The notes beneath the pieces were generated by a model that saw nothing but the letters and a program-made list of their open reading frames with translations, was not told where the DNA came from and ran no database searches. This document shows, piece by piece, positions 1 through 64,000 of a DNA stretch of 64,000 nt. The stretch's first letter is position 1. The number at the start of each line of letters is the position of its first letter. Both the position numbers and the translations under genes were made by a program. The DNA is from Dehalobacter sp. (GTDB lineage: Bacteria > Bacillota > Desulfitobacteriia > Desulfitobacteriales > Syntrophobotulaceae): the NCBI GenBank assembly GCA_023667845.1, contig JAMPIU010000125.1:62001-126000 (forward strand), written 5' to 3'.

Positions 1-429
1 CATACGAGCGGCTGTTTCTTCAATCGACAGTCCGGTGTCTATAAATCTCTTCATTACCATCATGATGTTTTCTCCGACTTCAATGATGTGCTTATCCGGA
101 TCATAAAAACGAATGACGTGCTGACCCCACGAATGCTCTAAGAGCGGATGAACATATTCGATATTATTGATCCTGTTTAATTTGGCAGCGAAGGCGTCGA
201 TGTCATCTTCTTCAAAATACAACTCACAGGCATTATTGCCGAAAATAATTTCTTCATACGGCTTATGAATAAAGCCTTGCCAGGAATCTACAGTCTGCAA
301 GACAATGCCTCCTGTCAAGGTAACATTTGCCCCAAAATCAGCAACGACTTCTAATCCTAGAACGTCGTAATAAAACTGCTTTGCTTTTTCCATGTCTCTA
401 ACTGCAATTAGGGTGCAGGTATATTTCAT
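1..429 (-). CDS. VOC (glyoxalase/bleomycin-resistance) family protein, partial
   Basis: Translating the minus strand from the ATG at 429 gives an open frame beginning MKYTCTLIAVRDMEKAKQFY that runs off the left edge, so the C-terminus is missing. The opening beta strand, the 'D-x-x-K-A-x-x-F-Y' helix and the later 'F-Y-D-P-D-K-H-I-I-E-V' strand are typical of vicinal-oxygen-chelate proteins of the lactoylglutathione lyase type. The family binds a divalent metal and includes isomerases, dioxygenases and resistance proteins; the substrate cannot be told here. It lies downstream of the arsenosugar-like genes on the same strand but is separated by about 280 bases, so membership in that operon is uncertain. 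Confidence 0.8.
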   Translation of the reverse strand, partial: MKYTCTLIAVRDMEKAKQFYYDVLGLEVVADFGANVTLTGGIVLQTVDSWQGFIHKPYEEIIFGNNACELYFEEDDIDAFAAKLNRINNIEYVHPLLEHSWGQHVIRFYDPDKHIIEVGENIMMVMKRFIDTGLSIEETAARM

Positions 430-550
430 TCTCGCTATCCTCCAATGTGAGTGTTTAAATTGCTATTATATGGATAATGTGCAGCTCACAACTCTGCAAA
501 ATTAGCTGGTTATAAACATATTGATGCCAATTAAAAGAATCAAAAATCTT

Positions 551-703
551 TTATTCTCGGTTTTCTAAAAGGCGTAAAGCGTGGGATAATATAGTGCTCA
601 AAAGGTCTTTTTCAGCTTGCTCTCTGGCATCCACCTTATATCGAACCGGGCCGCAATGCATGAATATTATGGGATGATGCCCAAAGTTTCCAATTTATAT
701 AGT
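551..703 (-). pseudogene. Possible 3' gene remnant
   Basis: In the gap between the radical SAM gene and the VOC gene, one minus-strand frame stays open for about 50 codons and ends in a peptide with protein-like composition (VDAREQAEKDLLSTILSHAL, then RLLENRE and stop). There is no ribosome binding site, and the only internal ATG would give about 36 residues. It may be the tail of a gene whose 5' part is lost, or a very small gene. I do not recognise the family. Confidence 0.25.
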
Positions 704-711
704 ACCTCGAT

Positions 712-1722
712 TTAAGCCAAAGCGCCACCACAACTTGAACCAACTCCCGCAGTACAAGCATAGCAATGATTATTAAGCATAATTTTACGGTCCTGAAGGG
801 TAGCAAGATTAAAATCCTGAACAAATCTTGGTTGACAATTCAGCCCCAGCATCTGGTTAAAATCGCAGTCATAAAGTTGACCGTCCCATCCCACAGAAAT
901 CAATTCCCGGCACATGACTTTCGATACAGCCGATAGGTTAAAAGCACCGGCCAAATGTGACATATACCTTTCCAGGTTCTGGCTCTCAGTAAGAAAAGTC
1001 AGAAAACGTCCAACCGGAACATTCGTAAGAGTGTGTAAATTATTGAAACGAACTCCGTAACGGTTCAAAAGCTCTCTGCGAAAATCCACTTCAATCATGT
1101 GTTGGGGCGGTGGTAAAAAAGCGCCACCCGGATTATAAACCAGATTAAGCTTTAACTGACTGTTCTCGTTTCCATAGCCTAAATTATTTAATCGCTGAAG
1201 AACCTGAATAGAGGTTTGAAAAACTCCCTTTCCCCTCTGTCTCTCAGTATTCTCTTCTTTGTAACAAGGTAAGGAGGATATTATCTCAACACCTTTACTG
1301 GCGAACAACTGCAGCAGAGGGGCATATTCAGCTAAAGCCAGTACAGTAAGATTTGTCCGAATCATGACATGGCTGCCTATTTTAACTGCCTCATTTAAAA
1401 ACCAGGATAAGTGGGAGTTTAATTCAGGGGCTCCCCCAGTTATATCCAGGTTGGGAATATGATTATCAGCCAGGGCTTGAAGACAAAAAGACATAGTCTG
1501 CTGACTCATAGATTCCCGGCGATGAGGCCCTGCCTCGGCATGACAATGCTTGCAGGACAGGTTGCATACCTTGCCTACATTGACCTGAAGCGTATTGATA
1601 GAATTGCTGCTCCTTAGGGGATATAAATTTACTTCCTTAAGTTTTTCCTTAAACGGTTTGATACCTTTAACAGATTGCAAGCAATTCGGTATTAAATCCG
1701 CTGATTTGTAATAAGATTCCAC
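712..1722 (-). CDS. arsS: ArsS-like radical SAM protein (arsenosugar biosynthesis type)
   Basis: A 336-residue radical SAM enzyme. The SAM/4Fe-4S motif C-x3-C-x2-C is visible at Cys53, Cys57 and Cys60 (VCNLSCKHCHAEAG). The C-terminal part carries further cysteines (YDCDFNQMLG and HCYACTAGVGSSCGGA), the pattern of the DUF3641 tail of ArsS proteins. In characterised arsenosugar pathways ArsS joins the 5'-deoxyadenosyl group of SAM to dimethylated arsenic. The start is GTG at 1722 with an AAGGG-type site upstream. It follows the TVP38 gene by 16 bases and ends the operon. No ArsM methyltransferase is visible in the window, so the real acceptor atom is open. The family call is strong; the substrate is inferred. 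Confidence 0.85.
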   Translation of the reverse strand: MESYYKSADLIPNCLQSVKGIKPFKEKLKEVNLYPLRSSNSINTLQVNVGKVCNLSCKHCHAEAGPHRRESMSQQTMSFCLQALADNHIPNLDITGGAPELNSHLSWFLNEAVKIGSHVMIRTNLTVLALAEYAPLLQLFASKGVEIISSLPCYKEENTERQRGKGVFQTSIQVLQRLNNLGYGNENSQLKLNLVYNPGGAFLPPPQHMIEVDFRRELLNRYGVRFNNLHTLTNVPVGRFLTFLTESQNLERYMSHLAGAFNLSAVSKVMCRELISVGWDGQLYDCDFNQMLGLNCQPRFVQDFNLATLQDRKIMLNNHCYACTAGVGSSCGGALA

Positions 1723-1738
1723 GGTGTGTCACACCCTT

Positions 1739-2425
1739 TTAGTTACTATGCTTTTTCTCCCACATTTGCCGTAAGACAAATATGACTATACTTAATGAAA
1801 ACAGTATCAGAAGTCCGAAGACAAATGTTCTTACACTACCCACCAACATTCCTCCCACATAGGAATAAATAATTGTGGCCGGGAGCTGGCCTAGGCCCGT
1901 GGCCCAAAAGAATTCCCAGAAGCCCATTGAGGTTAAGCCAGCTGCATAGCTGACTATATCAAAAGAGACAAAAGGCAGCAAACGGGCTACTAATACTGCC
2001 CATTTCCCATACTTTTCAAAGAAAACATCAACCTGCTTGAGTACAGAACGGGTGGTTAGTTTTTCTGCAACCGTCCGGCCATAGATGCGGGCAATGGCAA
2101 AGCATAGAGCCGCTCCTGCCATAGCGCTGCTCCATGACAATATTGCTCCTTTAATCCAGCCGAATAATCCGGCATTGGCAAAGGTTATCACGAAAGCCGG
2201 AAGGGGTGCAATTAATGATTGAAAGACCATCAGAAAAAAGGATACAATCGGTGCCCATATGCCGAACGACAGAATGTACTCCTTTGCTGCTGGTATATTA
2301 ACCATAGATAAGATAAAGATCGCCTTGTTTACCGCGGAATGAACCGGCTGTACAAAATAGTAACTGCCGACAATCAACGCTAAAACACCTATTTTAATAG
2401 TCCAGTTTTTATATCTCCTGTCCAT
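1739..2425 (-). CDS. TVP38/TMEM64 family membrane protein
   Basis: A 228-residue polytopic membrane protein with an N-terminal transmembrane segment (about residues 10-28) and the SNARE-associated/VTT domain (about residues 55-190). The domain contains a glycine-rich stretch (NAGLFGWIKGAILSWSSAMAGA) followed by an ARIYGR motif. Relatives (TVP38, DedA, YdjZ) are membrane proteins implicated in lipid scrambling or transport of lipid-linked compounds. It sits 3 bases from the DUF2064 gene and 16 bases from the radical SAM gene, inside the arsenosugar-like operon. A role in moving a lipid-linked product is inference. Confidence 0.85.
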   Translation of the reverse strand: MDRRYKNWTIKIGVLALIVGSYYFVQPVHSAVNKAIFILSMVNIPAAKEYILSFGIWAPIVSFFLMVFQSLIAPLPAFVITFANAGLFGWIKGAILSWSSAMAGAALCFAIARIYGRTVAEKLTTRSVLKQVDVFFEKYGKWAVLVARLLPFVSFDIVSYAAGLTSMGFWEFFWATGLGQLPATIIYSYVGGMLVGSVRTFVFGLLILFSLSIVIFVLRQMWEKKHSN

Positions 2426-2428
2426 AAT

Positions 2429-3133
2429 TCAACTCCCTTCGGCCAAACTAAAATCTAAGCTATATTTTTGCACTAACAATTCTGCAATCCTGTACGACTG
2501 CAATCCCTTATATGTTTCTTTTCCCGCTAAGCCCCGCCGATAGTAAGCCAGCATGTCTTCCCATGTATCAATGTCCTGCAAGCTTTCCAGTAGCGAATAG
2601 GTAAGCCCCTTATCTCTTACAGCCTGCAGAGTCCTTTTCAGCACTTCAGATGTGCTCCAGGGTATACCACAAAAAAGATCGCGACAATTTTTCTTTAAGC
2701 CTATTAGATAATAACCACCGTCTTGGGCGGGTCCTAAGACAACATCAACTTCCCTAAGCCTGTCAAAGGCCTCTTCCAGAACTGCCCTGCTGATTTCGGG
2801 AATATCTGAGCCGATGATTAAAATGGACTGATAGTGTGACAAGCCCTCCTCTGCAATGTTTTGCATTCTTTCTCCTAAACAATTCCCTTGCTGCAATCGT
2901 TCCTGAAAATGATAGTCATCCCAAATAGCCAGATTTGGCGACTGCAAATCGGCTAATGAAGAGTACCAATAAACGTAACCGGGTAGTCCTGTGCTGTTTA
3001 CGGTATTCAGAATATCTCTAAGACTGGCTTGGTGGAAAGCGGCACTTTCCTCGTCGGTGATTACACGTTGAAGACGAGTTTTAGTATAGCCGGGATGTGG
3101 TATTTTGCTCATGACGGCAATCACTTTTTTCAT
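2429..3133 (-). CDS. TIGR04282-type glycosyltransferase (DUF2064)
   Basis: A 234-residue soluble protein with a nucleotide-diphospho-sugar transferase fold. Visible landmarks are the N-terminal 'K-x-P-x-P-G-x-T-K-T-R-L' segment, the metal/nucleotide region IIGSDIPEIS, and GPAQDGGYYLIGL followed by IPWSTSEVLKRTL. NCBI models group such proteins as arsenosugar biosynthesis glycosyltransferases because they co-occur with ArsS; the biochemistry of this subgroup is poorly known. The start overlaps the end of the upstream GT2 gene by 4 bases (ATGA-type), so the two are probably translationally coupled and act in sequence. Confidence 0.85.
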   Translation of the reverse strand: MKKVIAVMSKIPHPGYTKTRLQRVITDEESAAFHQASLRDILNTVNSTGLPGYVYWYSSLADLQSPNLAIWDDYHFQERLQQGNCLGERMQNIAEEGLSHYQSILIIGSDIPEISRAVLEEAFDRLREVDVVLGPAQDGGYYLIGLKKNCRDLFCGIPWSTSEVLKRTLQAVRDKGLTYSLLESLQDIDTWEDMLAYYRRGLAGKETYKGLQSYRIAELLVQKYSLDFSLAEGS

Positions 3134-3816
3134 GACTTCTCCCTATACCTTAAGACGAGTAATTCAGGATTTACCCCAAGTTTATAAAGTAATTTCAGCA
3201 TCTGCATTTTACAGATGGTTCGGAACAATCCGCGGTTGCGAAAACGTCTGCTGCTCGTTACGACTTTACCCTCAATAACAAAGGCTTCGCCAAACCGGCG
3301 CATCCTTTTGGAGAACTCCATATCCTCCATGATAGGTATGGGAGGAAATCTTCCCGCTCTCTGAAAGGTTTCCTTTCTGCAGTAGATAACCTGATCGCCA
3401 TAGCAGCTGGAAAAAAAGCGGCTGCGAAGGTTAGAAAAAAAAGCCAACATTCTGTAAAACGTGTCATCATAATCAAAAGCCATTGTACAGCAGCCCCATG
3501 TAGCACCGGCATCAAGAGCGGCTTCAATATCTGCGAAAATTCTGCTTTCAAAATCTGTATCGGCATGCAAAAAAATCAGCGCCTCGCCTCGGCTAACATC
3601 GGCACCGGCGTTTAACTGTGTTCCTCTTCCGCGTTGAGCCGAAATTAGTCGAACCGGATATCTGCTGCATATTTGTCGCGTGTTATCCTTACTCCCACCA
3701 TCTACGACTATAACTTCAAGCTCTGATAGATATTGCAGCTTTTCCAGGAGATCAGCAATCTTCTGTTCCTCGTTCAAAGTTGGAATAACTACCGATATTC
3801 GTGGGAAAATTGGCAC
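3130..3816 (-). CDS. TIGR04283-type family 2 glycosyltransferase
   Basis: A 228-residue GT-A glycosyltransferase. The nucleotide-sugar site is visible as VVIPTLNEEQKIADLLEKL, VVDGGSKDNT and the metal-binding FLHADTDF. A later PPIPIMEDMEFSKRMRRFG segment supplies the usual ED acceptor-side motif. The start is GTG at 3816 with a GGAGG-type site nine bases upstream. It overlaps the 3' end of the C_GCAxxG_C_C gene by 65 bases, longer than ordinary coupling. The pairing with a DUF2064 transferase and ArsS is the known arsenosugar gene association. The sugar donor and acceptor are not known. Confidence 0.85.
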   Translation of the reverse strand: MPIFPRISVVIPTLNEEQKIADLLEKLQYLSELEVIVVDGGSKDNTRQICSRYPVRLISAQRGRGTQLNAGADVSRGEALIFLHADTDFESRIFADIEAALDAGATWGCCTMAFDYDDTFYRMLAFFSNLRSRFFSSCYGDQVIYCRKETFQRAGRFPPIPIMEDMEFSKRMRRFGEAFVIEGKVVTSSRRFRNRGLFRTICKMQMLKLLYKLGVNPELLVLRYREKS

Positions 3817-4225
3817 ACTCCTGTTCCTCCCATACCTTGATAAGGATACTTACTGACTGTATTGTTAGTTCTATACACCCCGTATTGCCGATATTTCGCC
3901 AAAAACCATGTTTCTTGCGCAAAACACGGCAGCAGGTTGACCCAAAGACCCGTGAAAACTCCGTGTGCAGCCTCTGCGCTATTGCCTCCCCTTGGTTCAG
4001 ATTATACTTTTCCGATATAATACCGGAAAACATGACCATACCGACTAGACTTCCGCAAGTACAGCCGCTGCCCATTCCGCGAGTGAATAATGCCGCCGCT
4101 CCGTACGTATCTTCATTGAGTTTGATGTTAAAAACCTGACTGGCGGCGTATAGAACAGACTGGCAACAATTGAAACCATCTTTCATATGTTCACGAACGA
4201 GCACTTCAGCAGTTTTCTCCAACAC
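3752..4225 (-). CDS. C_GCAxxG_C_C family redox protein
   Basis: A 157-residue protein with the cysteine pattern of the C_GCAxxG_C_C family: Cys20-Cys21 (GFNCCQS), Cys55 and Cys57 (GSGCTCGS), Cys98-Cys99 (STCCR) and Cys117 (NTGC). Family members are small proteins thought to bind a metal centre or act in redox chemistry; none of the exact functions is settled. The last residues after about 145 overlap the following glycosyltransferase in another frame. The extra vicinal cysteines suggest thiol or metalloid handling next to the rhodanese and ArsS-like genes, but that is inference. Confidence 0.8.
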   Translation of the reverse strand: MLEKTAEVLVREHMKDGFNCCQSVLYAASQVFNIKLNEDTYGAAALFTRGMGSGCTCGSLVGMVMFSGIISEKYNLNQGEAIAQRLHTEFSRVFGSTCCRVLRKKHGFWRNIGNTGCIELTIQSVSILIKVWEEQECANFPTNIGSYSNFERGTEDC

Positions 4226-5159
4226 TGCATTCCCTGTCCTTCCTTCGATGAATTAACCAGAACCAACCACCATATAAACTGCAAAAGCTGACTAAAAACG
4301 CAAAGATAAGAGAAGCCGCAAAGGCTGGCCCTTTGTCGACTCCATAGGTCGAAAGCAGAAAAACATAAGCCCCCTCCCGTACCCCATACCCGTTGATACC
4401 CAAGGGAATCATGGATAAGGCGGAGATGGCCGGAATTATATAGATCACCTCTATAAAACTAAGCTCCGTGATATTTAAAGCCCTAAAAATCGTGTAATTT
4501 ACTCCCACCACCGTTAACTGGAACAGAACCGAAAGTGCCCCCACTAAAAAAACCTTTCTCCAATGCTCTTTGAGTGAACCTCCATGCTGGCACAATCCAA
4601 CTAGAAACCGTGCGCAACGCCCCTTTTTCTTTAGGAGAAAGCCGGGCGGACTGGCCAGAGCAATTAGCATAGTTAACCCTGAAGAGACTATAATTAAAAT
4701 AATAAACAAACCGTTGACCTGTAAACTCATCTGCCTTGCAAACGAACTTGCCAGGACTCCGGTGACTGCCAAACCAAAGGTGGCAAGTATGCGTTCCACT
4801 GTAATAGATGCAGCGGCTCCCGCCATATCCCCCAGCCTTTTTCCGGTAAGAATTATGCGGATACTGTCCCCTCCGATACTTGATGGCAAAAAGTTATTCG
4901 CAAAAATGCCTATCCAGTAAAACATCCATAAATCCTTAAAAATTGTTTTAAAACCTTGGGCCCGCAATAAAATCTGCCATTTGACCGTACTTACATACAT
5001 GGACAGGAAAATAAGCAGAATGGCTGGAAGAAGCCAGGTAATTCTGGCTTCTTCCAGTACATGCCTTAACTGCGACCAATCAATGGTATAAACCAGCCAG
5101 GATAAGAGGCCCAGTGAAACAACAGTTTTAAGAAGTATCGCTTGATTTTTTTTTAACAT
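4206..5159 (-). CDS. LPG-synthase-type transmembrane protein (UPF0104)
   Basis: A 317-residue integral membrane protein with about eight predicted transmembrane segments. Conserved family features include NFLPSSIGGDSIRIILTGK near residue 90 and GINGYGVREGAYVFLLSTYG near residue 255. These match the lysylphosphatidylglycerol synthetase/glycosyltransferase AglD membrane family, without the soluble aminoacyl-transferase domain of MprF. The start lies 2 bases from the end of the rhodanese gene. In glycosyltransferase operons such proteins are suspected to flip or transfer lipid-linked substrates; that role is inferred here. Confidence 0.8.
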   Translation of the reverse strand: MLKKNQAILLKTVVSLGLLSWLVYTIDWSQLRHVLEEARITWLLPAILLIFLSMYVSTVKWQILLRAQGFKTIFKDLWMFYWIGIFANNFLPSSIGGDSIRIILTGKRLGDMAGAAASITVERILATFGLAVTGVLASSFARQMSLQVNGLFIILIIVSSGLTMLIALASPPGFLLKKKGRCARFLVGLCQHGGSLKEHWRKVFLVGALSVLFQLTVVGVNYTIFRALNITELSFIEVIYIIPAISALSMIPLGINGYGVREGAYVFLLSTYGVDKGPAFAASLIFAFLVSFCSLYGGWFWLIHRRKDRECSVGENC

Positions 5160-5161
5160 CC

Positions 5162-6112
5162 CTATTTTTCAAGAGGCAGATTTTTATTTCCTGACCACTC
5201 ATAAAATGACGCATCATAATTACGGGCTTTTTCAAAACCAACCATTTTTAAAACCATAGCCATATGCCCTGAACGAATCCCTTTGGTGCAATAAGTTACG
5301 ATCGTATCATCAGTTTTTAATCCTGCACCGGTAAAGAGAGCTTTCAGTTCTTGGGAACTTTTTAATGTTCCGTCGTTATTAAACATTTCTTCAAAGGCTA
5401 GGTGAATGGCTCCCGGTAGGTGTCCGCCCCGTGCCTCACCAAAGTCTGTAGCGCCAGCCCATTCTTTGTCTGTGCGAACATCCACAATCTTGATGTTTTT
5501 CTGGTTGGCCACAATCCAGTCTTGTGTCGCATTAATCTGTTCATCAAGCGCGGATATGCTGAAAGTCACAGGAATAGGGCTTACCTGAGCATTATTTATA
5601 GCCCCACCGGCATTCTTCCAAGCCGATAAACCGCCATCAAGAATTTTGACGTTTTTTATTCCGGCTACATTAAAAGTCCAAAGTACGCGGCCTTCCTCAC
5701 CCCAGCCCGGTGGTTGGCCATAAACCACTGCCATTTTGTCTCCATTCACTCCTAATTTACCGATGGCTGCTGCCAGTTCTTCCTTTGGTAAAAGTGTACC
5801 CCAGGCAGGATCCCCCGGTTTTCCTTTGACATTGGCAAAGGTTTGCCATACCGCATTCACAGCTCCCGGAATATGTCCATCGGCATATTCTTTGTCTGTT
5901 CTAACATCGATTACAACGGTTTTTTCTAAATTAGCCTTCAACCAGTCGGCATTCACAAATAGCGTGGCTTTTTGTTCGTCAATCCGGTCAGTCTGTTGAG
6001 TGGGAGCCGATTCAGGTCCAGGCGTGGCAGTCGGAGCGTTCTTACCGCAAGCCGCAAGACTAAGGACTAGAATTAAAGCCATAAATAAAACAAATACTCT
6101 TTTAAATCTCAT
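5162..6112 (-). CDS. Lipoprotein with two rhodanese domains (sulfurtransferase)
   Basis: About 316 residues from the ATG at 6112. This start has an AGGAG site 10 bases upstream; the in-frame TTG at 6121 is too close to that site. The N-terminus is a lipoprotein signal with lipobox LAAC (Cys22), so the protein is anchored outside the membrane. Two rhodanese domains follow. The first (about 50-165) has Gly at the catalytic position (VVYGQPPGWG) and is probably inactive. The second (about 195-310) keeps the catalytic cysteine in TYCTKGIRSGH (Cys275). This is the thiosulfate/mercaptopyruvate sulfurtransferase layout. It leads the arsenosugar-like operon. Confidence 0.9.
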   Translation of the reverse strand: MRFKRVFVLFMALILVLSLAACGKNAPTATPGPESAPTQQTDRIDEQKATLFVNADWLKANLEKTVVIDVRTDKEYADGHIPGAVNAVWQTFANVKGKPGDPAWGTLLPKEELAAAIGKLGVNGDKMAVVYGQPPGWGEEGRVLWTFNVAGIKNVKILDGGLSAWKNAGGAINNAQVSPIPVTFSISALDEQINATQDWIVANQKNIKIVDVRTDKEWAGATDFGEARGGHLPGAIHLAFEEMFNNDGTLKSSQELKALFTGAGLKTDDTIVTYCTKGIRSGHMAMVLKMVGFEKARNYDASFYEWSGNKNLPLEK

Positions 6113-6164
6113 ATTTTCCAATCTCCTTCGGACCTTTCATCCATTTAGTGTTAGTACAAGTTTA

Positions 6165-6199
6165 AGTATAGCAGGCAGATGATTAATTAAAAATACATA
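6165..6199 (-). promoter_or_regulatory. Candidate extended -10 promoter of the arsenosugar-like operon
   Basis: On the minus strand a TGCTATACT sequence (extended -10, complement at 6165-6173) lies about 50 bases upstream of the rhodanese ATG. The -35 region is poor (TTTTTA), as tolerated in extended -10 promoters. No other promoter-like site is seen within the closely packed genes downstream, so one transcript for the operon is plausible. Confidence 0.35.
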
Positions 6200-6545
6200 T
6201 TATCTATAACGACGATTATATTCCATCGAATTTATCAATTCTTATTACATGTTATAGTTACATTCATCTGGAGTTTCTGTTTCAGACCTGGAGGTTATTG
6301 GTCATTTCGACAGTTTGGAAGCCCTTATGGAAAGTGTTAGGGAACAAAAAAGATGCCGCTTGAAGCTGATGGGGCCTTCGAGGGCAATCTCCGTTTAATT
6401 ACAAGAACAGTTTTCCTATATTTTAACATATTCATTCAGTTTTATTACAGTGACCAAATTTATTACCTGCAGGATAATACCATATGGAGTGTGGATTTTG
6501 AGTGGAAAAATAAGTTTATTTACCAGGCAACTATCAGAGTTTATG

Positions 6546-6720
6546 CTATATTAACAAATCGCTCCGGCTCACTTTGCTGAATATCTTCTTCCCTTCTATC
6601 GCTGAGCTTCCTACATCCCAGGCCAGGAAGAACCCAAGTAGGGCGATTGCAGCTGCAAGCAAGCTTACGGCCGTGAATCCTTTGTTGGCTGTGTTTGATA
6701 GGGAATATATAATTCTCCAA
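6546..6720 (-). pseudogene. 3' remnant of a membrane protein gene
   Basis: A minus-strand frame without a start codon encodes a peptide of about 55 residues containing one good transmembrane segment (VSLLAAAIALLGFFLAW), a charged tail and then a stop. A longer frame shifted against it is open over 6541-6783 but has an implausible composition. The simplest reading is the C-terminal end of a deleted membrane protein gene. The family is not recognisable. Confidence 0.3.
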
Positions 6721-6869
6721 TATATCCTTCATTTTATATTCCCATAACAACTGCCAGATCATTTGGCAAATTCCCTGCATCACAGATAGTTCAGGGTGGC
6801 TTTTCAGAGGTAAAAAAACCCTATCCTCTATAGAAAAGAAAAATCTTCGTTGTGAAGATAAATATTAAT

Positions 6870-7838
6870 TTATACTAACTCTCCATACATAGGCGGTACT
6901 TTTGTCCAACCTTTCGCTTTTCCGTATACCAGAATTTTATCATACGTACTCATTTCGACTTTGAATAGATCGATGAATATTTCGCGCAGGTGATCATTTC
7001 TTACCGTTTCTAATACGGCTCTCATGTGCAGGTCCACAGAATCCTGAATCCCTGCGAGAAGTATTCTATACATAAATATATCTTCCATGGCTTCCGGATC
7101 TACGCGTTGCACGATTTTAGCAGGTGGTCTTTCAGGTACAGGGACATTGTATTTTAGAGACAGTTGCTCAAATAGCTCGATCTGCTTTTTGAGAATTTTA
7201 ATTCCCATCTCCAACATTACTTTAAAGCTCGGGTCATGGGCAAAACTTCCGTAAAACTGGGTTAACTCCAACTGGTCATATCTAAAATTCAGATGATCCC
7301 AGATATGGAAGGCTTCACTGACTGATAACTCCTCTTTTTTCATGGGTTTGGGGGGCTTATAAGCCGGGGGGTTGTCCTCCCAGCTTTTAAGTTTTCCATA
7401 CTTATATAAGAGCTGAAACTGTGAAGCGTGGCCTAAAAGGGCCTCTTTAAACAGTTCCCTCACACGATCATTCGTCGTCGAGGTCCGATAAGCCCTAGCT
7501 AAAGCATACATTTCAGTTACTAGATCTTCAAATATTTTTCTGTAAATAAATTTGTCTGTAAGCTCATCGACCTTTTTGTCAATCTTAAGATCCGCAGCAG
7601 GTCTCTTGGGTAAAGTTACCGAATAGCGGGCTGCTTCCTCCTCCAAAATCTTTGATTCCTTTAAAAAGGTACTCAAGAATTGATTGAGTAGAAGATCGAA
7701 ATCACGGTCATGAATAAAGTTTTTATACATCTGAAATGTTTCTATACTTCCATAGCGAGCTCTAAGAGTATTCCATAAATTGAACGCTGTAATAATATCA
7801 ACTGTTTCCAGGCTGTTTCTTTTAAAAATTGATACCAA
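6870..7838 (-). CDS. DUF3231-like two-repeat ferritin-like protein (copy 2)
   Basis: About 322 residues, almost wholly helical, built of two related halves. The first half begins AFNLWNTLRARYGSIETFQMY and ends at KLKSWEDNPPAYK. The second begins AFHIWDHLNFRYDQLELTQFY and ends at KAKGWTKVPPMYGEL. This doubled helical-bundle layout fits DUF3231-type proteins of Firmicutes; the function is unknown. The TTG at 7838 is preferred because the GTG at 7847 lies inside the GGAGGTG ribosome site, and the paralogue upstream has the same arrangement. It is the downstream copy of a tandem pair. Confidence 0.7.
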   Translation of the reverse strand: MVSIFKRNSLETVDIITAFNLWNTLRARYGSIETFQMYKNFIHDRDFDLLLNQFLSTFLKESKILEEEAARYSVTLPKRPAADLKIDKKVDELTDKFIYRKIFEDLVTEMYALARAYRTSTTNDRVRELFKEALLGHASQFQLLYKYGKLKSWEDNPPAYKPPKPMKKEELSVSEAFHIWDHLNFRYDQLELTQFYGSFAHDPSFKVMLEMGIKILKKQIELFEQLSLKYNVPVPERPPAKIVQRVDPEAMEDIFMYRILLAGIQDSVDLHMRAVLETVRNDHLREIFIDLFKVEMSTYDKILVYGKAKGWTKVPPMYGELV

Positions 7839-7917
7839 ATCAGTCACCTCCGATTATGCTTATTTCTTGAATACTGTTGTTTAGTTTGAAGCAAATATCA
7901 ATATAGTATTCACTAGT

Positions 7918-8889
7918 TTATACTAACTCGCCATACATGGGCGGTACTTTTATCCAGCCTTTCGCTTTCCCGTATTTTAGGAATCGATCATACGAGCTCA
8001 TTTCGGCCTTAAAAAAATCGATATATATCTCGCGCAGACTGTCATTTCTTACCATCTCCAGTACCGCCCGCATGTGCATGTCCACAGAATTCTGAATTCC
8101 CAAGAGAAGAATCCGATACATAAATTGGTCGTCCATGACTTCCGGATCTATGGGCTGTACCATTTCAGCGGGTGGCCTTTCAGGCACATGGACACTATAT
8201 TTTAGACACAGTTCCTCAATTGTTCCGATCTGCTTTTTGAGAATTACCAAGCCCATATCCAAGACAGCGATAAAGCTGGTGTCATGGGTAGAACGAATGA
8301 AGTAATTGACTAATTCCAACCGGTCATATCTAAAATTAAGATGATCCCAAAGATGGAAAGCTTCACTGATGGATAAATCCTCATTTTTCATTGGTTTAGA
8401 GGTCTTATAAGCCGGAGGATTATCCTCCCAGCTCTTTAATTTGCCAAATTTAAATAATGTTTGAAATTGATAAGCGTGACCTAACAGAGCATTCTTAAAA
8501 AGTTCTCTGAGCCGGTCATGATTTGTCGTGGTCCGATAAGCCCGGCCAAGAACCATCATTTGCGTAATCAGGTCTTCAAATATTCTCCTGTAAATATATC
8601 TGTCTGTAAGCTCATCCAGCTTTTTATCGATCCGAATATCCACTGCCGGTCTCTTCGGTAAGGTTACCGCATGGCGGGCTGCTTCATCTTCCAATACCGT
8701 AGATTCCTTTATAAAAGTATCTAAGAAATGACTAAGCAGAAGATCAAAATCGCGGTCGTGGATAAAGTTTCGATACAGCTGAAGGGTTTCAATACTTCCA
8801 TAACGCGCTCTTAAGGAATTCCATAAATTGAAGGCTGCAAAGATATCAATAACTTCTTCACCGGATATTTTTTTTAACAGAGAACCCAC
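7918..8889 (-). CDS. DUF3231-like two-repeat ferritin-like protein (copy 1)
   Basis: About 323 residues, closely similar along its whole length to the following gene (for example both contain RARYGSIET, FIHDRDFDLLL, LPKRPA and KVPPMYGELV). It has the same internal two-repeat structure, so the locus shows a duplication within each gene and then a duplication of the gene. The GTG at 8889 is the preferred start: a GAGGTG site lies six bases upstream, whereas the GTG at 8898 is part of that site. Around 80 bases separate the two copies. The function is unknown; DUF3231 proteins are found in spore formers, so a spore link is possible but not shown. Confidence 0.7.
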   Translation of the reverse strand: MGSLLKKISGEEVIDIFAAFNLWNSLRARYGSIETLQLYRNFIHDRDFDLLLSHFLDTFIKESTVLEDEAARHAVTLPKRPAVDIRIDKKLDELTDRYIYRRIFEDLITQMMVLGRAYRTTTNHDRLRELFKNALLGHAYQFQTLFKFGKLKSWEDNPPAYKTSKPMKNEDLSISEAFHLWDHLNFRYDRLELVNYFIRSTHDTSFIAVLDMGLVILKKQIGTIEELCLKYSVHVPERPPAEMVQPIDPEVMDDQFMYRILLLGIQNSVDMHMRAVLEMVRNDSLREIYIDFFKAEMSSYDRFLKYGKAKGWIKVPPMYGELV

Positions 8890-9115
8890 AACAATCACCT
8901 CATTAAAATTTTGTTTTAGTATCCGTTTGGCAAGTTTATTTTATGAATATACGGTATAAAGAATATCCTCATTACATACTCGGGTTCGACAAGTTATTCG
9001 CCCACTGAGATGTATAATATAAATTAAAGAAAAATAGAGGTAATACTCTAATCATGTCCAATATTAACAGATAAACATTTGATAGATAAAAATCGGAATG
9101 AACAGAGGTTATTTT

Positions 9116-12010
9116 ATGCCAAACGACTTGAACACAACCGAGAGTCTTCCAATTGTGGGAATCGGAACCTCGGCTGTTGGCGAGAAGGCCTTTAAGGCTT
9201 TTTTTGAAAATATACCGGGCGACTGTGGGATGGCCTTTGTTATTGTCGGCTGTCACGAAATGAAGGTTCAGGTCCTGCAGGAATACACCGCGATGCCTGT
9301 TTTAGCGGTTAAAGACGAAATGAAGCTGATACCCAATCATGTGTTCCTCTGCCCGGAAGATAAAGATACCGGAGTTGTACGGGGTGATTTTTATTTAAGG
9401 GAACCTCTTCCTAATCCGCGCAAACCATTGGACTATTTTTTTAGCGCTCTAGCCTATGACCAGGGTGAAAATGCAATCTGTATCCTACTTTCCGGCACAG
9501 GTAATGATGGCGCACTGGGCTTAAAAGAAATCAAAGCGCAGTTTGGTCTGGCAATGATTGAAGACGCGGGCTTAGCTGGCTGTGCTGATTCCACCGGCAG
9601 TACCCCGGGTTGGGGATCTGCAGATTATGTATTACCGATTGAGAAGATGGGCGGCCAGCTCCTTGTCCATAGTAAGTGGCTGCAAAGCAGAGCTTCGCAG
9701 AGTATGAGTGAAAATTTGGGTAAGAACGCTGAAATAATAAAAAGAGTGCTTTTTATTATCCAAATGCATAACGGACACGATTTCTCTCTTTACAAAAAAG
9801 GCACGATTTACCGGCGGATAGAAAGCAGAATGCGCTTTTGCCATATTCAAGATCTGGATGAGTATGTTCACTATTTGCAGAAAAACGCGGTAGAAGTGGA
9901 AACCCTTTTCAAAGCGATATTGATTAATGTAACCCGTTTTTTCCGTGACCCTGAAGCATTCCAGGTTTTGGAGAATCAAGTGATTCCAGGTTTACTGGCG
10001 GACAAGCCGGAAGGATATAACCTGCGAATATGGATTCCCGGATGTTCCAGCGGAGAAGAAGTCTACTCCCTGGCAATCCTCATCCAGGAATACATGAATA
10101 GATCGCGGAAGAATATGACCCTGCAGATCTTCGCTACAGATATTGACGAAGAGGCAGTACTAACGGCCAGGACCGGCTTATATCCCTTAAGCATCGCGGA
10201 CGATATCCGCCCTGAGCGTTTAAAACGCTTTTTTAAGCTGGAAGAAAATCAATATCGGATTTCAAAGGAGATCCGGGGAACCATCATTTTTGCTTCGCAT
10301 AATCTTATTAAAGACCCGCCTTTCATAAAGGTGGATATGATCTGTTGCCGGAACCTTTTAATTTACTTTGAAAATTCCTTGCAAAAAAAGATTGCCAACC
10401 TTTTTCACTTCAGCCTTCTGCCCGATGGCATCCTCTTTTTAGGCCCCTCCGAATCTTTTGGAAACAATACAAACCTTTTTACAGTGGTCAACAGTAAATG
10501 GAAATTATATAAGCGTCTGGATGTCATGTCCAGGCCCTGGACAACTTTACTTCCCGGTTCGTCTTTAGTCACGGCTGCGAGGGCTACTGCGGGTTTAACA
10601 AGCGTTGCAGGATTGGAAAAATCAGGTATGATCAATTCGATCGAAAAAATGTTGTTAGAAAGCTATACCCCGGCCTGTTTTATTGTTAATGAAAGGGGAG
10701 ATATCATCTATATCAATGGCCGCAGCGGAAAATATTTTGAATTGGCGGCAGGAGAAGCCAGCCTGAACATCGCGACCATGGTCAAGGAGGAAATGCGCTA
10801 TAGCATAAGGGCGGCACTTCGTCAGGCTGCTAAAAATAAAGAAGATCTTACGATTGAAGGCGTGAAGGTTATCATTAATGACGAACAAGTCACGCTTAAT
10901 TTTAGTGTTAAGCCGATAGCGGAACCTGAGACATTAATGGGTTTGATCCTGGTTATTTTTGAGGAAGTATCTGCCTTACCGATAGATATACCGCTAAATA
11001 ATAACCATGACAGCGCACCAGCCACGGTAACGCGGATCGGCGAATTGGAGAATGAACTGCAGAATACAAAGGTTCAGCTATTTAAAACGATCGAAGAGAT
11101 CGAATTATCCTACATGGAGACAACGGCTGCCAACGAAGAACTGCACTCCGCGAATGAGGAATTACAAAGTTCCAATGAAGAGATGGAGACTTCTAGGGAA
11201 GAAATGCAGTCCCTCTATGAGGAAGTCGTAACGGTTAACAACGAACTGCAAAATAAGCTGAACGAACTGTCCCAATCTAATGACGATATGGCGAATCTTT
11301 TCAACAGCGCTGAAATTGCCTTTATATTCCTGGATCGTAATTTGAACATTATGCGTTATACGCCATTAGCCCCCAAGATGGTCCACATCATTCCTTCCGA
11401 TGTTGGCCGGCCCTTAGCCCATCTGGTATCAAGGCTCCGCAATGAAGATATTGTCAGCGAAGCGGAAAAAGTTTTGGCAACCAATGTAAAAACAGAGAAA
11501 GAAGTTGTGACCTTGGATGGCGTATGGCATCTGATGCGGATGACACCCTACCGGACTTCTGAAAACCTGGTGGCCGGGGTTGTGGTTTCTTTTGTTGATA
11601 TCAGCAAGCTGAAGTCACTGGATTTACTGAACCTTGAGTTGAGAAAGGGACGTGATTATGCCAATAATATCATTGAGGCTCTCAACGACCCCCTCCTTGT
11701 GCTGAACGATGACTTCAAAGTTCTGTCGGCGAACATGGCTTTTTATCACTTTTTCCAAGTGAAGCCGTTCGAAACTGAAGGATGCTTCCTTCCTCAACTT
11801 GGCAGCGGACAATGGAACATTCCCGATTTTATAGAAAAACTGTCTTCCATTATCACGGAAGGCACCTCCTACCGAAATTTTCGGGTGGAGTATGGATTTC
11901 CGGATATTGGCCACAAAATCATTTCCATTGATGCCCACCGAATTAACAGCAAAAAGCCGGCTGCAGATTTAATCCTCTTGGTCTTCAGGGACATAACCGG
12001 GGATAAATAA
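9116..12010 (+). CDS. CheB-CheR fusion protein with PAS domains
   Basis: About 964 residues. The N-terminal methylesterase domain (about 10-185) retains the CheB serine (IGTSAVG), histidine (VGCHEM) and aspartate (LSGTGNDGALG), though GG after the serine has become VG. The CheR methyltransferase domain (about 205-470) shows TRFFRDPEAF, the SAM site IPGCSSGEE and MICCRNLLIYF. Next come a PAS-like region, a long coiled coil rich in EELQSSNEE repeats, and two more PAS domains. Such fusions act in non-chemotactic signalling. The ATG at 9116 has an AGAGG site seven bases upstream; the ATG at 9098 has none. The adjacent hybrid kinase is the likely partner. Confidence 0.9.
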   Translation: MPNDLNTTESLPIVGIGTSAVGEKAFKAFFENIPGDCGMAFVIVGCHEMKVQVLQEYTAMPVLAVKDEMKLIPNHVFLCPEDKDTGVVRGDFYLREPLPNPRKPLDYFFSALAYDQGENAICILLSGTGNDGALGLKEIKAQFGLAMIEDAGLAGCADSTGSTPGWGSADYVLPIEKMGGQLLVHSKWLQSRASQSMSENLGKNAEIIKRVLFIIQMHNGHDFSLYKKGTIYRRIESRMRFCHIQDLDEYVHYLQKNAVEVETLFKAILINVTRFFRDPEAFQVLENQVIPGLLADKPEGYNLRIWIPGCSSGEEVYSLAILIQEYMNRSRKNMTLQIFATDIDEEAVLTARTGLYPLSIADDIRPERLKRFFKLEENQYRISKEIRGTIIFASHNLIKDPPFIKVDMICCRNLLIYFENSLQKKIANLFHFSLLPDGILFLGPSESFGNNTNLFTVVNSKWKLYKRLDVMSRPWTTLLPGSSLVTAARATAGLTSVAGLEKSGMINSIEKMLLESYTPACFIVNERGDIIYINGRSGKYFELAAGEASLNIATMVKEEMRYSIRAALRQAAKNKEDLTIEGVKVIINDEQVTLNFSVKPIAEPETLMGLILVIFEEVSALPIDIPLNNNHDSAPATVTRIGELENELQNTKVQLFKTIEEIELSYMETTAANEELHSANEELQSSNEEMETSREEMQSLYEEVVTVNNELQNKLNELSQSNDDMANLFNSAEIAFIFLDRNLNIMRYTPLAPKMVHIIPSDVGRPLAHLVSRLRNEDIVSEAEKVLATNVKTEKEVVTLDGVWHLMRMTPYRTSENLVAGVVVSFVDISKLKSLDLLNLELRKGRDYANNIIEALNDPLLVLNDDFKVLSANMAFYHFFQVKPFETEGCFLPQLGSGQWNIPDFIEKLSSIITEGTSYRNFRVEYGFPDIGHKIISIDAHRINSKKPAADLILLVFRDITGDK

Positions 12011-12056
12011 GTTTATAGCTATTTCTTAACCTTGAGAGGTGAAAGTTGGTGGTTGG

Positions 12057-13727
12057 ATGGATTCTCTAGCTTTACGCCAGAACGCGGAAAGGCTGATGGA
12101 CCAAAGGCACAAAGGCTTGGAAGCAAACGCGGCTGACTGCTCATTTGTGGATGAGGAACTTGAGGTTTATCATATCGAATTATCCATACAAAATGAAGAA
12201 TTGCAGCGGATTGGTCTGGAGAACGAATTGTCCCGGGACAAATATATGCGATTATATGATTTTGCCCCGGTAGGATTTTTCACCTTGGAGACCAATGGTC
12301 GGATCCTAGAAATAAACCGGAGCGGGGCCGCTCTCTTCGGAGCTGAGAAGAGCAATTTATTGGGTAAGGTCTTTACCAGCTATGTGACAGAGGAATACCA
12401 AGACACTTTTTCTGCGTATTGTCAGAAACTTAAGTGGACAAAAATAAAGCTGGACTGCGAGCTGAAACTCCGGAAAAATGGCGGGACTGTTTTTTATGCT
12501 TTGATGGAAGGGATAATCGCCAACGAAAAAGATGAAAATAACACCCTTTGTTTTGTTGCAATCATGGACATTACCGAACGAAAAAAGAATGAGGATGAGC
12601 GTCTAAAGTATGACCGACTGGATGCTTTAGGACTTCTGGCCGGGGGCATCGCCCACGACCTTAACAATCTGCTTACTGTCATCTGGGGTAATATCTCCTT
12701 GATCAATATGAACTCGTATTCAGCGGAAAAAAGCCATGTGCTCCTGTCTGAGGCAGAAAAAGCCTGCAGGCAGCTTGAGGATTTAAACAGACAGCTGCTG
12801 ACTTTTGCCAAGGGTGCAACACCCCTTAAAGCGCAAATATCCATCGCTGAATTACTTCATGATTCCGCGATCTTTGCGATGCGGGGTTCCAATGTGCGCT
12901 ATGAACTTGATCTACCCGATGATTTATGGCTCGCCAAAGTAGATAGCAGCCAAATCAGCCAGGTGGTCAATAATCTGATTATCAATGCCAAGCAAGCCAT
13001 GCCCGATGGCGGAACGTTATCTTTAAGCTGTGAGAACACCTATGTGACACCGGAAGAGGGACTGCCGTTAAACCCAGGTCCCTATCTTAAGATAACCGTG
13101 AAGGATCACGGTGTGGGCATTCCCAAAGACCAGCTCAACAGGATTTTTGATCCTTACTTTACGACGAAGGCCCAAGGGAACGGGTTGGGATTAGCTACTT
13201 CGTATTCCGTGGTCAAGAAACACGAAGGTCACATCTATGTTGAGTCCGAACTTGGTCTGGGAACAGCTGTGTATGTTTATCTTCCCGCCTTGCCGGGAAC
13301 AGCTACGTCTGAGAAAAAAAACAGCGACTCGCCTCTCCTGGGACGGGGTAAAATTTTGGTTATGGATGATCAGATTACCGTAAGAACCGTTATCGGAGAT
13401 ATGATTGCCCAGTTGGGGTATACGACTTCCTTTGCCGCAAATGGAGAGGAAGCGATCCGTTTTTACATAGATGCCAAGGAAAAAGGCGTGCCTTATGATG
13501 CGCTCATCCTAGATCTCACTGTCCCCGGCGGCCGTGGAGGCAAGCAGACCATCACAGAGCTGATTAGGATAGACCCCGATGTCAAGGCCATTGTTTCGAG
13601 CGGCTACGGTAATGACGCTATTATGACCGATTTTAAAAGTTATGGCTTCAAGGGGGTTATATCTAAACCTTTTTGTCTGGATAAAATCAGCAAAACCCTT
13701 TGGGATATTATTTCGGTCTCCGCGTGA
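12057..13727 (+). CDS. PAS hybrid histidine kinase with C-terminal receiver
   Basis: About 556 residues without membrane segments. A PAS domain (about 65-185; FAPVGFFTLETNGRI) precedes the dimerisation H-box GGIAHDLNNLLTVIWGN, whose His is the phosphorylation site. The ATPase domain shows the N box NNLIINAKQAM, the G1 box DHGVGIP, the F box FDPYFTTK and the G2 box GNGLGLATS. The receiver domain shows the MDDQ acidic pocket, the phospho-acceptor LILDLTVPG and the SKPF lysine. The ATG at 12057 is chosen; a GTG at 12039 overlaps the likely ribosome site. It lies 46 bases after the CheB-CheR gene and probably forms an operon with it. Confidence 0.9.
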   Translation: MDSLALRQNAERLMDQRHKGLEANAADCSFVDEELEVYHIELSIQNEELQRIGLENELSRDKYMRLYDFAPVGFFTLETNGRILEINRSGAALFGAEKSNLLGKVFTSYVTEEYQDTFSAYCQKLKWTKIKLDCELKLRKNGGTVFYALMEGIIANEKDENNTLCFVAIMDITERKKNEDERLKYDRLDALGLLAGGIAHDLNNLLTVIWGNISLINMNSYSAEKSHVLLSEAEKACRQLEDLNRQLLTFAKGATPLKAQISIAELLHDSAIFAMRGSNVRYELDLPDDLWLAKVDSSQISQVVNNLIINAKQAMPDGGTLSLSCENTYVTPEEGLPLNPGPYLKITVKDHGVGIPKDQLNRIFDPYFTTKAQGNGLGLATSYSVVKKHEGHIYVESELGLGTAVYVYLPALPGTATSEKKNSDSPLLGRGKILVMDDQITVRTVIGDMIAQLGYTTSFAANGEEAIRFYIDAKEKGVPYDALILDLTVPGGRGGKQTITELIRIDPDVKAIVSSGYGNDAIMTDFKSYGFKGVISKPFCLDKISKTLWDIISVSA

Positions 13728-13789
13728 TCTTTACTTTTTTCTTTCAAAGTATTCTTAATCTATCGATAAACCTAAGAATAACAAGTTAT

Positions 13790-13833
13790 AAACCCAACAG
13801 CTGCCTAAGTGACTGCTGGGTTTATTTGTTTTT
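13790..13833 (+). terminator. Rho-independent terminator of the signalling operon
   Basis: An AAACCCA...TGGGTTT stem, extended inward by a CAG/CTG pairing after one mismatch, is followed by a T-rich run. It lies about 60 bases after the hybrid kinase stop. Confidence 0.75.
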
Positions 13834-14143
13834 CAATTTGTTGTTGGTATTAATCTACAATGAGTAATTTATTTTCCATGAGTAATTTGTCTTGTTTAAT
13901 CAGAAAACGATAAGGTATCATTAAATTTGTAATGTAATGAAGAACTCGTTGCGTAAAACCTCTCCGCTTGGACTATCTACGTTATCCCCTGCGACAATTT
14001 TTTCACCTATAAGAAAATTTCGGAGTGTCAAGCAACCCCTTGTATCACAAGGCGGCTCTGAGATGCACATCAGCTTGATGACTTTTTACGTCGCGTTTCA
14101 ATCAGTACTAAAGCCACCAACAAAAGTAGTATTCAATTAGAGA

Positions 14144-14178
14144 AGAATCCCGCTGTTTGGTCGTGACAACGGGATTCT
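14144..14178 (-). terminator. Hairpin terminator of the DUF3102 gene
   Basis: A perfect nine-base stem AGAATCCCG/CGGGATTCT with a 17-base loop lies just past the DUF3102 stop codon. The pyrimidine tail is short in the minus direction, so efficiency is uncertain. Confidence 0.55.
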
Positions 14179-14196
14179 TTACAATAGGATTTTTGT

Positions 14197-15075
14197 TTAC
14201 AGTTCCGGAATATCCTTTGCCCACATCTCATCCCGCGCCCGCTGAATCAGAAACTCATAGACTTTATCCTTATAGGCAACGAAGGTGTCCGGGTCGCTTT
14301 GTTTGATCTTATCGAGCTGGAACCACAGTTCTTTGACCACCCGGTCCAGTTCCCCGTAGAGAAAGGCGATATTGTTGGCGCGTACCTTGGTCGACGCACT
14401 GCTTAAGTTCTTGCGCAGGGAGTTCAGGGATTTATAAGCGGTTGTTTTTTTGATGGAGGTTACCTCGTTCTGCAGGTTTTCGGCTTTTCGCTCTAGCCGG
14501 CTCTTGGCCGTAAACAATTCCTGGGCGTTTTTATCTAGTGCGGCGTTCGCTTGGGCCAGCCGGGCGGACTTTTCCTTTTCCTCCTCCAGGGCTTGCTGCA
14601 GGACCGCTTTTTTCTGTTCGGCCTGTTCCTTTTCCCGCCGGGCCTGATTCCAGTCGTCAATCGCCTTTTGCAGCTCGCGGGTAGACGTTCTCGCGACATC
14701 CGTGTCCGTGATGAAAGCGGCTCTTTCCTCTTCCGGTACGCCTAAGAGGATGTAGGCCTGTGAAAAGCTCAGTTCGGGTATTTCCTGGTCCGGTTCGCCG
14801 TCGGTGAAGATAGAAAGCTGTTTGACGCCGTACTCCTGGTAGAGGCGCATCATTTTTTCGGCCGTATCCTGGGAGTAGCTGACCTCCTCTTTCAACCAAC
14901 GGCCCCATTCCCCATACTTGACCTGCTCCTTGATCTCCGTCAGTCGCCGCCCGATCTCGATGGCGCTGCTGAGCACGATCCGATGGGTCTGTCTTTTGAT
15001 CAGGTTAATTTCCGACGCGATTAACTGCGGCGTCCGTACGGTCATTGTCTCGTTCATGTCAATCACTTCGTTCAT
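14197..15075 (-). CDS. DUF3102 domain-containing protein
   Basis: About 292 residues. The N-terminal part matches DUF3102: conserved SAIEIGRRLTEIKEQVKYGEWGRWL and a helix-turn-helix-like SYSQDTAEKMMRLYQEYG. A long charged coiled coil (about residues 145-230) and a helical C-terminus follow. DUF3102 proteins are common on plasmids, phages and integrated elements and are thought to bind DNA; the exact role is unknown. The ATG at 15075 is preferred; a longer frame to 15270 adds 65 residues of unlikely composition. It opens the accessory part of the window. Confidence 0.75.
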   Translation of the reverse strand: MNEVIDMNETMTVRTPQLIASEINLIKRQTHRIVLSSAIEIGRRLTEIKEQVKYGEWGRWLKEEVSYSQDTAEKMMRLYQEYGVKQLSIFTDGEPDQEIPELSFSQAYILLGVPEEERAAFITDTDVARTSTRELQKAIDDWNQARREKEQAEQKKAVLQQALEEEKEKSARLAQANAALDKNAQELFTAKSRLERKAENLQNEVTSIKKTTAYKSLNSLRKNLSSASTKVRANNIAFLYGELDRVVKELWFQLDKIKQSDPDTFVAYKDKVYEFLIQRARDEMWAKDIPEL

Positions 15076-15472
15076 AAGCTCTTCCCGTTCCTCGCTTCCC
15101 TGTGTGTTTTTTGGCCCAATAGGATGTCCCAGTTTCCGATACTGTCGCGGAATCTGGAACAAGCACCGGTCTAAATCATTGGGTATTATTACAATATATG
15201 CCGGAAGGGCAGGGCCTGCACATCGGATTGCAAAAGGACAGGATTGTAACAATTTATTCAGACAAGGCATAAGCTATTATTGCGGAGGATCGTAAAGATA
15301 AGCAGAAACCCGGCCGGTTCAGGATTGAATCGTGTGCTGGGCTTCTGCTTTTTTTGGACTCCGGATATTTTTAGGGACAACCTGTAACACCCGGGACAAA
15401 ATATTCATAAAGTAGTTAATGAGGACAGGCAAGACAAGTCCGGCCTGTCAAAGAGAAAGGAGGTGCACAGCC
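15076..15472. other. Intergenic stretch upstream of divergent DUF3102 and DUF1659 genes
   Basis: About 400 bases without a recognisable gene. The only clear structure is a strong hairpin with T-tract at 15301-15355. Its position upstream of the plus-strand DUF1659 gene suggests either an attenuator or the terminator of a vanished plus-strand gene. Confidence 0.4.
15301..15355 (+). terminator. Rho-independent terminator or attenuator
   Basis: AGCAGAAACCC pairs with GGGCTTCTGCT (one mismatch) and is followed directly by seven T residues. No intact plus-strand gene precedes it, so it may end a small transcript or attenuate the DUF1659/DUF2922 operon. Confidence 0.65.
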
Positions 15473-15703
15473 ATGCCTGTCACCATGATCCCGTTAAGTT
15501 CGGTTCTAGCCGGACGCTATCAGATCGGTACGACGCCGGCCGGCGGTCCGATCCTCAGGAAAAAAGGACTGAATTATGTTAAGCCTGACGCCACGGAGCA
15601 AGCCCTTTATGATGTCATTTCAGCCTTATACAGTTTGAGCCAACATGAACTGCAGGATATCCTGTTGCAGAAGAATTACCGGCTTGAGTTCGAAGAGGGA
15701 TAA
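15473..15703 (+). CDS. DUF1659 domain-containing small protein
   Basis: 76 residues starting at the ATG at 15473, which has a strong AAAGGAGG site; a longer frame upstream is not needed. The central segment (PAGGPILRKKGLNYVKPDATEQALYDVISAL) and the end (LQDILLQKNYRLEFEE) fit the DUF1659 family of small Firmicute proteins. It is followed 37 bases later by a DUF2922 gene; this pairing is common in spore-forming Firmicutes. The function is unknown. Confidence 0.8.
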   Translation: MPVTMIPLSSVLAGRYQIGTTPAGGPILRKKGLNYVKPDATEQALYDVISALYSLSQHELQDILLQKNYRLEFEEG

Positions 15704-15740
15704 GGTTTCTGCCGGTTTGGGCGGGAAAGGAGGTGATCAT

Positions 15741-15974
15741 ATGGCAAATACCAGATATGTTCGCCTGACGTTTGCCACCACAGGTGGCAAAACTTTCGGC
15801 ATTAACGTGCCGGATCCGATCGAAGGCCTGACGAAGGCTCAGTGCGAAGCCGTCATGGATACGGTTATCGAGCGGAATATTTTCCTCACTTCCAGTGGGG
15901 AGTTACAATTAATGCGGGACGTTAAGGTCTACGACAACAACGTGGAGGATCTCTATGATCCTCCCGAAGGATAA
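15741..15974 (+). CDS. DUF2922 domain-containing small protein
   Basis: 77 residues from the ATG at 15741 with a perfect AAAGGAGGTGAT site. The sequence (RYVRLTFATTGGKTFGINVP, then a segment ending MDTVIERNIF) fits DUF2922. It forms a two-gene operon with the DUF1659 gene. The function is unknown. Confidence 0.8.
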   Translation: MANTRYVRLTFATTGGKTFGINVPDPIEGLTKAQCEAVMDTVIERNIFLTSSGELQLMRDVKVYDNNVEDLYDPPEG

Positions 15975-15992
15975 GCGCGCCTAGCGCTCTGG

Positions 15993-16016
15993 AGCTGTTG
16001 TTTTGGCAACAGCTTC
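15993..16016 (+). terminator. Probable terminator of the DUF1659/DUF2922 operon
   Basis: A perfect eight-base stem AGCTGTTG/CAACAGCT with a six-base loop lies 18 bases past the DUF2922 stop. The following tract (TCAGCCCTTTTCC) is only moderately T-rich. Confidence 0.6.
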
Positions 16017-16106
16017 AGCCCTTTTCCCTCCAGTACATTACTTCCCGCAATCGAAGCAATAAGCTCTATAACAATAGGAACAGCCCAAAACATATATGCA
16101 AGTTCT

Positions 16107-16741
16107 CTATTCGAAAAATTGTCTTGTACTCTGATATTTCAACAGTACATTTGAAGCTGCCAAAAATTCCTGTCTTAATTGATTGATCGTAATTTTACGA
16201 TGTTCGCTGTCAAGGTTGAATAAGATATCTGTTAAGTTGTCCCGAAATTTTTCTTCAAAATCCCTCGCTCCATTAAAAAAACAGGCTAGAGCTTGATACT
16301 CGCCAAATATTTTATCGCGAAAACGTTGCAAAGCTTCAATCTGATAGCTGTCTTGTTCATAAGATATGGCACTCTTCTTATTAAAAAAGATACTAGCCCT
16401 GGGATGGCCTCCGCCCCTTTCGTTCAGTTGCCGCGCCAAGTTCCATTCTTCCTCTGAACCGGTCATACCCAGGCCAGCGTCGCTGCCAAAACGATGCCAG
16501 AAAATAAAGACAAACCAGTCCGGATTAAATTCTTCTACGGCTGCGTTAATGATGGATTGGGGACGTCCAACATTAGAACATATCTCCTCCCAGCCGAATA
16601 CGTCCAAAGAAATCCGGTTTGCTCTGCAAATGGTTAATATCGTTTGATCTCTTTACAAATGCGTCGAACTGTTTCTCTTTCTAATACACAATCGCCTGGT
16701 GACGCTATGAAAATCCGTAATTGTTTAACTGCATTAACCAT
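16107..16741 (-). pseudogene. DUF4062 domain protein, frameshifted
   Basis: Two minus-strand frames together make one DUF4062 protein. The first, from an ATG at 16741, reads VKQLRIFIASPGDCVLERET, the hallmark N-terminal strand. It stops at once after KEIKRY. The second frame continues with RISLDVFGWEEICSNVGRPQ, the next DUF4062 block, and runs to 16107. A missing base near 16641-16645 explains the break. DUF4062 is a TIR/SEFIR-like nucleotide-fold domain of effector and NLR-type proteins. The gene lies downstream of rhuM. A sequencing error would restore it to an intact gene of about 210 residues. Confidence 0.75.
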
Positions 16742-16808
16742 ATAATAAGTCCCCCAAATATTTTGATGAGAAATATAAGCCATTAGCACGCAGAATTGGG
16801 ACCTTCCT

Positions 16809-17846
16809 TCACACTTCGTCATTCTCGATGCTGTCAACTAATCTATCAAAATCCGACTGAAAAAGCCTGTCCTGAATTATACGGTATTTCTCAAATTCGT
16901 TCTCCGCAAATTCCTTAGCAATAGCAGCAGTCACTTTTCCTGCATTCTCTAAGATATCCTTTTCATTGAATTGCAAAAATGCATTGAGCTTCTTGGCCCA
17001 GTCCTCCATAGTCATTGGTATATTTCTCTCCGCCTGACTTTCAGCGTAATCGAGATACATCGTGACAAACCGGTCTAAAGATTTGATTTCTTTTTCTGTA
17101 AGATAGTTCTTAGCGACAGAGACATCGCTTTTTACGATTTTGCCGTGCGGCGCATTTTTCCAGGTAGTCAAACCCATATAATCTTTGGTGCTATCCGCTC
17201 TGTTATAAATGACTTCGGCTGCTGTGCTTCCATGGATTGCATAATGCAGTTTATTTTGCACAGTTTTAAAGAAATCCTTTGTTAACTTGGTATGCTGGTT
17301 ATAATCAATAGCGGTGGCATAAATATCCGTAATCTTTTGGTAGAACCTTCTCTCGCTTGCCCTGATTTCCCTGATTTCTTCCAGTAAATACTCAAAATAT
17401 TCCTCGTTTAAGAAAGTTCCGTTCTTTAATCTTTCTTTATCCAAAACATATCCCCGGATGGCGAAGGTACGCAATACGCCGGTCGCCCACTGTCGAAACT
17501 GGGTTGCTCTGAGTGAATTCACCCGATATCCGACCGAAATGATGGCGTCAAGGTTATAAAACTTTGTATTATACTCTTTCCCATCAGCGCCAGTATGTCG
17601 GAATTCCCGACATACTGAATTTTCGTCAAGCTCGCTCTCGTTAAAAATATTCTGCAAATGTTCAGTAATTGTACTTCTGCTTTTATCAAAAAGCTCGGCA
17701 ATCAATTTTTGCGTCAGCCAAACTGTCTCATCTTCAACTCGGACTTCTATTGTATTTTCATTTGCTTGCAAAGTGAAAATCAGAAATTCCGCTGTACTGT
17801 TTCTGATTTGTAATTTATCCTGGCGCTTTTTCTTATTTTCCGTCAC
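16809..17846 (-). CDS. rhuM: RhuM family protein
   Basis: A 345-residue protein with the RhuM signature: an N-terminal region with WLTQKLIAELFDKSRSTITEHLQNIF (winged-helix-like), then FYNLDAIISVGYRVNSLRATQFRQWA, and the C-terminal HGSTAAEVIYNRADSTKDYMGLT. The family was named from Salmonella pathogenicity island 3; members are widespread on mobile and defence islands, and the activity is not settled. The end of the gene is about 68 bases upstream of the DUF4062 start, so they may have formed one operon. Confidence 0.88.
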   Translation of the reverse strand: MTENKKKRQDKLQIRNSTAEFLIFTLQANENTIEVRVEDETVWLTQKLIAELFDKSRSTITEHLQNIFNESELDENSVCREFRHTGADGKEYNTKFYNLDAIISVGYRVNSLRATQFRQWATGVLRTFAIRGYVLDKERLKNGTFLNEEYFEYLLEEIREIRASERRFYQKITDIYATAIDYNQHTKLTKDFFKTVQNKLHYAIHGSTAAEVIYNRADSTKDYMGLTTWKNAPHGKIVKSDVSVAKNYLTEKEIKSLDRFVTMYLDYAESQAERNIPMTMEDWAKKLNAFLQFNEKDILENAGKVTAAIAKEFAENEFEKYRIIQDRLFQSDFDRLVDSIENDEV

Positions 17847-17895
17847 AGCATTACCTCCAGAATATGTAAATCATTATTCATAATATAATAATAAA

Positions 17896-17937
17896 ACCAA
17901 ACATATGTTCAGGTCAACCGATAAACATATATTTGGT
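17896..17937 (-). terminator. Probable terminator upstream of rhuM
   Basis: A 14-base stem (ACCAAACATATGTT with AACATATATTTGGT, one mismatch) is followed on the minus strand by TTTTATTATTAT. It probably ends the DUF4829-like transcript and insulates rhuM. Confidence 0.5.
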
Positions 17938-18137
17938 CTTAAAAACTCACAAAATAGCTTCATAAAATTCTTACTTTAAATTCAACATTATTTTTTCGAC
18001 AATAAAACACAATTTTCGATATGCCTTGAGGATACAAAAAAGATGCCGTACCCATCTGGTATCCCCTCTTGATAATAATCATTACCAGTGAATTATCGTC
18101 AATCAGCATCATTTTGGTGACTATCTTTTGTACAAGA

Positions 18138-18584
18138 TTAATATCCCCAATCAAAGATAACCCATTTATCATTTTTTGTTTCTTTAGTAAGATAAAAATA
18201 ATAATAGTTTTCATGTTTTTCTATATTATCAAAAAATGTAACTCTCATACATATTACTTTATATGGATCATGCTCATATACGCTTTTATAACTTCCCGAC
18301 TGTAAATAAAGATAACTGCTATCAGCATACTCCATAGAGATTAATTTCGGTTTCCACCTATGTGGTTTATCAGATGTTTCAAATATTCCTTGTTTATGTT
18401 TTGCTAAGAGATTTTTTGCGCCTTCTTCATCCTCATTTTGAAGTGCTGTAAAATAATCCTCGACAACTTGCTTCCCTTGAGCAATGTCTGAATTGTTAAT
18501 CGTCTTTGAAAAATGATTGCTGGCTATAATAATTGCTATTACGGCCAATAAAATTATAGAAAACGACAATACCCACTTTTTCAT
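18138..18584 (-). CDS. DUF4829-like membrane-anchored or secreted protein
   Basis: 148 residues with an N-terminal signal anchor (WVLSFSIILLAVIAIIIAS, residues 4-22). The rest is an NTF2-like small domain: GKQVVEDYFTALQNEDEEGA followed by alternating strands ending KNDKWVIFDWGY. That layout fits DUF4829 or related domains found on Gram-positive cell-surface proteins. The function is unknown. An overlapping frame at 17960-18214 is not convincing. It lies between the truncated amidase and rhuM. Confidence 0.6.
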   Translation of the reverse strand: MKKWVLSFSIILLAVIAIIIASNHFSKTINNSDIAQGKQVVEDYFTALQNEDEEGAKNLLAKHKQGIFETSDKPHRWKPKLISMEYADSSYLYLQSGSYKSVYEHDPYKVICMRVTFFDNIEKHENYYYFYLTKETKNDKWVIFDWGY

Positions 18585-18614
18585 AATACTCTCCGTTTGG
18601 AATGATTAATTAGA

Positions 18615-18651
18615 TATGCCATCATTTTATCACAAATAAAATGATGGCATA
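18615..18651 (-). terminator. Perfect 16-base hairpin after the amidase gene
   Basis: TATGCCATCATTTTAT pairs perfectly with ATAAAATGATGGCATA around a five-base loop, 16 bases downstream of the amidase stop. The T-tract is better on the plus strand (CCATTTTTAG) than on the minus strand, so it may act in both directions. Confidence 0.6.
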
Positions 18652-18666
18652 CCATTTTTAGAATAT

Positions 18667-19743
18667 CTAACTGACAAAATTTGCGGTACTAAAAGAAATC
18701 ATTCTCATGTAACAGCTATTTTCGCCAAATGCTTGAATTAATTCCCACAGAGGCCTGTTGTAGTTGTTATTTGAGTGGTAAGAAACCAAAACTTGATAAT
18801 AGTAGCTTGCTCCGCTTTGCGGATATGTCACATAAACGGAATGATAATAATCGGAATGTACATTAATGGTTTTTAACTGAATAACGTTTCCATATATTAT
18901 CGCACTTGGTGCGAGATTGTAGTAAGGTTGATTATTGTTTGACCCAGTGCCTTTAGGACCATAGGTTTTGCTGCTTGTTGCATAGGTATAAAAATTTCCA
19001 ACATTTTCCCACTGCGGAGTGCCTCCACCTCCTTGTAGTCCACCATACCATCCATTAGGGTATCCTGATACCATACGTACCTTATTTGTAATATTACTTA
19101 TTGTTTGTGCATCATTGCCTTCCACATAACCGCCATATGCTGCCCATACGCATTGAGAAACAAAGTTAGTACAATCATTACTTGATATATAGTAAAAGAA
19201 ATAATCATCAAGATCTGTAACTGTTTGAGTAAACCTCTGTGCGTAGTTTCTGCCCAGCATGCGGTTGTAAGAAAAACTTGAGCATATTGAAAAGTTTTTT
19301 CCTGTGTTAGTAGTTTGAACTGTTGCTTTATTGCCGTCAATATATTTTATCATTTCTTTGATATTTTTCATTTTTTCATTTTTAACTTCTGTGATTGCAT
19401 TCCTTTCGGAAAATCCTTGTTTCACCTTTTGATCAACTGCATCTTTGAATAGTTTACTATCCAAAGAATCTACAGCAATATTATTTATTTTCCAGACTTT
19501 ATTTCTCAAAACCATACTAAAAGTATATTCGTCAATAAATGACGAGTCTGCATCTGGTGTGGTAGAGCAGTTATAGTCAAGACGCATTTTGACTTTTACT
19601 GTAGCATTGTCTTCGGAAATTGCAATGTCTTTATAATCTAATGTAATTTTATAATTCTTATAATATAAGCCAACTGCTTTGTTTCCTTCAACCATAGATT
19701 CATGTAGCGTCTTATACATATAAGTACACTCATCACCAGCCAT
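18667..19743 (-). pseudogene. Putative secreted amidase (amidase_6 type), 5'-truncated
   Basis: The open frame encodes 358 residues. The C-terminal half is a clear putative amidase domain: [13 protein letters not shown], then the active-site-like [18 protein letters not shown], and a late [10 protein letters not shown] histidine region. The preceding region ([18 protein letters not shown]) is the usual N-terminal domain of these secreted enzymes. However, the signal peptide and first segment are missing, and the apparent start MAGDEC belongs to a GGDEF-domain remnant in the same frame. The gene therefore seems to have lost its 5' end by recombination and is unlikely to be exported. Confidence 0.7.
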
Positions 19744-19841
19744 ATGTCCATATGAATCGTTGAACTCTTTAAAATAATCAATATCCAGGAGTATTAATGA
19801 AATAGGTCTTTTATATCTTAAACATTCCTTCTATTGTTCAT
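19728..19841 (-). pseudogene. GGDEF (diguanylate cyclase) domain fragment
   Basis: Immediately upstream of and in frame with the amidase, the minus strand reads [20 protein letters not shown] and then [15 protein letters not shown]. This is the conserved first part of a GGDEF domain (LxLDIDxFKxxNDxYGHxxGDxxL). A stop codon precedes it and the catalytic GGDEF loop is absent. It is the leftover of a diguanylate cyclase gene joined to the amidase sequence close to the GDEC residues. Confidence 0.75.
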
Positions 19842-19857
19842 CCTATAGAATCAGGAC

Positions 19858-20532
19858 TTATTTATTTTCTTCCTTATAAATTACTTGCATGTTTTTACTA
19901 ATAAGATAACCAAACATTGTCTCAAGTTCCTTATACATTACTTTCGTAAGCTTTTGTTCTTCTTCCGAATTTAATCCTTTTGCATTTTCGTGATATAGTT
20001 CATGGACTACATATGCTAATTCTTTAATCATATCTCCTAATCTTTTTATATCTGAAAAAGTAATTCCATAGTCTCTTAGTTTTTTATAAGCGTTTGCTAC
20101 AAGCAAATCTTCACTAGAATAGAATCCGCTGCCTGATAGAAAAAGTAATCCATTACTCTTCAATTGGCGTATTTCGTCTGATTCCAGATTTGATTTATCT
20201 ATGAATTCATCGCTGTTGTAAAAAACCCTATCCTCCCCTTGTTTGAGCGGGCTTAGGAATGTTTCATAATAATGAAGGGCATTTTCTATTGTGACTCTTT
20301 CAAAACCAATACCATCAATAACTCCCTTTATAACACCTAAAGGCAAATGCATATTTTCCTGCAGATACCGAATTACAGGGATAATTTGAAGATATAAAGC
20401 AGGATAATATGCCATGTTTTTCGATTTTTTTGTAGGCTCTGGAAGCAAGCCTAATGATACATAGTATAAAACGGATGACTTGCTAACACCGGTATATTGA
20501 GTTATTTCTTTCATTCGATATAGCTTTTCCAA
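19858..20532 (-). CDS. MerR family transcriptional regulator
   Basis: 224 residues. The N-terminal winged helix is typical of MerR proteins (YRMKEITQYTGVSKSSVLYY, then a segment ending PVIRYLQENMHLPLG). A helical effector or dimerisation region with no cysteine cluster follows, so a metal sensor of the classical type is unlikely. It is transcribed divergently from the ferredoxin-molybdoenzyme operon across a 110-base gap that holds a large palindrome, and it probably controls that operon and itself. Confidence 0.85.
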   Translation of the reverse strand: MEKLYRMKEITQYTGVSKSSVLYYVSLGLLPEPTKKSKNMAYYPALYLQIIPVIRYLQENMHLPLGVIKGVIDGIGFERVTIENALHYYETFLSPLKQGEDRVFYNSDEFIDKSNLESDEIRQLKSNGLLFLSGSGFYSSEDLLVANAYKKLRDYGITFSDIKRLGDMIKELAYVVHELYHENAKGLNSEEEQKLTKVMYKELETMFGYLISKNMQVIYKEENK

Positions 20533-20565
20533 TTAAATCAAACTCCCATCTATTAGAATTATATA

Positions 20566-20594
20566 TTTACAACTGAAAAAAAACAAACTATAAT
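20566..20594 (+). promoter_or_regulatory. Promoter of the ferredoxin-molybdoenzyme operon
   Basis: TTTACA at 20566-20571 and TATAAT at 20589-20594 are separated by 17 bases, a good sigma-A-type promoter. The -10 overlaps the left end of the palindrome at 20590-20624. The start codon of the ferredoxin gene is about 50 bases downstream. Confidence 0.6.
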
Positions 20595-20624
20595 AAGTGT
20601 AAAGTGTAGCTTTACACTTATTAT
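20590..20624. promoter_or_regulatory. Large palindromic operator between merR and the ferredoxin gene
   Basis: ATAATAAGTGTAAAG is followed by a five-base spacer and its exact reverse complement CTTTACACTTATTAT, a 15-base perfect inverted repeat. It covers the -10 and presumed start site of the plus-strand promoter. The divergent MerR protein is the obvious candidate to bind it. The same sequence could form a hairpin at the 5' end of the transcript. Confidence 0.7.
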
Positions 20625-20642
20625 TTAAAGGGGGTTTAGCTT

Positions 20643-20858
20643 ATGTACAATAATCATATAACGATTAACTCTAAGCTCTGTCATGCATGTTGGAAATGTA
20701 TTCTTTCCTGTAAAAAAAACGTACTCGGAAAAATAAATCTACCTTTTCATAAACATGTTAAAATTGCTCATCCCAATAACTGTGTTGGCTGCTATCAATG
20801 TGAAAAGGTATGTGAATATGGAGCAATAACTAGGCTTAACAAGGAAACAGAGGCATGA
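20643..20858 (+). CDS. Two-cluster [4Fe-4S] ferredoxin-like protein
   Basis: 71 residues with two C-x2-C-x2-C-x3-C type motifs: CHACWKCILSC and CVGCYQCEKVC, each with the usual downstream residues for a 2[4Fe-4S] ferredoxin. A strong AAAGGGGG site precedes the ATG. The next gene, a molybdopterin oxidoreductase, starts 81 bases later, so this protein is its likely electron carrier. Confidence 0.9.
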   Translation: MYNNHITINSKLCHACWKCILSCKKNVLGKINLPFHKHVKIAHPNNCVGCYQCEKVCEYGAITRLNKETEA

Positions 20859-20939
20859 TTGACCTTTTAAGGATAATTCGTGTTAATAAGCGAGAAATTT
20901 ATCTACGATAAAAATAAGACTAACCGAGGTGAAAGCCGT

Positions 20940-23252
20940 ATGGAGAATAAGAGAATCATTAAATCGGCCTGTCGCATGTGCCACGGAGGATGTCAAGTTT
21001 TGGTTCATATGGAAGGTGAACGGGTAGTTAAAATTACCGGTGATCCATCAAGTCCTACCAGTAGTGGCTACATTTGCGCCAAGGGGGCTGCTTCGGTAGA
21101 ATTGCTATATCATCCGGACAGAGTGCTACATCCTTTGCGCAGAGTAGGAAAACGCGGTGAAAATAAATGGGAGCAAATATCCTGGGATGAAGCACTTGAT
21201 GAGATGGTGGAGCGACTTCTCAAGATAAAACGAGAAAACGGGCCACAGTATTTCGGTATGATGCACGGAACAGGTCGACCTTACGAAAACCTGGGAGCCC
21301 GCTTTGCTAATGCGTTCGGGACGCCTAACTTCACCGGCGTGGCTCATATCTGTTTCTGGCCCCGTGTTTATGCCAATATATTTACACAAGGGATGTCTGA
21401 GATGCCGGTGTGCGACGTTTATGGTCAGGGTGGAGTGGAACCGCAATGTGTACTTATATGGGGATGTAACATCACTGGTCCTAAAGGGCATAATTCTGCT
21501 GACGGAATGTGTGGAGCTTTGCTGCAGACGGCTTTGAAAAATGCACGAAAAGTAATAGTAGTAGATCCCAGACGCATTTCACCGGCAGAAAACGCTGATC
21601 ACTGGCTGCAATTAAGACCCGGTACTGACGGAGCACTGGCCCTAGCTATGATCAACGTCATCATCGTTGAAGACTTGATAGATAGGGAATTTGTTAATAA
21701 ATACACGGTGGGATTCGACCGTCTCAAGGAGCATGTAAAGCATTTCACACCGGAATGGGCAGAAGGGATAGTCGGTGTGAGCGCTGAAGACATTAGAACA
21801 GCCGCCTGTACCTACGCCACGGTTAAACCGGCATGTATGCAGTGGGGGAACGGCATCGACCACAGTATGTGCAATTTCCATACGGCCCGCTCACTGCTGA
21901 TACTGAGGGCAATCACGGGTAACTTACATGTACCTGGTGGAGACATTATTTTCGAACGTCCCCATGGCTTACGCGTAAAATTTCCCTACCTGGACCCCCA
22001 TTTTTCCGGATTTCGCTTTATGCCATTGCAGAATTATCAGTATGCCCTGGACAGAGATTACGAAAAACAAAACAGTTCTCCCGCCAAAAACTTTATCCAG
22101 GACAAGACCTTGAAGTTTTTGGATGTTTTAAAATACAATCTTTATCCTCAGCTTACAAAACTCAGTCAAAATCAGGGGGATGGGCAGGCACTTAAACTGA
22201 TGGCCAAATTAAGCGGGGCACGATATCCCCTGTCTCCGGTGGTTCACCCGCCGACCTTCTGGGAATCTATCGTCAACAATAATCCTTACCGTATCCAGGC
22301 TTTATGGATCATGGGGGCTAATCCGCTGCTCACCATGAGCAACTCCCTGCTTATAGAAAAAGCCTTAAAACTCATTGACTACATAGTGGTTTCCGATTTC
22401 TTCATAACTCCTACGGCGCATTATGCCGATTTGTTTCTGCCAGCCTCAACCTGGCTGGAGTACGACGAGGTACATAACTCGGGTGCCCATACTTTCAGTG
22501 TATTTCCAAGGCAAAAAGTTGTTCAAATAGGGGATACCCTTGATGATCAAGAGGTTATGATCCTGCTAGCCCGGCGCTTAGGCATGCATGATGCCTTTCC
22601 TTGGCACAGCCACCAAGAGCTTACTGACTGGATGCTTGAAGGTACCAGTCTCAGCTTTGAGGAGTTCTGCGACAAAGGTATTTTAGTTGGTAAGGCAAGA
22701 TATTTTGCTTATGAAAAAGAGAAACACTTTTTTCACACACCTTCAAGAAAATTTGAGATATATTCTGATACCCTGGCTTCACTGGGAATTTCACCTCTCC
22801 CAATCTATCGTGAACCAGCCTTTTCACCGGTTTCAACTCCTCAAGTGGCCGAAAAGTACCCCCTGATATTGATTGGAGGGGTTAGAACGGCCGATTACTT
22901 CCATAGCGAAGGCCGCCAGATCAGTTCGCTGCGCCACAGAAATCCAGATCCACTGATAGAAATAAACCCCAAAACTGCTACATCTATAGGATGTTTAGAA
23001 GGTGACTGGGTATGGATTGAGACCCCCCATGGCAGAGTAAAAATGCGTGTCAAACTATTTGACGGGATAGCTGAGAATGTACTCTGCGCTCAATACGCAT
23101 GGTGGTTTCCTGAGGAAGCACCACCCGAACATGGCTGGAAAAAATCGAGTATCAACCTAACATTCGGCGAGATGGGTTATGATCCGGAAACCGGTTCGGA
23201 ATCATTAAAAAGTATGCTATGTAGAATATACAAAGTAGGAGATAAAGAATAA
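20940..23252 (+). CDS. Molybdopterin-dependent oxidoreductase (DMSO-reductase superfamily)
   Basis: 770 residues from the ATG at 20940, which has a GAGGTGAAA site; an upstream in-frame start at 20880 is less likely. The [4Fe-4S] motif is C11-x2-C14-x3-C18...C46 (CRMCHGGCQV ... GYICAKG). The likely metal ligand is Cys138 (GVAHICFWPRVYAN). Cofactor-binding features include VVDPRR, ALWIMGANPLLTMSN and a C-terminal dinucleotide-binding domain. There is no Tat signal, so it is cytoplasmic. In layout it resembles acetylene hydratase and related Mo/W enzymes, but the position of the hydratase catalytic Asp holds His15. The substrate is unknown. Confidence 0.88.
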   Translation: MENKRIIKSACRMCHGGCQVLVHMEGERVVKITGDPSSPTSSGYICAKGAASVELLYHPDRVLHPLRRVGKRGENKWEQISWDEALDEMVERLLKIKRENGPQYFGMMHGTGRPYENLGARFANAFGTPNFTGVAHICFWPRVYANIFTQGMSEMPVCDVYGQGGVEPQCVLIWGCNITGPKGHNSADGMCGALLQTALKNARKVIVVDPRRISPAENADHWLQLRPGTDGALALAMINVIIVEDLIDREFVNKYTVGFDRLKEHVKHFTPEWAEGIVGVSAEDIRTAACTYATVKPACMQWGNGIDHSMCNFHTARSLLILRAITGNLHVPGGDIIFERPHGLRVKFPYLDPHFSGFRFMPLQNYQYALDRDYEKQNSSPAKNFIQDKTLKFLDVLKYNLYPQLTKLSQNQGDGQALKLMAKLSGARYPLSPVVHPPTFWESIVNNNPYRIQALWIMGANPLLTMSNSLLIEKALKLIDYIVVSDFFITPTAHYADLFLPASTWLEYDEVHNSGAHTFSVFPRQKVVQIGDTLDDQEVMILLARRLGMHDAFPWHSHQELTDWMLEGTSLSFEEFCDKGILVGKARYFAYEKEKHFFHTPSRKFEIYSDTLASLGISPLPIYREPAFSPVSTPQVAEKYPLILIGGVRTADYFHSEGRQISSLRHRNPDPLIEINPKTATSIGCLEGDWVWIETPHGRVKMRVKLFDGIAENVLCAQYAWWFPEEAPPEHGWKKSSINLTFGEMGYDPETGSESLKSMLCRIYKVGDKE

Positions 23253-23377
23253 TTCATACTCTTTATCCTCCCAGACCGCTTTTCCCGGGACCGTTGCCTT
23301 TGGCTGTGTATAAAATATGATTTGAGTGAATTTATGACCCTCTACTCTTCTAAACTTATCAATTACACATTATTTTA

Positions 23378-24069
23378 CTATTGTACCTCAGCCATTCGTT
23401 CCTGATAAGCAATCATCCTTTGGGTAAGCAGCGGTATAATATCCTCAATTTGCTCTTTCCCATAATAGGTAACATGGACTACTTGATTATCTAAATAGGC
23501 AAATATCTGTTTGCGAATACCATCCTCTACCATATACAGTTTACCCTTCGTCATCAAAGTCCATCGCAAGAAAGTAACAGGTCTCATCCGGTAGCATAGG
23601 ATAAATGCCGAATACCGCCTTTCCTCTCAAATGGCTGTCTATCGCATTAGAATCAAGAATTGCATAATTTCCGTTTGCGCAGTCGGAACATTTAATTTTT
23701 GGCTTGCTACAGATTCCCTTTACCCACTCATTTAGACAAACAGGAGAATATCCTGGTGCTACCTTCTTTGTTCTGCCATCGTTTCTCATAAACATCGTCC
23801 CTGCCTCTGAACAATGACATGAATAAATTGATTTTATACTGTGGCGAACTGCTGTTGGTTACTTGTCCCGAGCCATTAAATTGGTCTGGTAACTCTTGAT
23901 CTTCTTGTACTGCATGAGTTTCACTGCCAAATACCGGCAATGTTAACCCAAGCTGAATTTTGAAATCTTCATTTTCCATCCTCAGCCTTTTATTTTCTTC
24001 CAGTAGCTTTTGGTATTTTCTATAAAGCTCTTTATATTCCATTGTTTCACGTATCCTTGTGTTTAACAT
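23378..24069 (-). pseudogene. TOTE-type archaeo-eukaryotic primase gene, frameshifted and truncated
   Basis: Three overlapping minus-strand frames are pieces of one gene. The first (24069-23728) has a coiled coil (YKELYRKYQKLLEENKRLRM) and then INLFMSLFRGRDDVYEKRWQ. The second reads GYSPVCLNEWVKGICSKPKI and later MLPDETCYFLAMDFDDEG. Together these are the N-terminal blocks of TOTE conflict-system primases. An extra base near 23754 breaks the frame. After DDEG the primase ends and an unrelated tail (VEDGIRKQIFAYLDNQVVHV) begins, so the catalytic remainder and helicase are deleted. Confidence 0.7.
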
Positions 24070-24139
24070 CCCTATCCGAAAAATGGGAAAATTTATAAAT
24101 ATTATTTTATTAGTTTGGATTTAACAATGCAAGGATATA

Positions 24140-25387
24140 TCAAAAGCAGATTTTAACCTGCACTCCACTTTTATAGCAAATCATAATAAACAAATTAAAA
24201 ACCTGGACTTTATCAACTTCATTCCTGATTGTGCCTTCATCATAAACTCTATTCCGACATACAGCATCACCTAGAGTATCATGTACCCATCTTTCATCTA
24301 CAGTAGGAGAGTGCGGGCATGCCTCTTTCCCTTTTTCAATCCTCGTTGCACATCTCCAAACCACCTTGCCTCGTTCCGTTCTTCTCCTAAAAGAGGCACC
24401 ACAATCGCCGCATACGAGCAAATTCCCAAGAAGGTATTTACCGTTATATTTGCTCCCCCTGATTTCTACTGTGCCATCCTCGTTGTTGATGAGCCTTGAG
24501 CGCTTTGCCATTTCCTCCTGTACCTTATCAAATACTTCTGAGGAAACAATGGCCGGGTGACTGTCCTTGACATAATACTTGTTTCGATGTCCAATATTTT
24601 TACTTTTCTTACCGGTCATAAAATTCTCGGTAAAGGTCTTTTGAAGCATTGTATCTCCCTTGTATTTCTCGTTGGTCAACATTCTCTGAATCGTCTTCGC
24701 ATCCCAAATATCCTTGCCCGTTACAGTTTTAATTCTCTGAGATTCCAGATAAGTTTTTATTTGTCCCAATGACAGCCCTTGCAAATACAATTCAAACATC
24801 TTTCTGACGACCTCTGCCTGCTCAGGCACAATAACAATTTCACCATCTACACAGTCATAACCCATGAAATTCTTATACTTTGTAAAGATCTCGCCCTTTT
24901 CAAATTTGCGCTGAAATCCCCACTGAATATTCTCGCTGGTATTCCGGCTTTCGTCCTGCGCCAGCATCCCCCGCAGTGTAATCTCGAATTCTTTATCTGC
25001 TTCGATTGAATCCAGCTTCTCATTCTCAAAATGCATATTGATCCCTCTCCCTCTTAAAAATCTTATTATCTTCAAAACCTCCAGCGTATCCCTCGATACC
25101 CTGCTGATTGACTTGGTGATAATGTAATCGATTTTACTTTTAGCTGCTTTCCTCAGCATTTTGTCCAGACCAGTTCTGCCACTTCGCCGCAGTCCGCTTT
25201 CAATATCATGGAACACACCGGCAGAAATCCAGTTAGGACGGCTTTTTATCATCTTCGTATAAGTCATTATTTGTATCTCAAGGCTACGCAGTTGCTCTGG
25301 ACCAGATGTACTGACCCTGCAATAAGCGGCCACCCTAAGCTTTTTATTCTCCTTAGGTATAGCCGGTATAATTCTTACATTCTTCAT
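24140..25387 (-). CDS. Large serine recombinase (resolvase/invertase family)
   Basis: About 415 residues from the ATG at 25387 (AGGA site seven bases upstream; a TTG start nine codons earlier is less likely). The catalytic domain shows VAAYCRVST with the nucleophilic serine and ITKSISRVSRDTLEVL with the usual arginines. The recombinase domain (SENIQWGFQRKFEKG, MGYDCVDGEIVIVPEQAEVV) and a zinc ribbon (CGDCGASFRRR ... WRC ... CPHSP) follow. These proteins integrate and excise mobile elements. The C-terminal coiled coil is short, so the protein may be slightly truncated. No attachment sites were identified. Confidence 0.88.
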   Translation of the reverse strand: MKNVRIIPAIPKENKKLRVAAYCRVSTSGPEQLRSLEIQIMTYTKMIKSRPNWISAGVFHDIESGLRRSGRTGLDKMLRKAAKSKIDYIITKSISRVSRDTLEVLKIIRFLRGRGINMHFENEKLDSIEADKEFEITLRGMLAQDESRNTSENIQWGFQRKFEKGEIFTKYKNFMGYDCVDGEIVIVPEQAEVVRKMFELYLQGLSLGQIKTYLESQRIKTVTGKDIWDAKTIQRMLTNEKYKGDTMLQKTFTENFMTGKKSKNIGHRNKYYVKDSHPAIVSSEVFDKVQEEMAKRSRLINNEDGTVEIRGSKYNGKYLLGNLLVCGDCGASFRRRTERGKVVWRCATRIEKGKEACPHSPTVDERWVHDTLGDAVCRNRVYDEGTIRNEVDKVQVFNLFIMICYKSGVQVKICF

Positions 25388-25447
25388 TTGCTTTCCTGAA
25401 TTATCTATCTTCAATGGGCAGCCCCATTATATTCTACCAAAAGAAAA

Positions 25448-25471
25448 GACGTGAAAGCATCCTCTCACGTC
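25448..25471 (-). terminator. Rho-independent terminator of rlmD
   Basis: GACGTGA pairs with TCACGTC around a ten-base loop and is followed on the minus strand by TTTTCTTTT. It lies about 50 bases past the rlmD stop. Confidence 0.75.
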
Positions 25472-25519
25472 AAAAACATGTTTTCATTTCCATCCTCTCA
25501 AACCCTTGACATATCAAGG

Positions 25520-26899
25520 TTACCGCCGTTGCAACAGGATTATGGCTTCCGCATGCTGCGTCCACGGGAACATGTCCACCGGTTGTACGCGCTCGATTCG
25601 ATAAGTATTCCGGCAAAGCACTTTTAAATCCCTGGCCAGTGTGGCAGGATTGCAGGATACATAGATGATTCTTTCCGGACTGATCTCAAGCAGTCCTTCA
25701 AGGACTTCCGGCTCCATGCCAGCCCGGGGCGGGTCGCACACTACGAGGCTCGGGGTTCCGGAAAGTGCGGCCATCTTCTTCTCGACTTTCCCTTCCACAA
25801 AGCGGACATTGGTGATGTTATTGTCCGCGGCATTGTCTTTTGCATCAGCGATCGCATACGGATTTTCCTCGATGCCCAATACCTTTTTGGCTTTCCGGGC
25901 CAGCATTAGGGTCATCGTACCGATACCGCAGTAGAGGTCCCAAACCTCATCTTTTCCAGTTAGTCCGGCCCAATCAAGTACCAGTCCATACAGCACGGCC
26001 GTTTGCACCGGATTGACCTGCAGGAAAGACCTAGGGGAGACTTTGAAGCGTAGACCGTCTAAGTGTTCATTCAGATGCTGAGCCCCGCTTCCCTCAAACT
26101 CGTTATTTCCTCGGGGAATCGCGATTGAACAGCTTTGGGGAGAAAATTCCACTTGTCCCTTCAAATGCCTGATTAGCTGATCCAGTTCTTTCGTGTTTTC
26201 CGTATTGCCGTCAAAGACCAGCAACCCCTTGCCCCGGTTACTTTCTCGGAACGTGGCTGTCTTGGTTTCCTCGCAGCATTCTCCGATCACCTGCTGCATT
26301 TTTTTTATTCTGTGGTTGATCTCCTGACTAAGCAGAAGACAATCGTCAAAAATCGTTACATCCTTGGACTTACCACGATAATAGCCAAACCGGCCTTTCT
26401 GATCACGGTGCAAAACCGCTTTGTTGCGGTAGCGCCAAGGGTCGTCCATGCCTAGAACCGGTTCGACCTGAATATTGGTGAATCCGCCGATTCTCCGCAG
26501 GGCATCTTCCACCCACCTTTGTTTCCATGTGAGTGTGGTCTGGTACTTAATATGCTGAAGGTTGCAGCCGCCGCAGGCTGAATAAACTGAGCAGGGCGGT
26601 GATACTCTTTCTTCGGACAAACAGTCAATTTCTACAATCTGTGCTCGCCTGTAGAATTTTTTCTGTTCCGTCAGCTGTACCCGGCCTTTTTCCCCCGGCA
26701 GCATTCCTGGGACAAACGTGGTGATCCCGTCGGTATAGCCGATGCCGGATCCGTCCGAAGCCAAGCGGAGGATTTCTATCTCCAGGGTTTTACCGCTGAT
26801 GCGTTCTTGATAAACGAGAGGATTATCTTGAAGGTCCGGCCTATGATTTTTTTTTACCATGGAGCTTTCTTTCCTCTCTTGGTGATCTCGTCGGAACAT
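25520..26899 (-). CDS. rlmD: 23S rRNA (uracil-C5)-methyltransferase, RlmD/RumA type
   Basis: 459 residues. A TRAM domain occupies about residues 30-85. The cysteines of the [4Fe-4S] cluster appear in PPCSVYSACGGCNLQHIKYQ. The SAM-binding domain shows VWDLYCGIGTMTLMLA, and the catalytic motif is YVSCNPATLARDL with the nucleophilic cysteine. The enzyme methylates C5 of uridine in 23S rRNA using SAM; the exact position (U1939 or U747) cannot be read from sequence alone. An ATG at 26860 with its own GAGGAAAG site is an alternative start. The CPBP protease gene is 42 bases upstream. Confidence 0.9.
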   Translation of the reverse strand: MFRRDHQERKESSMVKKNHRPDLQDNPLVYQERISGKTLEIEILRLASDGSGIGYTDGITTFVPGMLPGEKGRVQLTEQKKFYRRAQIVEIDCLSEERVSPPCSVYSACGGCNLQHIKYQTTLTWKQRWVEDALRRIGGFTNIQVEPVLGMDDPWRYRNKAVLHRDQKGRFGYYRGKSKDVTIFDDCLLLSQEINHRIKKMQQVIGECCEETKTATFRESNRGKGLLVFDGNTENTKELDQLIRHLKGQVEFSPQSCSIAIPRGNNEFEGSGAQHLNEHLDGLRFKVSPRSFLQVNPVQTAVLYGLVLDWAGLTGKDEVWDLYCGIGTMTLMLARKAKKVLGIEENPYAIADAKDNAADNNITNVRFVEGKVEKKMAALSGTPSLVVCDPPRAGMEPEVLEGLLEISPERIIYVSCNPATLARDLKVLCRNTYRIERVQPVDMFPWTQHAEAIILLQRR

Positions 26900-26941
26900 T
26901 ATCTGACCTCAGGCGCAGTCTCGCCTCATCCCGGTCCTCAT

Positions 26942-27628
26942 TTAGCCTCGCTGCCACCACATCAGGATGACCATCAAAATATTCCAGACCCCGTGCGCAA
27001 TGACTGAAGTCCAAAGGCTCTTGCTTCTTTCGTATAGGAAAGTCAGCACCAGGCCTCCAATCACCAGCGGTACAAATCTTATCAGATCGAAATGCATCAG
27101 TCCAAAAAACAGTCCTGCAAAAAGAATGCCCTTCGCTTTGCCATACCCCTGGCGCAGCGGAGGATAGATCAGTCCCCTGAAAATCATTTCCTCTTTAAGC
27201 GGTACGATAAAACCGCCTAGCAGAACCAGCGGCATCAGCTGCCAGATAGAATCAACGCCCTCAACGACCAGTGCAAAGCTCTGGGGTTCGGGCTGCCCGA
27301 AATATTCCACGAGGACATTTCCCAGAAGACCTACAGCAAAGAACAGCACGATCCCGCCGCCCAGTCCGGCTAGAAGGCATTTCCAGTTTAAATTGGTCAG
27401 CCCCAAATCAGCAAACGATCCGCGCAGGATCTTGAAAAATAAAAACAGTGCAACAAAAAAGAGTAGACCCTCGCCAAAACCGATGACAAGATAGCTGATA
27501 TACCCCTTCAGATAGCCAAGGTTCTCTAGCGGCTTTAGCCAGCCCAAAACAAATTCCAGAACATAGACAATAAGAATCAGGTAAAGAGCCTGCCAGAAGT
27601 TCCATCTGGGGTTTTCCAAAGCGTTCAT
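26942..27628 (-). CDS. CPBP family intramembrane metalloprotease
   Basis: 228 residues with about seven transmembrane segments. The CAAX-protease motifs are visible: KEEMIFRGLIYPPLR (motif 1, metal-binding glutamates), FFGLMHF (motif 2) and a terminal AHGVWN (motif 3). Bacterial members include immunity proteins and membrane proteases of unknown substrates. It lies between nifV and rlmD on the same strand, about 27 bases after nifV. Confidence 0.88.
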   Translation of the reverse strand: MNALENPRWNFWQALYLILIVYVLEFVLGWLKPLENLGYLKGYISYLVIGFGEGLLFFVALFLFFKILRGSFADLGLTNLNWKCLLAGLGGGIVLFFAVGLLGNVLVEYFGQPEPQSFALVVEGVDSIWQLMPLVLLGGFIVPLKEEMIFRGLIYPPLRQGYGKAKGILFAGLFFGLMHFDLIRFVPLVIGGLVLTFLYERSKSLWTSVIAHGVWNILMVILMWWQRG

Positions 27629-27655
27629 TTATACCTATCTCCAGTTATGTTATTT

Positions 27656-28849
27656 TTAATCATGGATGTTCAGTCTCGGCATATTTCCATCTGAGAGTAA
27701 TTCTACTTCTTTTTCAGTTCCATAAAGGTCTTTGTAAATATAAATCAGTTCCTTATCGAAAAGTGAGCGTTTCATATCGACTGCAAGGGATCTTACATGC
27801 TTCAGAATCTTATCGGCTTGCTCAGAGGTAAGCTCTCTGCCATATTCCCTGAATTTCGCTTTAATCGAGGCTGTACCTGAGTGCTTGCCGATCACAATCT
27901 GCCTTTCCAGCCCGACTTCTTCAGGACGAAATACTTCATAGGTTTTCGGGTTTTTCAGGGCACCGTCGACATGAATACCGGATTCATGCGCAAACATATT
28001 ACTGCCTACAATGGCTTTCCAGGGCGGAAGAATACGTCCTGAAGCCCTGGAAACATATTCGGATAATTCCACAAATCGCTCCGTAACAAAGCCAAGGTCC
28101 GTTTCTTCCAGGTATTTCAGAGCCATGATGACTTCTTCCAGCGCTGCATTGCCGGCTCTTTCTCCAAGACCGTTCACGGTTACGCCGATAAATCTGGCTC
28201 CGGCCTTCACTCCGGCTAAAGCGTTGGCCGTCGCCATCCCAAAATCATTATGCGTATGCATCTCTATATCAATATTGGCGCGTTCTCTTAAGGTTTTGAT
28301 TCTATCAAAGGTCAGAAAAGGATCGAGGATGCCAATCGTATCACAGTAGCGAAGACGGTTTGCACCGGCCTTTTTGGCCTCCGTCGCAAATTCCACGAGA
28401 TAGTTCATATCTGATCTCGAAGCGTCCTCGGCATTGACGGAGATATAATCGACATGCTTTTTCGCAAACTCCGTTGCTTTGATCATCATATCAAGAACTG
28501 CCCCGGGCGTGGTTTTTAATTTATGTTTGATGTGAATGTCCGAGGTCGATACGGAAATGGCCACGGCATCACAGCCGCAGGACAGCGATGCTTCAATGTC
28601 CTTGATCACGGCGCGGTTCCAGCCTATGATACTGGCTTTCAGTCCGAGGCCGCAGATACCTTTGATGGCATCAAGTTCTTTACCGCCCATAATCGGTATT
28701 CCCGCTTCGATCTGGTTAACCCCGATCTCGTCAAGCATCCGGGCAATCCTTAATTTCTCTTGATTGGAAAAGACAACCCCGGCGGTCTGTTCCCCGTCGC
28801 GCAGGGTTGTATCCACAATCACCAATCCGGTATCCGGTACTTTTCCCAT
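27656..28849 (-). CDS. nifV: Homocitrate synthase (NifV-like)
   Basis: About 397 residues from the ATG at 28849, preceded by AGAGGTG; a GTG three codons earlier overlaps that site. The alpha-isopropylmalate/homocitrate synthase signatures are present: VDTTLRDGEQTAGVVFS near the start and the metal-binding HTHNDFGMATANAL and VNGLGERAGN segments. The end (VIGKHSGTASIKAKFREYG) is NifV-like. It condenses acetyl-CoA with 2-oxoglutarate to homocitrate, a ligand of the nitrogenase FeMo cofactor. No nif genes are in the window, so a role outside nitrogen fixation cannot be excluded. Confidence 0.85.
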   Translation of the reverse strand: MGKVPDTGLVIVDTTLRDGEQTAGVVFSNQEKLRIARMLDEIGVNQIEAGIPIMGGKELDAIKGICGLGLKASIIGWNRAVIKDIEASLSCGCDAVAISVSTSDIHIKHKLKTTPGAVLDMMIKATEFAKKHVDYISVNAEDASRSDMNYLVEFATEAKKAGANRLRYCDTIGILDPFLTFDRIKTLRERANIDIEMHTHNDFGMATANALAGVKAGARFIGVTVNGLGERAGNAALEEVIMALKYLEETDLGFVTERFVELSEYVSRASGRILPPWKAIVGSNMFAHESGIHVDGALKNPKTYEVFRPEEVGLERQIVIGKHSGTASIKAKFREYGRELTSEQADKILKHVRSLAVDMKRSLFDKELIYIYKDLYGTEKEVELLSDGNMPRLNIHD

Positions 28850-28988
28850 TTTATCCACCTCTAAACGTGTTCATTCTTATATTATTTAAGCTTATCTTAT
28901 TATTTTGGCCATATTCCGCTCTACTGTGCTTTTTATTTGCACTTAACAATAACCTTTATTTTGCGTTATATTACATTTTTATCGCATT

Positions 28989-30440
28989 TTACTGTGCCAG
29001 CTTTTCTTTCAGCAGTTTGTTGACCAGACCGGGATTAGCCTGTCCTTTGGTTGCTTTCATGACCTGACCGACTAAAAATCCAAGCGCACTTTCTTTGCCG
29101 GCTTGGTAATCAGCGACGGATTTTTCGTTAGCAGTAAGAATGCCGTCCACAATTATTCCAAGTTCACTTTCATCGCTGATCTGGACAAGTCCTTTCTCTT
29201 TTATGATCGTCTCCGGATCCTTACCGGTGTTATAGATTTCTTCGAGCACATTCTTGCCGATCTTGCCGCTGATATCGCCTTTCTTGATCAGCGTCAGCAT
29301 CCCTGCCAGCTGTTCCGGAGAGACGGGCGAATCTTCAAAGGAGCGTCCGTTGGTTTTCAGCAGGCCGCTTAAATCTCCCATGACCCAGTTGGCAAGAAGT
29401 TTCGCGTCATCGATTCTGGCGAGTGCCTGGTCAAAGAATGCTGCCATCGCTCTAGCTGCGGTAATGACCCCTGCGTCGTATTCCGACAGGCCGTGGGACT
29501 GCAGTCTTGCTTTTTTGGCGGCAGGCAGCTCCGGCAAGGAAGCTCTGATTCTCTCGACCCAGTCTCGGTCGATCACGAGCGGCATCAAATCCGGCTCCGG
29601 AAAATAGCGGTAGTCGTGGGCCTCTTCCTTGGATCGGAGAGACAGCGTCATTCCTCTGCCTTCGTCCCAGGTCCTCGTTTCCTGAATGATTTCTCCGCCG
29701 TCGTCGAGGGCTTCAGCCTGACGCTCGGTTTCGTATTCTAGACAGCGGCGGACGGAGCTGAAAGAGTTCAGATTCTTAGTCTCTGTCCGTATGCCAAATT
29801 GCTCGGTCCCTTTCAGGCGAAGCGAGACATTGATATCAAAACGGACGGAACCCTGTTCGAGTTTGCAGTCGGAAATTCCGGCATAATCCATGATCTGGAC
29901 CAGTTGTTCCAGGTAAGCCAGAACTTCATCTATAGAGCGCATATCCGGTTCCGAAACAATTTCCAGAAGTGGTACACCCGTCCGGTTATAATCAACCCCG
30001 GAACTGCTGGAAGTCATGATAGTCTCTCCGCTGTGCACCAGTTTTCCGGCATCCTCTTCCATATGAGCTCTCGTGATGCCAATACGTTTATTCGCTCTAT
30101 TCACCGTAACGTCGAGCCAGCCGTTTTTGCAAATCGGCAGATCATACTGAGACGTCTGATAATTCTTTGTTAGGTCCGGATAGAAATAGTTCTTACGGTC
30201 AAATTTGGAGAATTCGGCGATCTCGCAGTTCAAAGCAAGACCCGCCTTGATCGCTAGATTGACGACTTCTTTGTTCAGCACCGGCAGGACGCCTGGCAGT
30301 CCCAGACAGACCGGACAAACATGCGTATTCTGCTCGCCGCCAAACTCCGTCGAACAGCCGCAGAAGATCTTGGTTTTCGTAGCCATCTCAACGTGGGTTT
30401 CCACGCCGCAAACCATTTCATATTTATCAGTAAAAGACAT
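28989..30440 (-). CDS. gatB: Aspartyl/glutamyl-tRNA amidotransferase subunit B
   Basis: 483 residues, full length. The N-terminal cradle domain shows [18 protein letters not shown] and [19 protein letters not shown]; the tail domain ends [19 protein letters not shown], as in GatB. It binds the misacylated Glu-tRNA(Gln) or Asp-tRNA(Asn) and carries out activation and transamidation with ammonia from GatA. It follows gatA directly, completing the gatC-gatA-gatB order. Confidence 0.97.
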
Positions 30441-31904
30441 CTAGCGCACCTCCTTGAGCAGCGCAGGCATCTGCAGATGATACTCAGTATTTTGTTCAAA
30501 CGCATAAGCGGCTTTGTACAGCGTACCTTCTTCAAAGTGCTTGCTGATCAGCTGCATTCCGACCGGCATGCCGCCGACAAATCCCGCCGGCGCTGAGATG
30601 GCCGGCAAACCGGCCAGATTAACCGGGATCGTATAGACATCTCCCATATACATCGCCAAAGGATCTGATTTTTCGCCGATCTTATACGCAGTGGTGGGTG
30701 CCGTCGGAGACAACAGCACGTCATATTTTTCAAAAGCGCGATCAAAGTCCTGTTTGATCAGCGTCCGCACTTTCTGGGCTTTCAGGTAATAGGCGTCGTA
30801 ATAACCCGAGCTCAGGGCATAGGTCCCGAGCATGATCCGGCGCTTGACCTCCTGACCAAAGCCTTTTTCCCTGGTCTTTTTAAACATCTCAATCATATCG
30901 TCGGCTTCCGCACGGTAACCATAGCGCACTCCGTCGTAGCGGGCCAGGTTGGAGCTGCATTCAGCCGGAGCAATAATATAGTAAGCCGGCATTGCAAATT
31001 CCGTATGCGGTAGTGAACAGCGCTCGATCTCCGCCCCCAGGCTTTCAAAAGTCCGAATCGCCTTTTGTATAACTTCAGCAACATCCGGGTTCAGACCGGA
31101 AGCAAAATATTCATCGGGAATCCCAATTTTGAGGCCTTTTACATTATTTTCTAAAAACTGGGTATAATCTGGCTTAACAAACGGTACTGAAGTCGAATCT
31201 TTCGGATCATGGCCGGCAATCGCATTCAGGACCAGGGCATTATCCCTGACGTTCGTCGTAAGCGGTCCGATCTGGTCAAGCGAAGAAGCAAAGGCCACAA
31301 GGCCGTAGCGTGACACAGCGCCGTAGGTAGGCTTCAGACCAACGACTCCGCAGAAAGCTGCAGGCTGGCGAATGGAACCGCCAGTATCCGAACCGAGCGC
31401 AAACGGTACTTCTCTTGCTGCGACGCAGGCCGCCGACCCCCCGGAAGAACCACCCGGAACTCTTTCCAGATCCCACGGATTCGCAGTCGGATGGAAACCG
31501 GAGTTTTCGGTAGACGATCCCATCGCAAATTCATCCATATTCAGTTTGCCGAGCAGCACGGCTCCTGCCGCCTTCAGCCGTTCGGTCACCGTAGCGTCAT
31601 AAGGCGGATTGAAATTCTTTAGAATCCGGGAACCGCAGGTCGTCGGGATTCCCTCTGTACACATATTATCTTTCATGGCCATTGGCAGCCCTTCGAGCGG
31701 TCCAAGGCTCTCGCCGCCGGCAATCTTCTTATCGACTTTTGCTGCCTTCATCAGCGCCGAATCTGCGGTAACCGTCAGAAACGCTTTAACCTGGGAATCC
31801 GCACTGTCAATATAATCAAGATACGATCTGGTTAATTCCACGCAGCTGATTTCTTTGTTTACGAGCATATGATGTAATTCTTCTAGTGACTTGAATATTG
31901 TCAT
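30441..31904 (-). CDS. gatA: Aspartyl/glutamyl-tRNA amidotransferase subunit A
   Basis: About 487 residues from the ATG at 31904, which has a GGAG site; a longer frame reaches 31952. It is an amidase-signature protein with the catalytic triad elements lysine in [20 protein letters not shown] and [16 protein letters not shown]. It releases ammonia from glutamine for the GatB reaction. Its stop is adjacent to the gatB start, so the two are tightly coupled. Confidence 0.97.
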
Positions 31905-32055
31905 GAACCTGGTACTCCTTTCCGAATCTGAGACACTCAGAGAGACGTTCAATTATCGTTTGTCAGAAAGCAACCTGCTTGTTGATCAGTTACTGATTGA
32001 GTTTGTAAATTCTGTTATCAACAAAGCTTTTAATTGGATCAGTCTCTGTTTTATA

Positions 32056-32340
32056 CTAGACGATTCTGGGAACCCGGAAGAACCCGTCCTCTTCGTCAGG
32101 TGCATTCATTAAGATTTTATCCCGGCTCATCGAAAGTTTTACTTCATCTTCCCGCAAAACATTAAAAAGCTGCACAGCATGCGCGGTCGGAGAAACCTGA
32201 TCCGTGTTGAGCTTTTGGAGCATTTCAGCATACCCGAGGATCGAATTCAGCTGCTCCGTATATAATTCCACTTCCTCTTCTGAAAGCTGCAGCCTGGCCA
32301 GAAGAGCAACGTGTTCCACTTCTTCTCTGGATAGTTTCAT
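32056..32340 (-). CDS. gatC: Aspartyl/glutamyl-tRNA amidotransferase subunit C
   Basis: 94 residues, standard length. The sequence (REEVEHVALLARLQLSEEEV, EQLNSILGYAEMLQKLNTD, and the PDEEDGFFRVPRIV end) is typical of GatC, which stabilises the GatA-GatB interface. It is first in the gatCAB operon, with about 150 bases before gatA. Confidence 0.95.
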   Translation of the reverse strand: MKLSREEVEHVALLARLQLSEEEVELYTEQLNSILGYAEMLQKLNTDQVSPTAHAVQLFNVLREDEVKLSMSRDKILMNAPDEEDGFFRVPRIV

Positions 32341-32756
32341 AACTCAATAACACCGCCTTTCTCAAATGGACATATAAATAAATATAACAAAAATGAGCCT
32401 GCGGGGCAAGGAAAAGCCAAAAAAGCAAGCAAATCCAAGTTATATATAAGAATTTATGACTAATCGGTATAAACCACGATGAGTAGAAATGATAAAAAAA
32501 AATAACAAACTGATAACGAGAAGATAGCGAGTAGATTAAATAAGATGATCAGAAAAAAGACAAAGAAAAAGTTTTGGCCGCCTGAAAAAATTAAAAGGTG
32601 ATCAGATACTTGACGTAGAACTATGTAATTCAATTACATTGGCAAAACGCTGAAACACTCTCATTTTTCTTTAAGAAAAAGTATCGATAATGATGCTTAA
32701 GGAGAAAATAATCACTATTTTAAATATACAACTGAATCAGAAAGGAAGTAATGCCA
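32341..32756. other. Divergent intergenic region between gatC and an orphan P-loop gene
   Basis: About 415 AT-rich bases with no gene seen. It must hold the gatCAB promoter on the minus strand and that of the P-loop gene on the plus strand. The one clear element is the palindrome at 32623-32639 next to TTGACG at 32610-32615. Confidence 0.4.
32623..32639. promoter_or_regulatory. Perfect palindrome upstream of the P-loop gene
   Basis: ATGTAATT-C-AATTACAT is a 17-base perfect palindrome. It sits just downstream of a TTGACG sequence at 32610-32615 that could be a -35 element. The position fits an operator for the plus-strand gene about 120 bases downstream. Confidence 0.45.
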
Positions 32757-33482
32757 ATGGAGCAGAATGTCAGACCCTTTGAAAAGTTTCTTCCGGGAAG
32801 TCACCTTATTCTCGGAGAAGCGGGTTCCGGAAAGACCCGCCTCATTTGGTCCATACTCCAGGGAAAAGACTTTGTTGAGGATCATTCTATCAACATCGTC
32901 CTGACAGATTCAGAAAAACGTATTTGGTACAATCCTCCCAATAATTCTGTCCACACGATCAATCCTTATGAAACCGATATTTCCTGGGTCACTGAACCTA
33001 CGAAACCAGGTATATACTACTGTGCCTGCGACTACGCACCCCGAATCATCACTTTTCTGGAATGCCTTGCTACCTGGTCAATCCACGAAAAAAACATAAC
33101 AAACCGAGTCCGGATTTTCATCGATCTTCCGTCCAAGTACTGGAATATTCCTGAGTTTGCAGAGCAGCTCGGCCGACTCGATTATATTACAGCCAACCGC
33201 AAGGAAGAAGACGGCTCACTCATCGAAATATGGGCTGCCATCGGATCTCTGAACAAAATATCCTCGGAAATCAAATCCCTGTTCCAGCACGTAAATCTGA
33301 TTATGCTTAATCCCCTGCCCAACGGCTGGTCCAATAAGCTCCTGAACCTTCTGGATATCAAGTGCGATAATCTGCCGGAGATTGTAGCCGGAATCAATAG
33401 TGACATCAAAGATGGCTTTTACTACATCCCAATTACGGAAGAGTACCTCGCTTTAGATCCTAAACCAATTGTAAAGCCGTAA
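32757..33482 (+). CDS. Orphan P-loop NTPase of unknown function
   Basis: About 241 residues. A Walker A motif, GEAGSGKT, lies near residue 20, and RVRIFIDLPSKYW near residue 120 could be Walker B. The later pattern (long helix, a tract around IEIWAAIGSLNKISSEI, then VNLIMLNPL) faintly recalls the HerA/VirD4 ATPase fold, but no family is recognised. The ATG at 32757 fits the AGGA site better than the ATG at 32751. It is an isolated plus-strand gene between gatCAB and ligA with its own terminator. No signal peptide or membrane segment is seen. Confidence 0.7.
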   Translation: MEQNVRPFEKFLPGSHLILGEAGSGKTRLIWSILQGKDFVEDHSINIVLTDSEKRIWYNPPNNSVHTINPYETDISWVTEPTKPGIYYCACDYAPRIITFLECLATWSIHEKNITNRVRIFIDLPSKYWNIPEFAEQLGRLDYITANRKEEDGSLIEIWAAIGSLNKISSEIKSLFQHVNLIMLNPLPNGWSNKLLNLLDIKCDNLPEIVAGINSDIKDGFYYIPITEEYLALDPKPIVKP

Positions 33483-33498
33483 TAATTTCCAGCTTGAC

Positions 33499-33535
33499 AG
33501 CTGCTGACTTGTGTTAGCAGCTATTTTATTTTCTA
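33499..33535 (+). terminator. Terminator of the P-loop gene
   Basis: AGCTGCT pairs with AGCAGCT around a ten-base loop, followed by ATTTTATTTT. It starts 17 bases past the stop codon. Confidence 0.75.
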
Positions 33536-33584
33536 TGTTTATATTTGCATGTTTACGGAACGTAAGCAAATCGTTCTTCGGCAC

Positions 33585-35606
<2,022 letters not shown>

Positions 35607-35700
35607 TTATATTTTTCCTGCGAAGGCTTATTTGCCGTTTCGCCAAAAAAGATTGACCAAAAGATTACCAAATTGTCGAATTTAGCATCAGAATAACCCG

Positions 35701-37971
35701 TCAGATCTTTGACAGTCGGGCATACTCGGCAATCAGTTTCTTAACTTCACCGCTGAAAACAACCGTGATTTCGGCACTGTTCCCTTCGCCTTTTACGGAC
35801 ATTACAATACCGTGACCGAATTTAGGATGCTCGACTTTGTCACCGACCAGAAAGCTTCCGGGATTAGAGCTGACAACGGACGCTCCACTATCCTTCCAGC
35901 TTTTACGTCCGGCAAAGGAGTTGCCTGAAGAGTAAGTATCACCGACGGCATAGTTCCTGGTTTGGGAAGAAAGCCCGAATCCCCTACCGAGAATTTCCCG
36001 ACGGGAAGTCTCCTCTGTCAGAAGCTCTTCGGGTATTTCTTTTAGGAATCGCGAAGGCACACTGCTCTGGATATGCCCATAGACCATCCTTTGTTCCGTC
36101 GTGCTCAGGAAAAGCTTTTCTCTAGCCCGGGTGATCGTAACATAGCACAGCCGGCGTTCTTCCTCGAGCAGAACCTGTTCCAAAAGGCTTCTGCTGCTCG
36201 GGAAGATCCCATCTTCCATTCCGACTGCAAATACAACTGGGAATTCCAATCCTTTGGCGCTGTGCATGGTCATCAACTTCACGGCGTCTTCCGCTTCATC
36301 AAAACTGTCAATTTCTGCGACCAGAGAAACCTGTTCGAGGAATCCTCCCAGAATAAGCATATTCTGGTCAGTCTCCAGATCAGGATCCTCAAGGTAGTCC
36401 TGAAGGTTGTTATCGTACTCGGCTGTTACGGAAAGGAATTCATTAAGGTTTTCTATCCGGGATTCAGCCTCCACAGTATTTTCCGCTCGGAGAGTGGCCA
36501 TGTATCCTGTATCCCTTATGATCTTCTCCGTCAACTCGGTCAGCGGCACACCCTTTTGAGCTTCTTGACGGAATCCAAGCATCAGTTCATGGAAATTCGT
36601 CAGTGTGCCAACTCCTTTGGTCTGGAGACCGGGAATATATGCCACTTCAGCCAGCGCATCCAGAACCGGCATGCCCTGTTCCTCAGCGTACTCCAGTATT
36701 TTATCCAGGCTGACTTTTCCAATACCTCTTTTGGGCACATTAATGACCCTGGCGAAGCTGACGCGGTCGGCAGGATTGTTCAGCAGCCGCAAATAGGCCA
36801 GGATATCCTTGATCTCGAGGCGTTCATAGAACTTAACCCCGGAATATATTTTGTAGGGTATGCTTTCCTTCATGAAGTGTTCTTCCAGCACCCGAGACTG
36901 GGCATTCGTGCGGTACAGGATCGCAAAATCGTTATACCGTCTGCCTTCTGTATCAGCCAGATCACGAATTTTCCCAGTCACAAAGCGGGCTTCGTCATGC
37001 TCATCTGTCGCTTTAAAGAGAACAATTTCCTCTCCTTCCGTATTTTCTGTCCAGAGGGATTTCCCTTTGCGATTATAATTATTGCTGACGACTTCGTTGG
37101 CCGCCCGCAGAATCTTCTGCGTCGAACGGTAATTCTGTTCCAGCTTCAACACTTTGGCTTCCGGGTAGTCTCTTTCAAAATCCAGGATATTCTGGATATC
37201 AGCGCCTCTCCAGCCGTAAACGGACTGGTCGTCGTCCCCGACGACGCAAAGGTTGCGATAGCGTGCAGCAAGCTGCTTGATCAGGATATACTGGGCATGG
37301 TTGGTATCCTGATACTCATCGACGAGGATGTAACGGAATTTTTCCTGATAGTAGCTTAAGACATCCGGGTTTTCCCTGAATATTTTCACTGTCAGCATGA
37401 TGATATCATCGAAATCTAAGGCATTATTGCTGGAAAGCTTTCTCTGGTATAGACGATAGGCCGCAGCCGCTTTTTCGGTAAAGAAATCTCTGGCCTCCGC
37501 AGCAAAAGCATCCGGCCCTAAAAGCTTATTCTTGGCATCGCTGATCGTCGCTAAAACAGCCCGCGGCGCAAATTTTTTATCATCGAGATTCAGTTCCTTC
37601 AGACACTCTTTAAGCACCGTCAGCTGGTCCCCAGCATCATAGATCACAAAGCTCCGGGAATATCCCGGCAGGGCATTGATTTCCCGCCTTAAGATCCGCA
37701 CGCAGGTAGAATGAAAGGTCGCTACCCAGAGCCCCTCACCCTCACTGCCTACCAGCGCAAGAACGCGGTCTCTCATCTCCTTGGCAGCCTTATTTGTAAA
37801 CGTAATCGCCAGGATGTTCCAGGGATTAACGCCTTTGGCCACCAGATGCGCGATCCTGTAAGTCAATACTCTTGTCTTGCCTGAACCGGCCCCGGCTAAA
37901 ATAAGAAGAGGACCGTCTCCACTTTCAACTGCTTCCCGTTGGACAGGGTTCAGGTCCTTAAGATAATACAT
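35701..37971 (-). CDS. pcrA: ATP-dependent DNA helicase PcrA (UvrD family)
   Basis: About 756 residues from the ATG at 37971 with an AGGTG site nine bases upstream. Superfamily 1 helicase motifs are visible: LAGAGSGKTRVLTYR (Walker A), FRYILVDEYQDTNHAQ (Walker B), VVGDDDQSVYGWRGAD, LEQNYRST and VKLMTMHSAKGLEFPVVF. The C-terminal region ends with the PcrA/UvrD tudor-like segment (GDKVEHPKFGHGIVMSV). It is a 3'-5' helicase for repair and rolling-circle replication. Confidence 0.97.
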   Translation of the reverse strand: MYYLKDLNPVQREAVESGDGPLLILAGAGSGKTRVLTYRIAHLVAKGVNPWNILAITFTNKAAKEMRDRVLALVGSEGEGLWVATFHSTCVRILRREINALPGYSRSFVIYDAGDQLTVLKECLKELNLDDKKFAPRAVLATISDAKNKLLGPDAFAAEARDFFTEKAAAAYRLYQRKLSSNNALDFDDIIMLTVKIFRENPDVLSYYQEKFRYILVDEYQDTNHAQYILIKQLAARYRNLCVVGDDDQSVYGWRGADIQNILDFERDYPEAKVLKLEQNYRSTQKILRAANEVVSNNYNRKGKSLWTENTEGEEIVLFKATDEHDEARFVTGKIRDLADTEGRRYNDFAILYRTNAQSRVLEEHFMKESIPYKIYSGVKFYERLEIKDILAYLRLLNNPADRVSFARVINVPKRGIGKVSLDKILEYAEEQGMPVLDALAEVAYIPGLQTKGVGTLTNFHELMLGFRQEAQKGVPLTELTEKIIRDTGYMATLRAENTVEAESRIENLNEFLSVTAEYDNNLQDYLEDPDLETDQNMLILGGFLEQVSLVAEIDSFDEAEDAVKLMTMHSAKGLEFPVVFAVGMEDGIFPSSRSLLEQVLLEEERRLCYVTITRAREKLFLSTTEQRMVYGHIQSSVPSRFLKEIPEELLTEETSRREILGRGFGLSSQTRNYAVGDTYSSGNSFAGRKSWKDSGASVVSSNPGSFLVGDKVEHPKFGHGIVMSVKGEGNSAEITVVFSGEVKKLIAEYARLSKI

Positions 37972-38120
37972 TGATAAGATCACCTTTCTTGTCATTTCCA
38001 AATTGAAATCTCCGAATATACTCGTTTATGACCGATACAAAACATTATCCTTATTTTACCACAGAAAAAGCAAAAAGGGAACAAGTGTTCGAGAAAAATA
38101 ATTAGATTAATAGCAAGAGA

Positions 38121-38438
38121 TTAATCGCAATATCCTTTATCTTTCAATTTGCTGAGATGTGATGTCAGAACCTCATTGAGATCAATACCGTAATGCTCTT
38201 CCAGAACGAACATCATGGTTACCGCAGTCTGGGCAACATCCATCAGTTCCTTAGCGACCATCTGCATCGCCTCTGCCTCTTCTACCCGCAGTGCTTCTCC
38301 GTTTAAGCCCCGGAATTTGCCGATCGCCTGGGCCAGCTCCCCAGATTCTTCCATGATTTTTAACGCGGTGCTTTCAAGGGATGGATTCAATCTGTTCAAC
38401 CGCGGCAATGTAATGGTTTTCGTTACTTTTTCGTTCAT
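38121..38438 (-). CDS. MazG-like nucleotide pyrophosphohydrolase family protein
   Basis: 105 residues of all-alpha NTP-PPase type. The metal-binding elements are KIMEESGELAQAIGKF and VAKELMDVAQTAVTMM (the E-x2-E and E-x2-D pattern). Members hydrolyse nucleoside triphosphates or related compounds. It lies between hisIE and pcrA on the same strand; its fold is that of the HisE phosphatase, but hisIE is already complete, so it is a separate protein of unknown substrate. Confidence 0.8.
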   Translation of the reverse strand: MNEKVTKTITLPRLNRLNPSLESTALKIMEESGELAQAIGKFRGLNGEALRVEEAEAMQMVAKELMDVAQTAVTMMFVLEEHYGIDLNEVLTSHLSKLKDKGYCD

Positions 38439-38494
38439 GCTCTTTCTCCCTTTACAGGCATTACGACATCTTCACTTTGAACAAATATATATAT

Positions 38495-39175
38495 TTATTT
38501 TCTTCTTGAATTGAGTTCTTCGGCAATCTCTGTTAAAGGAACGTTCCTGTCTTCCAGCAGAACCAACAGGTGATACAGCAGATCGGAAGCTTCATAGCGG
38601 ATCTCACTCAGCGAATCGTTTTTGGCGGCAATGATGACTTCCGCGCACTCCTCACCAACTTTTTTTAGGATCTTGTCGATCCCTTTAGTAAAGAGATAGG
38701 TCGTATAGGCACCTTCCGGCCTCTCGATGTTTCTCTGCTTGATAACTTCAGCCAATATTTCCAAAGTCCTGCTCAAAGAGACAGGAGGTTTGGTATCCGG
38801 TTCGCCGCAGCACGTTTCAGAGCCCGGCAGGTAGTGAAAACAGGAGTAATAGTTTTCATGGCAGGCCATTCCACTTTGTTTCACCTTCAGAAGAATCGTA
38901 TCCCGGTCACAGTCAAACCGGATATCGACGACTTCCTGGTAATGACCTGATGTTTCTCCCTTGACCCACAGCTGGCTTCTGCTGCGGCTGAAATAACACG
39001 CTTTGCCTTCAGTCAGGGTTTTTTTCAGTGCTTCCTGATTCATGTAGGCGAGCATTAGCACTTCTCCGCTTTCGGCATCCTGGGCAATGGCCGGAACAAG
39101 ACCTTTTTCATCCCACTTCACAGCCTGTACGGCTTTGGAAATATCAATGCTCCCTGACTCAAATCTACTGTTCAT
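38495..39175 (-). CDS. hisIE: Bifunctional phosphoribosyl-AMP cyclohydrolase/phosphoribosyl-ATP pyrophosphatase
   Basis: 226 residues. The N-terminal HisI domain shows [34 protein letters not shown] and the zinc-binding [13 protein letters not shown]...CHENYYSCF. The C-terminal HisE domain (about 130-226) has [16 protein letters not shown] and [13 protein letters not shown]. It catalyses steps 2 and 3 of histidine synthesis. It is the last gene of the his operon. Confidence 0.97.
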
Positions 39176-39289
39176 CTCGGTTGACTCCTAACTTTTCTCA
39201 ATCATTATTTTCCGGGGATCTAATTACTAAGATATTTTTTCAATATCCAAATTTGCTTATCTTTTCTGTGATTATCAATTTCTTTAAGA

Positions 39290-40048
39290 TTATCTTCGAA
39301 CGGGTATGCCTTTTCCTGTCAGATAATCTTTCGTCTCTTTGATGCTGTATTCCCTGTAATGGAAAATGGATGCAGCGAGTACTGCATCTGCTTCCCCCTC
39401 CGTCAGACCTTCAGCCATATGTTCAAGTGTTCCGACCCCGCCGCTCGCAATTAACGGAATAGATACTGCTCTGCCCACGGTCCGGTTCAGTTCGTTGTCA
39501 TAGCCCTCTTTGGTTCCGTCACGGTCCATCGAAGTCAGCAGGATTTCACCCGCCCCAAGTTCTTCAACTTTCCTGGCCCATTCCAGAACATCGATCCCGG
39601 TCGGTTTGCGGCCTCCGTGCGTATACACTTCCCAACGGCCCTCTCCGACTTTGCGGGCATCGATTGCGACAACAATGCACTGGCTGCCGAAGGCGAGAGC
39701 CCCTTGTTCGATTAACTCCGGATTTTGAACTGCAGCCGTATTTAAGGAGACTTTATCTGCTCCAGCCCGCAGCATTCTCCGGATATCCTCAATGGTTCTT
39801 AACCCCCCGCCAATGGTAAACGGAATAAACACTTTCTCAGCAGTTCTTCGGACGACATCGACCATCGTTTCCCGTCCTTCGGCAGAAGCCGAAATATCCA
39901 AGAAGACAAGTTCATCGGCACCTTCACGGTCATACAACGAAGCAAGTTCCACAGGGTCGCCCGCATCCCGCAGATGAATAAAATTAGTCCCTTTAACTAC
40001 CCGGCCGTCATGAACATCGAGGCAGGGTATGATTCGTTTGGCAAGCAT
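39290..40048 (-). CDS. hisF: Imidazole glycerol phosphate synthase, cyclase subunit
   Basis: 252 residues, TIM barrel. Landmarks are [20 protein letters not shown] with the catalytic aspartate, the phosphate-binding [12 protein letters not shown], and [13 protein letters not shown] with the second catalytic aspartate. It pairs with HisH to form IGP and AICAR. It lies between hisA and hisIE. Confidence 0.97.
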
Positions 40049-40150
40049 TAAATTTGCTCCTTTTGCTTGGGTTAGTCACTGTAATAAATAACTGTTTCCA
40101 ATACAGTGACTAAAATCTTCATATATCAGTGATTTTTTAATAGGAATTGT

Positions 40151-40882
40151 TTATTCAGAGATAACCTTAAGGGCCTCTTCCAATGTGAAAGCGCCGGAAT
40201 AGATCGCTTTACCCACAATTGCCCCTTCGATTGCTATTCCACGGTCAGCTTCAGCCTTTAATTCTATCAGATCGTCCAGCACGGAAATGCCACCGGAAGC
40301 AATCACTTGCAAGCTGGTTGTTTTAGCCATTCTGACCGTGCTGGCAATATTCGGTCCGCCAAGCATCCCGTCCCGCGAGATGTCGGTGAAGACAATCCGG
40401 GACACCCCGGCTTGCTTCATTGCTTTGCCGAGATCCTCCGCTTTGAGGTTGGTGCTTTCCGCCCATCCCTGAACCGCGACCATACCGTCTTTGGCGTCGA
40501 TGCCGACAATAATCTGATCGCCATACCTGCGGACAGCCTCCGTCACAAGCTCCGGATCCCTTACCGCGACTGTCCCGAGTATGACCCGGGCTACACCTAA
40601 TTCCAGCAGTTCTTCGATTCTGGCCAGCGTTCGGATACCGCCGCCCACCTGAATTTTTAACGATACATTCTTGACAATATCCCGAATGGCTTCATCGTTG
40701 ACGGGTTTTCCGGAAAACGCCCCGTTCAGGTCAACGATATGCAGAACCTTTGATCCTCTGTCCTTAAAATCAGCCGCCACCCCGGCAGGATTGTCGGAGT
40801 ATACGGTTGCATCCTCCATTCTTCCTTGCAGGAGACGGACAACTTTGCCGTCTTTTAAATCGATTGCCGGATATATGATCAT
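40151..40882 (-). CDS. hisA: ProFAR isomerase
   Basis: About 243 residues from the ATG at 40882, which overlaps the hisH stop (ATGA); a longer frame reaches 40897. TIM-barrel isomerase with YPAIDLKDGKVVRLLQG (catalytic aspartate), VGGGIRTLARIEELL and TDISRDGMLGGPN. It converts ProFAR to PRFAR, step 4 of histidine synthesis. Confidence 0.97.
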   Translation of the reverse strand: MIIYPAIDLKDGKVVRLLQGRMEDATVYSDNPAGVAADFKDRGSKVLHIVDLNGAFSGKPVNDEAIRDIVKNVSLKIQVGGGIRTLARIEELLELGVARVILGTVAVRDPELVTEAVRRYGDQIIVGIDAKDGMVAVQGWAESTNLKAEDLGKAMKQAGVSRIVFTDISRDGMLGGPNIASTVRMAKTTSLQVIASGGISVLDDLIELKAEADRGIAIEGAIVGKAIYSGAFTLEEALKVISE

Positions 40883-41490
40883 TGATTTTTCACCCATTTC
40901 CCAAAATTATCGAGCATGACCAGACCCCAGGGGCTGGACTTCTCTGGGTGGAACTGCGCACCCCAGACATTGTCTTTGCCGACCAACGCAGGGAACTCCA
41001 GTCCATACTCGCTGGTCCCGGCAATACAGTCCCGATCGGCTGGCTGAGCGAAATAAGAGTGAACAAAATAAAAATAAGAATGGTTCGGAATATTATCACA
41101 GATCCTGTTCGGTCTGACAACATTCAGCGTATTCCAGCCCATATGCGGTATCTTCAAACCCGGCGGGAATTTGACCACCCGGCCTTTCAGAAAACCAAGA
41201 CCGGCATGTTCTCCATGTTCCTCGCCAATCTCAAAAAGCAGCTGCATACCGAGGCAGATGCCCAGAAAAGGTTTGCCGCTTTGTACATACTGTTTTAAAG
41301 GGTCAAGCCAGCCGCCTTTCGCCAGCGCATCCATAGCATCCGCGAAAGCGCCGACTCCAGGCAGAATAACTCCGGCCGTACCGGTTAGCTTCTCCGGAGA
41401 CTCCATGATCTCCGCTGAAAACCCAAGTTTTTCAAACGCCTTTTCCACACTTCGCAGATTTCCGCGTCCATAGTCTACTATGCCTATCAT
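40879..41490 (-). CDS. hisH: Imidazole glycerol phosphate synthase, glutaminase subunit
   Basis: 203 residues, class I glutamine amidotransferase. The nucleophile is in PFLGICLGMQLLFE, the histidine and glutamate in WGAQFHPEKSS. It supplies ammonia to HisF. Translation is probably coupled to hisA through an ATGA overlap. Confidence 0.97.
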   Translation of the reverse strand: MIGIVDYGRGNLRSVEKAFEKLGFSAEIMESPEKLTGTAGVILPGVGAFADAMDALAKGGWLDPLKQYVQSGKPFLGICLGMQLLFEIGEEHGEHAGLGFLKGRVVKFPPGLKIPHMGWNTLNVVRPNRICDNIPNHSYFYFVHSYFAQPADRDCIAGTSEYGLEFPALVGKDNVWGAQFHPEKSSPWGLVMLDNFGKWVKNQ

Positions 41491-41530
41491 TCTAATGATG
41501 TCCTCCAGTAATTACATGCTGTTTTGTCAG

Positions 41531-41553
41531 CTAGTACCTTGTCAACCTTAAAA
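41531..41553 (+). repeat. Dispersed 23-base repeat, copy A
   Basis: CTAGTACCTTGTCAAC followed by CTTAAAA lies between hisH and hisB. It matches copy B at 47047-47069 at 21 of 23 positions, and a related inverted copy occurs at 60672-60695. Confidence 0.5.
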
Positions 41554-41561
41554 GCTCTATT

Positions 41562-42146
41562 CTATAAGCTCCCCTTGGTGGAGGGTACGCCGTCAACATG
41601 GCTGTTTTTCCTCACAGCAAGTCCGAGGGCCCTGCCCGTTGCTTTAAATATGGCCTCCAGAATGTGATGCCTGTTTTTTCCGTCCAACATGCAGATATGC
41701 AGTGTGATGCCGGCATTCGTCGCCAATGCCCGGAAAAATTCTTCCGCCATCTCTACCGGAAAATCACCGACCATCCCTTCCGGGCAATCCACTTTCCAGA
41801 CCAGAAATCCCCGGTTGGAGATATCTGCGGCAACCTGAACCAGGGCTTCATCCATCGGAAACAGGCAATCTCCGACTCTCTCAATTCCGGACTTGTCCCC
41901 CAGCGCTTCTTTCAACGCCTGTCCAAGGACGATCCCACAGTCTTCCACCAAATGATGCTGGTCAACTTTCAGGTCTCCTCCGGCTTCAATTTCCAGATCA
42001 AAATGGGCAAACCGGCAAAAGGCATCAAGCATGTGGTCAAAAAAACCGATTCCGGTATCCACGCTTACTCTCCCGCTGCCGTCAATCGCCAGCGTCAGTG
42101 TAATTTCCGTCTCCAGGGTCGTTCTGTTTAGATTGGCACTCCTCAC
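41562..42146 (-). CDS. hisB: Imidazoleglycerol-phosphate dehydratase
   Basis: 194 residues, monofunctional HisB. Manganese-binding histidines occur in GIGFFDHMLDAFCRFAHFDL and DQHHLVEDCGIVLGQAL; the C-terminal repeat has AEEFFRALATNAGITLHI and NRHHILEAIFKATGRAL. The start is GTG at 42146 behind a GGGGG-rich site. It carries out step 6 of histidine synthesis and lies between hisD and hisH. Confidence 0.97.
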   Translation of the reverse strand: MRSANLNRTTLETEITLTLAIDGSGRVSVDTGIGFFDHMLDAFCRFAHFDLEIEAGGDLKVDQHHLVEDCGIVLGQALKEALGDKSGIERVGDCLFPMDEALVQVAADISNRGFLVWKVDCPEGMVGDFPVEMAEEFFRALATNAGITLHICMLDGKNRHHILEAIFKATGRALGLAVRKNSHVDGVPSTKGSL

Positions 42147-42216
42147 TCTATAGGCCCCCTTACTAACCTTATCCTTTTATTATACATGAAGATACTGTTC
42201 TTCCGCCATCACGATT

Positions 42217-43503
42217 TCAACGCCACTTCTGTCTGACCTCTATGGCTCTGGCATGCGCCTCCAAGCCTTCTTTGCGGGCAAGATACGCAATCTGGGCGGC
42301 ATCCCTTTGCAGTGCTTCTTCGGAATAATTGATCACACTGATTCTTTTGACAAAGGTGTCGACGCTAAGGACAGAGTAAAAGCGTGCGGTTCCTCCTGTC
42401 GGCAAGATATGGTTCGGTCCCGCAAAATAGTCGCCGACCGGTTCAGGCGTATATCTTCCCAGGAATACCGCCCCGGCATTTTTCACCTTGCCCAGCCAGG
42501 CGAACGGCTCCTGCACAGCGAGTTCAAAGTGTTCGGGGGCAATACGGTTGACAAGGTTCATCCCTTCCTGAATATCCCTGACCAGGATCGCCGCCCCGTA
42601 GGTCTCCCAGGATGCCCTGGCAATTTCAGCCCGTGGAAGCGCTTCAAGCTGGCGTTCCACCTCAATCACGGTCCTTTCCAACAAATCGGAGTACGGCGAA
42701 ATCAGAATTGCTGAGGCAAGCCTGTCATGTTCCGCCTGCGAAAGCAGGTCTGCCGCCAGTTCCTCCGGGACAGCGCTTTCATCCGCAAGGATAAGGATCT
42801 CGCTCGGTCCGGCCAGCATATCAATATCGACAGTTCCGTAGACCATTTTTTTGGCGAGGGTGACAAAGATATTGCCCGGCCCCGTAATCTTATCCACCGG
42901 CGCAATCGACACTGTGCCAAAAGCAAGAGCAGCAACCGCCTGCGCGCCTCCGACCTTATAGATCTCTTTTACGCCGCACTCTGCGGCAGCGACCAAAACC
43001 TCCGGCGAAAGGCTTCCGTCTTTCAGCGGCGGAGATACCATCACGATCTCCTCGACTCCGGCTACGGCTGCCGGAAGCGCATTCATTAGAACGGAGGATG
43101 GATAAGCCGCTGTTCCTCCCGGAACATAAATACCTACCCGCTGGAGGGGGCGGATGATCTGGCCGAGGACACTGCCGTCTTCAGCTGCGTCAAACCAGGA
43201 AGCCCTTTTTTGCTTTTCGTGGTAGGTTCTGACGTTGTTGATCGCCTGGCTAATTGCTTCCAGATACACATCATCTACTTTTTTATAAGCTTCCCAGATC
43301 TCCTGATCGGTGACCCGCAGTCCCGAGGCCTTCAGGTCAACCCCGTCAAACGCGGCAGTCAGGTCATATAGGGCTTCATCCCCCTGCTCACGAATCTTTT
43401 GCAGAATTCCTGCAACTTTTTCTTCGAGGTCGTGGTTATCGCCGTAGGATTTATTAATAAGCTTCTTCAGGTCAATATCCTGAATTTTTTGCACAGTCTT
43501 CAT
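42217..43503 (-). CDS. hisD: Histidinol dehydrogenase
   Basis: 428 residues, standard length. Typical features are YVPGGTAAYPSSVLMNALPA, YKVGGAQAVAALAFG, DMLAGPSEILILAD and DLLSQAEHDRLASAIL with zinc and catalytic residues, and GPNHILPTGGTARF near the end. It oxidises histidinol to histidine in two NAD-dependent steps. It sits between hisG and hisB. Confidence 0.97.
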   Translation of the reverse strand: MKTVQKIQDIDLKKLINKSYGDNHDLEEKVAGILQKIREQGDEALYDLTAAFDGVDLKASGLRVTDQEIWEAYKKVDDVYLEAISQAINNVRTYHEKQKRASWFDAAEDGSVLGQIIRPLQRVGIYVPGGTAAYPSSVLMNALPAAVAGVEEIVMVSPPLKDGSLSPEVLVAAAECGVKEIYKVGGAQAVAALAFGTVSIAPVDKITGPGNIFVTLAKKMVYGTVDIDMLAGPSEILILADESAVPEELAADLLSQAEHDRLASAILISPYSDLLERTVIEVERQLEALPRAEIARASWETYGAAILVRDIQEGMNLVNRIAPEHFELAVQEPFAWLGKVKNAGAVFLGRYTPEPVGDYFAGPNHILPTGGTARFYSVLSVDTFVKRISVINYSEEALQRDAAQIAYLARKEGLEAHARAIEVRQKWR

Positions 43504-43536
43504 CGTCTTAAGCCTCCTTTGGCAATGTCAGTCGTA

Positions 43537-44199
43537 CTACTGGACAAGGACTCTGATTTTTTCTGCAAGTCCCTGAATGCGTTCGTATTTTACACGATAG
43601 GACACACGGTTGGCAATCATTCTGCTCGTAGCTTCGAGGATCTGGGCAACCTCGGCCAGTTTATTCTCCCTTAAGGTCTTGCCGGTTGAGACAATATCCA
43701 CAATCATTTCAGCCAGACCCACCCGGGGAGCAAGTTCAATATTACCATGCAGCTTGATTGGTGTGACCTGCATGCCGTGCTCATTGAAGAACAGCTGGGC
43801 GACTCTCGGGAACTTGGTTGCCGCTCTCTTATGATTCAGCACGCTCAGGTCATACAGGCCATCCGGCAGCTTTTGCGGCAGGCTTTCCTCCGGCATCGCC
43901 ACGACAAAGCGGCAGTACCCGAATTTTAAGTCGACCAGCTCGGCGACATCTTTGTTTTGTTCGATTACAGTATCCTTGCCGACAAAACCGATATCCGCAG
44001 CTCCCTGCTCCACATAGGTCGGGATATCCGTCGGGCGGCAAATGATGATTCTCGCCTCTGATCCAGGAAGATCAAACAACAGTTTACGGGAATCATTTTC
44101 TACTGATCTGCAGTCCAGCCCTGCTTCCGTCAGAAGCGCCACTGAATCCGTCAGTAATTTTCCTTTTGGCAGCGCTATGGTTAAATAATTCTTCGGCAC
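43537..44199 (-). CDS. hisG: ATP phosphoribosyltransferase, short form
   Basis: About 220 residues from the GTG at 44199 (GAAGGGG site upstream); an ATG at 44226 adds nine unlikely residues. The N-terminus is [19 protein letters not shown] and the ligand site shows [19 protein letters not shown] and [16 protein letters not shown]. It lacks the C-terminal regulatory ACT-like domain, so it needs HisZ, which is encoded directly upstream. It is the first enzyme of histidine synthesis. Confidence 0.96.
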
Positions 44200-44228
44200 A
44201 ATGCAAAGCCCCTTCCAAAGATTCATGA

Positions 44229-44245
44229 TTAGACCAATGGTCTAA
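44229..44245. promoter_or_regulatory. Palindrome between hisZ and hisG
   Basis: TTAGACCA-A-TGGTCTAA is a perfect 17-base palindrome in the short hisZ-hisG gap, immediately upstream of the hisG coding frame. It may be a protein-binding site or a small hairpin affecting hisG translation. Confidence 0.35.
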
Positions 44246-44273
44246 AAGTAAATGGTAAATCATTGATTATTGA

Positions 44274-45431
44274 TTATGTAATTTCAATCTTCTCCAGCAG
44301 CGCAATTCCGCGGCTGGACGCCATGTTTCTGGCATCGGTGTCTGCCAGGAATCCGAGGGCCATCTCAACTTTTTTGCCGCTCTTTCTGAGTTCCCGGCAG
44401 CGTTTGATCACAGCTCCGGGGGATTGTCCGTAAACCAGAACATCGGCCATATCCAATTCAAAATCTGCAGCCTTCTCAAGTATAAAGCCAAGATTAACCG
44501 CAAAGCCTGTTGCGCCGTGGTTCATTCCAAAATCTGCATAGAGGCCATCGTAACGTCCTCCTTCAATCAGCGGAACGCCAATCCCCGGAAGATAGCCTTC
44601 AAAGATTGCGCCGGTATAATACGAGAACCCTCTTAAAATTCCAAGGTCCAGGGATACGTAGTCCTGAACTCCGAATTCCTTTAAATACAAATAGATGGTC
44701 CGTAAAGATTCAACAGCTTTTCTTATCGGTTTGATATGTGTCCAGTTCTGGAGCTTATCAAGGACTTCTTCTTTGCCGGTCAGATAAGGCAGGGAAAGAA
44801 GAAGTTCCTTTGCCGACTCAGGCAAATCGTTGGAAGAAATGATTTTTTCAAGTTTGACCATGTCCTTGCGGGCTATACCGTCTTCCAGCTCCTCCCTGAC
44901 TTTGGTTTCAAACTTCATTTCTTCGGCAAGCCCCGAGAAAATCCCGTTATGCCCGAGGTTCAGCTGAAAATTTTTGATTTCAAGCGTCTTCATGATTTCT
45001 ATGGCCAGCGCAATGACTTCAGCGTCTGCAATGTCATTATCCGAGCCGATCAGTTCAACACCCACCTGTCTAAACTCCCGGTAACGGGCGGAATCATTCC
45101 TGTAAACATCACCGCTATAACAGAACCGCAGAGGAAATTGTCCGCCTTTCTGTCTTGTGGCAACCATCCTGGCAATCGGGGTCGTAAATTCCGGTCTTAA
45201 CGCGAGAATATGACCATTTTTGTCAAAGAATTTATATAGATGGTCATCCTTGTCTGCGTCAGGCTCCACACAGGCTCGGTATTCGAGCCCGGGAGTCGCA
45301 ACTTTCTGATAGGACCAATTTTTACACACACTGATTGCTTTTCCTTCCAGTTCCTCCAGCTGTGCTAATTCAGCCGGCAGAAGATCGATCATCCCCTCCG
45401 GAATTTTAAGCCCCAATGATGAACGTTCCAT
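44274..45431 (-). CDS. hisZ: ATP phosphoribosyltransferase regulatory subunit
   Basis: 385 residues, a catalytically inactive paralogue of class II histidyl-tRNA synthetase. The class II motifs are seen as LRPEFTTPIARMVATR (motif 2 region) and QVGVELIGSDNDIADAEVIALAIE, and a late GGRYDGLYADFG. HisZ forms a complex with short HisG and confers histidine feedback. It is the first his gene behind yerC. Confidence 0.93.
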   Translation of the reverse strand: MERSSLGLKIPEGMIDLLPAELAQLEELEGKAISVCKNWSYQKVATPGLEYRACVEPDADKDDHLYKFFDKNGHILALRPEFTTPIARMVATRQKGGQFPLRFCYSGDVYRNDSARYREFRQVGVELIGSDNDIADAEVIALAIEIMKTLEIKNFQLNLGHNGIFSGLAEEMKFETKVREELEDGIARKDMVKLEKIISSNDLPESAKELLLSLPYLTGKEEVLDKLQNWTHIKPIRKAVESLRTIYLYLKEFGVQDYVSLDLGILRGFSYYTGAIFEGYLPGIGVPLIEGGRYDGLYADFGMNHGATGFAVNLGFILEKAADFELDMADVLVYGQSPGAVIKRCRELRKSGKKVEMALGFLADTDARNMASSRGIALLEKIEIT

Positions 45432-45461
45432 AATTATTGCACCTCTTTTTTCTGAAAGTTC

Positions 45462-45767
45462 TTATTCTTTGTGTTTTTTCTCCATCCGCTCGAGAACCAT
45501 CTTGTAACCGTCGGCGCCATAGTTTAAACAGCGTTTGACCCTACTGATGGTGGCAGAGCTTGCTCCGGTAATTTCAGCAATCCTGGAATAGGTCACATCT
45601 TCCTCCAGCATGCGGGCAACTTCCAGCCGCTGCGCTAGGGCCTTGATCTCCGCTACCGTAGCCAGATCCTCAAAGAAGCTGTAACATTCTTCTTTCGTCT
45701 TGAGCAGAAGGATCGCTTCAAAAAGAGAATCGGTCAGGGTGTCCCTGATCCTTTCGTCACTCAACAT
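45462..45767 (-). CDS. yerC: YerC/YecD family TrpR-related regulator
   Basis: 101 residues with a TrpR-type helix-turn-helix: DLATVAEIKALAQRLEVARMLEE, then YSRIAEITGASSATISRVKR. The family often stands in front of his genes in Firmicutes and is thought to regulate them; direct evidence is limited. It leads the his operon, 30 bases before hisZ, behind its own sigma-A promoter. Confidence 0.9.
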   Translation of the reverse strand: MLSDERIRDTLTDSLFEAILLLKTKEECYSFFEDLATVAEIKALAQRLEVARMLEEDVTYSRIAEITGASSATISRVKRCLNYGADGYKMVLERMEKKHKE

Positions 45768-45803
45768 GATTACTTACCTCCGGGGTTATCTCTTTTACAC
45801 TTT

Positions 45804-45832
45804 AGTTTATTAAAGTATTCGCCCGGTGTCAA
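45804..45832 (-). promoter_or_regulatory. Sigma-A promoter of the yerC-his operon
   Basis: On the minus strand TTGACA and TAAACT are separated by exactly 17 bases, about 40 bases upstream of the yerC ATG. No comparable promoter is seen between the closely spaced his genes. Confidence 0.7.
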
Positions 45833-45893
45833 GTACAATATGAATAAAAATCTTTAATCGTAATTCCGTTTAAAAAGATTAATCAGAATTGGC

Positions 45894-45922
45894 TTGCAGG
45901 CCCGATATACTCAGGATATAAT
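45894..45922 (+). promoter_or_regulatory. Sigma-A promoter of hisC
   Basis: TTGCAG at 45894-45899 and TATAAT at 45917-45922 are separated by 17 bases, about 75 bases upstream of hisC. It lies back to back with the yerC promoter. Confidence 0.75.
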
Positions 45923-45999
45923 CTACTCAACGTCTTATTTTTTTACCCAGAAATGAAGGAAATCGGTGGTTTATTTTACTGAAAAGAGTGAGTGAGCAA

Positions 46000-47067
46000 A
46001 TGAGCAAATACTGGAGCAAAATTGCGGCTGGTCAGAGACCGTACATACCGGGAGAACAGCCGAAAGACAAAAAATATATCAAGCTGAATACGAACGAATG
46101 TCCCTATCCACCTTCGCCCTTAGTTCTCGAAGCGATCAAAGAAGCTGCGAATGAAAAACTGAAGTTATACCCCGATCCGAACGGAGAGGACTTGCGCCGG
46201 ACCGTAGCCGAATATTACGGCCTGAAGAAGGAGTGGGTATTTGTTGGAAACGGCTCCGATGAAATCCTGGCTTTTGCGTTTATGGCTTTTTTTGATCCGG
46301 GCAGCACGATCTTGTTTCCGGATGTTACCTATAGTTTCTACCCGGTCTATACCAATCTGTTTCAGCTGAACTACCGGCTAGTTCCGCTGCGGGAAGAATT
46401 TTCTTTATACCCGCCTGATTTCTACGATTCCGAAGGCGGCGTCATTTTCCCAAACCCCAATGCCCCTACCGGCAACTATGTAACGATGGAAATGATAGAA
46501 AAAATCCTTATCCGCAATCCAGATAAGGTGATCATCGTTGATGAAGCTTATATCGATTTTGGCGGTGAAACTGCCATTCCGCTTATTACGAAGTATCCGA
46601 ATCTGCTGGTGATCCAGACTCTGTCCAAGTCCCGGTCTCTGGCAGGCTTAAGGGTAGGCTTTGCTTTAGGTCAGGATGAGCTGATGGAAGGCTTGGACCG
46701 GATCAAAAACTCCTTTAATTCCTATACGTTAGACCGCCTGTCAATGGCCGGAGCAATCGCAGCCATGAAGGATGAAGCTTACTTTCAAGCCACAAGACAG
46801 AAAGTGATGCAAACCAGGGAAAGAATTGTTCCGATACTCAGGCAAATGGGCTGGCAAGTGATTCCTTCACAGGCGAATTTTATTTTCATATCCCATCCCA
46901 TGCTCCAAGCCGAAGGGACCTTTACCGCACTCCGACAGCAGGGCATTCTGGTTAGGTACTTCCGCCAACCCAAGATTGACAATTACCTGCGTGTCAGTAT
47001 CGGCAGTGACGAGGAGATGGACAGCTTGCTCCAAGCACTTAGTAAACTAGTACCTTGTCAACTCTAA
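46000..47067 (+). CDS. hisC: Histidinol-phosphate aminotransferase
   Basis: About 355 residues. Fold-type I PLP enzyme with KLNTNECPYPPSPLVLEAI, FVGNGSDEILAF, IIVDEAYIDFGG and the PLP lysine in QTLSKSRSLAGLRVGFA. It converts imidazole acetol phosphate to histidinol phosphate; related enzymes also act on aromatic amino acids. The ATG at 46000 is chosen; a GTG at 45988 is possible. It is divergent from the his operon. The last codons (VPCQL) are formed by the dispersed repeat at 47047. Confidence 0.95.
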   Translation: MSKYWSKIAAGQRPYIPGEQPKDKKYIKLNTNECPYPPSPLVLEAIKEAANEKLKLYPDPNGEDLRRTVAEYYGLKKEWVFVGNGSDEILAFAFMAFFDPGSTILFPDVTYSFYPVYTNLFQLNYRLVPLREEFSLYPPDFYDSEGGVIFPNPNAPTGNYVTMEMIEKILIRNPDKVIIVDEAYIDFGGETAIPLITKYPNLLVIQTLSKSRSLAGLRVGFALGQDELMEGLDRIKNSFNSYTLDRLSMAGAIAAMKDEAYFQATRQKVMQTRERIVPILRQMGWQVIPSQANFIFISHPMLQAEGTFTALRQQGILVRYFRQPKIDNYLRVSIGSDEEMDSLLQALSKLVPCQL

Positions 47068-47069
47068 AA
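47047..47069 (+). repeat. Dispersed 23-base repeat, copy B
   Basis: CTAGTACCTTGTCAAC followed by TCTAAAA overlaps the last codons and stop of hisC. It is 21/23 identical to copy A at 41531. Confidence 0.5.
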
Positions 47070-47109
47070 TTGTAATATAATGGCGAGCAGATTTTTTATA
47101 AGACAAGGA

Positions 47110-47448
47110 CTAATCCCATGATTCCCAAACTTCAGACACATACCCTACCGTGGCTTGTTTGCCGTTGCGGACGATCGGTGTCCGGTAGAGACTTGGATTG
47201 TTCAGCAGCAATTCTTCCCTGACATTGGAACTGCTGATTTTGTCGAGGTTTAATCGGAAATAGTCCTTGCTTCCGGTATTAAACAGGTTGTTCAGGCCAA
47301 CCGCTGCTTTGATGCTCTGCAGTTCCCCTTTACTTAATCCCTTTTGGTCCAGATCAATCAGCTGATATTGAATGCGGCGTTCTTTAAACCAGCGTTCCGC
47401 TTTTTTTGTATCAAAACACTTTTTGATCCCAAATATCTGTATGTTCAT
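47110..47448 (-). CDS. ArsC/Spx family protein
   Basis: 112 residues with a thioredoxin-like ArsC fold. The N-terminal IQIFGIKKCFDTKKAERWF has a single cysteine (Cys11) where Spx has C-x2-C, and the later LYRTPIVRNGKQATVGY is the family's cis-proline region. It is therefore of the ArsC-like or YffB-like type rather than Spx itself. A glutaredoxin-dependent reductase or thiol stress role is possible. It converges on hisC. Confidence 0.85.
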   Translation of the reverse strand: MNIQIFGIKKCFDTKKAERWFKERRIQYQLIDLDQKGLSKGELQSIKAAVGLNNLFNTGSKDYFRLNLDKISSSNVREELLLNNPSLYRTPIVRNGKQATVGYVSEVWESWD

Positions 47449-47565
47449 GAACTCTCCTTAACCTCCGGATCAGGCTTCGACCCGGTATCTTCTGTTCTTT
47501 TTGGCTAAATAAAGCTTGTTGTCCATTTTTTGTATCAAAAATAAAGAATAACACGTAAAAACGAA

Positions 47566-47588
47566 GATGTCCAAATTTCTTGGACATC
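47566..47588 (-). terminator. Terminator after the small spore-type genes
   Basis: GATGTCCA pairs perfectly with TGGACATC around a seven-base loop; on the minus strand it is followed by TTCGTTTTT. It lies about 65 bases past the stop of the 40-residue gene. Confidence 0.65.
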
Positions 47589-47653
47589 CCCGACTACGCA
47601 AGCAATTTTCATTTATTTTTTGTCTTACCATCCAGCAGATTCAGCCGTAAGAA

Positions 47654-47776
47654 TTAGAATATTACGCCAAGGGCAATTAGAATCAAAATTGCAATCGCAA
47701 TAATTGCTACCCCATAATTGGGTACAGCCACTGGTCTGGCAACCGGCATACTGCAGCAACAGCCACCTCTATACAT
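47654..47776 (-). CDS. 40-residue hydrophobic spore-type peptide
   Basis: An ATG at 47776 with a strong AAAGGAGG site eight bases upstream starts a 40-residue frame: MYRGGCCCSMPVARPVAVPN, then YGVAIIAIAILILIALGVIF. A short Gly/Cys-rich head and one transmembrane segment resemble the YjcZ-type sporulation peptides of Bacilli and Clostridia. The next gene upstream is of the same kind. A spore-coat or forespore membrane role is inference from family. Confidence 0.7.
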   Translation of the reverse strand: MYRGGCCCSMPVARPVAVPNYGVAIIAIAILILIALGVIF

Positions 47777-47819
47777 CCTTTGGGCCTCCTTTCCGGGACA
47801 CTTGTATTATTTCGTTATC

Positions 47820-47939
47820 CTAGAATACGATTCCCATTGCAATCAACAATAATATGATTACAACGACAATAGCGATCCCACAAAGACATCCGCCGCCTAA
47901 GCCTCCGCCATAAGCGCCTACAGCACCGTCAACAGCCAT
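47820..47939 (-). CDS. 39-residue glycine-rich hydrophobic spore-type peptide
   Basis: An ATG at 47939 with an AGGAGGTG site begins a 39-residue frame: MAVDGAVGAYGGGLGGGCLC, then GIAIVVVIILLLIAMGIVF. The Gly-rich head followed by one membrane segment and a GIVF/GVIF end is shared with the downstream 40-residue gene, so the pair are probably paralogues. The composition resembles YjcZ-family sporulation proteins. Confidence 0.7.
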   Translation of the reverse strand: MAVDGAVGAYGGGLGGGCLCGIAIVVVIILLLIAMGIVF

Positions 47940-48022
47940 TTTTTGCACCTCCTGCTATTCTGTATTCGCTTTATTCTATTCATATTTCCATAATATGGTA
48001 CTTTATTTTTGTTCAAGGGGCA

Positions 48023-48070
48023 AAAATATACCCTCCCGAGCAGTTCACTGCCAATGGGAGAGTATATTTT
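48023..48070 (-). terminator. Strong bidirectional terminator
   Basis: AAAATATACCCTCCC pairs with GGGAGAGTATATTTT (15 bases, one mismatch), flanked by A and T tracts on both sides. It ends the nfeD-floA transcript. Confidence 0.8.
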
Positions 48071-48115
48071 GAGTTTCTTCATCTCATTTGTAATATATTG
48101 AAACTTTTATCTTGT

Positions 48116-48742
48116 TTATCTTCGCGGGAATGCTCTCCTGGCCCTTGGTTCCTTTAGAACCTCAGCCCAGACCACGCCACGCATCACTTCCGAAGATGAC
48201 AAACCCAGACTGAAAGCCGCTCTTTTTTGGGAAATTTGATCTCTCGGTGTGATCTGCCTGTTGGCATAATCACTGCCTTCGGCTCCCCAGGTTCCTTCCT
48301 GGTCTGCGGCTCCTTCATCACCGCCAAGGCCTTCAGTGCCCTGGGTGCCCTCGTTCGAAATATACCGATCATAGTCCGATCGTCCTTCTTCTCTCCATTT
48401 GTTTTCTGTTTTTTGGACGGTTTCAGCTTTCCGCGGAACTGAAGAAGCAGAAGTTGGAGGGGCAGCAGCCTTTTTCTTGACGGTTGATCCGTACGGTCCA
48501 ACCTGCAGCTCTCTCTCAGCCTTTTCCACAGATTCCCTGAGCTGTCTTTCCAGATCTTCGAAGAAATTTCCTTTTCTCTTTCTTTCCATCCGGGAAATGT
48601 CCCTGTCCATCTCGGCTATCAGAGGTTCGGACGGCGGCATATTGTCCTCCGGCCTAACAGGCCTGCGCTGCGGAGGTTTGTCTTTATTGGCAAAGAAGCT
48701 GTAAATTACAACCGCAATAATGATAAATGTTATGATATCCAC
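48116..48742 (-). CDS. Membrane-anchored protein of unknown function downstream of floA
   Basis: 208 residues. A single N-terminal transmembrane helix (ITFIIIAVVIYSFF) is followed by a proline- and charge-rich, apparently disordered cytoplasmic part with a short helical stretch (FFEDLERQLRESVEKAEREL) and a Glu/Gly-rich low-complexity segment. The C-terminal SSSEVMRGVVWAEVLKEPRARR looks ordered and conserved. No family is recognised beyond this. It is 10 bases past floA, so a role in the same membrane domain system is plausible. Confidence 0.75.
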   Translation of the reverse strand: MDIITFIIIAVVIYSFFANKDKPPQRRPVRPEDNMPPSEPLIAEMDRDISRMERKRKGNFFEDLERQLRESVEKAERELQVGPYGSTVKKKAAAPPTSASSVPRKAETVQKTENKWREEGRSDYDRYISNEGTQGTEGLGGDEGAADQEGTWGAEGSDYANRQITPRDQISQKRAAFSLGLSSSEVMRGVVWAEVLKEPRARRAFPRR

Positions 48743-48752
48743 TGAACATCAC

Positions 48753-49754
48753 CTACTTCTTGGGTATCGTCGTTTCCGGTTCATCTCCTTTGGCTGTGAC
48801 AGCGATATTATCCCGCATGCGGGTATCTGCAATCACGTTTTGCAGATTGTAATAATCCATAACGCCAAGGCGTCCTTCTTTTAAAGCTGACGCCAGTGCC
48901 AGCGGCACCTCGGCTTCCGCATCCACAACTTTTGCTCTCATTTCCTGAACGGACGCTTTCATTTCCTGTTCCCTGGCCACCGCCATCGCTCTGCGTTCCT
49001 CCGCTTTGGCCTGGGCAATCCTCTTGTCCGCCTCAGCCTGATCTGTTTGCAGCTGCGCTCCGATGTTTTTGCCGACATCGACATCGGCAATATCAATTGA
49101 GAGGATTTCAAAAGCTGTTCCGGAATCCAACCCTTTATTCAAAACGGCCTGGGATATCATGTCCGGATTTTCGAGGACATTGGCATGGGAAGAGGAACTG
49201 CCGATACTTGTTACTATGCCCTCTCCGACGCGTGCAATAATCGTTTCTTCACCAGCTCCGCCAACCAGACGGTCAATGTTTGCCCGAACTGTGACTCTTG
49301 CTATGACTCTTAATTCAATCCCATTTTGTGCAACAGCAGAGACAGTGGGTGTTTGGATAACTTTCGGATTAACGGACATTTGCACCGCTTGCATAATATC
49401 ACGTCCTGCCAAATCAATGGCTGCGGCTCTTTCAAATTTAAGCGGTATAGCTGCTCTTTCCGCAGCAATTAATGCGTTAACGACCTTGTCGACATTTCCT
49501 CCGGCAAGGTAATGGGCCTCAAGCTGTGCCGGGGTAAGTCCCAGACCAGCTTTATGTGCTTTAATCAATGGGTTCACAATCCTGATCGGTGCGACTCGCC
49601 TAAGTCTCATCCCGATCAGCGTGAATATGCCGATATTAACACCGGCTGCCAAAGCCGAAATCCAGAGACCGACCGGAATAAACGTAAAGAGAACCATTAG
49701 AATAATCAGAACCAGCATAATCAGTATCACCGTTGTAACAAGTGCTGTTGTCAT
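48753..49754 (-). CDS. floA: Flotillin-like protein FloA
   Basis: 333 residues, full length. An N-terminal membrane hairpin (about residues 5-45) precedes the SPFH domain ([40 protein letters not shown]) and a coiled coil rich in Glu and Ala ([20 protein letters not shown]). FloA organises functional membrane microdomains. The nfeD-floA order is the common Firmicute arrangement; a good AGGAGG site precedes the ATG. Confidence 0.96.
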
Positions 49755-49769
49755 ATGTTTTATGACCTC

Positions 49770-50270
49770 CTATTCATTTTCTTCCCTGCTCACAATGATT
49801 CTTGTACCCTCAACCGCGATGACCTTTATCGCAGAATCTTTCGGGATAAAACTTCCATCTGTGACGACATCGACCCGTTCCCCTTCAATCTGCGCTGTGC
49901 CTGCCGGACGGAGCAGGGTCAGGGCTTTTCCGGTTTTCCCGAGATAGTGTATATAATCTGTTTTGGGTGCTACGAAGCCTTCTTCGGTTCTCTGCTTTTC
50001 CCCCAAAGCTACCTTGCGCCAGAGTTTTTTCAGCCGACCTGTTTTATACCCAATATAGATCAGCAGCCCTGCCACAATAAGTATGATCAGAAGATACACG
50101 ACACCCTCGGCGAACGAATCAGCCACTAAAAATACTCCGCCGATCATCATCAAAAGTCCGATGATTCCAGAGACGCCAAAGCCTGGAATAATGAATATTT
50201 CCAGAATAACCAGAATGATTCCTACAATAATCAGGGAAAGAGAAATCCCGACAAAAACATCCAAATTCAC
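49770..50270 (-). CDS. NfeD family membrane protein
   Basis: 166 residues. Three transmembrane segments (about 10-90, including LEIFIIPGFGVSGIIGLLMM) are followed by a C-terminal OB-fold NfeD domain (GKTGKALTLLRPAGTAQIEG ... VIAVEGTRIIVSRE). It is the short NfeD form without the ClpP-like protease domain. Its partner is the flotillin encoded 15 bases downstream. Confidence 0.92.
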   Translation of the reverse strand: MNLDVFVGISLSLIIVGIILVILEIFIIPGFGVSGIIGLLMMIGGVFLVADSFAEGVVYLLIILIVAGLLIYIGYKTGRLKKLWRKVALGEKQRTEEGFVAPKTDYIHYLGKTGKALTLLRPAGTAQIEGERVDVVTDGSFIPKDSAIKVIAVEGTRIIVSREENE

Positions 50271-50457
50271 ATCCCCCTTTCTTCGCTTATTTTAGCATAA
50301 TTTTACTTTTCGGGCTATTCTTTCTTCGTGCTGTCACGCCAGATTCATGAATTCATTCGTAAAGACAGCCGTTTCCTAAACCTTACAATATCCGGCAATG
50401 ATTAAATTCACCTTAGAGCTTATTCGATAATGTATGATTCATTCTGCATATTAATGA

Positions 50458-50488
50458 TCTGCATTAATCATTTGTCTGCATTAATCAT
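50458..50488 (+). repeat. Tandem 14-base repeats upstream of a small membrane protein gene
   Basis: TCTGCATTAATCAT occurs at 50458-50471 and again at 50475-50488 (17-base period). A degenerate third unit lies at 50443-50457. They end near a TATAAT at 50506-50511, so they cover the expected -35 region and may be regulator-binding sites. Confidence 0.5.
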
Positions 50489-50531
50489 ATCTTAAGCTTA
50501 CTGCTTATAATAATAGTCAGAGGTGATATAA

Positions 50532-50813
50532 ATGCCTGATTTATTAAAATATCTTCTATATTCCATTTTTGCTTTGGGAACGATTTTCCTGGCAGCAATA
50601 GTTTCTTGGGTCTTCTTGCTTCTCCTGGGCATCGGGATTTCCACCCGCGTCATCTATCAGAAATTTTTCAGCAAGAAGAAAAAGACCGCACTCGGGGCAA
50701 ATGCCTTTCGCCAAGGGACGTGGAATAAAACTGCCAATGACAGTCAGCGGGAATATATGACTGTAATTGATGCGGATAATACAGAGAACGAATACCGGAT
50801 ACCGAAGATATAA
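50532..50813 (+). CDS. Small membrane protein of unknown function
   Basis: 93 residues with an AGAGGTG site before the ATG. One long hydrophobic stretch (about residues 5-40) is followed by a basic KKFFSKKKKTAL-like cluster and a polar tail ending in DADNTENEYRIPKI. No family is recognised. It is divergent from nfeD and preceded by tandem repeats. Confidence 0.65.
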   Translation: MPDLLKYLLYSIFALGTIFLAAIVSWVFLLLLGIGISTRVIYQKFFSKKKKTALGANAFRQGTWNKTANDSQREYMTVIDADNTENEYRIPKI

Positions 50814-50856
50814 CAACTTTAAGGAAACCGTGTAAAACAAGAAGTCGATAACCAGT

Positions 50857-51339
50857 TCAGATAAAAAGCTCTATGTCCGCTTCCAGGGCATCCTGCAGAT
50901 AATCTTTCGCTGTCATGATTTTGACATCCGGAATCATTTCTTCAAGTGTAAAACCCATGATCTCAAGGGAAAGCTTGCATATGTAAAAGCTTACCCCCTT
51001 TTTTTGCGCTCCTTTCAGAAAAGCGGAAAGATTGGGTGCGTCCTGGTCTTCCATCATTTGTTTCAGCATGGCTTTTCCAATACCAGCCATATTCATCCGG
51101 GAAAGCGGCAGGTCTTCCGGACCTTTCGGTGCCGTCATTCCCAGCATTTTTTCATAAACCGTTTTGTCTTCCAAAGACATCTTCTCCGGATCGCGTATCA
51201 GGCACAGACCCCAAAAAGCGAAAAAGATACTGACTTTCATGTTGAGCTCGCGGGCCGAATTGGCCAGGATCAAGGCAGCCATCGCCTTGTCATAATCCCC
51301 GCTGAACAAAATCAGGCTGAGTTTCTTCTCTTTTTCCAT
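50857..51339 (-). CDS. DsrE/DsrF-like family protein
   Basis: About 160 residues from the ATG at 51339 with a GGTGGTG site eight bases upstream. The fold pattern SLILFSGDYDKAMAALILAN, VSIFFAFWGLCLIRD and the late VSFYICKLSLEIMGF match the DsrE/DrsH-like family. A cysteine (GLCLIR and ICKLS) occurs at positions used for sulfur relay in some members. It lies downstream of a cysteine desulfurase-like gene, so it may accept persulfide sulfur. Confidence 0.85.
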   Translation of the reverse strand: MEKEKKLSLILFSGDYDKAMAALILANSARELNMKVSIFFAFWGLCLIRDPEKMSLEDKTVYEKMLGMTAPKGPEDLPLSRMNMAGIGKAMLKQMMEDQDAPNLSAFLKGAQKKGVSFYICKLSLEIMGFTLEEMIPDVKIMTAKDYLQDALEADIELFI

Positions 51340-51415
51340 GATAAGCACCACCATTTCTTAGATGTATGCTTTTATTCTCGGTAATGGTTCTTATCTTTAT
51401 GCAGGCTTGACTGCC

Positions 51416-52750
51416 TTAGCTGTACATTTTCAAATATCGTCTTCTGTCTTTGGCAATTTCCTGCAATACTTCCAGTAGCCTGCCAACTTCGTGAGGTTCA
51501 TTGTATAAACCAAAACTGACTCTGACCATCCCGGGTCTGTTTTCCGGAAGATGATCTGCAACTGCGCTTAAGATGGCTGGTTCGACTTTCATGAGCTTTT
51601 GGACGTAAGGATGCGCGCAAAAACACCCACTCCTGACAGAAATACCGGCTTCTCCAGCTAGTATATCCGCCAGTTTCTCATGATAAACGCCCTTCATATT
51701 AAAGGGAACAATCCCGACTCGTTCCTGACTTTGATCTTCTGCACAATATATGTCGATACAGTCTATTTTTTTTAGTCCCTGAATCAGTTGAGATGTTAGG
51801 GTTTTTTCATGCTTGTACACATTTCGCATCCCGACTGCACTTAAGGTTTTTATACTTGCGGCCAAGGCCAGCACGCCCATTAAGTTGGGCGTTCCAGCCT
51901 CATCTTTGGAAGGAGGATCATTCCAGATTACAAAATCGCGGGTTACGGCTTTGACTGTTCCTCCGCCCTGATAATCGGGGCTTCCCTTCAGGAAAAAGTC
52001 TTTGGGGCCAATCAGAACGCCGGTCCCAAAAGGCGCATACATCTTATGTGCGGAGAAAACAAGAAAATCGATATGCTTACTGGAAGCGGAAGGCTTCGTA
52101 TCAAACGGCTGATGAGGAAGCAGCTGTGATCCGTCAACCATGACCTTGGCGCCATATTTATGGGCCCATTCAGCAATTCGATGTACGGGATTGACATAAC
52201 CTGTTACATTTGAAGCTCCGGCTACAGTTACCAGCTTGACCCGGCCTTTATATTTTTCCAGCTTTTCAATGAAATCGTTAAAAATTAGCCTGCCGCATTC
52301 ATCCACCTCAATATAGTCGACCTCATACTTTTCCCGCCAGGGAAGGTCATTGGAATGATGCTCCATGGAAGTGGAAAGGATAACACTTTTTATGTATGGA
52401 TCCATGTCCTGTGACAGTCTGAAGGCCACTTTATTGATAGCTTCTGTGGCATTCTTAACAAAGATCACCACATCCCTTTTGTGGTCTGCACCCACAAAAT
52501 CCATCACTGTTTTCCTGGCATTTTCATATTTTTCCGAAGACAATTTGGACTTGTAGCCGGACCCCCTGTGAATTGACGAATAATACGGCGCAAAACTGCT
52601 GATTTCTTGGAGCACTGAAACAAAAGGCGGCGTCGTTGCTGCATTGTCAAAATTGATTCCCCTGCAGTTTTTACCGTTTTTGAGCTCAACCTCCGCATCA
52701 ATTCCGATAACCAGTTTACCGTAATTCATTTTGGTAATAGCAATACTCAT
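51416..52750 (-). CDS. Class V aminotransferase, cysteine desulfurase-like
   Basis: 444 residues, PLP fold type I. INFDNAATTPPF opens the domain, HHSNDLPWRE is the cofactor histidine region, the PLP lysine is in VFSAHKMYAPFGTGVLIG, and the catalytic-loop cysteine is in VRSGCFCAHPYVQKL. The cysteine and its motif fit a SufS/CsdA-type desulfurase. A GGGGAGAGG site precedes the ATG. Its neighbours (DsrE-like downstream; Mn-catalase and DUF3793 upstream) suggest sulfur transfer, perhaps under oxidative control. Confidence 0.85.
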   Translation of the reverse strand: MSIAITKMNYGKLVIGIDAEVELKNGKNCRGINFDNAATTPPFVSVLQEISSFAPYYSSIHRGSGYKSKLSSEKYENARKTVMDFVGADHKRDVVIFVKNATEAINKVAFRLSQDMDPYIKSVILSTSMEHHSNDLPWREKYEVDYIEVDECGRLIFNDFIEKLEKYKGRVKLVTVAGASNVTGYVNPVHRIAEWAHKYGAKVMVDGSQLLPHQPFDTKPSASSKHIDFLVFSAHKMYAPFGTGVLIGPKDFFLKGSPDYQGGGTVKAVTRDFVIWNDPPSKDEAGTPNLMGVLALAASIKTLSAVGMRNVYKHEKTLTSQLIQGLKKIDCIDIYCAEDQSQERVGIVPFNMKGVYHEKLADILAGEAGISVRSGCFCAHPYVQKLMKVEPAILSAVADHLPENRPGMVRVSFGLYNEPHEVGRLLEVLQEIAKDRRRYLKMYS

Positions 52751-52809
52751 TTTCCTCTCCCCTATAACATAATGATCCCCTCATAGTTTATTGACCAAGC
52801 AAAAATTTG

Positions 52810-53364
52810 TTACTTCATTACGCGCAGACTCATTTTATATTCATGAATCAGCGTCGAGAACTGCTCATTATTGGCTTCCTGAGCCACTAAAACACCGCTT
52901 TTTTTTAGTAATCTTTGATGAACTTCTTCCCGGTTGACTAAGAATTGGAGCATTTTCTTTAGTGAAGTGTCCTCAGTCAGTGTGAGATGCCGCAGGTACA
53001 GTCTCTTAGCCCTGATCTCCGCTTCTTCATTGATTTTGAGCATCTCATTAATATCCGTACTCTTCTCAACATATTCCATATTCCAGGACTCCTGCCCGGA
53101 ATTGGCAAGCGGCAAATCAGCAAGGCCAAGCTTTCTGACTGCAGCTGCAATAATCTCCATATGCGCAAGCTCTTCCGAAGCAATCATACCCAAAAGATCA
53201 CGAATATATGGATTGATCACATGCAGGCGTTGATACATATGACGTGTAAAAGCAGTAAATTCCCCGTCTTTCCCGCCGATATGTTCCAATAAGGTCCAGG
53301 CCAGCTTCTCATTTTTCTGCTCAACATAAACCGGATATAGTAAACGTTTCTGGTAACTAAACAT
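52810..53364 (-). CDS. Manganese catalase/CotJC-like ferritin-fold protein
   Basis: About 184 residues from the ATG at 53364 with an AGGAGG site; an upstream in-frame ATG is not needed. It opens MFSYQKRLLYPVYVE like CotJC. Metal ligands are visible in IGGKDGEFTAF (Glu), ASEELAHMEIIAA (Glu and His), INEEAEIRAKRLY (Glu) and NREEVHQRLL (His). The family includes manganese catalases and spore-coat CotJC. Whether it removes peroxide is not shown. Confidence 0.8.
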   Translation of the reverse strand: MFSYQKRLLYPVYVEQKNEKLAWTLLEHIGGKDGEFTAFTRHMYQRLHVINPYIRDLLGMIASEELAHMEIIAAAVRKLGLADLPLANSGQESWNMEYVEKSTDINEMLKINEEAEIRAKRLYLRHLTLTEDTSLKKMLQFLVNREEVHQRLLKKSGVLVAQEANNEQFSTLIHEYKMSLRVMK

Positions 53365-53407
53365 CCCAATTCCTCCTGACGGCCATGGCAAATCATTCTT
53401 TAGCTTA

Positions 53408-54043
53408 TTATATTGATGATCCTTTCAACCGGTTCCGGCCCATGCATTTTAAAAAGCCCTCACTTTTGTTTCCGTCGAGCATGTATCGGATGTATGCATA
53501 TCTGGCCTCGTTGTATTCCTGAAATATTCTCCTGGCTTTCTCAGGAGCATGGTAGACCTTCCAGTAACCGGTCAGCAGAGGTTTTTTATCGGGGAAATAG
53601 ATAAAATCTGCCACATCGTCCAGTGGGAAGCCCAGAAATAGTCCGATTTCGTGAGGGAAAGGCCCAATGATCCATTTTTGTTTTAAAGTCTGGATTGCCG
53701 TATCCTGATCCGTCTCCCCACAATAATCCAGTGATCTTAAGAAATGCTGGTTCTCAGGGATTTGAAGTATTGAAGATAATCTGTCTGCGGCATAAAATAA
53801 TACGCTGACAGAAGCTTTATTCCTGACAATTTCTTGAACCGTCACATAGGGGTAAAGCCTATCTTTGATTTGATCCCAGGTCTCCAACGCATCTTTTTTG
53901 ATGGCAGTGGTAAATGTAAGCAGCTCAGCTGGCTTGGATGCGATAAGCAGCGGTGCAAGATGATAGGTGATATTATCGAGCAGATATCGCCGGGTCTCCT
54001 GTTTTTTTCTTTGGCTGGTGTAAGTCGCAATGAAGTTCTGCAT
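53408..54043 (-). CDS. DUF3793 family protein
   Basis: About 211 residues from the ATG at 54043 behind a GGAGG site. The signature HEIGLFLGFPLDDVADFIYF is characteristic of DUF3793, and LTGYWKVYHAPEKARRIFQEYNEAR follows. The family is found in anaerobic Firmicutes; the function is unknown. It is the first gene of the cluster with the manganese catalase, desulfurase and DsrE-like genes. Confidence 0.85.
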   Translation of the reverse strand: MQNFIATYTSQRKKQETRRYLLDNITYHLAPLLIASKPAELLTFTTAIKKDALETWDQIKDRLYPYVTVQEIVRNKASVSVLFYAADRLSSILQIPENQHFLRSLDYCGETDQDTAIQTLKQKWIIGPFPHEIGLFLGFPLDDVADFIYFPDKKPLLTGYWKVYHAPEKARRIFQEYNEARYAYIRYMLDGNKSEGFLKCMGRNRLKGSSI

Positions 54044-54111
54044 ATCATCCTCCAAAACCAAATTTTCAATGGTACTAGATTTATTTTCCTAAATGCCAGA
54101 ACGGATTATAC

Positions 54112-54153
54112 AAAAAACCTGTTTCCTTATTTTTGTAAGGAAACAGGTTTTTT
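54112..54153 (-). terminator. Strong terminator of the ACT-paaK operon
   Basis: AAAAAACCTGTTTCCTTA pairs with TAAGGAAACAGGTTTTTT, an 18-base perfect stem with a six-base loop and T-tracts at both ends. It also insulates the DUF3793 gene. Confidence 0.9.
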
Positions 54154-54206
54154 CATCTTGTTATTATATTTTAGTACTGTATTTGATCGCTTACTTTCTT
54201 CTTTCT

Positions 54207-54602
54207 TCATTTGAGCGCGAGTTTGTCCATCGCAGCCTGCATGATTTCAGCATCTCTGACTCTTAGAACGACCTGGGCCTGCTCGTTTTCCTTTTCCACA
54301 AAACCATACATATATTCAACGTTCACACCCTCGGCAACAAGCTTGTTCAGTTGTCCAGCCAGACCTCCCGGACTGTCGGGAACTTTTAGCACCCAGACCC
54401 GGGTGATCTTGACGACACAATTGCGCTCCCGGAGTTTCTCCGCAACTTCTTCCGGGTTCTCCACGATAATCCTGAGTACACCGTAATCTTTGGTGTCAGC
54501 AAGGGACAGCGCGCGGATATTGACTTGAAGGTCAGCTAAAGTATTCAGTGCGTCTGCCAGACGGCCCTGGGCATTTTCCAGAAAAATTGACAGTTGTAAC
54601 AT
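54207..54602 (-). CDS. ACT domain protein
   Basis: About 131 residues from the ATG at 54602 with an AAGGGGG site. Two ACT units are visible: LQLSIFLENAQGRLADALNT and VWVLKVPDSPGGLAGQLNKL. Such small tandem ACT proteins commonly follow phenylacetate-CoA ligase genes in anaerobes, as here (37 bases after paaK); they are thought to sense amino acids or regulate the ligase. Confidence 0.9.
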   Translation of the reverse strand: MLQLSIFLENAQGRLADALNTLADLQVNIRALSLADTKDYGVLRIIVENPEEVAEKLRERNCVVKITRVWVLKVPDSPGGLAGQLNKLVAEGVNVEYMYGFVEKENEQAQVVLRVRDAEIMQAAMDKLALK

Positions 54603-54639
54603 ATGTTTTTCCCCCTTTATTTTTTTCATTTAGGAGAAT

Positions 54640-55905
54640 TTAGCTTAATTGTTTTTCCTTGCGTTTATCAATTACACGCTTCGCTTTTCCTTCGCTGCGC
54701 GGGATACTCTTCGGCTCGACAAGACGCACCCTAGCCGCAATATTAAGGATCTCATGTATTTTAGTTTGAAGCCTTTGCTGGAGCTCTTCGAGTTCCCGGA
54801 TCTCATCGTTGAAGCTTGCCGCATTCACCTCAATCTGCACTTCGAGGGTATCGAGATTACCCTCACGGTCCACAACAATCAGATAATGCGGTTCGATTCC
54901 ACCTACCGACAGGATCGCTTCTTCAATCTGGCTTGGGAAGACGTTGACACCGCGAATAATCAGCATATCATCGACTCTGGCCGACACTCTCTTCATCGTC
55001 CAACCGGTGTGGCCGCACGTACAGCTTCCATAGGTGATGCTGGTAATATCTTTCGTTCTATAGCGAAGTCCGGGGAAGCCCATTTTGTTAAAGCTGGTAA
55101 GAACAAGTTCTCCTGTTTCTCCTTCCGGCAGAACATTTCCGTCTTTATCGAGAATTTCAGGGTAGAAGTTCTCATCTATATGCAGCCCTTCGCCTTTCAG
55201 GCACTCCAAAGAAACGCCGGGTCCCATCGTTTCACTCAATCCATAGATATCGAGCGCCCGAATACCAAGTCTGGCTTCAATCTCTGCCCTCATCTGTTCT
55301 GTCCAGGGCTCAGCACCAAATATCCCGACCCTCAGCTTCAGGTCTTCTTTGGTCATACCCTCTTCCCCCAGACTGTCTGCCAGATAAAGTGCGTACGACG
55401 GAGTACAGCAAAGAACCGTACTTCCAAAGTCACGCATCAGCATCAGCTGACGCTGGGTGTTGCCGCCGGAGATCGGAATGACTAAAGCCCCAAGTTCTTC
55501 ACATCCGTAATGCAGTCCCATACCGCCGGTAAACAAGCCATAGCCGTAAGCGACCTGTACAACGTCGTTGGACGTAATGCCGGCCCTTCTGAGACCGTTG
55601 GCCACAATTTTGGCCCATAACTGAATATCTTCACGGGTATACCCTACAACGGTCGGTTTTCCCGTTGTCCCTGAGGAAGCATGGATTCTGACCATCTTTT
55701 CCAATGGCTCGGCAAATAATCCAAAAGGATAATTCTGGCGTAACGCTTCTTTATCCGTCAATGGTATCTTCCGAAAATCCTCCAGGGATTTGACATCACC
55801 GGGATAATAGATACCCACCTCAGCTAGTTTTTTCTTGTAGTAGGGAGCTTTTAAGACCTGTTCAATGGTCTTTCTTAAATGAAGTAACAACTCATCCTGA
55901 GTCAT
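54640..55905 (-). CDS. paaK: Phenylacetate--CoA ligase
   Basis: About 421 residues from the ATG at 55905 (AGGAGG site). Adenylate-forming enzyme: the phosphate loop is IHASSGTTGKPTVVGYTRED, followed by YGLSETMGPGVSLEC and RYRTKDITSITYG; the C-terminal domain ends IPRSEGKAKRVIDKR with the catalytic lysine region. It forms an acyl-CoA from phenylacetate or a related aryl acid. In anaerobes it is usually linked to amino-acid degradation with indolepyruvate oxidoreductase, which is not in the window. Confidence 0.92.
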   Translation of the reverse strand: MTQDELLLHLRKTIEQVLKAPYYKKKLAEVGIYYPGDVKSLEDFRKIPLTDKEALRQNYPFGLFAEPLEKMVRIHASSGTTGKPTVVGYTREDIQLWAKIVANGLRRAGITSNDVVQVAYGYGLFTGGMGLHYGCEELGALVIPISGGNTQRQLMLMRDFGSTVLCCTPSYALYLADSLGEEGMTKEDLKLRVGIFGAEPWTEQMRAEIEARLGIRALDIYGLSETMGPGVSLECLKGEGLHIDENFYPEILDKDGNVLPEGETGELVLTSFNKMGFPGLRYRTKDITSITYGSCTCGHTGWTMKRVSARVDDMLIIRGVNVFPSQIEEAILSVGGIEPHYLIVVDREGNLDTLEVQIEVNAASFNDEIRELEELQQRLQTKIHEILNIAARVRLVEPKSIPRSEGKAKRVIDKRKEKQLS

Positions 55906-56053
55906 CCTACCATCCTCCTGCCTCAAACTTATTTTGACACGCAAACTGTTAACGATAGGTATATTATATATCAAGATAATCCATATTTGAATCTGTATTT
56001 TGAAATAGCGCTTTTAATAAAAATTGTAAGTTTTCCTGTTATCAACATAAAAA

Positions 56054-56079
56054 GGATGCCCTGGATTCCCACGACACCC
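56054..56079 (-). terminator. Probable terminator of the yicC-metK operon
   Basis: On the minus strand a seven-base stem GGGTGTC...GGCATCC (with two wobble pairs) is followed by TTTTTATG. It lies about 80 bases past the metK stop. Confidence 0.5.
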
Positions 56080-56158
56080 TCTGCAGTCTGTTATTCTTCT
56101 ACTGACACCGATGATTTTTCTCTGCTATAGCTATTTCTATTGGAAGCTTAACAACGTT

Positions 56159-57340
56159 TCAGCGTCCGGCCAGTTTCCTTAATTGTTCGACTTTATCAAA
56201 CTTCTCCCACGGGAGGTCAAGGTCATTGCGGCCAAAATGCCCGTAGGCCGCGGTCTGTCTATAGATTGGCCTGCGGAGATCCAGAGTGTTGATGATTGCA
56301 GCCGGGCGAAGATCAAACGTTTCATTAATCAGCGTGATAATCTTATCATCACTGACCTTGCCCGTCCCAAATGTTTCAACTGAAATGGAGACAGGACGCG
56401 CAACACCAATCGCATAGGCGATCTGAATCTCACAGCGGTCAGCTAGGCCCGCTCCGACAACATTTTTGGCCACATAGCGCGCGGCATAAGCCCCGGACCG
56501 GTCAACCTTCGTAGGATCTTTTCCGGAAAACGCCCCGCCACCATGTCTAGCCATACCGCCATAGGTGTCAACGATAATTTTTCTGCCGGTAAGTCCTGCA
56601 TCACCCTGAGGCCCGCCAATCACAAATCTGCCCGTCGGGTTGATATAATAACGGGTATTCTCATCCAGCATTTCAGATGGAACCACTGGTCTTACGACAT
56701 GCTCCAGAAGATCGTTTTTGATCTGCTCCTGGGAAACCTCAGGATGATGCTGGGTCGAAATTACAATCGTATCGATTCTTTTGGGTTTTCCGTCCTCGTA
56801 TTCAACGGTAACCTGCGTTTTGCCGTCAGGTCTTAAATAGTTCAGCACTTCCGCCTTACGGATTTCAGCCAGCCTGCGGGCCAGCTTATGCGCAAGATCA
56901 ATCGGCACCGGCATGAATGTTTCGGTTTCGTTTGTCGCATAGCCAAACATCATCCCTTGGTCTCCTGCACCGATCTCACTGATGTCTTCTTCGGATATTT
57001 TTGCCTCCAATGCTTTGTTAACGCCTAAGGCAATATCACTGGACTGCTCTCCAATCGAGGTCAGCACCGCACATGTATCCGCGTCAAAGCCATACTTGGC
57101 TCTCGTATATCCGATCTGTCTGATGGTTTCCCTTACGACTCTTGGAATATCCACATAACAATGGGTGGTAATCTCGCCGCTTACCAGAACCAGCCCGGTT
57201 GTCACAGATGTTTCACAGGCAACTCTTGCTTCTCTGTCCTGACACAGGACGGCATCAAGAATTGCATCCGAAATTTGATCGCATATTTTGTCGGGATGTC
57301 CTTCGGTAACAGATTCTGAGGTAAATAATTTGTAACCCAT
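56159..57340 (-). CDS. metK: S-adenosylmethionine synthase
   Basis: 393 residues, full length. Signatures are [40 protein letters not shown] and [20 protein letters not shown]. It makes SAM from methionine and ATP, the cofactor for the radical SAM and rRNA methyltransferases elsewhere in the window. It lies 6 bases after coaBC, so there is no room for a separate SAM riboswitch. Confidence 0.98.
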
Positions 57341-57346
57341 CCAAAA

Positions 57347-58555
57347 TCACTCCTTTGATCCAATACCTTTGTTCAAGGAAATCTCTTGCACCAACCTTCT
57401 GGCGACATCCAGCTTGCTCATTTTGGGCAGATCTATTTTTCTGCCATCGGGATAAAGAAAACTAACAATATTGGTATCTGTGCCAAAACCTGCGCCAGGT
57501 GCTGTGACATCATTGACTACAAGCATATCAGCCTTTTTGCGTTTCAACTTTTCCAGACCGTTTTCAATCACATTTTGGGTCTCGGCAGCAAAGCCAACCA
57601 AGTACTGGTGCTTCTTCCGAGCTCCCAAAGCTGACAGAATATCTGGATTCGGAACTAATTCTAGGATAACAGACTCTCCGTCTTTTTTGATCTTTTGCTC
57701 ATTGCGGACTGCAGGTCGAAAATCAGCAACAGCAGCTGCTTTGACGACGATATCCTGTTCCGCATATCGTGTCATAACTTCCAGATACATCTCTTCCGCT
57801 GAAATAATCCGGACCGTTTCCACACCGAATGGGGGAAGAAGATCCGAGGGGCCGCTGACCAGGGTCACCTGTGCGCCTGCCTCAGCAAACGCCTCAGCAA
57901 TTGCATAGCCCATGCGGCCTGAGCTGTAATTTCCAAGATATCTGACCGGATCAAGTTCCTCGCGGGTGCCGCCGGCCGTAACTAGCACTTTCCGGCCTTT
58001 CATGATTTCCCGGTTTAACATAAAATTCTGAAGGAAATCAATGATCTCCGCAGGCTCACTCATCCTGCCGTCGCCTTCTGTCCCGCAGGCCTGGAAGCCT
58101 CTGGCTGGTCCAATCAGATGAATCCCCCGCTGCTGAAGAATCCCCAGATTCTGCTGCGTCGCAAGGTGATGATACATAGCATGATTCATAGCCGGTGCCA
58201 CAAAGATTGGATTATTGACAGCCAGCAAGACGGTAGAAAGAAAATCATCAGCAAGACCGACAGCCATCTTCGCAATGATATTGGCTGTCGCCGGAGCGAT
58301 TAAGGCGATGTCTGCCTTCTGGGCCAGAGAAATATGTTCAATGTTCCACATTTTAGGTTCCGTGAACATTTCCGTATAAACCGGCTGTCCTGATATGCTT
58401 CTAAATGTCAAAGGCGCAACGAGCTCTGTGGCTGATTTTGTCATCACGACAGAGACCTCTGCACCGCTTTTCACCAGTCTGCTGGCGATGTCGACCGCTT
58501 TGTAGGCAGCAATACTGCCTGTTACGCCCAGAAGCACACGTTTACCGCAAAGCAT
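57347..58555 (-). CDS. coaBC: Phosphopantothenoylcysteine decarboxylase/synthetase
   Basis: 402 residues. The N-terminal CoaC flavoprotein domain has GVTGSIAAYKAVDIASRLVK, APAMNHAMYHHLATQQNL and GFQACGTEGDGRM. The C-terminal CoaB domain (from about residue 187) has VLVTAGGTREELDPVRYLGN, AAVADFRPA and VGFAAETQN. It performs two steps of coenzyme A synthesis. It overlaps the rpoZ end by 14 bases. Confidence 0.97.
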   Translation of the reverse strand: MLCGKRVLLGVTGSIAAYKAVDIASRLVKSGAEVSVVMTKSATELVAPLTFRSISGQPVYTEMFTEPKMWNIEHISLAQKADIALIAPATANIIAKMAVGLADDFLSTVLLAVNNPIFVAPAMNHAMYHHLATQQNLGILQQRGIHLIGPARGFQACGTEGDGRMSEPAEIIDFLQNFMLNREIMKGRKVLVTAGGTREELDPVRYLGNYSSGRMGYAIAEAFAEAGAQVTLVSGPSDLLPPFGVETVRIISAEEMYLEVMTRYAEQDIVVKAAAVADFRPAVRNEQKIKKDGESVILELVPNPDILSALGARKKHQYLVGFAAETQNVIENGLEKLKRKKADMLVVNDVTAPGAGFGTDTNIVSFLYPDGRKIDLPKMSKLDVARRLVQEISLNKGIGSKE

Positions 58556-58757
58556 CTGACGTTACCTTATCAAAAAAGTCAGGATAGACTTTTCCGTCTG
58601 CAATCTCAAGCAAAGCCCTGCTAACAGGTTTTGTATCTTTAAATTCACTTGCATCCAAATTGTTCATGAGTACCCTGGCCCTTTTGGCAGCTGCCACCAC
58701 TAGGGTATATTTACTGTCTGCCTGGGACATCAGAACATCCAAAGAAGGCTGCTTCAT
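58542..58757 (-). CDS. rpoZ: RNA polymerase omega subunit
   Basis: 71 residues. The omega core is SLDVLMSQADSKYTLVVAAAKRAR, followed by KPVSRALLEIADGKV. It stabilises RNA polymerase beta-prime. It is placed between gmk and coaBC, the standard Firmicute order. Confidence 0.95.
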   Translation of the reverse strand: MKQPSLDVLMSQADSKYTLVVAAAKRARVLMNNLDASEFKDTKPVSRALLEIADGKVYPDFFDKVTSDALR

Positions 58758-58795
58758 CGTTATTCCTCCTTCAAATTAGAACGACTTTAAAATTA

Positions 58796-59377
58796 TTACG
58801 GCTTTGAACTCACCCGGCATTTTTCTGCAATCATAATACTCTTAAGCTTTTCTACTGCAGTGCCAATTTCGTCGTTCTCAACAGCATAATCATAATCCTT
58901 CATATTTTTCATTTCCTGAACGGCTTGTGCCAGTCTGCGCTGCACGACCTCAGGTGTTTCCGTTCCTCTTCCGTAAAGCCTTTCAGCCAGCTCTTCCAGG
59001 GAAGGCGGAACAATGAAAATAAACACACCATCCGGAAAAGCCTTTTTGACAATTTTTGCTCCCTGCATATCGATTTCCAGTAAGATGGTCTTGTTCCTCT
59101 TCAGGACACTTTCCACATGAAATCTTGGGGTTCCATACAGGTTTTCGCAAAACTCTGCCCATTCCAGGAACTCATTGTTCTCGACCATTTTAAAAAATTC
59201 ATCCCTAGAACGGAAATAGTATTCTTTTCCCTCTGTTTCTCCCGGTCTTGGTGCCCTGGTCGTTACGGAAACAGAATATTCTAGATCGCCGCACTCGGTA
59301 AAAAGCCGCTTACACAGCGTTCCTTTTCCAACTCCTGCAGGACCTGAAACCACAATCAGCAGCCCTTTGTCTTCCAT
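58796..59377 (-). CDS. gmk: Guanylate kinase
   Basis: About 193 residues from the ATG at 59377; a longer frame to 59398 overlaps remA. P-loop VVSGPAGVGKGTLCKRL, the GMP-binding SVTTRAPRPGETEGKEYYF and LEIDMQGAKIVKKAFP. It phosphorylates GMP to GDP. Confidence 0.96.
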   Translation of the reverse strand: MEDKGLLIVVSGPAGVGKGTLCKRLFTECGDLEYSVSVTTRAPRPGETEGKEYYFRSRDEFFKMVENNEFLEWAEFCENLYGTPRFHVESVLKRNKTILLEIDMQGAKIVKKAFPDGVFIFIVPPSLEELAERLYGRGTETPEVVQRRLAQAVQEMKNMKDYDYAVENDEIGTAVEKLKSIMIAEKCRVSSKP

Positions 59378-59378
59378 T

Positions 59379-59648
59379 TTAATCAACCGGATCCTCATTA
59401 CTGGATTCTTTGGCGGTCAGACGATGGGCAACCGTTTCAGGCTGAACAGCCGACAAAATCACGTGGTGGCTGTCACACATAATGACGGCACGCGTTCTTC
59501 GCCCATAGGTGGCATCGATGAGCATTCCTGTATCGCGCGCTTCCTGAATGATCCGTTTAATAGGTGCTGATTCCGGACTTACAATCGAGATAATTCTGTT
59601 GGCCGATACAATATTGCCAAATCCTATATTAATTAGTTTGATATCCAA
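59379..59648 (-). CDS. remA: Extracellular matrix regulator RemA-type (DUF370)
   Basis: About 89 residues from a TTG at 59648, nine bases after a GGGAGG site; this gives the usual N-terminus (M)[38 protein letters not shown] and [20 protein letters not shown] complete the RemA pattern. In Bacillus RemA is a DNA-binding activator of matrix genes. It lies between yicC and gmk. Confidence 0.92.
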
Positions 59649-59711
59649 TTCCTTATACCTCCCATATTCAATACGCTGCATATCGGCGTTATTACTGCTC
59701 TTTTCATCGTG

Positions 59712-60590
59712 TTACTCGATATTCTGAACCTGTTCCCGGATTTTCTCCAATTCACTTTTTCCCTGAACAATGATATGTGAAATCTCCAGATCATTTGCCT
59801 TAGACCCGATGGTATTGATCTCTCTGTTCATTTCCTGAATCAGAAAATCCAGTTTCCGTCCAATCGGCTCATTGGTTGAAAAGGCTTTGGTAAATTGTTC
59901 AAAATGACTCCCGAGCCTGACGAGCTCTTCCTCAATAGAAGACCTGTCGGCAAAAATGGCAACTTCGGTAATCAGTCTGGCTTCATCCAGCGAAGTGTCC
60001 GCCAGAAGCGCCGCAAGCCTTTCCTTCAATTTTTCCTGATATTCCACGACAACCTGCGGCGCTCTTACAGTTACTTGATCAACCATTCCGGAAAGGTCAT
60101 CTAATTTTTTCAGCAAATCCTTGGCCAGTCTCTCCCCTTCAGTCCTGCGCATTTGAATTAACTGGTTCAGGGCCTCCTGTAAAGCCATATTGAGATATGG
60201 CCACAAGGCTTCGGCATCCATCTCTTCGTTTTCAACGCTGAGTACTTCAGGGAGTGAAACCAGACTAAAAAGATCGCTTTTATAAGCGGTATTGAGCAAA
60301 TTTGCCAATTCCTTCAGAGAATTATCATACGACAGCACTAAATCTTTGTCAACCTTAACTAATCTCTTTTTTTCTTCCGTTTCCTTGATATTCACGTAAA
60401 TATCAATGCGGCCCCGCTGGACTTTTTCCTGCACGGCTTTCCGGAAACGCTCCTCGATGATATTCAGGTTTCTGGGCAGTTTCACCAGGACTTCAAGGAA
60501 ACGGTTGTTTACAGATTTCATTTCTACTGAGATCTGAACTCCAAGTTCCTGAGCTTCCCCTCTGCCAAAACCAGTCATACTATTTGCCAA
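59712..60590 (-). CDS. yicC: YicC family endoribonuclease-like protein
   Basis: About 292 residues. A TTG at 60590, nine bases after an AAGGAG site, gives the expected start (M)ANSMTGFGRGEAQ. The YicC domain follows (VEMKSVNNRFLEVLVKLPRN), then a long helical part and the terminal DUF1732 segment (GRKLDFLIQEMNREINTIGS). YicC proteins are reported as endoribonucleases affecting small RNAs. It is the first gene of the yicC-remA-gmk-rpoZ-coaBC-metK operon. Confidence 0.92.
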   Translation of the reverse strand: MANSMTGFGRGEAQELGVQISVEMKSVNNRFLEVLVKLPRNLNIIEERFRKAVQEKVQRGRIDIYVNIKETEEKKRLVKVDKDLVLSYDNSLKELANLLNTAYKSDLFSLVSLPEVLSVENEEMDAEALWPYLNMALQEALNQLIQMRRTEGERLAKDLLKKLDDLSGMVDQVTVRAPQVVVEYQEKLKERLAALLADTSLDEARLITEVAIFADRSSIEEELVRLGSHFEQFTKAFSTNEPIGRKLDFLIQEMNREINTIGSKANDLEISHIIVQGKSELEKIREQVQNIE

Positions 60591-60671
60591 TTTCCTCAAC
60601 TCCTTAACGACAATATACCACTCTTTTGTTCTTAAGGGCAAGAATACTATGCTTTGCTCCCTTTACATGCG

Positions 60672-60695
60672 TTTTAGAGTTATACAAGGTACCAG
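60672..60695 (-). repeat. Dispersed repeat, diverged copy C
   Basis: On the minus strand CTGGTACCTTGT is followed by ATAACTCTAAAA. It resembles copies A and B, mainly in the GTACCTTGT core and the ACTCTAAAA end. It lies between dapL and yicC. Confidence 0.35.
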
Positions 60696-60707
60696 AAAGA
60701 AAAAATT

Positions 60708-60727
60708 GAGGAGACAAACAGCTCCTC
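60708..60727 (-). terminator. Terminator of dapL
   Basis: GAGGAG pairs with CTCCTC around an eight-base loop and is followed on the minus strand by AATTTTTTC. It lies about 50 bases past the dapL stop. Confidence 0.7.
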
Positions 60728-60777
60728 GGTTAAATCACGTTCTCAAGCAGTAGATTGCTTCATCCTACCTAATAGCT

Positions 60778-62013
60778 TTATACTATCCTGGTCCTTATCC
60801 TTTCAATGGCCCTCGCCGTATTCTCCCTAGTGTTGAAAGCCGTCAGACGGAAGAATCCTTCTCCGCTCGCACCGAATCCGGCTCCAGGTGTTCCGATAAC
60901 ATTTGCCTCTTTCATCAGCTTGTCAAAGAATTCCCAGGATCCTAACTGTCCCGGTGTTTTTAGCCAGATATATGGTGCATTCACACCGCCAAAGACGGTA
61001 TATCCCGCTTTTTCGAGACCAGCCCGGATAATTGCGGCATTATCCATATAATAATCAATGGTTTCTTTGACCTGTTGTTTCCCTGCCTCAGAAAATACGG
61101 CAGCAGTGGCAGCCTGGATCGGATAAGATACTCCATTGAATTTTGTGGTCTGCCTTCTAAGCCATAATTTATTCAGACTGTGCGCTTCCCCTTTGGAATC
61201 ATAGACCATGACTTCCTTTGGAACGATGGTATATGCGCAGCGAGTCCCGGTAAAACCAGCCGTCTTGGAAAAACTCCTGAATTCCACGGCCACTTCGCGC
61301 GCACCTTCGATTTCAAAAATACTATGGGGAACACCGTCTTCCCGAATGAAAGCTTCGTACGCAGCATCAAATAAGATGATGGCCTTATGATCGCGTGCAT
61401 AATCGACCCATTTCTTCAGTTCTTCAGCCGAAAGTGTCGTTCCAGTCGGATTATTCGGATAGCACAGGTAGATCATATCTGCTTTCGTGCTGGGAAGCGC
61501 CGGTTTCAGTCCATTTTCCTGATTACAGGGAAGATAAACGATTCCTTCAAACTGCCCTTTGTCGTTGTTATAAATACCGGTACGTCCAGCCATGACATTG
61601 CTGTCCACATAAACCGGATAAACCGGGTCTGTAACAGCCAAGATATTGCCCATTCCAAATATCTCCTGGAAATTGGCGGTGTCCGTCTTGGCCCCGTCAC
61701 TGATAAACACTTCGTTAACTGCCAGGTCGACACCGCGGGGCTTGAAATCGTGCTCAATGATTTTTTCAATCAGGAACTCATATCCCTGTTCTGGGCCATA
61801 TCCTCTAAAGGTTTTCTGCTGGCCCATTTCATCGACTGCCTGATGCATTGCTTCGATAACGGCTGGCGGAAGCGGACGGGTTACATCACCAATACCCATT
61901 TTTATCAAGTCACAGTCCGGATTTTCCTGTCTGAACTGCTTTTCCCGGCGGGCTATTTCCGAAAAGAGATAGCTTCCAGGCAGTTTAAGATAATTTTCAT
62001 TGACAAAAGCCAT
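60778..62013 (-). CDS. dapL: LL-diaminopimelate aminotransferase
   Basis: About 411 residues from the ATG at 62013 with a GGAGAG site. The PLP lysine is in [38 protein letters not shown] and the opening [16 protein letters not shown] are DapL-like. It converts tetrahydrodipicolinate to LL-diaminopimelate in one step, a route found in Clostridia-type Firmicutes, plants and Chlamydia. dapF lies directly upstream and acts next. Confidence 0.94.
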
Positions 62014-62094
62014 TCTATTCACTCTCCTGTAAATATGTAGTTATAATCCCCTGATGTAGTCCTTCCTATTGCAGTCATTCAAGTATGGGATATC

Positions 62095-62931
62095 TTATGA
62101 TTCAAGCGTACTTCCGCGGAAAACATAGACTGCTGGACCCGTCATGTGGACCTGTTGACCTTCCTGCCATTCAATCTTCAGGTCCCCCCCGGGCAAATGA
62201 ACGATCACGGTTCTGTCGGTTCTACCAGTCAGCACTGCTGCAACCACAGATGCGCAGGCTCCCGTTCCGCAGGCCAGCGTTGGTCCGGCTCCGCGTTCCC
62301 ATACCTTGACGGTTATTTCACCTAAATTATCTACTTTGACAAACTCCACATTTGTTTTTCTCGGAAACAGCGGGTGTTTCTCGATCGCAGGACCCAGCGT
62401 TTCAAATGGAAGCAATTCCAAGTCCTCGGTAAAAATAATACAATGCGGATTTCCCATCGATACCGCCGAAAAAATATATTCCTGCCCGGCAGCCTCAAGT
62501 TTTTGGTTAAGTGCAGTATCCGTTCCGGCCAAAACAGGTATCTTAACGGGATCAAGACACGGCTCGCCCATGTTAACCGTAACATGGTGTACAGCTCCCT
62601 GGCAGATCTCCAGTTTGACATTCAGAACTCCAGCCAGCGTTTCTACCTTAAGTGAATCTCTCTGAATGTAACCGGCTTCATAAACATATTTGGCAAAACA
62701 GCGTATGCCATTGCCGCACATCTCCGGTTCAGAACCGTCCGGATTAAATATCCTCATCCTTGCATCGGCTACATCGGAAGACAGAATTACAATAAGACCG
62801 TCACCACCGATGCCAAACTGTCTATGGCAAAGCTGGACAGCGGTTTCGGCATAATCCATACCTGTCTGAAAAAGAAAATGATCCAGGCAGATAAAATCGT
62901 TTCCCAGACCATGCATTTTCACAAAATCCAT
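62095..62931 (-). CDS. dapF: Diaminopimelate epimerase
   Basis: 278 residues. MHGLGNDFICLDHF opens the domain; the two catalytic cysteines are in PEMCGNGIRCFAKYV and LACGTGACASVVAAVL. It converts LL- to meso-diaminopimelate for lysine and peptidoglycan. It is about 80 bases upstream of dapL on the same strand, so the pair probably forms one operon. Confidence 0.97.
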   Translation of the reverse strand: MDFVKMHGLGNDFICLDHFLFQTGMDYAETAVQLCHRQFGIGGDGLIVILSSDVADARMRIFNPDGSEPEMCGNGIRCFAKYVYEAGYIQRDSLKVETLAGVLNVKLEICQGAVHHVTVNMGEPCLDPVKIPVLAGTDTALNQKLEAAGQEYIFSAVSMGNPHCIIFTEDLELLPFETLGPAIEKHPLFPRKTNVEFVKVDNLGEITVKVWERGAGPTLACGTGACASVVAAVLTGRTDRTVIVHLPGGDLKIEWQEGQQVHMTGPAVYVFRGSTLES

Positions 62932-63268
62932 AAAGGGTTCTCCTCTCGCTGCCTTTTACAGAGTCTGTTCAAAAGTGACCTAATCGACAAAGGCCCATGG
63001 GCCTGCGCCAGCCAAGTTTCTTTAAGAATACTATGAGAACAGCAAAGGGTCAATATTTTTGTCTGAAGTATACATAATGTATGTTTCCATTATCGTAGAT
63101 TAATTCGCAGGTCCCGTAAGCTGTAATAATACGTAGCTATGTTCGAGTTAGTCTCCATAATGGATGGCCGCTTTCTGTTTATTGTATCATCTTTGACACA
63201 AAATCCCGCGCTGCGCAATCCATGCTCCGCTTAGTGCTGGCCATCCATTACGGAGACATATTTTAGAG
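62932..63268. other. Intergenic stretch with inverted repeats
   Basis: About 340 bases between the P-type ATPase and dapF. It contains a perfect palindrome AGGCCCATGGGCCT at 62993-63006 and a long inverted repeat at 63152-63256. No coding frame is convincing. Confidence 0.45.
63152..63256 (-). repeat. Imperfect inverted repeat with a 69-base interior
   Basis: The arm TCTCCATAATGGATGGCC at 63152-63169 pairs with GGCCATCCATTACGGAGA at 63239-63256 (17 of 18 bases). It starts 13 bases beyond the ATPase stop and has no T-tract. It may be an RNA-stabilising hairpin, a REP-like element or the remains of a small mobile repeat. Confidence 0.55.
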
Positions 63269-64000
63269 TTAGTGAACGCTTTTCTTGAAGCTAAAATTGG
63301 GGCTGGATTTAGCTGGCTGATATCTGTTCCGAATAAGTCGTGTCAGGCCGATGATTAAGCTTGGTCCGCAGGCAGCCACCAGAATGACAAACCATTGCCA
63401 GCCGACCAGCGCTGTTGTTTTGAAAATTGCCTGCAAAGCCGGAAGATAGATTACCGATAGCTGCATGATAACAGAGATTGCTACTGCCACAACCAGCAAT
63501 GGATTGGAAAATATACCAACCTCAAAGATTCCGCGGCGTTCCGACTTGCAGTCAAAGACATGGAAAAGCTGAGAAAAAACAAGCGTGGTAAACGCCATGG
63601 TCCGTGCCGCTAAAAGGCCGACGCCATACCATAAACCAATAACAAATACAAAGAGTGTCGCTAAACCAATAATCGTTCCCCTGATTAGAATTTTTTGTCC
63701 TAATCCCCGTGCAAACACACTTTCCTCCGGCTGACGCGGAACCCTCTTCATGATATCCGGCTCTGTTCCATCCACTCCCAAAGCCATCGCCGGCAAACCG
63801 TCCGTAACCAGATTGACCCAGAGAATTTGTATCGGCAGCAAAGGCAGCGGTAGCCCTGTAAGCGTTCCCAGAAACATGGTCAGCACTTCTCCGAGATTGC
63901 AGGAAAGAAGGTACCGGATAAACTTTCGGATATTGTCATAAATTCCTCTTCCTTCTTCGACCGCTGCGACGATCGCCGAAAAATTGTCATCAGAGATTAC
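63269..64000 (-). CDS. Cation-transporting P-type ATPase, C-terminal part
   Basis: The frame is open to the right edge of the window and continues before the internal methionine at 63886, so the 5' part is outside. The segment DDNFSAIVAAVEEGRGIYDN is the hinge after the phosphorylation domain; the M5-M6 region reads PIQILWVNLVTDGLPAMALG with the calcium-site asparagine and aspartate. Four C-terminal transmembrane helices follow. This is the SERCA/PMR1-like P2A type, probably a calcium pump. Confidence 0.88.
   Translation of the reverse strand, partial: VISDDNFSAIVAAVEEGRGIYDNIRKFIRYLLSCNLGEVLTMFLGTLTGLPLPLLPIQILWVNLVTDGLPAMALGVDGTEPDIMKRVPRQPEESVFARGLGQKILIRGTIIGLATLFVFVIGLWYGVGLLAARTMAFTTLVFSQLFHVFDCKSERRGIFEVGIFSNPLLVVAVAISVIMQLSVIYLPALQAIFKTTALVGWQWFVILVAACGPSLIIGLTRLIRNRYQPAKSSPNFSFKKSVH

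Follow-up and report, generated by a model that had tools for sequence, protein, structure and literature searches.

An ArsS operon without ArsM in Dehalobacter sp. and its possible role in making a lipid-linked, exported arsenosugar

Dehalobacter is a chlorine-respiring bacterium. In the window (the whole stretch of 64,000 nucleotides analysed here), an operon encodes the radical SAM enzyme ArsS but no arsenic methyltransferase ArsM. What could such an operon make, and where would its arsenical come from? We know of no established enzymes that convert the ArsS product to finished arsenosugars and arsenolipids. A conserved gene set in a tractable operon offers specific candidates for activating the sugar, transferring it, and taking it across the membrane.

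Seven co-directional minus-strand genes lie nearly gapless at 712–6121 by their ORF coordinates (Table 1), the intergenic gaps from the rhodanese gene to arsS being +2, −20, −65, −4, +3, and +16 nt. The ORF list starts the rhodanese gene at a TTG (6121); the likely start is the ATG at 6112, which gives the extent of 712–6112 reported in the earlier note. The description of a seven-gene operon with named families in that note is borne out by the gene arrangement and by the profile matches. The three families it had associated with arsenosugars, ArsS (here matched by TIGR04167), TIGR04282, and TIGR04283, all score above their cut-offs. An Rfam search of the operon region gave no matches, and a promoter scan gave no excess over shuffled sequence. 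Terminator-like sites number 12 versus 6.0 expected (sd 2.4) and are mostly within genes.

Table 1. Genes of the operon, with positions in the window
Product	Position	Strand	Supporting matches and motifs
Secreted lipoprotein with two rhodanese (sulfurtransferase) domains	5162..6121	-	PF00581 twice; lipobox LSLAAC
LPG_synthase_TM / TIGR00374 flippase-like membrane protein	4206..5159	-	PF03706 2.3e-42; TIGR00374 62.6 bits, above cut-off
C_GCAxxG_C_C putative redox-active protein	3752..4225	-	TIGR01909 59.2 bits, cut-off 47.4; PF09719 7.5e-19
TIGR04283 GT2 glycosyltransferase	3130..3816	-	239.5 bits, cut-off 182; acidic motifs HADTD, MEDME
TIGR04282 CofC-like (DUF2064) nucleotidyl/glycosyl-transferase-like enzyme	2429..3133	-	186.3 bits, cut-off 134; KTRL, GSDIP, GPAQDGGYY
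TVP38/VTT-domain membrane protein	1739..2425	-	PF09335 3.3e-27
ArsS radical SAM enzyme with DUF3641 C-terminal domain	712..1722	-	TIGR04167 425.7 bits, cut-off 300

The rhodanese lipoprotein has CTKGIRS as its C-terminal loop, and its best full-length relatives are 3-mercaptopyruvate/thiosulfate sulfurtransferases. The flippase-like protein has at least six hydrophobic segments; a PDB search for its relatives found none. The TIGR04283 protein gives weak structure matches, mainly over its N-terminal GT2 half, to undecaprenol- and dolichol-phosphate glycosyltransferases, and the TIGR04282 protein has a PDB relative, 3cgx, named as a putative nucleotide-diphospho-sugar transferase. The match of the VTT protein to the model of the undecaprenyl phosphate transporter UptA is weak (34 bits, cut-off 250).

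The ArsS of the operon has the features of its family. Its match spans positions 4–303 of the 303 in the TIGR04167 profile, and 94 of the 102 family-invariant residues are kept, the changes at the other eight being mild. All eight invariant cysteines (C53, C57, C60, C271, C286, C320, C323, and C331) are present, with both the radical SAM CxxxCxxC motif and the C-terminal cysteines intact. The protein clusters with ordinary Bacillota ArsS, including an AhpD-paired copy of the same assembly; its PDB relatives are general radical SAM matches only. Characterised ArsS adenosylates dimethylarsenite (Cheng et al. 2021, as cited in PMC12159101). The earlier note had left room for sulfur or selenium in place of arsenic. 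On such a reading, ArsS would act on one of these elements to give a thio- or seleno-sugar, with sulfur delivered via the rhodanese and the cysteine-rich protein. Neither ArsM nor any other arsenic gene lies alongside, the conserved core described below repeatedly has rhodanese and C_GCAxxG_C_C proteins with it, and some members of that core use other radical SAM enzymes, all of which would agree with such a product. However, the few, mild changes in ArsS and its grouping with ordinary family members leave an element other than arsenic unsupported, and the rhodanese sits outside the membrane, from where it cannot supply a radical SAM enzyme in the cytoplasm. We regard a thio- or seleno-sugar as very unlikely, and sulfur or selenium chemistry, suggested by the rhodanese and the cysteine-rich protein, as a guess.

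The canonical arsenosugar cluster, found for example at Bacteroidota and Nitrospirota loci, consists of ArsM, an AhpD-like protein (TIGR04169), ArsS (TIGR04167), TIGR04282, and TIGR04283. The window operon shares with it an ArsS with intact family residues and both transferase families, but differs in having neither ArsM nor the AhpD-like gene, which has a match at 64 of 85 ArsS loci. A second ArsS of the assembly, on contig C50, is paired with an AhpD-like protein (TIGR04169, 188 bits). The window operon in turn adds the flippase-like, VTT, C_GCAxxG_C_C, and rhodanese genes; among the best 80 loci these do not accompany ArsS, the exceptions being a handful of weak matches to VTT or rhodanese. 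The additions resemble lipid-linked sugar modification, in which a polyprenyl-phosphate GT2 enzyme works with a flippase and a DedA/VTT protein such as UptA recycles the carrier. In contrast to those systems, the sugar here would be a radical-SAM deoxyadenosyl product and the polyprenyl acceptor is putative, with the UptA match far below cut-off.

The earlier note saw no ArsM and proposed a search elsewhere in the genome. The operon indeed has none, and within the scope of the searches neither does the native genome: profile searches of the assembly, which is 99.95% complete, found no native arsM. The sole homologue of note, on contig C161, scores 139 bits versus a cut-off of 263, and the next match 59 bits; in total, ten methyltransferase matches fall below the cut-off. 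Contig C161 looks foreign because its NAD kinase is only 34–35% identical to those of the genus, whereas the genome's own NAD kinase, on contig C167, shares 98% identity with those of genus mates. This comparison was used in place of tetranucleotide composition, which is too noisy at that length. The window contig is native, since its GatB is 94–98% identical to three genus mates and 89% to a fourth. TIGR04345 was discarded as an ArsM model, as it represents the wrong family (ovoA C-terminal).

These matches bear on the possibility that the arsenosugar pathway is an ordinary one, with dimethylarsenite supplied by a host methyltransferase that is diverged or generic, and with the missing arsM being an annotation gap. 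It would gain from the ten weak matches, from the ArsM-type C-terminal region of the C161 homologue, and from the presence of ArsM with some ArsS relatives, including an ArsM-ArsS fusion in genome G027. However, the C161 homologue has Glu at the position held by Cys in eight aligned ArsS-linked ArsMs, its contig is apparently foreign, the next best match is weak, and another seven of the ArsS genomes sampled from the phylum likewise give no ArsM match. An annotation gap thus seems quite unlikely. The cysteine missing from the C161 protein is one expected to bind arsenic, and we reject this homologue as the one that completes the pathway in Dehalobacter.

A wider view comes from 398 genomes of the phylum, 12 of which have ArsS. 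TIGR04283 is present in all 12 (Fisher p = 3e-15), and 11 of them have ArsS close to TIGR04283/TIGR04282 on a single contig. No association of ArsS with ArsM was seen among the 398 genomes; ArsM occurs in 39/50 ArsS genomes of other phyla versus 4/12 here (native count; p = 0.005). Since ArsS in this phylum goes with TIGR04283 rather than with ArsM, arsM-based surveys of arsenosugar synthesis will miss such systems. Four genomes (G000, G187, G095, and G178) combine ArsS with the flippase-like, C_GCAxxG_C_C, and VTT proteins and both transferases, with no native ArsM at E ≤ 1e-25. A plasmid search with TIGR04283 gave only distant matches (<60% identity), mostly from Burkholderia and Rhizobium.

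The gene set is not a chance neighbourhood. A core of flippase-like, C_GCAxxG_C_C, TIGR04283, TIGR04282, and VTT genes occurs, whole or in part, at loci L166, L172, L174, L175, L176, L178, and L179 and is rearranged at L187 and L188; its parts recur in other families of the phylum. No other genome showed the complete seven-gene order that the earlier note proposed to look for; what did turn up were subsets and rearrangements (L179, L187, L188, and L177). The claim that the genes form a single system is supported by the core kept in several families and by the co-occurrence of ArsS with TIGR04283. The radical-SAM slot of the core is occupied by ArsS, a BioB-like, or an Rv1681-like enzyme. The BioB-like (L174, L176, and L172) and Rv1681-like (L175, L178, and L166) versions have, like the window operon, the flippase, C_GCAxxG_C_C, and TIGR04283 genes and mostly TIGR04282 and VTT, and rhodanese is often present too; they differ in that a radical SAM enzyme of another subfamily replaces or stands beside ArsS. 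The idea that the BioB-like enzyme strictly replaces ArsS is weakened by its distribution: 16 of the 398 genomes have it, only five of them with TIGR04283, and in G027 it adjoins ArsS.

Could the core then make a general lipid-linked or cell-surface glycan, with the co-transcribed ArsS separately detoxifying imported methylated arsenic, so that a promoter is shared by separate pathways? The core does occur without ArsS (L174, L175, L176, L178, and L172), ArsS occurs without the core on C50 and at most of the best 80 loci, and arsS is the final gene of the operon. Against separate pathways stand the presence of TIGR04283 in every ArsS genome of the phylum sample, the persistence of this link under different gene orders (L131, L171, L177, L181, L183, L185, and L187), and the NCBI names of TIGR04282 and TIGR04283, which refer to arsenosugar synthesis. 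We consider separate pathways unlikely.

The reading that we tentatively favour, and which may be correct, is that the operon belongs to a conserved anaerobic type that combines a radical SAM enzyme with sugar activation, a lipid carrier, and a flippase, here in its ArsS version, and that it handles an arsenical that the cell itself does not methylate. ArsS would use SAM to attach a 5'-deoxyadenosyl group to a trivalent arsenical, probably a methylated one, obtained by uptake or from neighbouring organisms, which suggests a division of arsenic chemistry among community members. We infer all steps beyond ArsS. Enzymes encoded outside the operon would remove adenine and form the sugar-1-phosphate, from which the TIGR04282 enzyme may produce a nucleotide-activated 5-deoxy-5-arseno-ribose. 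Elsewhere in the phylum, TIGR04282 and TIGR04283 are accompanied by an APH-like kinase, and at L168 a nucleoside-hydrolase-like protein is also found with both transferases (both assigned from sequence by eye); these neighbours would suit a route from nucleoside to sugar, sugar phosphate, and NDP-sugar. The TIGR04283 glycosyltransferase would transfer the activated sugar to an acceptor in the membrane, for which polyprenyl phosphate is the simplest candidate. The LPG_synthase_TM protein would move the product to the outer face, with the VTT protein bringing the carrier back; judged from sequence, the two membrane families suit lipid-carrier traffic. The C_GCAxxG_C_C protein may provide or pass on electrons or thiols, and sulfur exchange on the exported arsenical may fall to the surface rhodanese. 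A lipid-linked, exported sugar, as proposed in the earlier note, is compatible with the gene content, and the interpretation given there is partly supported overall.

Counting against the proposed pathway, no arsR, arsB, arsM, or arsP is recognised within the operon, an AhpD-like partner is absent beside its ArsS, and no kinase, nucleosidase, or phosphorylase is among its genes. The acceptor of TIGR04283 is putative, and the structure matches of this protein are largely confined to its GT2 half.

A further point against is that other radical SAM enzymes are also found with the core; arsenic is therefore not needed in the product of every member, and the swap points to products still undescribed. 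In a broader and unlikely scheme, interchangeable ArsS, BioB-like, and Rv1681-like enzymes would produce unusual building blocks, 5-substituted deoxyribosyl or similar units, which a shared TIGR04282/TIGR04283/flippase/VTT machine would activate, load onto lipid, and export. This would be a widespread anaerobic pathway family, its ArsS version giving a surface arsenolipid from community-methylated arsenic.

The seven genes of the operon overlap or are separated by gaps of at most 16 nt, and it is therefore likely that they form one transcript. In profile searches, the products exceed their curated cut-offs: ArsS (425.7 vs 300), TIGR04282 (186 vs 134), TIGR04283 (239.5 vs 182), the C_GCAxxG_C_C protein (59 vs 47), and the flippase-like protein (TIGR00374, 62.6 vs 43). 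The VTT and rhodanese domains are backed by Pfam. The glyoxalase-like gene is not obviously an operon member. A palindrome beside arsS possibly masks its ribosome-binding site.

Coordinates of the features discussed; G, genome (G000, source assembly); C, contig of G000; L, gene locus
Feature	Sequence	Position	Strand	Description
Partial glyoxalase-like gene	window	1-429	minus	same strand as operon, 282 bases downstream
Seven-gene set	window	712-6121	minus	transcription order: rhodanese lipoprotein, LPG_synthase_TM flippase-like, C_GCAxxG_C_C, TIGR04283 GT2, TIGR04282 CofC-like, VTT/TVP38, ArsS
Perfect palindrome GGTGTGTCACACC	window	1723-1735		directly upstream of arsS start codon
Tandem pair	window	6870-8898		325/326-aa proteins, 71% mutual identity
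Oxidoreductase large subunit	window	20880-23252	plus	molybdopterin-type (by-eye reading)
Contig C161	L120	1-15785		15.8 kb
Second ArsS of G000	L121 (C50)	9319-10784		437 bits; 221 kb contig
ArsS of G008	L124	8937-9734		internal stretch of ~45 profile positions (185-229) missing
ArsM-ArsS fusion of G027	L129	6008-8038		676 aa; ArsM sequence joined to diverged ArsS
BioB-like radical SAM genes of G027	L226	4257-7758		two in tandem, directly beside ArsS + AhpD-like pair
Amidohydrolase	L226	13130-14431		near the BioB-like genes; sequence resembles MTA/SAH deaminase
Kinase-linked locus	L168	7146-13225		TIGR04283 beside APH-like kinase (by eye)

A search for the same seven-gene order, proposed in the earlier note, recovers a core in several families but not the exact order of the window. 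In maps around TIGR04283 loci, with genes from a simple ORF caller, the flippase-like, C_GCAxxG_C_C, TIGR04283, and mostly TIGR04282 and VTT genes are adjacent, often with a rhodanese (L166, L172, L174, L175, L176, L178, and L179; rearranged in L187 and L188); L170 is similar, with TIGR04283 on the opposite strand. Different radical SAM enzymes accompany this core: ArsS (the window, L179, L187, and L188), a BioB-like enzyme (L172, L174, and L176), or an Rv1681-like enzyme (L166, L175, and L178). Partial sets accompany ArsS at L131, L132, L171, L177, L181, L183, and L185. The BioB-like enzyme is not tied to the core: among the 398 genomes it occurs in 16, of which 5 also have TIGR04283, and it adjoins ArsS in G027. 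This genome, from the same order as the host, has three ArsS copies.

Across 85 ArsS loci, 80 close ones drawn from many phyla and five from the host's family, the AhpD-like partner (TIGR04169) is present at 64, ArsM at 33, TIGR04282 at 23, and TIGR04283 at 18, and flippase-like and C_GCAxxG_C_C genes accompany ArsS in the window alone. Among 398 genomes of the host's phylum (Bacillota), ArsS is found in 12 and TIGR04283 in 30, including 12/12 with ArsS (Fisher p = 3e-15). ArsM (E <= 1e-25) is found in 108/398 and in 5/12 ArsS genomes, one of the five owing to the apparently foreign contig C161, with no excess over expectation among the 12 (p = 0.3 to 0.7). Native ArsM in 4/12 compares with ArsM in 39/50 ArsS genomes of other phyla (p = 0.005); these three tests treat genomes as independent, which they strictly are not. 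Absence of ArsM refers to one threshold and one model (NF008823) in draft genomes; at that threshold none of the four ArsS-plus-core genomes (G000, G187, G095, and G178) has a native ArsM.

The earlier note saw no ArsM, and this can be upheld for the native genome within the limits of a draft that is 99.95% complete (3.65 Mb, 209 contigs, 3.7% contaminated), because C161, which carries the sole notable homologue, is taken as foreign and its methyltransferase has Glu where eight ArsS-linked ArsM proteins have a common Cys, an expected arsenic-binding position. This homologue scores 139 bits (cut-off 263), and the second-ranked match 59 bits. Judged by sequence, C161 is apparently foreign. Its NAD kinase, the second in the assembly, shares 34-35% identity with those of the genus, against 98% between the NAD kinase on contig C167 and genus mates. 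By eye, another C161 product is porin-like (outer-membrane), with no Pfam match.

GatB shows the window contig to be native, with 94-98% identity to three genus genomes and 89% to a fourth. None of these four genus mates has an ArsS over cut-off, and within the family only G000, G002, and G008 do; the G008 protein may be non-functional or misassembled because of its missing stretch. The flank with the tandem pair is suggestive of accessory DNA; the four genus mates hold no full-length relatives of the pair, and one 30% partial match.

A tree of 96 ArsS proteins groups that of the window with six others from Bacillota (SH-aLRT 96), namely L171, L177, L179, the C50 copy, G002, and G027; its nearest relatives are 60-61% identical to it. 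Of the 102 residues invariant across 80 canonical ArsS, the window protein retains 94, and the substitutions at the other eight are mild. The earlier note had allowed arsenic, selenium, or sulfur in the product; the sequence gives no sign that the element differs from arsenic, which characterised ArsS adenosylates (Cheng et al. 2021, cited in PMC12159101). The C50 copy adjoins the usual AhpD-like partner.

Most likely, ArsS would make 5'-deoxy-5'-arseno-adenosine from an arsenical methylated by other organisms. All later steps are predictions from gene content, and open-access papers contain next to nothing about them. Going by neighbours in other phylum members, the sugar would be freed, phosphorylated, activated by the TIGR04282 protein, and transferred. 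This protein resembles CofC in profile searches, and CofC uses a nucleotide to activate a phosphate compound. A lipid carrier would fit the flippase-like and VTT proteins. The rhodanese is located outside the membrane and, as a guess, might exchange sulfur on the exported arsenical; equally a guess, the C_GCAxxG_C_C protein could be a redox partner of the rhodanese or of another step.

By eye, TIGR04283, mostly with TIGR04282, lies beside an APH-like kinase at L168, L163, L164, L165, L167, L169, and L173, and such kinase and hydrolase neighbours would suit a route in which the sugar is freed, phosphorylated, activated, and transferred. L168 also encodes a nucleoside-hydrolase-like protein, with VTT and rhodanese genes somewhat further away (by-eye assignments); the other six loci have similar-sized genes instead, and those of L164 encode a polyamine-type ABC transporter.
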